Below are positions 1-25,302 of a stretch of 25,302 bases of DNA, piece by piece. The stretch is from IMG/VR virus record IMGVR_UViG_3300035156_000296, positions 1 to 25,302 of that record; one strand, 5' to 3'. Under the pieces are notes generated by a model, which was given only the letters and a program-made list of their open reading frames with translations, did not search any database and was not told where the DNA came from. Source of the DNA: a virus. The position numbers and the translations under genes are program-made. Each line of letters begins with the position of its first letter. The stretch's first letter is position 1.

Positions 1-33
1 CCCGGGGTCGGGGGGCTGCCGCGGGGCCGGGGG

Positions 34-609
34 CTAGGCGCCCGTGACGTTGTAGGCGTCCTGGCGGTACGCGTACTTCGCGACCCGGGCGCCCAGCTCG
101 GTCAGGCTCCACCAGGTGTCCTTCTTGGTGCGCGCCCCGCCGGAGATCTGCGGCGCCGAGACGTTCCACAGCCCGCGCTTGGCGGAGGCCAGGGACGTCT
201 GCGCCCCGGCGACCTGCAGGCGGGTCAGGCCCAGCGCCTCGCTGGCCTGCCACGTCATGTGGGCGCCCCAGTTGCCGCTGTGCGCTTGGACGCCGTCGTC
301 GAAGAAGTCGAACCCGCGGAGGTCGCCGTCCCGGCGGATCTCCGGATCGCAGGAGCCGACCAGTGCCATGAAGGAGCGGCCGATCGGGCTAAGGCTCTCG
401 TACGCCTCGGCCGTCACCAGCTGGGCGGTGGTGTCGGTGGGCTCGGGGGCCGGGATGACCTGGCCGATGGTCTGGACGGCGATCCACTCGCCGGAGCCGT
501 CGCGCTTCGTGTTGCGGACCGTGTTGGTGCCGTCAGTGCGGGCCGGGTAGGTCCAGCGGCCGATCTTGACGTCGGTGGTGGCAGCGAAGGCGGTCTGCGT
601 GGTGGTCAT
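34..609 (-). CDS. Hypothetical protein, 191 aa
   Basis: I do not recognise this protein. The frame is open to 672, but the start at 609 is preferred because a GGGAGCTC-like ribosome site sits just upstream and the extra residues would lie in the promoter leader. The protein is soluble, with no signal peptide or membrane segment. Its N-terminus is Thr/Ala-rich. The C-terminal region (about residues 160-185, containing WWSLTELGARVAKYA) resembles the last helix and wing of winged-helix domains, but this is only suggestive. It is transcribed against the structural genes from its own promoter (661-689), which it shares in type with the other reverse genes, so it is probably an accessory gene rather than a virion component. 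Confidence 0.7.
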   Translation of the reverse strand: MTTTQTAFAATTDVKIGRWTYPARTDGTNTVRNTKRDGSGEWIAVQTIGQVIPAPEPTDTTAQLVTAEAYESLSPIGRSFMALVGSCDPEIRRDGDLRGFDFFDDGVQAHSGNWGAHMTWQASEALGLTRLQVAGAQTSLASAKRGLWNVSAPQISGGARTKKDTWWSLTELGARVAKYAYRQDAYNVTGA

Positions 610-660
610 CGTGAGCTCCCTGGGGGGCGGACTCCGGGGCCGTTCCCCGGGCGAACCCCA

Positions 661-689
661 ATTAAAGCACACCTTTGCCTCGGTGGCAA
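661..689 (-). promoter_or_regulatory. Promoter/operator copy 1 (palindrome-type)
   Basis: Read on the reverse strand: -35 TTGCCA (684-689), 17-bp spacer, -10 TTTAAT (661-666). The -35 is the left arm of an imperfect palindrome at 675-689 (TTGCCAC-CGA-GGCAA). It drives the gene that starts at 609 through a leader of about 45 nt with a ribosome site. The same arrangement recurs at 1112-1141, 7521-7549 and 19110-19138. Confidence 0.75.
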
Positions 690-730
690 GCCCAGATGTT
701 GCGGGGGCCGCGGTGGGGGCTGGGCGGGGC

Positions 731-1105
731 TCAGACGAAGCGGACGTTGAACAGACACTCCCGGCAGACCGCGACCCGGTTACCCGGGCTGGAGGGGTCC
801 GGAGCCAGCGTCTCCGCCCAGCACTGGCGGCACGAGAAGCACGCCGTCATCCGGAACCCGATGCGGTACAGCACTGGCCAGCACATCGCGCAGACCGGCC
901 GGTCCCGCCACGTCATCTTGATGTCCTGGAGCTCGTCGGTGTCCGTGCAGGCGCACTGGCCGACCCGGTAGAAACGCGCCTCCCGGGAGCTGCCCGCGGG
1001 CACCATCGTCGGACCGTCCAGACCGGCAGCGGCAGCCTCCGGGGACAGCCGGACAAGCACCCGGTACGAGCCCGGCGCCGGGGTGATCGAGGGGGGAGTG
1101 GCCAT
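731..1105 (-). CDS. Cys-rich putative zinc-binding protein, 124 aa
   Basis: Family unknown. The C-terminal half carries a dense cysteine pattern: CxC, then CxxC (CAMC), then CxxCxxC (CFSCRQC), then CxxC (CREC). This is enough for one or two structural zinc sites, so a zinc-ribbon role in nucleic-acid or protein binding is plausible. The N-terminal 50 residues are Pro/Ala-rich. The ATG at 1105 is chosen over an upstream start at 1141 because the promoter's -10 (1112-1117) ends 6 nt before it. That spacing is typical of leaderless actinobacterial mRNAs, and no ribosome site is visible. It is reverse-oriented with its own promoter, so it forms a separate accessory unit from the gene at 34-609. 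Confidence 0.7.
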   Translation of the reverse strand: MATPPSITPAPGSYRVLVRLSPEAAAAGLDGPTMVPAGSSREARFYRVGQCACTDTDELQDIKMTWRDRPVCAMCWPVLYRIGFRMTACFSCRQCWAETLAPDPSSPGNRVAVCRECLFNVRFV

Positions 1106-1111
1106 GGACGA

Positions 1112-1141
1112 AGCGTACCGCCGGGCTTGCCGCCGTGGCAA
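1112..1141 (-). promoter_or_regulatory. Promoter/operator copy 2, leaderless
   Basis: On the reverse strand: -35 TTGCCA (1136-1141), 18-bp spacer, -10 TACGCT (1112-1117), then 6 nt to the ATG at 1105. The palindrome at 1127-1141 reads TTGCCAC-GGC-GGCAA. It is the copy with the weakest -10 and the only reverse copy with an 18-bp spacer. Confidence 0.65.
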
Positions 1142-1175
1142 GACAGAGGGGCCGAACAGGAGGTAACGAAGGCCT

Positions 1176-1207
1176 CGCTTGTGACAAAGCCTCGCCAGTC
1201 ACAAGCG
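1176..1207. repeat. Hairpin A, 10-bp stem, loop AAAGCCTCGCCA
   Basis: Perfect inverted repeat CGCTTGTGAC / GTCACAAGCG around a 12-nt loop. No T-run follows, so it is not an ordinary intrinsic terminator. The loop, with its closing C, shares a 12-nt identity (CAAAGCCTCGCC) with the loop of hairpin B at 2090-2126, whose stem is entirely different. Confidence 0.7.
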
Positions 1208-1352
1208 GCCGGCGGGCCAAAGAGCGGCCAAGACGGGCTCTCGGGGCCGGAGCGGCGGAGGGCGGGGCAAGCGGGGCGGGAAGGCCGAAGAGGGTGACGA
1301 AGCGGCTCAAAGAGGCCAAAAGGGACCGAAACGGCGGGCTCGGGACTATCCA

Positions 1353-1381
1353 TTGACTTCTTATTGACTACATCTTAAAGG
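1353..1381 (+). promoter_or_regulatory. AT-rich sigma-70-type forward promoter
   Basis: The region 1343-1382 is the most AT-rich patch I see in the window. It has two TTGACT boxes (1353-1358 and 1364-1369). The first lies 17 bp from TAAAGG (1376-1381), or 16 bp from TTAAAG. It would transcribe the coiled-coil gene and perhaps the portal operon, with a leader of about 190 nt to the ATG at 1577. The -10 is imperfect. Confidence 0.5.
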
Positions 1382-1385
1382 GGCT

Positions 1386-1425
1386 GGGGACTCCCTCTTT
1401 TCGCGGGGGGACCGTCGGGGACTCC
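1386..1425. repeat. Two direct copies of GGGGACTCC, 31 bp apart
   Basis: Identical 9-mers at 1386-1394 and 1417-1425, separated start to start by 31 bp (about three helical turns), just downstream of the -10 of the promoter at 1353-1381. The position and spacing suit a regulator that binds one DNA face. Nine bases alone could recur by chance. Confidence 0.35.
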
Positions 1426-1576
1426 ACTCAACGAACGCGGCTTGTGTGCGCGTGTTCGCGGGCGGTCGCCCGTACAAGGAGCTCCAAGGACCGAACACGA
1501 ACCGAGGGCGCCGCGTCCGGCGATGCAAAGTCAACGGGGGCTGGCCAGCGATCTAAGGGTGTGGTTCGCTTCGGCC

Positions 1577-2071
1577 ATGACCTACTCCGAGCGCGAACTG
1601 TCCATCGCCGAGCACCAGCGCGTCATCGACCGCTACACCGTCGGGATGTGGAAGGACCTGCCGGTCGCGGCCGAGCGCGTCGAGCACCACCGGGACAAGA
1701 TCGCTGCGCTGCGCGCCCGGCACGCCCGGGCTAGGGAAAAGGTCTACGAGGACCGGTCCGGCGAGCTGCACACCGCCCGACAGCAAGTGGTCCAGCGAGA
1801 CATCGACCGGCTGCGCACGAAGATCGAGAAACTGAAGAAGAAGCGAGACTGGAACATCGCCGTCGTCCGGTCCGGACGGCCCGAGGCCAAAGTCTGGGTG
1901 CTGCAGAACGAGATGGACATGCGCGTCGCCGAGGAGAAGCTGCTCCAACGCGAGTGCGACCTGACCGGCGTGAGCCGAGACGCGGTGACCCAGCGGCGCC
2001 GGGAGGCCCAGCCCGCCTGGAAGGGTCACAAGCGGGCCACGACGGGGGACGACGAGCCCTCCCCCGCCTAG
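1577..2071 (+). CDS. Coiled-coil protein of unknown function, 164 aa
   Basis: The protein is almost wholly helical and charged, with heptad-like segments (about residues 30-60 and 70-130) rich in Arg, Lys and Glu. It has no membrane segment, and its C-terminal tail is Lys/Arg-then acid-rich. It lies directly before the portal gene, where many phages keep a small terminase or another DNA-packaging protein, but no helix-turn-helix or family motif is clear, so I leave the role open. The ATG at 1577 is chosen because the residues encoded upstream look non-coding; no strong ribosome site supports any start. Alternatives are TTG 1442, ATG 1523 and GTG 1559. Hairpin B follows its stop. Confidence 0.65.
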   Translation: MTYSERELSIAEHQRVIDRYTVGMWKDLPVAAERVEHHRDKIAALRARHARAREKVYEDRSGELHTARQQVVQRDIDRLRTKIEKLKKKRDWNIAVVRSGRPEAKVWVLQNEMDMRVAEEKLLQRECDLTGVSRDAVTQRRREAQPAWKGHKRATTGDDEPSPA

Positions 2072-2089
2072 CCCGGGTGGCGGGGTGGC

Positions 2090-2126
2090 GCCCCTCCCGC
2101 AAAGCCTCGCCGGCCGCGGGAGGGGC
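2090..2126. repeat. Hairpin B, 11-bp stem, same loop as hairpin A
   Basis: Perfect inverted repeat GCCCCTCCCGC / GCGGGAGGGGC around AAAGCCTCGCCGGCC. It lies 19 bases after the stop of the coiled-coil gene, so it could act as a terminator or RNA-stability hairpin, although no T-run follows. The first 11 loop bases and the closing C match hairpin A exactly. Confidence 0.7.
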
Positions 2127-2168
2127 TGGCGGCTCGCTTGGTTGGGCAGACGGGCGGTAAGATGGGTG

Positions 2169-2198
2169 TTGACGCCTTGGCAAACCGGGGCTGCATCT
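2169..2198 (+). promoter_or_regulatory. Weak forward copy of the palindrome site before the portal
   Basis: TTGACGC-CTT-GGCAA (2169-2183) matches 12 of 15 positions of the best reverse-strand copy and contains a near-perfect -35 TTGACG. A poor -10 (GCATCT, 2193-2198) lies 18 bp on and ends 7 nt before the portal GTG. A separate TAAGAT at 2158-2163 could be another -10. It may be an operator only. Confidence 0.35.
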
Positions 2199-2205
2199 GA
2201 GGGCG

Positions 2206-4389
2206 GTGGCGCAAGTGGTGGGTGACAACGGCAGCTCGTCGTGGTTCCAGTCTGGGGTCTCCCGGAGCATGGAGGTCGTCCTCGACGCGTGGACCCCGCT
2301 GAGCTTCAAGCGGGCGATGGGCAACCGTCGGACCGGTGGGCACGAGTGGGTCGCACCCGGCTGGGTCGGAGATCACGCCCGCCGGCTGATGGCGTACCGC
2401 GTGCTGCAGTCGTACCAGGACAACGCTGCCCGGGTCTTCCTGGGGACGAAGCCTGAGGACGAGGTCGACCAGCACCGCGAGTACGGCGACCCCGCCCTGA
2501 TCGTGAGCCAGGTGGTCGCAGCTCTGCTGGGTGCGGAGCAGACGATCGTCGTCGACGGTGCGTCCGAGTGGGTGGACGAGGAGCCCAAGAACCCGAACCA
2601 GGACCGGATCGACGAGATCGGCCGGCTGAAGGCGGTGCCCGACCCGACCCCGGACACCCGCGGCGAGGGGCCGGTCGCCCAGTTCGAGGCAGCCGCCGCA
2701 GGGGACCCGGAAACCGGCACGCCGGCCCTCACCCCGCCCGACCCCGCCGCGGGGCCGGACCCGGTCGACGAGGCCGACGTGGAGGCCGGAAGAGGGGCTC
2801 TCGAGGCGCAGCAGGCGCTGGACGACGAGCTGGCCGAGCTGACCGCGGAGAAGAATAGCCCCGAGACCGAAGCTGCGCACGAGATGCAGGAGTGGCTGGA
2901 CCAGTGGGCCAAGGACGAGCGCCTCTCGATCAAGATGCTGGAAGCTGAGCGGAACGCGGTCGGCCTCGGAGATGGCGTCTACGTCCTGGGAGTGAACCGG
3001 AAGAAGAAGCGCACCCGGCTGAGGGTGTTCGACCCCGGCTTCTACTTCCCTGTGCTCACCGACGGGAACGAGGACGACTTCCCAGAGCGAGTCCACATCG
3101 CCTGGGAGATGGAGAGCGACCGACCCGAGGTGCGGCTGATCCGTCGGATGACCTGGGAGCTCGGCCCGATCCGCGGTGTGGAGCAGGACGGTCGGGCTGG
3201 TGTGCTGCGACGGGCCGTCCAGACAGTGTTCGGAGCTGAAGTCACCCCGCTCGATGGGGATGTGCTCGGCGAAGACGGGACGATCACCCGCGAGCTGCCC
3301 TGGAACGACGAGCCCGCCGACGTCACCTGCTACTACAGCGACGGCGTCTGGGAGATCGACACCTCCAAGACCGACATCGATGACCTCACCGAGATGAACG
3401 TGCGGTGGGTGGAGGACGAAGAGGGGCCGATCAACGCCCGAGACCTCCAGATCGACTTCATCCCGGTCGTGCACCTGCCCAACACCGTCGCCCTGGCCAA
3501 CCACTACGGCAGGTCCACGTTGAGCACGGTGCTGCAGATCCTGGACGACATCGCCAACGCCGACACCGACCTGCAGGGAGCCAGCGCCACCGCCGGCAAC
3601 CCGGTGCTCGCCCTGCAGGGGTCGTCCTTCCAGAAGGAACGGCCGACCTACCGACCCGGCGAGATCCTGGAGACCGGCGACGGCAAGATGAGCGTGCTGG
3701 ACACGTCCCACAGCCTGGACGCGATCCTGAAGTACGTCGAGTCCCTGCTCAAGCGGTTGAGCGTGAACGTCCGGGTGCCCGAGTCCGTCCTCGGCAGGGT
3801 CAAAGCCTCCGAGGTGCCGTCCGGGGTGGCGCTCGCGCTGAGCTTCGGCCCCCTCGCCTCCATGGTGTCCGAGATGCGGCTGGTCCGGGACGAGAAGTAC
3901 ACCCTGCTGCTCAAGATGGCCTGGCGGATGGCGCTCGCAGCCCAGTTCGAGGACGTGCCCGCGGAGTGGATCGACTCCAAGCTGGAGTTCGGGTCGTACC
4001 TGCCGCAGGACATGCAGTCCGCCGTCGAGATGGTGACCAAGCTGCTGACCACCCAGCCCGCGTCGATCAGCCTGGAGACCGCAGTCCTGATGCTGCAGGC
4101 CGCCGGCCTGCCCATCGAGGACGCCGTCGCCGAGGTGGACCGCATCCAGAGCAGGGACTTCGTCGGAGCGGACAACCTGCTCACCGCCACCGGGGACGAA
4201 GACGGTGTGTTCGAGTACCTGGGCCGGGAGCGCCCGCCTGGCCTCGAGAGCATCAAGCCCCCGCCTGTGGTGCTGCCCGACGCGCCCCCGGGTGGCGCGG
4301 GAGCGCCGTCGCCGGCAGCTGGGGCCGTCGCCCCACCCGCGGCCCCGAAGACTCCGGGAGCCCCCCTTCCGGCCCGTCCGACCCCCTAA
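2206..4389 (+). CDS. Portal protein, 727 aa
   Basis: Forms the dodecameric ring at the head vertex through which DNA enters and leaves. The evidence is the general pattern of large actinophage portal proteins. There is an N-terminal helical domain, a core with a segment like ERNAVGLGDGVYVLG near residue 247 leading into DPGFYFPV, a long helical region near residues 430-600, and a Pro/Ala-rich C-terminal tail from about residue 684. Residues 125-220 are an acidic, Pro/Ala-rich insertion that may be a disordered surface loop and makes the protein longer than many portals. The GTG at 2206 has GAGGG only 2 nt upstream; GTG at 2215 or 2218 are alternatives. The terminase that would feed this ring is not in the window. 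Confidence 0.85.
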   Translation: MAQVVGDNGSSSWFQSGVSRSMEVVLDAWTPLSFKRAMGNRRTGGHEWVAPGWVGDHARRLMAYRVLQSYQDNAARVFLGTKPEDEVDQHREYGDPALIVSQVVAALLGAEQTIVVDGASEWVDEEPKNPNQDRIDEIGRLKAVPDPTPDTRGEGPVAQFEAAAAGDPETGTPALTPPDPAAGPDPVDEADVEAGRGALEAQQALDDELAELTAEKNSPETEAAHEMQEWLDQWAKDERLSIKMLEAERNAVGLGDGVYVLGVNRKKKRTRLRVFDPGFYFPVLTDGNEDDFPERVHIAWEMESDRPEVRLIRRMTWELGPIRGVEQDGRAGVLRRAVQTVFGAEVTPLDGDVLGEDGTITRELPWNDEPADVTCYYSDGVWEIDTSKTDIDDLTEMNVRWVEDEEGPINARDLQIDFIPVVHLPNTVALANHYGRSTLSTVLQILDDIANADTDLQGASATAGNPVLALQGSSFQKERPTYRPGEILETGDGKMSVLDTSHSLDAILKYVESLLKRLSVNVRVPESVLGRVKASEVPSGVALALSFGPLASMVSEMRLVRDEKYTLLLKMAWRMALAAQFEDVPAEWIDSKLEFGSYLPQDMQSAVEMVTKLLTTQPASISLETAVLMLQAAGLPIEDAVAEVDRIQSRDFVGADNLLTATGDEDGVFEYLGRERPPGLESIKPPPVVLPDAPPGGAGAPSPAAGAVAPPAAPKTPGAPLPARPTP

Positions 4390-4402
4390 CAAGGAGCCCA
4401 CC

Positions 4403-4525
4403 ATGGCAGGCAACCCGTTCGCTGGCAAGGGCAAGGGCAAGAAGAAGGGGACGACCGGCCAGGCGCCCTCCGAGTCCGGCACCTCGGGGCTGTTCGCCTC
4501 GAAGAAGAAGGGCGGCAAGAAGTGA
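4403..4525 (+). CDS. Lys/Gly-rich miniprotein, 40 aa
   Basis: A very basic 40-residue protein with GKGKGKKKG near the N-terminus and KKKGGKK at the end, separated by a Ser/Thr-rich middle. AAGGAG at 4391-4396 gives a strong ribosome site for the ATG. It follows the portal gene by 13 nt. The charge suggests contact with DNA or an acidic partner such as the portal's acidic insertion, but that is inference. No family is recognised. Confidence 0.7.
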   Translation: MAGNPFAGKGKGKKKGTTGQAPSESGTSGLFASKKKGGKK

Positions 4526-4605
4526 GGGTCCATCCCGCTCTCTGGCTGCTGGCGGTCTTCCTGCTGATGTGGCTGGTCGTCCTCGTCGCCAGGGCAGGCG
4601 GCTGA
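4522..4605 (+). CDS. 27-residue single-span membrane peptide
   Basis: Starts at a GTG overlapping the previous stop (GTGA), then encodes a short basic head, about 18 hydrophobic residues (LWLLAVFLLMWLVVLVA) and a short RAGG tail. The next gene starts one base after its stop, so it sits within a tightly packed set. Its closeness to the endolysin gene makes a holin-assisting role possible, but it is much shorter than usual holins. The coding claim rests on the hydrophobic pattern and junctions rather than on homology. Confidence 0.55.
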   Translation: MRVHPALWLLAVFLLMWLVVLVARAGG

Positions 4606-4606
4606 G

Positions 4607-4921
4607 ATGGCTATCGGCACGGCGTGCGCGGTGCACGTCCACCTGTCGGCTGTCCCGCTGGAAGACCACCACATCCAGCCGACCGCGCACGGCGGGAAGA
4701 ACGTCAAGTCCAACCGGGTCCTGCTGTGCGCCAACGGCCACTCGATGACCCACTACCTGCTCGACCTCTACCTCAAGGCGTTGAAAGCCCGGAGCCAGGA
4801 TCGGAACAACCAGGCGGTCCACACCTCCGGCGTGCCGTGGTCCGTCCAGATCAGGTACGGCTACAAGGTGCGACGGCTAGCCCGCCAGGGCGCCGAGCTC
4901 TCCTACAGAGCGGGGTACTGA
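4607..4921 (+). CDS. HNH endonuclease-like protein, 104 aa
   Basis: The core LEDHHIQPTAHGGKN...SNRVLLCANGHSMTH fits the His-Asn-His nuclease fold. H21/H22 would be the catalytic and metal pair, N36 the central Asn, and H45 or H49 the last His. The GG..N..LC..GH spacing is typical of small phage HNH proteins. The paired CxxC zinc knuckles seen in many relatives are absent; only C7 and C41 are present with nearby histidines. HNH proteins near portal/terminase genes often aid DNA packaging by nicking with the large terminase, or are homing nucleases; I cannot separate these. The C-terminal half is basic. The ATG follows the preceding TGA by one base, with only a weak AGGCGG upstream. Confidence 0.75.
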   Translation: MAIGTACAVHVHLSAVPLEDHHIQPTAHGGKNVKSNRVLLCANGHSMTHYLLDLYLKALKARSQDRNNQAVHTSGVPWSVQIRYGYKVRRLARQGAELSYRAGY

Positions 4922-4922
4922 G

Positions 4923-5108
4923 ATGTTGCGTGCTGAAGCTGTGGTCCTGCTGCACCAGTTCAGCGAGTGGATCGAGCGCAACCGGGTCGTCATCGGGCTG
5001 CAGCCCGACCTCACCCACGACGACCTGGTCTTCCTGTTCCTCGAGGAGCGCGCCCCCAGCGCGCAGCCAGCTCTCGTGCAGCCAGAGCGTGCCACCCAGG
5101 CAAGCTAG
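4923..5108 (+). CDS. Small hypothetical protein, 61 aa
   Basis: Not recognised. It is helical and amphipathic over residues 1-45 with many acidic residues, and ends in a Pro/Ala/Gln tail. The ATG follows the HNH stop by one base, which supports coupling. Its last codons overlap the palindrome-type promoter that precedes the endolysin, so the tail sequence may be constrained by that site. Confidence 0.55.
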   Translation: MLRAEAVVLLHQFSEWIERNRVVIGLQPDLTHDDLVFLFLEERAPSAQPALVQPERATQAS

Positions 5109-5116
5109 GGTAGACT
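5089..5116 (+). promoter_or_regulatory. Forward promoter/operator copy before the endolysin
   Basis: GTGCCAC-CCA-GGCAA (5089-5103) matches copy 1 at 13 of 15 positions, in the orientation of the downstream gene. A -10 TAGACT (5111-5116) lies 16 bp from GTGCCA, one base shorter than in the reverse copies. It overlaps the end of the preceding gene and leaves a leader of roughly 35 nt before the endolysin ATG. Confidence 0.55.
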
Positions 5117-5156
5117 GAGGGCACAACCACAGCCCGCAACGAGAGGCACCAACCCC

Positions 5157-6281
5157 ATGACTGCATGGATCTCCGGCGGAGGGGTCGACCTGTCCCGCCG
5201 ATACGACAGCGCGTACCCCGGCGTGATGACAACCGTCACCAAGGGCGTGCTGCACACCACCGAGACCGGCTCGCTGCCCGGGTACGGCAACGGCGCGTCC
5301 GCCCCCAACGCCACCCTGCTCTGGACCCCGTCCGGCGGGATGCGGATCTTCCAGCACTTCCCGCTGGACATGAGCGCCCGAGCCCTCAAGAACCTCAGCG
5401 GCGGGGTGCTCACCAACACCGACGGCGTGGCCCAGTTCGAGATCGTCGGGAGCTGCGACCCCGGGTTCGCCAAGCGGTACGGCTACCTCTACGTCCCGGA
5501 CGCACCGGACGCCTTCTACGAGGCGCTCGCAGCCTTCATGCGCCGGGTGGAGAGCATCACGTCCATCCCGCGGGCTCGCACCCCGCGGCCCTGGATCGCC
5601 TACCCCGCGTCCTACGGCAACAGCCCCGCCCGGATGAGCAACTCCGAGTGGGACAGCTTCCGGGGCTGGTGCGGCCACCAGCACGTCGCCGAGAACGACC
5701 ACGGTGACCCCGGCCGGCTCGACATCGACCGGCTGATCGGGAAGCCCACCGCGGTCGTCCCCCGCGACCCGGACTTCGAGGTGATCGGCGAGATCGGGGT
5801 GGCGTTCCGCCGGTTCGGCGGGAGCCGCGGGTTCCTCGGAGCCCCGATCTCGGTGCACGAGGTGGCCTGCCCGGCCCCCAACGAGTTTGGCCGGCGCCTG
5901 GATTGCCACAACGGCGCGATCTGGTGGTCCGGGATGACCGGGGCGCGCGAGGTGCACGGTGCGATCCTGGGCCGGTTCGCCCTGGCGCGCTGGGAGGGCG
6001 GCGAACTCGGCTTCCCGCTCACCGACGAGGAGACCTGCCCGGACGGACGGGGCAAGTACTCCGTCTTCCAGGGCGGCTCGATCTACTGGACCCCGGAGAC
6101 GGGCGCCCAGCTGGTCAAGGGCCGGATCCGGGAGAAGTGGGCTGCGCTCGGCTGGGAGTCCAGCCCGCTCGGCTACCCGGCCGGCGAGGAGATCACCGAC
6201 CCGGCGACCGGCCACATCGCTCAGCTGTTCCAGGGCGGCACGGTCGTGTTCGACCCGACCTCGGACTCGTACGTCTCCTAG
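5157..6281 (+). CDS. Endolysin: N-acetylmuramoyl-L-alanine amidase with LGFP-like repeats, 374 aa
   Basis: Predicted to cut the bond between N-acetylmuramic acid and L-alanine in peptidoglycan at the end of infection. The N-terminal 190 residues match an amidase_2/PGRP-type domain: H33 in the VLHTTE strand and H182 with D184 in HGDPG are the expected zinc or catalytic positions. Residues about 215-370 contain repeated units such as RFGGSRGFLGAPI, WEGGELGFPLTDEE and WESSPLGYPAGEE, each followed by a GGxIYW-like strand. These resemble the LGFP repeats of actinobacterial wall proteins and would anchor the enzyme to the wall. No signal peptide is seen, so a holin should be needed. It has its own promoter upstream and a strong terminator downstream. 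GAGAGG near 5139 is the likely ribosome site. Confidence 0.88.
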   Translation: MTAWISGGGVDLSRRYDSAYPGVMTTVTKGVLHTTETGSLPGYGNGASAPNATLLWTPSGGMRIFQHFPLDMSARALKNLSGGVLTNTDGVAQFEIVGSCDPGFAKRYGYLYVPDAPDAFYEALAAFMRRVESITSIPRARTPRPWIAYPASYGNSPARMSNSEWDSFRGWCGHQHVAENDHGDPGRLDIDRLIGKPTAVVPRDPDFEVIGEIGVAFRRFGGSRGFLGAPISVHEVACPAPNEFGRRLDCHNGAIWWSGMTGAREVHGAILGRFALARWEGGELGFPLTDEETCPDGRGKYSVFQGGSIYWTPETGAQLVKGRIREKWAALGWESSPLGYPAGEEITDPATGHIAQLFQGGTVVFDPTSDSYVS

Positions 6282-6327
6282 CTGTTGACAAAGGCAGCGC
6301 CCCCGGTGAAGAAGTAGAAGAGAAAGG

Positions 6328-6364
6328 CGAAGCACCCCGGTCCCTTTGGATGCGGGGTGCTTCG
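6328..6364. terminator. Bidirectional intrinsic terminator
   Basis: Perfect 11-bp stem CGAAGCACCCC / GGGGTGCTTCG with a 15-nt loop. It lies between the forward endolysin and the convergent reverse cassette. On the plus strand it is followed by TCGTTT; on the minus strand by CC-TTTCTCTTCT, a better U-rich tract. Confidence 0.8.
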
Positions 6365-6397
6365 TCGTTTGCGGGGGCGCTGTCGTTCCTGGGGAAG

Positions 6398-6484
6398 CTA
6401 CCGGCGGAGCTCCCGGATCACGGCTAGGGCGATCAGCGCGCCGACGACGATCCCGAGGGCGCCCCACAGCGCCTGCTCGATCAC
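6398..6484 (-). CDS. 28-residue single-span membrane peptide
   Basis: Last gene of the reverse cassette. The GTG start overlaps the previous stop (GTGA). The peptide is a short acidic head, a hydrophobic Gly/Ala/Ile/Leu span of about 18 residues and a charged tail RELRR. A longer open frame reaches 6622, but upstream it is a shadow of the neighbouring gene. Function unknown; its topology resembles phage membrane-modifying peptides such as spanin or holin partners, without any specific match. Confidence 0.55.
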   Translation of the reverse strand: MIEQALWGALGIVVGALIALAVIRELRR

Positions 6485-6654
6485 CGGTCGTCCTTGCGCT
6501 GGGTAGCGCACACCGGGCAGTTGCCCCGCCGGCACCAGCTGGGCTTCCGGTTGACCCAGCGGGTCCAGCCCTCGACAACCAGCAGGGTCAGCCCGAAGCA
6601 GGCGACGCACCCGACCAGCCACCAGAACAGCCAGAAGGCTGCGGTCTCGATCAC
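6481..6654 (-). CDS. Small membrane protein with a Cys motif, 57 aa
   Basis: GTG start overlapping the stop of the gene before it. Residues 5-28 form one aromatic-rich membrane span (FWLFWWLVGCVACFGLTLLV). The cytoplasmic-type tail is basic and carries CRRGNCPVC, which could bind a metal or be lipid/thiol modified. It ends by overlapping the start of the 28-residue peptide, so the two are probably translated together. No family recognised. Confidence 0.6.
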   Translation of the reverse strand: MIETAAFWLFWWLVGCVACFGLTLLVVEGWTRWVNRKPSWCRRGNCPVCATQRKDDR

Positions 6655-6890
6655 GGGGTCGGCGCCGAGCTGCGCAGCGCGGCGAGCAGGCGGTACGCGA
6701 GTTCCTGGGCCTGCTTGCGGTCCAGGTAGATCGTCGAGCCCGGGTCGTACGGAGTGCCAGGGCAGTCGATCGAGATCTCGCCCCAGATGTCGAACCGGGC
6801 GTCGACGATGACAGCGGCGGCGCAGTGGCCGGGCTGGTCCGGACCAGGCTGGACGGCGGGCTCGATCGTGACCTCGTCGTTGAACTGCAT
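6651..6890 (-). CDS. Hypothetical protein, 79 aa
   Basis: Not recognised. The sequence alternates beta-like segments (VTIEPAV, AAVIVDARFDIWGEISI) with a C-terminal helix (KQAQELAYRLLAALRSS), giving a small beta-alpha fold. The ATG at 6890 overlaps the upstream stop (TGATG) and has GAGGAG a few bases upstream, the best ribosome site inside the cassette. Confidence 0.65.
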   Translation of the reverse strand: MQFNDEVTIEPAVQPGPDQPGHCAAAVIVDARFDIWGEISIDCPGTPYDPGSTIYLDRKQAQELAYRLLAALRSSAPTP

Positions 6891-7183
6891 CAGGACTCCT
6901 CGTGTGAGATGAAGGCAACCTGGACGGCGTCGTCCAGGTCCAGGGAGAGCAGGACCATGCCCATCGACGCGGTGCCCGCGCCGACCCCCAGCGTGATCGT
7001 GAGGGCGATCTGCGTGGACGAGGTGTCATCGTCGATCAGGAGGTCGACCCCCTCGACGTGCGCGGGCGGGGTCAGCGTGCAGCTGCCGACCCGGTGCAGC
7101 TCGAAGTACCCGTCCCGCTGGCTCAGCGGGTCGCTGGCGTGGAACGCCTCGGCGGTGAAGCTCAGGCGCATCGCGGCGTTCAC
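6890..7183 (-). CDS. Hypothetical protein, 97 aa
   Basis: Not recognised. Likely mixed beta protein with a Gly/Ala-rich central segment and a strand-like C-terminus (MGMVLLSLDLDDAVQVAFISH). The GTG at 7183 is preferred because it overlaps the previous stop as GTGA, matching other junctions in this cassette; ATG 7171 is the alternative and would shorten it by four residues. Confidence 0.6.
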   Translation of the reverse strand: MNAAMRLSFTAEAFHASDPLSQRDGYFELHRVGSCTLTPPAHVEGVDLLIDDDTSSTQIALTITLGVGAGTASMGMVLLSLDLDDAVQVAFISHEES

Positions 7184-7491
7184 TTGGCACCGGCCGCAAC
7201 GCACGCCGCGCACTCGTGGCTCTCGCCGTCCTGGGGGACGTCCTTGCTGTCGCAGAGCGCGCAGGTCGTCTCCTCCGCGCCGAAGAGCTCGCCCTTGAGG
7301 GCGGTGAAGACGGCGGCCTCGAAGGCGTCGTAGCCCTCGGAGTCACCCTCGTCGGCCCCGCCGACCAGGTCGCCCTCGCCGTTCATGTCCAGGGCGGACG
7401 AGATCTCGTCGTCCGTGGCCTCCAGGACCAGCTCGGCGAGGCGGGCGGCGACGCTGGCGGCGATGGCCAGCTGGCGGTCGGTGAGCTTCAC
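7180..7491 (-). CDS. Small acidic protein with a C-terminal zinc-finger motif, 103 aa
   Basis: First gene of the reverse cassette. The N-terminal 40 residues are helical and the middle is strongly acidic. The last 30 residues contain CALC, then H and CAAC (CxxC...HxCxxC), a likely structural zinc site. The GTG at 7491 has GAGGAG 6 nt upstream, so this mRNA has a conventional leader of about 20-25 nt. Role unknown; an acidic body with a zinc tail would suit a protein-protein adaptor or anti-host factor, but nothing proves that. Confidence 0.65.
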   Translation of the reverse strand: MKLTDRQLAIAASVAARLAELVLEATDDEISSALDMNGEGDLVGGADEGDSEGYDAFEAAVFTALKGELFGAEETTCALCDSKDVPQDGESHECAACVAAGAK

Positions 7492-7520
7492 GGTGACTCC
7501 TCGGTGGGGGGCGTGCTTCT

Positions 7521-7549
7521 AGTTTACCATGCCTTTGCCACGGTGGCAA
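7521..7549 (-). promoter_or_regulatory. Promoter/operator copy 3, perfect palindrome
   Basis: On the reverse strand: -35 TTGCCA (7544-7549), 17-bp spacer, -10 TAAACT (7521-7526). The palindrome TTGCCAC-C-GTGGCAA (7535-7549) is perfect, with 7-bp arms around a single base, too tight for an RNA hairpin and typical of a dimer-binding operator. It drives the five-gene cassette. Confidence 0.8.
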
Positions 7550-7702
7550 GCCCGCGTACTCCAGTTCGGTGCTTTGCCAGCTATCGCAGATGCGGGGAGC
7601 CGGCCGTAGAGTCGCCACCAACGGTCACCCAGGACCGAGCGCCACTTCTGGGGTCGGGGACCCGGACCTTCTTCCGGGGGAGCACACAACGGAGGAGCCG
7701 TC

Positions 7703-8410
7703 TTGTTCACCAAGCCCAGCCCGCTCGACACCACCGCGCTGCTCGCCTTCCACAAGCTGACCTTCGGGGACGCGAAGATGGAGGACGGTGTGCCGCCGGT
7801 CGTCGAGCCGAAGGTCGAGGAGGAGAAGCAGCTCCCGCAGTCCCAGGTCAACGCACTCGTGCAGAAGGCCAAGGACGACGGCAAGGCCAAGGCTCTGAAG
7901 GACCTCCAGGCAGAGCTCGGCGTGGACCTCGAGACCGCCAAGTCGGTCCTCAAGGCAGCGCAGGAGCAGCAGGAAGCCCAGAAGACCGAAGCCCAGAAGG
8001 CGACCGACGCGGCCACCAAGGCGCGAGAGACCGCCGACCGTGACGTCACCAGCGCGAAGGCCGAGATCCACAAGGCTCGGCTCACCACCGCAATGGTGCT
8101 GGAAGGGCAGGTCGACGAGGCCAAGATCGAGCGGTACTCCAAGCTCGTCGAGGTCGAGGTAGGCGCTAGCGCGGAGGACGTCCGGAAGGCCGTCGCTGCC
8201 CTCAAGGTGGCGGAGCCCCTCCTGTTCGGCGGAGAGGTCAAGGAGGAGCCGAAGTCGGGCTTCCAGAGGCCACCCGCACCCTCCTCGGACCCGAAGAGCT
8301 CCGCCCCGAAGTCCAAGGGGAGCACTGAGGACGCCTTCCAGCGAGGCATCGAGCGGGCAGCGCAGTACGGCACCCGCTTCACCGCCTTCGTCGAGAACGG
8401 CAGCAAGTAG
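7703..8410 (+). CDS. Capsid scaffolding-like protein, 235 aa
   Basis: Immediately precedes the decoration and major capsid genes, the usual place of the scaffold that guides procapsid assembly. The sequence fits: highly charged, Lys/Glu/Ala-rich helices (about residues 45-130) likely to form a coiled coil, a Pro/Ser-rich linker (about 180-205) and a short C-terminal helix that could bind the coat protein. No protease motif is visible. The TTG at 7703 has an excellent GGAGGAG 5 nt upstream; an ATG 25 codons later lacks one. The preceding intergenic stretch has a candidate -10 TAGAGT (7607-7612), but no convincing -35. Confidence 0.75.
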   Translation: MFTKPSPLDTTALLAFHKLTFGDAKMEDGVPPVVEPKVEEEKQLPQSQVNALVQKAKDDGKAKALKDLQAELGVDLETAKSVLKAAQEQQEAQKTEAQKATDAATKARETADRDVTSAKAEIHKARLTTAMVLEGQVDEAKIERYSKLVEVEVGASAEDVRKAVAALKVAEPLLFGGEVKEEPKSGFQRPPAPSSDPKSSAPKSKGSTEDAFQRGIERAAQYGTRFTAFVENGSK

Positions 8411-8454
8411 CACCACCGCTCGACCCCGACCCCCGATCCAAGGAGCTGGAAGCC

Positions 8455-8883
8455 ATGGGCATGAGCCTCGGCATCAAGAGCATGACGTACTCGCCGTCCG
8501 AGGACCAGTCCTGGCTGGCCTCTGCGCACGGCACGCAGGAGATGGACTCGATCACGATGGACGGCGTCCTCACGGCCGCGGTCTTCCCGTCCGGTCTGGT
8601 CCCCTCCGGCATCCCCGTCGGCCGAGTTACCGCGACCGGGCGCTACGCCCCCTCGCAGTCGGCTGCTACCGACGGGTCGCAGGTCGTCGCCGGCCACCTG
8701 TTCACCACCCTCGACCTCACCGCTGGCCTCGCTGCCACCGGCTGGGGACAGCCGGCGACCAGCAACATGCCGGCCTCGCTCTACTGGCACGGCGAGGTCA
8801 TCCTCGCCAAGCTCCCCGCGCAGACTGGACGGGTGGACCTCACGGTTCTCGCGAACCAGCCCAAGTCCATCCGTTACGTCTGA
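8455..8883 (+). CDS. Head decoration protein, 142 aa
   Basis: Lambda gpD-like in position and size, directly before the major capsid gene. The sequence is beta-rich with a GHLFTTLDL segment near residue 80 and a C-terminal strand with a small-residue barrel pattern, as in trimeric decoration proteins that cement the capsid at threefold sites. AAGGAG lies at about 8440-8445, 9 nt before the ATG. Confidence 0.7.
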   Translation: MGMSLGIKSMTYSPSEDQSWLASAHGTQEMDSITMDGVLTAAVFPSGLVPSGIPVGRVTATGRYAPSQSAATDGSQVVAGHLFTTLDLTAGLAATGWGQPATSNMPASLYWHGEVILAKLPAQTGRVDLTVLANQPKSIRYV

Positions 8884-8898
8884 GAGGGCTGAACACTC

Positions 8899-9927
8899 AT
8901 GGCACTCGTCCTTGACCTGGTCGACCCCCAGGAGCTGCAGGGCCTCGTCCGAGGCGTGCAGCTCGAGGAGGAGCGTAACCGGCTCGTCCTCCAGAACTAC
9001 CTCCAGAACCGCATGATCGACGAGATCGAGTACTCGATCGTGCGCGGCAACCTCCGGGACGCCGACTCCGCCGAGGTCCGCGCCTGGGACACCGAGGCGC
9101 CGATCGGGTCCCGCCAGGGCCTCGAGAAGATCGCGGGCGAGCTGCCCCCGATCAGCAAGAAGATGCGCCTCGGTGAGGAGGAGCGTCTCCGCCGTCGCAT
9201 GATCTCCTCCGGCTCCGCCGCGCAGATCGTGGACGCGATCTACAACGACGCCGCCCAGCTGGCGCGCTCCGTCGTGGTCCGTGTCGAGCGTCTCCGGGGC
9301 GAGGCCCTGGAGTACGCGCAGATCACGCTGAACGAGAACGGCGTCCAGCAGACGGTGCCCTTCGGTCGCAAGGCCGGCCACACCGTCACCGCCGGCGTCC
9401 TCTGGAGCAACACGGCCACCGCCACCCCGGCGTCGGACATGCGCTCCTGGGTGCAGGCGTACATCGACACGAACGGCATCAGCCCGGCGTTCTGCCTCAC
9501 CTCCACGGCCGTCATCAGCAACCTGATGCGGAACGCGGAGATCCGGACCCTGGCGATGGGCAACACGAACACCGGCATGGTCACGATGGACATGGTGAAC
9601 GCGGTCTTCGCCGCGTACGGCCTGCCCGCCTTCGTGCCCTACGACGCCGTTGTCCGGGTGGCGGGTACGCAGACGCGTATCACCTCCGCCAACAAGCTCA
9701 TCCTGATGCCGCCGGCCAACGAGCCGCTCGGCGGGACGTTCTTCGGCACCACCGCTGAGGCGATCGAGCTGGCCGAGGCCCGCGCGATCAACCAGGACCA
9801 GGTGCCCGGCCTGACGGCGACCGTGCACAAGCTCGACGACCCGGTGTCCACGTGGACCAAGGTCGCCGCGATCGCCTTCCCGGTGCTGGTCAACCCGGAC
9901 CTCACCTTCACCGCGACCGTCCAGTAG
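8899..9927 (+). CDS. Major capsid protein, lambda-E-like, 342 aa
   Basis: Builds the icosahedral head. Length, position after a decoration gene, and pattern fit the Phage_cap_E group with an HK97 fold. There is a charged N-terminal arm, a segment on binding to the previous strand (EAPIGSRQGLEKIAGELPPI), a long helix (AAQIVDAIYNDAAQLARSVVVRVE), and a C-terminal strand VNPDLTFTATV. No N-terminal protease-cleaved delta domain is present, consistent with a separate scaffold. The gene is the most GC3-biased in the window, as expected for high expression. Confidence 0.85.
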   Translation: MALVLDLVDPQELQGLVRGVQLEEERNRLVLQNYLQNRMIDEIEYSIVRGNLRDADSAEVRAWDTEAPIGSRQGLEKIAGELPPISKKMRLGEEERLRRRMISSGSAAQIVDAIYNDAAQLARSVVVRVERLRGEALEYAQITLNENGVQQTVPFGRKAGHTVTAGVLWSNTATATPASDMRSWVQAYIDTNGISPAFCLTSTAVISNLMRNAEIRTLAMGNTNTGMVTMDMVNAVFAAYGLPAFVPYDAVVRVAGTQTRITSANKLILMPPANEPLGGTFFGTTAEAIELAEARAINQDQVPGLTATVHKLDDPVSTWTKVAAIAFPVLVNPDLTFTATVQ

Positions 9928-9951
9928 TACTGGGCAAGGAGGAGTTCCGAG

Positions 9952-10275
9952 ATGGCCAAGCGCCTGACGAGCAACGCTCACGTCCACAACCCGGACACCA
10001 ACGAGACCCTGGTGCTCTCGGTGGGTGACGAGGTCCCTGCCGGCTTCGTCGCCGGGGACCACCTGTACGTCGACAACGGCGAGCCTGAGTACGTCGCGGT
10101 CCCCGGCTTCGGCCAGGTCCCCGTGCACGAGCTCCGGCGCCTCCAGATGGCCGCCAACGGCGGGCAGACGGACGCCGAGGTCGAGGCTCAGAAGAAGTCC
10201 GACAGCCAGGCGAAGGCTCAGGCCGCCGCTGCCCGCAAGCGGGCTGAGGCTGCGGGCTCGGGCGCGAGCGCCTGA
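9952..10275 (+). CDS. Small virion-associated protein, 107 aa
   Basis: Follows the capsid gene with a strong AAGGAGGAG ribosome site. Residues 1-75 are beta-rich (VHNPDTNETLVLSVGDEVPAG...), the rest an Ala/Lys/Glu/Gln-rich helix. Small proteins of this kind after the capsid gene are common in actinophages and of unknown or head-linked role. No specific family recognised. Confidence 0.6.
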   Translation: MAKRLTSNAHVHNPDTNETLVLSVGDEVPAGFVAGDHLYVDNGEPEYVAVPGFGQVPVHELRRLQMAANGGQTDAEVEAQKKSDSQAKAQAAAARKRAEAAGSGASA

Positions 10276-10475
10276 TGGCCGGCAACACCCCGAGGATCCC
10301 CGGCGTCCGCGCCGCGGGGTCCCGGCCGGCCGGTAGCTCGAAGTACCCGCAGGCGGGGTCGGTCGACTCGCTGACGAAGGGCGCGCCCGGCGGGACGCAC
10401 TCCTCGGAGATCGCCAGCGGTGCTCCGATCACGAAGGTGCGCGGCAAGATCACGGTCAACAGCCAGCCCGCATAG
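10275..10475 (+). CDS. Small hypothetical protein, 66 aa
   Basis: ATG overlaps the preceding stop (TGATG). Pro/Gly/Ser-rich and probably disordered, with several basic residues and no hydrophobic core. It ends just before the hairpin at 10485-10522, so it is likely the last gene of the capsid transcript. Not recognised. Confidence 0.55.
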   Translation: MAGNTPRIPGVRAAGSRPAGSSKYPQAGSVDSLTKGAPGGTHSSEIASGAPITKVRGKITVNSQPA

Positions 10476-10484
10476 CCAGACCAG

Positions 10485-10522
10485 CCGGCCCGGAAGCGCA
10501 GAACGTTGCACTTCCGGGCCGG
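10485..10522. terminator. 12-bp GC-rich hairpin after the capsid genes
   Basis: Perfect stem CCGGCCCGGAAG / CTTCCGGGCCGG with an inner GCA/TGC pairing in the 14-nt loop. It lies 9 nt after the stop at 10475 and 30 nt before the fibre ATG. No T-run follows, so it may attenuate or protect the abundant capsid mRNA rather than fully terminate. Confidence 0.65.
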
Positions 10523-10552
10523 ACCTGTACGCGCCCCCTCTGAAGGACCCAG

Positions 10553-12175
10553 ATGACGACGCCAGTCTACGCACTGCCCGGCCTCCTCCGCATGGTGAAC
10601 CCCGCACTGGGCGGGTCCAGCGTCGCCTACACCACCCAGGAGGGCTTCACCTCCGTCTGGCAGGGTCTCGGCTGGGTGCTGCTCACCGAGCAGGGCACCG
10701 CGCCGCAGCCCCGGCAGCTCATGGTGGGCGTCGACACCGACCTCACCGAGGGCCAGTACCTCACGTGGGATGACACGCTGCAGCTGGTCCGGGGCACCTC
10801 GGTCGGCGGGTCGGCGGGCACCGCGTTCAACCCGCGTGGCGCCTGGACGGCGAACACCAACTACGCGGTCAACGACATCTTCACCGCGGGTGGGCGCACC
10901 TTCCGGACCAAGGTCACCCACACCTCCGGTTCGACCGCCCCCACCGCGACCAGCACGAACTGGGAGCTCTGGGCCGAGAAGGGCGCAGACGGCACCAACG
11001 GCACCAACGGGACGAACGGCACCAACGGCGCGGCGGGGGCGCAGGGGCCGGCGGGCGCGACGGGTGCCGCCGGCCCGACCGGACCAGCCGGGCTGAATTG
11101 GAAGACAGCGGCCTGGTCGGTCGGGACCGTCTACGCGGTGAACGATGCCTTCCCGTCGGCCGGGTCGTCCTTCCGGGTGAAGCTGGCGCACACCGCGTCG
11201 GGCACCGCCCCGACCGCGCTCGCCTACAGCACCACGAACTACGAGCTCATCGCGGCGAAGGGTGTCGACGGGACGGGCGGGACCGGCTCCGGGACGGCGA
11301 TCGGCACGTCCTACGCGCCCGTCTCGGGCGGCTCGATCAGCGCCACCAACGTCCAGGCCGCGCTGGAAGAGCTCGACGCGGAGAAGGTGCTCCGGAGCGA
11401 GGCGCCGGCAGTCACGTCGCTGATCCTGGCTAACACCGCCGAGACGCGGGTGGGGGTGGCGGATGTCGGCCTCGCCTCGGCGGAGGTGCCTGAGCTCACC
11501 ACGACGCTCGCGATCGGGACGTACCGGGTCTGGGGTCAGTGCTGGATCTCGGGGTCCAACAAACTGGCCGGCCTGCGGTTCGCGCTCTTCTTCCCGCTGG
11601 GCGCCAAGGGACCGTGCTCGGTCTTCGGCCCGAGCCTGAACAACACGGCCAGCTTTACCCGGGACATGGCCCCGCTGCGCGGCGCCCACACCCGCTCGAT
11701 GCCCGGCTGCGTGACCGTCAACGGCAGTGCCACGCTGACGACGGACGGCTCGTCCGGCCCCGGCGACGAGAACCGGACGGTGAGCGGTACCGGCATCCCG
11801 GCCGGAGCCCGCATCTTGACTTACGTCAGCCCGACTCAGGTTGTCATGACGGTAAACGCCACCGCGTCCGGCACGGTGCCGGTCACAGTCACCCAGCTCG
11901 ACCCGGTGACCGGCACGATCGGCAACGTCAACGGCATCGGCGGGCTGTGGCGAGCGGATTCCCTCAGCGCCACCCCCGCGGCGTCCCAGGTCCGGATGGG
12001 TGGTACGTACGGCGCGCCCGACTACACGCACACCTCGCCGATCGAAGTCAAAGGTATCCTGATACTGCCGACGGCCGGGCCGGTGGGGGTGGCGTTCACC
12101 CTGAACGAGGCCATCTCTGGGGTGCAGTGCCGCATGATCCAGGGCTCGTACCTCGACTTCAAGAAGATCGCCTGA
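10553..12175 (+). CDS. Tail fibre with collagen-like stalk and two CBM-like modules, 540 aa
   Basis: Probably a trimeric receptor-binding fibre. Residues 1-95 form an N-terminal attachment domain. Residues about 97-142 and 186-236 are two similar modules (W...Y.VND.....G..FR.K..H..G..APT......W) that resemble CBM5/12 chitin-binding modules. Between them (about 144-181) is a Gly-X-Y stretch with GTN repeats and GPAG units, a collagen-type triple-helix stalk. A short coiled coil follows (NVQAALEELDAEKVL), then a beta-rich C-terminal domain of about 250 residues that may contact the receptor. A ribosome site (GAAGGA) precedes the ATG. The stop overlaps the start of the glycosidase gene (TGATG), so the two are co-translated and may share one tail structure. 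Confidence 0.8.
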   Translation: MTTPVYALPGLLRMVNPALGGSSVAYTTQEGFTSVWQGLGWVLLTEQGTAPQPRQLMVGVDTDLTEGQYLTWDDTLQLVRGTSVGGSAGTAFNPRGAWTANTNYAVNDIFTAGGRTFRTKVTHTSGSTAPTATSTNWELWAEKGADGTNGTNGTNGTNGAAGAQGPAGATGAAGPTGPAGLNWKTAAWSVGTVYAVNDAFPSAGSSFRVKLAHTASGTAPTALAYSTTNYELIAAKGVDGTGGTGSGTAIGTSYAPVSGGSISATNVQAALEELDAEKVLRSEAPAVTSLILANTAETRVGVADVGLASAEVPELTTTLAIGTYRVWGQCWISGSNKLAGLRFALFFPLGAKGPCSVFGPSLNNTASFTRDMAPLRGAHTRSMPGCVTVNGSATLTTDGSSGPGDENRTVSGTGIPAGARILTYVSPTQVVMTVNATASGTVPVTVTQLDPVTGTIGNVNGIGGLWRADSLSATPAASQVRMGGTYGAPDYTHTSPIEVKGILILPTAGPVGVAFTLNEAISGVQCRMIQGSYLDFKKIA

Positions 12176-13803
12176 TGGCCGTCCAGACCTGGTACGAGCG
12201 GGAGCGTCGGTCCGCGGGAGTGACCCCCGACCCGCCGGACGAGCCGCCGGTAGACCCGCCGGCCGGCAACGACGAGGTCACGGTCTACAGCTGGAAGTCC
12301 GGGCCGTCCAACCAGCGGTTCGTCGGGCAGCCGAACTTCACGACGTCGCTGTACAACGGCACGCTCACCAGCCGGCCGGTCCGGTGTGACAGTTCGACCG
12401 CGAGCCGCCGGCAACGGATCGAGGGATGGGGTGGCGCGATCACCCAGTCCACGGCGATGGTGCTGATGGGCATGGCGCCGGCCGCCCGGACCGCGCTGCT
12501 GCGCTCGATCTTCCACCCCACCGACGGCGATGGCATGAACTTCGTCCGGATCTGCTTCGGGTCGAGCGACTTCGAGCTGGACGATGGCTCCCCGCCCCGC
12601 AAGGACGCGAACGGCAAGATCGTCGAGGCGTGGTCGTCGTACATCTACACTTACGACGACCTGCCGAACGGCCAGACGGACATGGACCTGAGCCAGATCA
12701 GCTTCGCTCGGGACATGGAGTACATCGTCCCGATCCTGCAGCAGATCAAGGCGCTCAACCCGAGCGTCCTGATCAAGGCGGCGCCCTGGTCGGCGCCGCG
12801 GTGGATGAAGACCGGACTACCGAACGCATACCCGAACAACTCGGAGGGCGTGCTTCAGGCAGGTATGCGCGACGTGTACGTCTCCTACCTGGTCAAGGCG
12901 TGCGCCTGGTACGAGACTAAGGGGTTGCACATCGATTACATCGCGATCCAGAACGAGCCGACCACGTCCAACCCGTGGGCCACGACCTACTACACTTGGC
13001 AGAACGCCATCCCGGTTTACGTTAAGCTCCGGGCGGCGCTCGACGCAGCAGCCGGCCAGTTGGGTGGCGCGCCGGCCAAGATCCAGTGCTTGGACAACGG
13101 CATCAACAAGATCTCCTGGGTGAACTCGATCTACGGTGACGCGGCGGCCAAGGCGGCTGTCGACGGGTCGGCGTGGCACACCTACGCGGCGAACGTGCAC
13201 ACCACCGACCTGTCCGGGCTGCACGATAACTTCCCGGGCAAGCACATGTGGCTCACCGAAGGGACACCTAGCCAGACCGCGGAGATTAGTACTGAGCTTA
13301 CTAAGATGATGGCCCTCTTCTGGCTGGGCGCGCCCCAGAACTGGTGCAAGGCGGTTATCTACTGGAACCTGGTGCTGGACCAGATCGGCGGGCCGTATTA
13401 TACCAACGGCGGCAACGGCTTCTCGCAGCCGTTCGTCACCGTGTGGGACCGGGCGGTCAACGGGCATCTGAAGGACGAGCTTAAGTACGACCCGACCTAC
13501 GCTGCGTTCCAGCACGTCGCGAAGATCAAGCAGGGCGCGTACATCGGGCCGTGCGACAACTACCCGGGTAACCCGGACGCCTACCAGACCCGAGTGACCA
13601 CGCCGCTCGACGGCTGGGACTTCCTGTTCGCCGTCAACCCGGACGGACAGCGCGTGCTCGTCTGCAACTCGAACAAGGCGAACACCACCAGCCCCGCGTT
13701 CAAGGTCATCGACCAGACCACCGGCACGAACGCGGTGAACCGGCAGTTCACGATCAACCCTGACCCGAACACGACGACCACCTACGTGTGGGCCGGGCCG
13801 TGA
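12175..13803 (+). CDS. GH30-type glycoside hydrolase, 542 aa
   Basis: Looks like a retaining glycosidase of family GH30 (glucosylceramidase or beta-1,6-glucanase type). Motifs in order: GWGGAITQSTA at residue 84, RICFGSSDFE, the APWSAPRWMKTG loop, IQNEP with the likely acid/base E261, WLTEG with the likely nucleophile E362, and YWNLVLD on the last barrel strand, followed by a small beta domain. Both catalytic glutamates are present. There is no signal peptide; residues 17-31 are a Pro/Asp-rich linker, so the first 15 residues may attach it to the virion. Coupled to the fibre gene, it is best read as a depolymerase that trims a host surface glycan. The substrate cannot be told from sequence. 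Its 3' half uses more A/T-ending codons than its neighbours. Confidence 0.82.
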   Translation: MAVQTWYERERRSAGVTPDPPDEPPVDPPAGNDEVTVYSWKSGPSNQRFVGQPNFTTSLYNGTLTSRPVRCDSSTASRRQRIEGWGGAITQSTAMVLMGMAPAARTALLRSIFHPTDGDGMNFVRICFGSSDFELDDGSPPRKDANGKIVEAWSSYIYTYDDLPNGQTDMDLSQISFARDMEYIVPILQQIKALNPSVLIKAAPWSAPRWMKTGLPNAYPNNSEGVLQAGMRDVYVSYLVKACAWYETKGLHIDYIAIQNEPTTSNPWATTYYTWQNAIPVYVKLRAALDAAAGQLGGAPAKIQCLDNGINKISWVNSIYGDAAAKAAVDGSAWHTYAANVHTTDLSGLHDNFPGKHMWLTEGTPSQTAEISTELTKMMALFWLGAPQNWCKAVIYWNLVLDQIGGPYYTNGGNGFSQPFVTVWDRAVNGHLKDELKYDPTYAAFQHVAKIKQGAYIGPCDNYPGNPDAYQTRVTTPLDGWDFLFAVNPDGQRVLVCNSNKANTTSPAFKVIDQTTGTNAVNRQFTINPDPNTTTTYVWAGP

Positions 13804-13848
13804 TAAACTCGGACCCGCGCGACTCGACTACAGACAGGACACGCCCTC

Positions 13849-14184
13849 ATGGCTAGCTTCGACTACCGGCCGGTGCGGCTGTGCGACTCGTGCGCGCAGA
13901 CTGACAACCACCCGCGCCACACGCACGGCCTCGGCCCGGACGAGCCGATGGTGTACTCGTCCGAGTTCACCGACAAGGCCATCGACCTGGCGGCCGGCGA
14001 CTCCGCGAAGCTCAAGGGCGTCCTGGACGGCGTGCGCGACACGTCCACCCAGGTCAAGCACCTTGACTGCTGCGCCGCGGACGGGTGCCCCGACCAGACC
14101 TGCGTTCCTCGTCTCGCCGACGTGGGCGACCTCCGCCGCGAGGAGCTCGTGGCTCACTTCGAGAAGCAGAACGAGGGCAACTGA
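13849..14184 (+). CDS. Cys/His-rich hypothetical protein, 111 aa
   Basis: Not recognised. CDSC near residue 12 with H21, H24 and H26, then CC, C and C around residues 74-85 (DCCAADGCPDQTC), make one or two metal sites plausible. The middle and C-terminus are helical and charged. It sits after the glycosidase with a 45-base gap and a weak AGGA ribosome site. Being inside the fibre region suggests a virion or assembly role, but it could be an accessory gene. Confidence 0.6.
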   Translation: MASFDYRPVRLCDSCAQTDNHPRHTHGLGPDEPMVYSSEFTDKAIDLAAGDSAKLKGVLDGVRDTSTQVKHLDCCAADGCPDQTCVPRLADVGDLRREELVAHFEKQNEGN

Positions 14185-14185
14185 G

Positions 14186-14596
14186 ATGGCTCTGTACCAG
14201 GCACGTGCGAAGCAGATCCTCGACGCTATCCACTCGGTGGCAGCTCTGCCGGCGAACACCGGGTCCGTCAAGCTCCGGCTCTTCACTGTCACGTCGACGG
14301 CGGCTGCTGCTGGCACCGAGGTGGTAGCGGGTGGCGGCTACGCGACCGGCGGCTCGGCCTTCACCATGCAGGCGGCGGTCAACGGCGCGAGCCCGCCTGT
14401 CGCCCAGTCGGACAACAACGCGGTCTCGTTCTCGAACATGCCCCGCGCTGAGACGATCACGGGCATCGACATCACCGACTCGGCGGCCACCCCGGTGCCG
14501 CAGGCGTTCGGTGGGTTGACGGCGTCCAAGCTGGTCGCGGCCGGCGACTCGCTCTCCTTCGCCGCTGCTGCGATCCGCAACCAGATCAACACGTAG
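14186..14596 (+). CDS. Putative minor tail/fibre protein, 136 aa
   Basis: Resembles small actinophage tail-fibre-like proteins: a short N-terminal helix (ARAKQILDAIHSV), then beta-rich sequence with GGGYATGGSAF, a segment ETITGIDITDSAATPVPQAFG and the closing GDSLSFAAAAIRNQI. The ATG follows the previous TGA by one base. No enzyme motif is seen. Probably a structural component of the tail tip or a fibre tip. Confidence 0.6.
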   Translation: MALYQARAKQILDAIHSVAALPANTGSVKLRLFTVTSTAAAAGTEVVAGGGYATGGSAFTMQAAVNGASPPVAQSDNNAVSFSNMPRAETITGIDITDSAATPVPQAFGGLTASKLVAAGDSLSFAAAAIRNQINT

Positions 14597-14598
14597 TC

Positions 14599-15285
14599 GT
14601 GCCTGACGCTGATGCTGCTGTAACCTCGGGAGTCGAACCCCGGGGCTACAGGCGAGGGGCGCTCACCACGGACGGCTGGGACCAGTACGTCGTCCCAACC
14701 AAGGACCGGATCACGACGTTTCAGGGACGATGCGCTCCGTTCATCGTCCCTGGGCGTGCAGCCGTGCAGCAGCGCTTGCTCGGCATCAACAACGCGGCTG
14801 GCTCGGGGATCCTGGTGTTCGTCCAGAAGATCCGAGTGGACGTGTTGATCCTGGGTGGCGCGTTGGCCGTTGGCGTGCTCCCGCCTGTGATCCGCCTGGT
14901 CCGGTACGCCGGTCTTCCCACGGGCGGGGTGGCGCAGGCCAAGGTCGGTCTCGACACGACCCAAACATCGAGCGCGTCGGTGACGGTCACGGGCGACGCC
15001 AACGCAGACAACGCGGCGGCGGCCACTGCGTTAGCTTTCACGTCCACCGGTTTTGTGAGCCAGGTTTGGGCGCCTCGTCTGGTCCAGGCCACTGCGACAG
15101 CGGCCAACTCGGCGGTCTACGAGCCGGTCGACACTGTCGACTTCCTTTCCGTGGATACCGAGCTCGTGCTGCAGCCCGGTCAGGGCTGCGGGATCCTACT
15201 GGATGCGGCGACCGTCACAACCGGCAACCCTGCCACCAACCGATGGACCACCGTTATCGACTGGGATGAAGCCACCCGGCCTTGA
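14599..15285 (+). CDS. Putative virion structural protein, 228 aa
   Basis: Beta-rich, with an Ala/Thr-rich centre (residues about 120-165) and a C-terminal jelly-roll-like pattern ending in TTVIDWDEATRP. Segments such as QRLLGINNAAGSGILVFVQKI occur in phage surface proteins, but I cannot name a family. The GTG at 14599 lies two bases after the previous stop and has no clear ribosome site; no better start exists before residue 40. It uses more T-ending codons than the capsid genes. Confidence 0.6.
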   Translation: MPDADAAVTSGVEPRGYRRGALTTDGWDQYVVPTKDRITTFQGRCAPFIVPGRAAVQQRLLGINNAAGSGILVFVQKIRVDVLILGGALAVGVLPPVIRLVRYAGLPTGGVAQAKVGLDTTQTSSASVTVTGDANADNAAAATALAFTSTGFVSQVWAPRLVQATATAANSAVYEPVDTVDFLSVDTELVLQPGQGCGILLDAATVTTGNPATNRWTTVIDWDEATRP

Positions 15286-15304
15286 CCCGTAAGGGGGGCT
15301 AGCC

Positions 15305-18043
15305 GTGCCGCTCATCCCGCTTTTGAAGCCGGCGTTCGTCAAGATTGAGACGTTGGTTAACAACTTCGACGTCAGCGTGGCTCCGCCGGCTGGCGGGTTC
15401 GTCTACGGCTCGCCGGGCGTGTCGCAGGTCAACGGCCGGCTGCGCGCCACCGAGGACACCGTCCAGACCACCGCCGGCTGGGTCAGCGGCGGTGGCTACA
15501 CTCTCGTCGAGTCGTCGGTCACCCTGCAGCTCTGGCGGCCGGTCAACGGTGGCACCACCGAGCTGTCGCTCGGGCGGTACGCGGACGGCGGCCAACGTTT
15601 GATCGTCGAGCTGTTCGCGAACGGCGAGCTGCGCAGCAGCGTGCAGGCCAACTACGGCGGTACGTACACCACGGTTGCCGCGATCCCGTCTGGCGTCTAC
15701 GTGAGGCTGTCCTGTACAGCCGGCGTCGCTCGAGCCGAGTACTCGGCGGACGGCGCGACCTGGACGACGGTCCAGACCTACGCCGCCCCGGCGTGGATGC
15801 TGGCGGACAGCTGCGAGCTCAACTTTCAGATCGCGACGTACGCCGCTGATTGGGTCTCACCGGCTTACTCCGAGTTTGACAACCTCAACGTACTGCCAGC
15901 TCCGGTTGTAACGCAGAGCGGCGCAGCGCTCCTGGAGTCCGGGTCGAGCCTGGGCGCGGCAGCGGTTCGGGCGCAGCCGGGCGCAGCAGTCCTGCAGGCG
16001 GCGTCGGCCCTGTCGGCGGCCGGGGTCCGCGGGCAGCCCGGCGCGTCGGTCCTCCAGTCCGCGACGGGCCTGGTGGCGGCCGGCGTCGTCGTCGCTGACG
16101 TCGACGGCTCCGCCCTTCTTCAGTCCGCGACTGCACTGTCTGCCGCTGGTGTCCGGACCCAGCCGGCCGGCGCGACCCTGCAGACGGCCACTGCGACCAC
16201 TGCCGCCGGAGTCGAGATCCTGGTCGGGGCGGCTGCCCTGGCCAGCTCGTCGACGTTGACGTCTGCCGGGGTCGAGGTCTTGGTGGCGGCCGGCCTCCTG
16301 GCCTCGGCCACCGCGATCACTGCGACTGGGGTGCGCGGCCAGGCGGGTGCGGCAGCTCTCGCGTCGGCGACCGCGCTCTCCGGAGCGGCGACGCGCGTCC
16401 ACCCGGTGGGTGCGGTCCTCCAGACCGACTCGGATCTGAGCGCCGACTCGGACACCACGGCCTCGGCGGCGGCCAGCCTGAGCAGCGCGACCGGCCTGAG
16501 CGCGCTCGGTCTGCGAGGCGCGACGGCGACCGCGGTCCTGGCATCCGCTACGGCGACCCTGGCCGCGGGGGCCCGCACTCACTCCGCGGCAGCGAGCCTG
16601 GCCAGCGCGACGGTGGTGTCGGCGGCCGGCGTCCGGACCCAGCCGGCGGGCTCGACCCTGGCGAGCTCCACCACGACCTCGGCTGGGGCGGTCCGCTCCC
16701 GCCCCGGGGCAGCCGGGCTGGCCAGCTCCACGGAGTTGAACGTCGAAGCGCTGCGCGGGGTGCTCGCCGTAGCTCTGCTCGAGTCCGACTCCGGCGTCAG
16801 CGCGGCCGGCGACGTGAGCGTCCCCACCCAGGGCGGGAACGCAGTCCTGACCTCCGCGACGGCGGTCATCGCCGCAGTCGTCCGGACGACCTCCGGTGCG
16901 GCGGCCCTGGTCTCGGCTTCCGTGCTCACCGGGTCGGCCGTCCGCACGACCCCCGGCTCCGCCCAGCTGAGCTCGGCTACCGCGATCGTCTCCGCGGCTG
17001 TCGTCACTCGGCACGGGGCGGTGGCGCTGGTCTCCATCACTGCGATGTCAGTCGCGGCACTGACGACCCGACTCGGGTCAGCCGCCTTGACTTCCGCTAC
17101 GAGTGTCTCGGCGGTCGGTCTTCGGGTTGTGCTCGGGTCCGTTGCGCTGGTCAGCTCCACCGACGTCCTGGTGGCGGGAGTGCGTGTCGCAGTGGTCTCG
17201 TCAACCCTGACCAGCTCCACGGCGACTTTCGCCGGTGGGCTCGTGAGTGGCGCCAGTGGGGTGGTCCTGCAGTCGGGCACTGCGCTCGTCGCTGCCGGGC
17301 TTCGGGCCACGGCCGGCGCAGCGGTTCTCGTAGCCGCGTCGAGCCTCTTTGTGAGTTCGCAGGGCCAGAGTGCGGGCGCGGCTGCCCTCGAGTCCTCCAC
17401 GACTCTTTCGTCGGCCTTCCCGGCGGTCACCGGGTACTCCGGAGCCCTGCTGGTCTCGGCCAGTGTGGCCCTCGTCGCTGTCGTGGCCACTCGGAGCGGC
17501 GCAGCGGTGCTCGTGATCGCCACCCAGACAGCCCCCGGGGCGGTCCGGGCGACCGCGGGAGCTTCGGCTCTGACGTCCGCGTCGGCTCTGGTCGCAGCCG
17601 GCGTCCGGGTGGTGCTGGCCGCTGCCGTCCTCCAGGCGGCCACGGCGACGACGTCCGCGGGGGTCCGGACCCGGCCCGGCTCCGCAGCGCTGGCCTCGAG
17701 CTCCGCGCTGGCGGTGGCGGCGCTCGTGACTCGGGTCTTCCAGGCCGCACTGGTGAGCTCCACCGAGACCACTGCCGGACCGAAGTCGACGGCAGTCGGG
17801 TCGGCCGGTCTGGAGTCGAGCACCGGGGCGTCCGTCGCCGGCCGGGTCATCCTCCCCTACTTGCTTCTCACGCTCCAGACCGGGCAGGTCGAGCTGGCCT
17901 GGGTGGCCGGCGCAGTAGCCCTCGGCTGGCGCTTCGGGACGCCCGAGTTCGGCTGGTCGACCTCTGACCCGACGCTCGGCTGGGCCACCTCACCCCCGGA
18001 GCTAGGGTACACTGTGGGGCAACCGACCTTCCAGGAGCAGTAG
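15305..18043 (+). CDS. Large repeat fibre: lectin-like head plus about 32 x 20-residue repeats, 912 aa
   Basis: Residues 1-200 are beta-rich and look like a concanavalin/LamG-type domain (NGRLRATED..., YVRLSCTAGVARAEYSADGATW, ending EFDNLNVLP). Residues about 204-848 are about 32 tandem units near 20 residues long, consensus G-A-A-x-L-x-S-A-T-x-L-S-A-A-G-V-R-x-x-P. Each unit gives two short strands with small residues, and Arg is nearly the only charge. This suggests a beta-solenoid or extended trimeric shaft. Residues about 862-912 hold a different short repeat (LGW/FGW/LGY every 9-10 residues with Pro). The DNA copies are diverged, so the array is old. Strong GGGGGG-type sequence precedes the GTG. 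The role is a long adhesin or fibre, inferred from context. Confidence 0.78.
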   Translation: MPLIPLLKPAFVKIETLVNNFDVSVAPPAGGFVYGSPGVSQVNGRLRATEDTVQTTAGWVSGGGYTLVESSVTLQLWRPVNGGTTELSLGRYADGGQRLIVELFANGELRSSVQANYGGTYTTVAAIPSGVYVRLSCTAGVARAEYSADGATWTTVQTYAAPAWMLADSCELNFQIATYAADWVSPAYSEFDNLNVLPAPVVTQSGAALLESGSSLGAAAVRAQPGAAVLQAASALSAAGVRGQPGASVLQSATGLVAAGVVVADVDGSALLQSATALSAAGVRTQPAGATLQTATATTAAGVEILVGAAALASSSTLTSAGVEVLVAAGLLASATAITATGVRGQAGAAALASATALSGAATRVHPVGAVLQTDSDLSADSDTTASAAASLSSATGLSALGLRGATATAVLASATATLAAGARTHSAAASLASATVVSAAGVRTQPAGSTLASSTTTSAGAVRSRPGAAGLASSTELNVEALRGVLAVALLESDSGVSAAGDVSVPTQGGNAVLTSATAVIAAVVRTTSGAAALVSASVLTGSAVRTTPGSAQLSSATAIVSAAVVTRHGAVALVSITAMSVAALTTRLGSAALTSATSVSAVGLRVVLGSVALVSSTDVLVAGVRVAVVSSTLTSSTATFAGGLVSGASGVVLQSGTALVAAGLRATAGAAVLVAASSLFVSSQGQSAGAAALESSTTLSSAFPAVTGYSGALLVSASVALVAVVATRSGAAVLVIATQTAPGAVRATAGASALTSASALVAAGVRVVLAAAVLQAATATTSAGVRTRPGSAALASSSALAVAALVTRVFQAALVSSTETTAGPKSTAVGSAGLESSTGASVAGRVILPYLLLTLQTGQVELAWVAGAVALGWRFGTPEFGWSTSDPTLGWATSPPELGYTVGQPTFQEQ
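18001..18020 (+). promoter_or_regulatory. Possible forward promoter -10 region (TACACT)
   Basis: GCTAGGGTA-C-ACTG-T-GGGG here nearly repeats the sequence at 5104-5122 that contains the endolysin -10. TACACT (18008-18013) would be the -10; a matching -35 is not clear (GGCCACC lies about 20 bp upstream). It overlaps the end of the long fibre gene and precedes the gene at 18045. Confidence 0.35.
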
Positions 18044-18044
18044 A

Positions 18045-18359
18045 GTGGCCGCACCCAAGCTCCACGCGATCAGCAGGCAGTTCGTCCGGGTGCCGATCGA
18101 GGCGTTCGGGTCTGAGGCCTCGCTGCTGCGTACGCTGCCGGTCCGGTTCGCCTTCATGACCGACGCGGTCGAGCAGCCGGACGACACCGACTGGGTGCTC
18201 GGGTCCTGGGAGCCGACCGGTAGCCCGGCTCAGGCGAGGTGCCTGGTCGGGCCGGGCGGGACCGTTGAACTGCCGCCCGGCACCTGGTACGTGTGGGTCT
18301 GGGTAGACGGTGCTCTCGAGGCGCCGCGGGAGCCGAGCGGGAAGGTTGTGATCGTGTGA
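18045..18359 (+). CDS. Putative virion protein with Ig-like fold, 104 aa
   Basis: A short beta-sandwich-like protein (PVRFAFMTD..., GSWEPT...ARCLVGPGGTVELPPGTWYVWVWVDG...GKVVIV). This pattern is common among small structural proteins in actinophage tail or neck regions. The GTG at 18045 has AGGAG about 9 nt upstream. The next start overlaps its stop. Confidence 0.62.
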   Translation: MAAPKLHAISRQFVRVPIEAFGSEASLLRTLPVRFAFMTDAVEQPDDTDWVLGSWEPTGSPAQARCLVGPGGTVELPPGTWYVWVWVDGALEAPREPSGKVVIV

Positions 18360-18448
18360 GCGTCATCGAGTTCGTGGCAGGTGCGATCTGTGGCCTGGTG
18401 GTCATGTTGTTCCTGCTGGTACTGCTGTCGTTCGTGTTCGGCCTCTGA
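18356..18448 (+). CDS. 30-residue single-span membrane peptide
   Basis: GTG start overlapping the previous stop (GTGA); stop overlapping the next ATG (TGATG). A single hydrophobic span with Val/Leu/Phe (GLVVMLFLLVLLSFVFG) fills nearly the whole peptide, and only one acidic residue is present. Third of its kind in the window, with the same junction style. Function unknown. Confidence 0.55.
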   Translation: MSVIEFVAGAICGLVVMLFLLVLLSFVFGL

Positions 18449-18759
18449 TGGCCGCCCTCACCGTGGTCGACCTGGCGTACCTGCACGCCCAGCTCGGGAC
18501 AGACGCCGACGAGGACGACCTGCAGGAGCGCTACGACCGGCTCGGCACCACGGCCGGCGTTGTGCGCGAGGTCCTGCAGCAGCGGCTGGCGGACCTGCTG
18601 GTCACCCCGGCTCAGTTCGCGGTCCCCGGTGAGTACACCCAGGGGACAGGTGAGAACATCAAGGCGCTGCAGGCGCAGCTGGCAGAGCTGGGCGGGGTCG
18701 ACGGGACGGCCAGCCTGGAGGTGCGGGTCCTGCCCCCGCCCCCTCGCCGCCTGCGGTGA
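18448..18759 (+). CDS. Putative head-tail region protein, 103 aa
   Basis: Helical, with DLQERYDRLGTTAGVVREVLQQRLADLL, then PAQFAVPGEYTQGTGENIKALQAQLAEL and a Pro/Arg tail. Similar small helical proteins precede head-tail connector genes in actinophages, but I cannot assign a family. It ends two bases before the stop of the convergent reverse gene; no terminator hairpin is visible between them. Confidence 0.6.
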   Translation: MAALTVVDLAYLHAQLGTDADEDDLQERYDRLGTTAGVVREVLQQRLADLLVTPAQFAVPGEYTQGTGENIKALQAQLAELGGVDGTASLEVRVLPPPPRRLR

Positions 18760-18761
18760 CC

Positions 18762-19103
18762 TCAGTTCGCGAGACCGTCGATCGCGTAGGGCAAGACTCC
18801 GGCGGTGAGCTCGCGGTCGGCGTCGTAGAGGTAGCCGTGCTTGGTCGCGAAGACCAGCTTCGGGGTCGCACCGAACTGCTTGCGGTTCCAACCCCAGGCG
18901 GCGGTGATGTATTCGGCCTGCTGGATCTGCTCCAGCAGGTTCGTCGCCTCGGCGCGCGGGCGGCGCACCGTGACCGACACCGACCGGTAGGCGAAGTCGT
19001 AGCCGGCATCGGGTGTGTCGGTGATCTCCACCTCGACCTCCAGGCCGGCGCGCTCCGCGCGGGCGATGAGGGTGTCGATCTTGCGGCTACCGGTGGTGGG
19101 CAT
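18762..19103 (-). CDS. Hypothetical reverse-strand protein, 113 aa
   Basis: Not recognised. Alpha/beta composition: an N-terminal helix (SRKIDTLIARAERAG), alternating strands (LEVEVEITDT, RSVSVTVRRP), a helix (ATNLLEQIQQAEY) and a C-terminal region with FATKHGYLYD. It has no membrane segment. The ATG at 19103 lies 6 nt after the -10, so the mRNA is probably leaderless. It is a lone reverse gene inside the forward structural block, next to and divergent from the MuF gene, with its own promoter: the mark of a moron-type accessory gene. Confidence 0.7.
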   Translation of the reverse strand: MPTTGSRKIDTLIARAERAGLEVEVEITDTPDAGYDFAYRSVSVTVRRPRAEATNLLEQIQQAEYITAAWGWNRKQFGATPKLVFATKHGYLYDADRELTAGVLPYAIDGLAN

Positions 19104-19109
19104 GGCCCC

Positions 19110-19138
19110 ATTCTATCACGCCTTTGCCTTCGTGGCAA
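19110..19138 (-). promoter_or_regulatory. Promoter/operator copy 4, leaderless
   Basis: On the reverse strand: -35 TTGCCA (19133-19138), 17-bp spacer, -10 TAGAAT (19110-19115), the best -10 of the set, then 6 nt to the ATG at 19103. Site TTGCCAC-GAA-GGCAA at 19124-19138. It ends 9 bases before the MuF start, so a bound protein could affect both directions. Confidence 0.78.
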
Positions 19139-19147
19139 GGTCGCCCG

Positions 19148-22100
19148 GTGACCCGGCCGCTCGCGGTCGACGAGGTCAGCGAAGAGCTGATCAGCGTCTA
19201 CCGGCGCGCCTGGGATCGCGTCAACGCTGAACTCCAGTCGCTGCAGCTGGACCCGCTGTCGATGCGGCGCCGGTCCCGGCTCATCGAGATGCGCCGGTCG
19301 ATCGAGGCCGTCATGGAAGGCTTGGACGAGCAGGCGGCCAAGTGGGTCGCCACCCGACTGCCCGAGGTTTACGCGCTCGGGGCGCACAGCACCGGCGCGG
19401 CGGCCATCTCGGCTGAGGGCAGCGCTATCTGGACGGCGATCCAGCAGGAGGCTGTCGAGGAGCTCGCGCAGAATCTCTTCGGCAGCCTGCTCAAGGCGAC
19501 TTCCGGGGTGAACGACGCTACCAAGGACCTCATCAACCGGGTGGCCAAGGACGAGGCGCTGCAGAAGGCGATCGAGGGTCGGACCGCGAAGCAGGCCGGC
19601 CGGGAGATGGAGCGCCTGCTGCGCAAGCAGGGGCTCAGCGCGGTAACCTACGCGAACGGCGCGGAGCACGGCCTGGCCGAGTACGCCCAGATGGCGATTC
19701 GAACGACCACCGCGACGGCCTACAACAGGGCCGCCCTCTCGGACCCGGACGTGCTCTACTACGAGGTGTTCGACGGGCTTCAGTGCGGGATGCGCACCCA
19801 CGACGACCCATGGAAGGCTCACGGCTCGATCGTGACCCGGGAGCAGGCTGGGCTCTACCTGATCAGCCACCCGAACTGCCGGCGGGCGTTCGGCGCCCGC
19901 CCCGACATCGAGGACACCGAGCAGGCCAGGAAGGCGTCCGGCTCCACCACCCAGGAGCAGGACGACTTCCAGCTGGCCCGGGAGCGGGGTTACGACAAGG
20001 CCGCCCCGGACGAGCGCGCCTCGGCTGAGCCGGACGCGCCCCGGACGATCACCCGGCTCGAGGCCGACCCGGCAACGATCCAGCGCGAGCTGGACCTACT
20101 GGAGATGCGCCTAAAGGCCGCCCCCGGTGGCGGTGCTCGAGCCCGCATCAAGCGGCAGATCGAGGTCAAGCGCGCGGAGCTGGAGCGCGCGACGCGCGTC
20201 GATCCGCCCGATCTGCCCGTCCTCCCGGACCCGCGGATCGCCACCCTGGAGGGGGAGATCGAGCAGCTGCGGGTCAAGCTGAAGGCCGCTGCCGGTGGTC
20301 GGGCGCGAGCGAAGGTCAAGGCGGAGATCGCCGACCGGGAGCGCGAGCTCTCCGAGCTGCGGCGCGACACGAAGCCCGACCCCGAGCTGGACCCGCCCCG
20401 GCCGCCCCCGCCACCGGACCCGACCCCGCCCCCGGTCGAGGGGGTCGGCAAGGAGATCGGCGGCAAGCGGAGCTCGCTGTACACCGACGAGGAGCTGGCC
20501 AAGCAGCTCAAGGCGGAGCACAAGTTTTGGACCAACGACAAGCTCCGCAACGAGCTGCTGGGCCTCCGTCTGGCCGAGATCCCGGACGCGATCTCGATCC
20601 GAAAGGCGCACCCGGGCTGGACCACCAAGGTTGCGGAGCGCAACCGCGAGAAGCAGATCGCGGACCTGCGCGCCCGGCTGGGCTTCGACGGCGGGCCGCC
20701 CCCGGTCGTCAAGCCCGACCCGGACCCGGACCGCCGGGTGGAGCCGAAGCCGAAGCCCGAGCCGGACCCTCCCCCGCCCCCGCCGGAGACGGACAGCTCG
20801 ATCTACGCGTCGGCCACGATCGACACCCGCGTGAAGGCGTTCGCGGAGGCGAACGGTGCGTACCTGGAGCGGGTGCTGGGCGACTCACTCGTGCCCATCG
20901 TGCCCGCCGATACCAAGCAGGACCTGTACCGCGCGTTCGCCCGCGCCAAGCGGGACAACCTCGACCTCCTGGAGAAGTACCCGGCTCTCTACACTCCGGA
21001 CGGCCGGGCCAAGGAGATCGGGAGCCTGGCCGAGTACGCGGAGCACAAGAGGCAGCTTGCGCGCCTGGTGGCGGAGTCCAAGGCCGACATCAAGGCGAAC
21101 GGCGTCGGCAACTGGGGCTACGAGCTGCGGTACACCCGGCCGGAGAACGCCTACACCAACCCGAAGGGCATCGACGCCAAGATCCGGAAGGCGCTGCAGG
21201 ACCGGGTCAGCGACCCGGTCGGCGCGGACGGCATGGAGCGCATCTGGGGCACACCGGACGCTCACTCGCGGCAGCTGGACGCGAAGAAGATCGACGAGGC
21301 CATCAAGTGGTACGGCTCTATGATGTCGAAGAAGGCGGCTGCCACCTGGCAGCGGCACGACCCGGCCAACACGCCGCTGGCCTTCGAGCCCGGGAAGCTG
21401 CGGGGCACCGTGCAGCTCCGGGCTAAGCACCCCGTCCTGCCGATGAGGATGAAGTTTGGTTCGACGGCGGCGAGCAAGAAGCGCGCCTACTACCAGGGTC
21501 GGGTCGTCTACGGCGGCAACTCACCGACCCGAACGGTCGTCCACGAAATGGGCCACGGCTGGGAGAACACGCTGGGGGCGCCATCGTCCTGGTCTAGTCA
21601 GGGTCCGAGGTCCAAGCTCCAGGAGGACGCCAAGGCCTTCCTCCGGTACCGCCAGGGCAAGGAGAGCGCCTCGCAGATCTACCCGGGCCGCAAGGGGCTG
21701 GAGGACGAGATCGGCGTGAAGGACGACTTCCTCGAGCACTACATGGGCAAGTACTACCGGAACGACACCGAGCTGATCGCGATGGGCATGGAGCTCATGT
21801 ACGCCGAGCCCGCCCGGCTCCTGTTCGGCGACCCGGAGATGTTCCACTGGATCGCCGGCATCCTCCAGGGCGAGATCACGAACGGCGTCAGCTCCGGCGT
21901 CGTCCGCGAGGCGCGGCTGGCCCGGGCCGGTGGCGACGCAGCTGAGAGGGCGGCGAAGGCGGCGAAGGCAGCGGCCGAGAAGGCGGCGGCGGACGAGGCG
22001 ACGAGGCGCGCGGTGATCGCCAAGCGCGAGGCTCGGCTGGCAGCCGAGAAGGCTGCCCGCGAAGCCGCCGAAAGGGCCGCGAAAGAGGCGGCGGCGAAGG

Positions 22101-22972
22101 CGGCGCGCGAAGCCGCCGAGCGGGCAGCGCGGACCGACGGCGGGCTCGCGGAGGCCTACGCCAAGGGCTTCACGAGTGACCGGACCCTGAACGGGGGCAA
22201 CGTCGGGCTGGAGGTCCGCATTGTCACTCTGTCGGACGGTCGGAAGGCTGTCGTCAAGACGATGAGCACGGAAGCCGAAGCGGCTAAGGAGATCGGCGCG
22301 GCCAACCTCTACGAGGCGCTGGGGGGCACGGGCTTCCGGGCCGAACGTCTGCCCGACGACGCAGGCGGCAACCCCCGGGTGGTCATGCCCTTCGTCGAGG
22401 GCGAGACGGGCGGTAGGGCGATGGTCCGCTTCGTGGACGAGGAGCGGGCGCGCCTCGGCCCCCAAGGGTTCTACGCCAAGTACATCGACCCGACCTCCCG
22501 CAGGCAGGGGATGGCCAACATCAACGCTCAGAAGGTGGAGGAGCAGCGGCAGATCGAATCCGAGAACGGGCTCCAGATCGCGATTCTCGACCACGTCATC
22601 GTGAACTACGACCGCCACTCTGGTAACTGGATGGTGCGGGGCGACCGGGTCATCCCGATCGACCACGGCAACGCCCAGTTCGAGGCGATGGGTGCGGGCG
22701 GTCTCCTCCGGACCTCCGGGTCTCCGTTCGCAGACTACTGGCTCGGGATCAAGACCAACCGCAACGGCGACCTGTCGCAGCTGCGCCCCAAGTTCAACCG
22801 AGCGCAGTGGGAGCCGCTGCGCGACCGGATGCTCGCCGCGATCGACCGGGACTACCCGGTGGGCCGGCCCGGACCCGTCACCGAGGACGACTGGGGGCAC
22901 AAGCTGAACCCGGACTACCGCAAGGGTCTGCTAGACCGCATCCGCCAGATCGACGAGAAGGTGAAGAAGTGA
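19148..22972 (+). CDS. MuF-type head protein fused to HExxH protease-like and kinase-like domains, 1274 aa
   Basis: The N-terminal about 250 residues match MuF/minor-head proteins: C213 in CGMRTHDD and the closing ISHPNCRRAFGARP (H241, C244). Two related coiled-coil units (about residues 310-400) and two Pro-rich linkers (about 414-437 and 522-553) follow. A helical region leads to TVVHEMGHGWE: HEMGH at 799-803 with a likely third zinc ligand E875 (TELIAMGMEL), as in gluzincins. An Ala/Lys/Glu coiled coil (about 932-995) links to a PI3/4-kinase-like domain: K1037 (AVVKTM), D1155-RHSGN1160 and D1172-HG. GTG 19148 is chosen; the open frame reaches a TTG at 19124, but that lies in the operator. 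As a MuF protein it should be packaged with the head and could be injected with DNA. Confidence 0.8.
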   Translation: MTRPLAVDEVSEELISVYRRAWDRVNAELQSLQLDPLSMRRRSRLIEMRRSIEAVMEGLDEQAAKWVATRLPEVYALGAHSTGAAAISAEGSAIWTAIQQEAVEELAQNLFGSLLKATSGVNDATKDLINRVAKDEALQKAIEGRTAKQAGREMERLLRKQGLSAVTYANGAEHGLAEYAQMAIRTTTATAYNRAALSDPDVLYYEVFDGLQCGMRTHDDPWKAHGSIVTREQAGLYLISHPNCRRAFGARPDIEDTEQARKASGSTTQEQDDFQLARERGYDKAAPDERASAEPDAPRTITRLEADPATIQRELDLLEMRLKAAPGGGARARIKRQIEVKRAELERATRVDPPDLPVLPDPRIATLEGEIEQLRVKLKAAAGGRARAKVKAEIADRERELSELRRDTKPDPELDPPRPPPPPDPTPPPVEGVGKEIGGKRSSLYTDEELAKQLKAEHKFWTNDKLRNELLGLRLAEIPDAISIRKAHPGWTTKVAERNREKQIADLRARLGFDGGPPPVVKPDPDPDRRVEPKPKPEPDPPPPPPETDSSIYASATIDTRVKAFAEANGAYLERVLGDSLVPIVPADTKQDLYRAFARAKRDNLDLLEKYPALYTPDGRAKEIGSLAEYAEHKRQLARLVAESKADIKANGVGNWGYELRYTRPENAYTNPKGIDAKIRKALQDRVSDPVGADGMERIWGTPDAHSRQLDAKKIDEAIKWYGSMMSKKAAATWQRHDPANTPLAFEPGKLRGTVQLRAKHPVLPMRMKFGSTAASKKRAYYQGRVVYGGNSPTRTVVHEMGHGWENTLGAPSSWSSQGPRSKLQEDAKAFLRYRQGKESASQIYPGRKGLEDEIGVKDDFLEHYMGKYYRNDTELIAMGMELMYAEPARLLFGDPEMFHWIAGILQGEITNGVSSGVVREARLARAGGDAAERAAKAAKAAAEKAAADEATRRAVIAKREARLAAEKAAREAAERAAKEAAAKAAREAAERAARTDGGLAEAYAKGFTSDRTLNGGNVGLEVRIVTLSDGRKAVVKTMSTEAEAAKEIGAANLYEALGGTGFRAERLPDDAGGNPRVVMPFVEGETGGRAMVRFVDEERARLGPQGFYAKYIDPTSRRQGMANINAQKVEEQRQIESENGLQIAILDHVIVNYDRHSGNWMVRGDRVIPIDHGNAQFEAMGAGGLLRTSGSPFADYWLGIKTNRNGDLSQLRPKFNRAQWEPLRDRMLAAIDRDYPVGRPGPVTEDDWGHKLNPDYRKGLLDRIRQIDEKVKK

Positions 22973-23163
22973 ACAAGAAGGTAGAGTTCCGAGACGACAC
23001 GGGCTTGGTCGGCGCCGTCTACGTCACCGACGAGCTGGTCGCCGACACGGCGATCCAGAGCCTGGTGGACGCCTGGACGCGAATGCGCCGCACCCCGGCG
23101 GAGTTCGTCAAGTACTACGACGGCTGGTCGAACGGCTACCTGACGTCCCGGGTGGCGGGGTAG
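22969..23163 (+). CDS. Small hypothetical protein, 64 aa
   Basis: GTG overlaps the MuF stop (GTGA), so it is translationally coupled to it. Acidic start (VEFRDDTGLVGAVYVTDEL), helical middle (IQSLVDAWTRMRRTPAEFVKYYDGW). Being coupled to a protein with enzyme domains, it could be a partner, chaperone or inhibitor of that protein; this is inference from position only. Not recognised. Confidence 0.6.
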   Translation: MNKKVEFRDDTGLVGAVYVTDELVADTAIQSLVDAWTRMRRTPAEFVKYYDGWSNGYLTSRVAG

Positions 23164-23172
23164 GGTGGCGTT

Positions 23173-23424
23173 GTGGAGATCGCAGTCAGCGTCGGCGGAG
23201 AGCCCCTCGGGGTTGTCTGCATTGACACGCACGGCCGATGTGGGGCCGACACCCCGGAGCTCGACTGGCTCGCCGTTGAGGGTGAGGCAGCCTTCTACGC
23301 CGGACCACCTCCCTGGGTCCCTGCGGTCGAGCGGATCCTCCGCGAAGCCTACGTCGCGGGTTACGACACCAAGACGTCAGGCGAGATCACACCCGTGGAC
23401 CTCCCAGAAGGAGCGATAGCCTGA
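23173..23424 (+). CDS. Hypothetical protein, 83 aa
   Basis: Not recognised. Beta-rich first half (MEIAVSVGGEPLGVVCIDT), then DWLAVEGEAAFYAGPPPWV and a helix (AVERILREAYVAGYD). GTG start with only a weak GGGTGG upstream. It may belong to the head-tail module or accompany the MuF protein. Confidence 0.58.
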   Translation: MEIAVSVGGEPLGVVCIDTHGRCGADTPELDWLAVEGEAAFYAGPPPWVPAVERILREAYVAGYDTKTSGEITPVDLPEGAIA

Positions 23425-23639
23425 TGCTTGGACCTGAGCTTGGCGGCATGACGCTGGAGTCCACCGCTCCCACGCTGGACGAGGGCGCGGCGTGGGGCTT
23501 TGTCCGCGACTTCCTTGACTCGGTAGACCCGGAGGCGCTGGAAACGTCCGCACTGCGCCGGGTCGGCGGGCTCGAGGGCGAGGACTCGATCGGGCAGTGC
23601 TTCCTCGAAGCGCTCAAGGACGAGGCCCATGGCCACTAG
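23424..23639 (+). CDS. Small acidic hypothetical protein, 71 aa
   Basis: ATG overlaps the previous stop (TGATG) and has a strong AGAAGGAG upstream (about 23405-23412). Acidic, helical protein (WGFVRDFLDSVDPEAL...). Its end overlaps the start of the next gene by 11 bases. Not recognised. Confidence 0.6.
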   Translation: MLGPELGGMTLESTAPTLDEGAAWGFVRDFLDSVDPEALETSALRRVGGLEGEDSIGQCFLEALKDEAHGH

Positions 23640-24045
23640 CACCGGCCCCAACCTCGAGCCGGCCCGGCGGGCGGTCGAGAAGCTGATGGACGACACCTGC
23701 CGGATCACGTCGGACCGTCAGGGCTCGGGCGACGACGCGCTCGACCAGGAGACCGGCCAGATCGTGCGGCCGGCCGACGACGACGAGCCCGTCTACGAAG
23801 GCAAGGCGCTGTTCTCCGCGATCTCCGGGACCGGCCGTAACGGCGGCCAGGCGTTCGCGATCGTGAACTACAACCTGGCCATCCCGCTCAGCGCGCCGGA
23901 GCTCACCCGCGGTATGCGGGTCGAGTGGACCAGCGCGCGCCGCGACGGCCGGGCGGTCGGCGAGGTCTTCTACGTCGAGTACCCGATCTACAAGACGATG
24001 GCGGCCTCACGCCGGGCGCAGCTCAGCCGAGAGGCGGTCGTCTGA
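23629..24045 (+). CDS. Head-closure/connector protein, DUF6093-like, 138 aa
   Basis: Pattern of the DUF6093 head-tail connectors of actinophages: an N-terminal helix, MDDTCRITSDRQGSGDDALDQETGQIV, EPVYEGKALFS, AFAIVNYNLAIPLSAPEL and a C-terminal EVFYVEYP. Such proteins close the portal and seat the tail. The position before gp10-like and terminator-like genes supports this. Confidence 0.7.
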   Translation: MATSTGPNLEPARRAVEKLMDDTCRITSDRQGSGDDALDQETGQIVRPADDDEPVYEGKALFSAISGTGRNGGQAFAIVNYNLAIPLSAPELTRGMRVEWTSARRDGRAVGEVFYVEYPIYKTMAASRRAQLSREAVV

Positions 24046-24467
24046 TGCAGCGTGACATCCACGCCACCGGGATCGCCGAGCTCCAGCGCCTGCTCGCCCG
24101 CGGCCAGGTCACGGTCAAGCGGGAGACCGCCCGGATCACGAAGAAGCACGGCTCGCTGCTGGTGACCAAGATCCGGGCGCGCGCCTCCGGGCGCCCCGGG
24201 CCGGGCGTCGTGACCGGCGACTACCGCCGGTCCTGGGGGTCGACCTACCGCGCGACCCCGGACCCCAGTGCGACCGTCGGCACGAACGCTCCGCAAGCTC
24301 GCCGGCTCGAGTACGGCTTCACCGGCCGGGACTCGCTGGGCCGGCACTACGCCCAGCCCCCGCTCCCGCACGTCGCCCCGGCTGTCCAGGAGACCGAGGC
24401 GGAGTACAAGGAAGAGCTGCGGCGCATGGCCGCCCGGATCGACTCCGCTGTGGCGTACCGACCGTGA
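24045..24467 (+). CDS. HK97 gp10-like neck/tail-completion protein, 140 aa
   Basis: N-terminal helix (IAELQRLLARG), basic helix, VVTGDYRRSWG, ATVGTNAPQARRLEYGFTGRDSLGRHY, QPPLPHVAPAVQ and a C-terminal helix. This TG.YR.SW / VGT..P.A..LE.G / PHxxPA order is typical of HK97 gp10-type neck proteins. ATG overlaps the previous stop (TGATG). Confidence 0.78.
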   Translation: MQRDIHATGIAELQRLLARGQVTVKRETARITKKHGSLLVTKIRARASGRPGPGVVTGDYRRSWGSTYRATPDPSATVGTNAPQARRLEYGFTGRDSLGRHYAQPPLPHVAPAVQETEAEYKEELRRMAARIDSAVAYRP

Positions 24468-24916
24468 CCGTCCCCCTCGCTCCGCAGCAGCTGTTCACCA
24501 CCTCGCTGCTCACCCTGCTCCGCGCGTCTGCCGGATCCGGGGTGGCGGTGGGCGACCACGCGGTCCCGACCGACGCGGGTGACCTCTACGCGATCCTCTA
24601 CCAGCTCGACCGCGGCACGGCCTTCTCCGGCCCGCCGCTCACCGCTCCGGACGCAGACGTCACCCTCGAGTACCAGATCTCGTCCTCCGGCAAGAGCCGG
24701 ATGCAGGCGCAGTGGTTGGCCGACAAGCTCCGGACCCTGATCCTGGGGCGCACCGAGTCTGGTGCCTTCGGTACAGCCTTGCCAGCTATCGCGGGTTGGC
24801 GCGTTGCGGATAGGCTACCGTCAAGCGCCGCGAGTGGCGTGCAAGTCGAAGGCGTCGCTCCACAGCTCAGGTTCACCGTTCAGGACAGGTACTCACTGCT
24901 CGTCACTCCGGCCTAG
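24464..24916 (+). CDS. Tail terminator-like protein, 150 aa
   Basis: GTG overlaps the previous stop (GTGA). An alpha/beta protein with LTLLRASAGSGVAVGDHAVP, AILYQLD and a central VTLEYQISSSGKSRMQAQWLADKLRTLILG, where the last helix packs on a strand as in tail-terminator folds. Position right after the gp10-like gene is the standard place for the protein that ends tail-tube growth. Confidence 0.6.
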   Translation: MTVPLAPQQLFTTSLLTLLRASAGSGVAVGDHAVPTDAGDLYAILYQLDRGTAFSGPPLTAPDADVTLEYQISSSGKSRMQAQWLADKLRTLILGRTESGAFGTALPAIAGWRVADRLPSSAASGVQVEGVAPQLRFTVQDRYSLLVTPA

Positions 24917-24931
24917 AAGGAGCACCACCCC

Positions 24932-25264
24932 ATGGCCTTGCTGGCAACTCAGGTCGCAACCGGGGCCGGGATCGGCCCGGCGTTCGCCGCTGCGAGCGCA
25001 GGCGGCGACACGATGGCCGTCGGCGAGGACGTCGCCCTCTACGTCAAGAACGCGAGCGGTGCGCCGGTCACGGTGACGATCGCATCCCCCGGGGTCTGCA
25101 ACCAGGGCGGGAACCACCCGCTGGTCGTCTCGGTGCCGGCAGCTGGCGAGCGTCTCATCGGGCCGCTCACCCCGGCCTACCGCTTCGGCGACCCGGTCAC
25201 CGGCCTCGTGTCCATCACTTACTCGTCGGCCACCTCCGTGACCGTCGCCGCGATCAAGGCTTAG
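24932..25264 (+). CDS. Small structural protein, beta-rich, 110 aa
   Basis: GAAGGAG about 9 nt before the ATG. Beta-rich, with VALYVKNASGAPVTVTIASPG, a Gly/Asn turn, VPAAGERLIGPLTPAYRFGDPVTGLVSITYS and VTVAAIKA. It looks like a small jelly-roll or Ig-type virion protein. A major tail protein often comes here, but this is short for one; a decoration or tube-capping role is possible. Confidence 0.6.
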   Translation: MALLATQVATGAGIGPAFAAASAGGDTMAVGEDVALYVKNASGAPVTVTIASPGVCNQGGNHPLVVSVPAAGERLIGPLTPAYRFGDPVTGLVSITYSSATSVTVAAIKA

Positions 25265-25272
25265 GGGCCGGC

Positions 25273-25302
25273 ATGAAGATGGCACACCCGGACATCCCGG
25301 AC
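25273..25302 (+). CDS. Start of a further gene, cut by the window end
   Basis: ATG with AGGGG 6-7 nt upstream; ten codons are visible (MKMAHPDIPD). Small actinophage proteins beginning with similar HPD(L/I)P motifs are known near the tail genes, but the fragment is too short to name. Confidence 0.45.
   Translation, partial: MKMAHPDIPD

What the first reader, a model, noticed from the sequence alone, without database searches (positions are those of the whole stretch)
19148..22972. Virion MuF protein carrying a zincin and a PI3/4-kinase-like domain
A single 1274-residue reading frame joins a MuF minor-head domain, coiled coils and Pro-rich linkers, an HEMGH zincin with a candidate third ligand E875, and a kinase-like domain with K1037, D1155, N1160 and D1172. 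Polymorphic toxins attached to MuF are established in temperate phages, but this protease-plus-kinase pair on one chain is not one I recognise. It suggests enzymes preloaded in the head and delivered with the genome, where the protease might release the kinase or disable a host target.
Basis: partly seen in the sequence, partly recalled or inferred. Interest (0 to 1): 0.88.

Follow-up and report, generated by a model that had tools for sequence, protein, structure and literature searches.

The report
Phage head protein with protease and kinase

Summary
One open frame (19148-22972, 1274 aa) joins a MuF minor-head domain (Pfam PF06152, PHROG 'minor head'), Pro-rich linkers, an HEMGH zincin and a C-terminal kinase-like domain (Pfam PF00454, 6.7e-8). 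Codon-position G+C is that of coding DNA throughout. AlphaFold models resemble zincins (PPEP-1, lethal factor) and atypical kinases (CtkA, Fam20, type II PI4K, HipA).

Each half is a recurrent phage payload. The zincin ends 116 distinct ORFs, about half of those scanned having a Pfam MuF domain; the kinase sits on portal, MuF and other head proteins. Neither appears with the other on one chain outside this window. One other phage type encodes the zincin near a weaker kinase-like ORF, both with a shared leader. A syntenic Streptomyces phage (ZL12) has a short MuF without payload.

So this is a new combination inside the known class of MuF toxins and polyvalent injected proteins. The kinase type is not mentioned in the two surveys' main texts. 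Substrates, self-cleavage and delivery are inferred, not shown.

The parts
19148..22972 (+). Whole gene: 1274-aa MuF-zincin-kinase protein (GTG start)
19148..19930 (+). MuF minor-head domain, residues 1-261 (ends with HPNCRR motif)
   Evidence: PF06152, PHROG 4611/581/37388; 34% identity to Streptomyces phage ZL12 pZL12.60c over 96 aa
20372..20443 (+). Pro-rich linker 1, residues 409-432 (KPDPELDPPRPPPPPDPTPPPVEG)
   Evidence: sequence
20693..20788 (+). Pro-rich linker 2, residues 516-547
   Evidence: sequence
21440..21871 (+). Zincin metallopeptidase core, residues 765-908
21542..21556 (+). HEMGH active-site motif, residues 799-803
   Evidence: invariant in relatives
21770..21772 (+). E875, predicted third zinc ligand
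   Evidence: 113/113 conserved
21920..22141 (+). Ala/Lys/Glu-rich stretch joining zincin to kinase, residues 925-998, probably a long helix
   Evidence: sequence; not modelled
22145..22969 (+). PI3/4-kinase-like domain, residues 1000-1274
   Evidence: PF00454; profile match to type II PI4K 2e-16; fold
22256..22258 (+). K1037, predicted ATP-binding lysine
22610..22627 (+). DRHSGN catalytic loop, residues 1155-1160
22661..22663 (+). D1172, metal-binding Asp (IDHG, counterpart of DFG)
22969..23163 (+). 64-aa ORF whose GTG overlaps the stop codon of the MuF gene; candidate partner or immunity protein, function unknown
   Evidence: no relatives

Best explanation
The protein is a capsid-borne, multi-enzyme effector. 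Its MuF domain docks it at the portal inside the head (known for MuF proteins; inferred here). Pro-rich and helical linkers hold two enzymes that could be threaded out with the DNA (inferred). In the new host a zinc metallopeptidase and an atypical kinase of the type II PI4K/Fam20/HipA-like group act on host components early in infection (inferred). The kinase most likely phosphorylates a host protein, by analogy with HipA and T7 kinase. The zincin either cuts a host protein or cuts the chain in the linkers and frees the enzymes from the capsid anchor. Shown here: the domains, their conserved active sites, their repeated linkage to head proteins, and that the syntenic MuF of phage ZL12 has no payload, so the enzymes look like an addition to a standard head protein.
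For: Domains and catalytic residues. Folds. Zincin ends 116 distinct ORFs (median tail after the domain 2 aa, max 65); 25 of 51 relatives scanned carry PF04233 MuF. All 13 viral kinase relatives match PF00454; several sit on MuF, portal or head-morphogenesis proteins. Payload logic: PaV-LD has two zincin ORFs and an ART ORF; one zincin ORF and the ART ORF were compared and share a leader; L133/L134 has zincin, ART and kinase-like+ART ORFs close together, the zincin and kinase-like ones with a shared leader; several copies per phage. ZL12 short MuF in a shared head module. Precedent: MuF toxins, 20% with metallopeptidase domains (PMC5576092) and polyvalent proteins (PMC5512222).
Against: No virion proteomics or activity data. 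The window is a 25-kb fragment without a known host or lifestyle. Kinase model pLDDT is only 60; zincin Foldseek hits in PDB are not significant on their own. No immunity gene could be recognised. No second genome carries the same two-enzyme chain, so selection on the combination cannot be tested.
Confidence: 0.6

Rival explanations
1. The zincin is a head-internal processing protease: it trims the MuF protein or other head proteins during assembly, and only the kinase (or nothing) is delivered.
For: The zincin is commonly carried by MuF and other head proteins; P1 DdrB is cleaved before packaging (PMC5512222).
Against: It is present in several copies in some phages (PaV-LD two, G040 three including a weak one) and on non-MuF leaders shared with ART enzymes, which fits payloads better than a maturation enzyme; it sits at the C-terminus in all 116 other ORFs, with nothing behind it to release; ZL12 has a short MuF without it.
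Confidence: 0.2
2. The kinase is a true lipid kinase that phosphorylates host phosphatidylinositol, a major lipid of many actinobacteria, and so alters the membrane or its signalling.
For: Best sequence profile match is type II phosphatidylinositol 4-kinase, 2e-16; the phage's relatives infect actinobacteria; that actinobacteria contain phosphatidylinositol is general knowledge.
Against: Structure matches to CtkA and Fam20, which include protein kinases, are as good (Z 12.7, 12.6 against 12.0); members of the family also occur in contigs from Bdellovibrionales and Armatimonadetes.
Confidence: 0.1
3. The fusion is an accident of this one genome or an assembly chimera of a MuF-zincin gene and a kinase gene.
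For: No second example of the same chain; the two domains are joined by a low-complexity Ala-rich stretch, where mis-joins can arise.
Against: The frame stays open and the codon-position G+C and codon usage stay phage-like on both sides of the junction; zincin and kinase keep their active-site residues.
Confidence: 0.08

Closest known systems
MuF polymorphic toxins of temperate phages (Jamet et al. 2017, PMC5576092)
   Same: MuF minor-head domain with a C-terminal enzymatic extension; 20% of their MuF toxins have a metallopeptidase domain
   Different: Two enzymes on one chain, one of them a kinase ('kinase' does not occur in that paper's main text); lifestyle of this phage unknown; no recognised immunity gene
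Polyvalent proteins of phages (Iyer et al. 2017, PMC5512222)
   Same: Several unrelated enzymes on one late-gene polypeptide, zincin-like peptidase as the commonest domain, also related to lethal factor
   Different: Their kinases are a truncated Ser/Thr/Tyr group without the C-lobe; PI3/4K- or HipA-like kinases are not named in the main text
Flavobacterium phage pippi8-1 gp028
   Same: MuF (PF04233 2.6e-14) plus the same C-terminal zincin
   Different: 537 aa, no kinase; phage grouped with lytic phages by its authors (PMC7077304)
Microbacterium phage Pumpernickel gp82
   Same: Long protein two genes downstream of the portal, ending in the same kinase domain
   Different: 2235 aa, no MuF or zincin match
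PPEP-1/Zmp1 Pro-Pro endopeptidases and lethal factor catalytic fold (MEROPS M34)
   Same: Best structural matches of the zincin model, Z 9.2 and 8.5
   Different: No sequence-level match; Pro-Pro linkers are not conserved in relatives
Type II PI4-kinases, Fam20 kinases, H. pylori CtkA, HipA
   Same: Sequence profile (2e-16 PI4K2B, 4e-10 to 7e-5 Fam20) and fold (Z 12.7-10.9)
   Different: Phage-borne, fused to a capsid protein; substrate unknown

Membership tests
MuF polymorphic toxins | MuF domain | tested here: met
   PF06152 above gathering, PHROG minor head families
MuF polymorphic toxins | C-terminal extension of 100 aa or more with an enzymatic domain | tested here: met
   about 1000 aa with zincin and kinase
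MuF polymorphic toxins | small downstream ORF as candidate immunity gene | tested here: inconclusive
   64-aa ORF overlaps the stop, two more small ORFs follow; no relatives or families
MuF polymorphic toxins | temperate phage | not testable with these tools
   25-kb fragment; lifestyle was not determined
Polyvalent proteins | two or more unrelated enzymes on one polypeptide encoded among virion genes | tested here: met
   zincin and kinase between head and tail genes
Polyvalent proteins | delivery into the host with the DNA | not testable with these tools
   needs virion and infection experiments
Zincin metallopeptidases | HExxH plus a downstream Glu ligand | tested here: met
   H799, E800, H803 and E875 conserved in 112-113 of 113; zinc geometry not measured
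Zincin metallopeptidases | zincin fold | tested here: met
   AF2 core mostly pLDDT 80-92; VIA top rows are zincins, Z up to 9.2; Foldseek alone not significant
M34 / PPEP | cleavage between two prolines | not testable with these tools
   specificity needs an assay
PI3/PI4 kinase family (PF00454) | profile match above the curated cut-off | tested here: met
   33.2 bits against 27.1
PI3/PI4 kinase family (PF00454) | catalytic Lys, DRHxxN loop and DxG metal site | tested here: met
   K1037, D1155-N1160, D1172-G1174
PI3/PI4 kinase family (PF00454) | phosphoinositide as substrate | not testable with these tools
   Fam20 and CtkA match equally well by fold
HipA toxins | adjacent HipB-type antitoxin | tested here: inconclusive
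   small downstream ORFs match no Pfam family; other neighbours not searched for antitoxins

The most novel reading that the evidence does not exclude
A two-stage weapon in a capsid: the zincin cuts its own chain (perhaps in the Pro-rich linkers) after injection and frees a type II PI4K/Fam20/HipA-like kinase that shuts down or rewires a host pathway; this kinase group is a previously undescribed, widespread class of phage head-borne effectors.
Probability: 0.2. Interest if true: 0.82.

Novelty: new variant of a known kind. Interest (0 to 1): 0.6.

Why it matters
It shows that PI4K-II/Fam20/HipA-like kinases are recurrent payloads of phage head proteins, a class absent from the main texts of the two surveys of such effectors that were read, and gives one chain on which protease release of a kinase can be tested directly. 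A confirmed case would add this kinase group to the enzymes that phages inject with their DNA and could point to early host targets.

Tried and rejected
Searching the whole chain, the MuF part or the kinase alone in IMG/VR gave no confirmed relatives; alignments of distant homologues were needed. Foldseek with the zincin model found nothing significant in PDB. Profile search of PDB with the zincin alignment found no convincing sequence relative. Pro-Pro self-cleavage as a family-wide rule was rejected: many relatives have no Pro-Pro upstream of the zincin. The small ORFs behind the gene had no convincing relatives among the fetched loci and no Pfam family; the first had none in the phage collection. 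Literature searches found no paper on PI3/4K-like kinases in phage head proteins; most subscription papers are not held.

Full report
1. Observation. The ORF at 19148-22972 is real: one frame of 1274 aa, GTG start with AAGG seven bases before it, and codon-position G+C (0.63-0.82 / 0.44-0.68 / 0.86-0.94) like that of portal and major capsid genes along its whole length, including both sides of the zincin-kinase junction. The record is a 25.3-kb IMG/VR virus contig with portal, scaffold, major capsid protein, LGFP-type endolysin and tail genes. Its capsid protein is nearest to Streptomyces phages VWB and SF1 (about 42% identity), so the host is probably an actinomycete (inference).

2. Domains. 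Pfam gives PF06152 (phage minor capsid protein 2, 3.1e-6) at 66-195 and PF00454 (PI3/PI4 kinase, 6.7e-8) at 1144-1180, both above their curated cut-offs. PHROGs add 'minor head protein' families and, for 785-905, PHROG 33618 (1.5e-12). The MuF part resembles the 277-aa pZL12.60c of Streptomyces phage ZL12 (34% over 96 aa, E 2e-11 pairwise). The two phages share portal (40%), MCP (30%), the small gene before MuF (46%), MuF and the gene at 24464, in the same order. ZL12's MuF has no payload, so about 1000 aa were added to a standard short MuF here (or lost there).

3. Zincin. Alignments seeded from phages pippi8-1, PaV-LD and Javan514 fetched 69 and then 79 loci, which overlap. A local profile finds 116 distinct ORFs; the domain is always at the C-terminus (median tail 2 aa, max 65), whereas in the window about 365 aa follow it. 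H799, E800, H803, Y865, G867, Y870 and E875 are conserved in 112-113 of 113. Of 51 relatives scanned, 25 have the MuF family PF04233. The AF2 model (52 sequences; core mostly pLDDT 80-92) is nearest to the Pro-Pro endopeptidase PPEP-1 (Z 9.2) and lethal factor (Z 8.5) in the VIA second look; Foldseek alone was not significant against PDB but found other phage proteins in BFVD, the best at 6e-9.

4. Kinase. An alignment with Pumpernickel gp82 fetched 13 viral loci and, later, 3 in bacterial MAGs. All 13 viral ones match PF00454. Catalytic residues are conserved. A 17-sequence profile finds type II PI4-kinases in PDB at 2e-16, Fam20 proteins at 4e-10 to 7e-5, PI4K alpha at 5e-3 and CtkA at 0.017. 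The AF2 model (mean pLDDT 60) matches CtkA (Z 12.7), Fam20 (12.6), PI4K II (12.0) and HipA (10.9); the first three are tied. Substrate type therefore cannot be read from homology. Carriers include MuF, portal and head-morphogenesis proteins. One contig has six copies, four in one ORF.

5. Combination. No ORF other than the window's has both domains. Fifty zincin records contain no kinase match and fourteen kinase records no zincin match (positive controls). Many of these records are fragments, so absence is weak evidence. Two loci with the same matches, L133 and L134, encode the zincin, an ART-like ORF and a weaker kinase-like domain (1.2e-5) fused to an ART domain close together; the zincin and kinase-like ORFs share a 52%-identical leader. 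PaV-LD repeats the pattern with an ART ORF and a zincin ORF behind a common leader. These enzymes behave as interchangeable cassettes on head or tag carriers.

6. Mechanism. Best reading: a head-loaded, injected two-enzyme effector. Shown: domains, active-site conservation, repeated linkage to head proteins. Inferred: packaging, injection, host targets, self-cleavage. The zincin's terminal place in relatives argues against an ancestral role in releasing something behind it; release from the MuF anchor or attack on a host protein both remain open.

7. Known context. Jamet et al. (PMC5576092) describe MuF toxins, 20% with metallopeptidase domains; Iyer et al. (PMC5512222) describe polyvalent proteins with zincins and a different kinase group. 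The present protein fits both classes. New are the kinase group as a head-borne payload and its pairing with the zincin. pippi8-1, grouped with lytic phages by its authors (PMC7077304), carries MuF-zincin, so this payload is not confined to temperate phages if that is right.

8. Limits. Collections may omit near relatives of the window; IMG/VR scans used short conserved patterns and so miss divergent members; supplements of the two surveys were not available, so the kinase may be listed there.

Noticed in passing
L010 (and L091), IMGVR_UViG_3300045011_000017: Six copies of the PI3/4K-like kinase domain in one phage contig, four of them in a single 1560-aa ORF.
   Followed up: partly
L133:4984-10300 (same matches in L134): ORFs with zincin, ART (DRAT) and kinase-like+ART domains lie close together; the zincin and kinase-like ORFs share a leader AGGPGSGCHGPNCGRPPG, which may be a head-loading tag.
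   Followed up: partly
L002:3406-7532 (PaV-LD ORF079-081): An ART protein and two zincin proteins encoded side by side; the ART and one zincin were compared and share a KPQCVKPTxYNCGxACIN leader, and the third shows a similar one by eye.
   Followed up: partly
window 18762-19103, - strand: 113-aa antisense ORF directly before the MuF gene, with the only promoter-like site of the region (19138-19110, -) in front of it; a moron-like gene, possibly a regulator or immunity gene.
   Followed up: partly
window 22969-23639: Three small ORFs (64, 83, 71 aa) between the MuF gene and the gene at 23629, no Pfam match and no convincing relatives among the fetched loci.
   Followed up: partly
window 12170-13803: GH30/GH59 glycosidase domain in a tail-region protein.
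   Followed up: no
window 15305-18043: 912-aa protein made of many Ala/Ser-rich near-repeats, probably a tail or fibre protein.
   Followed up: no
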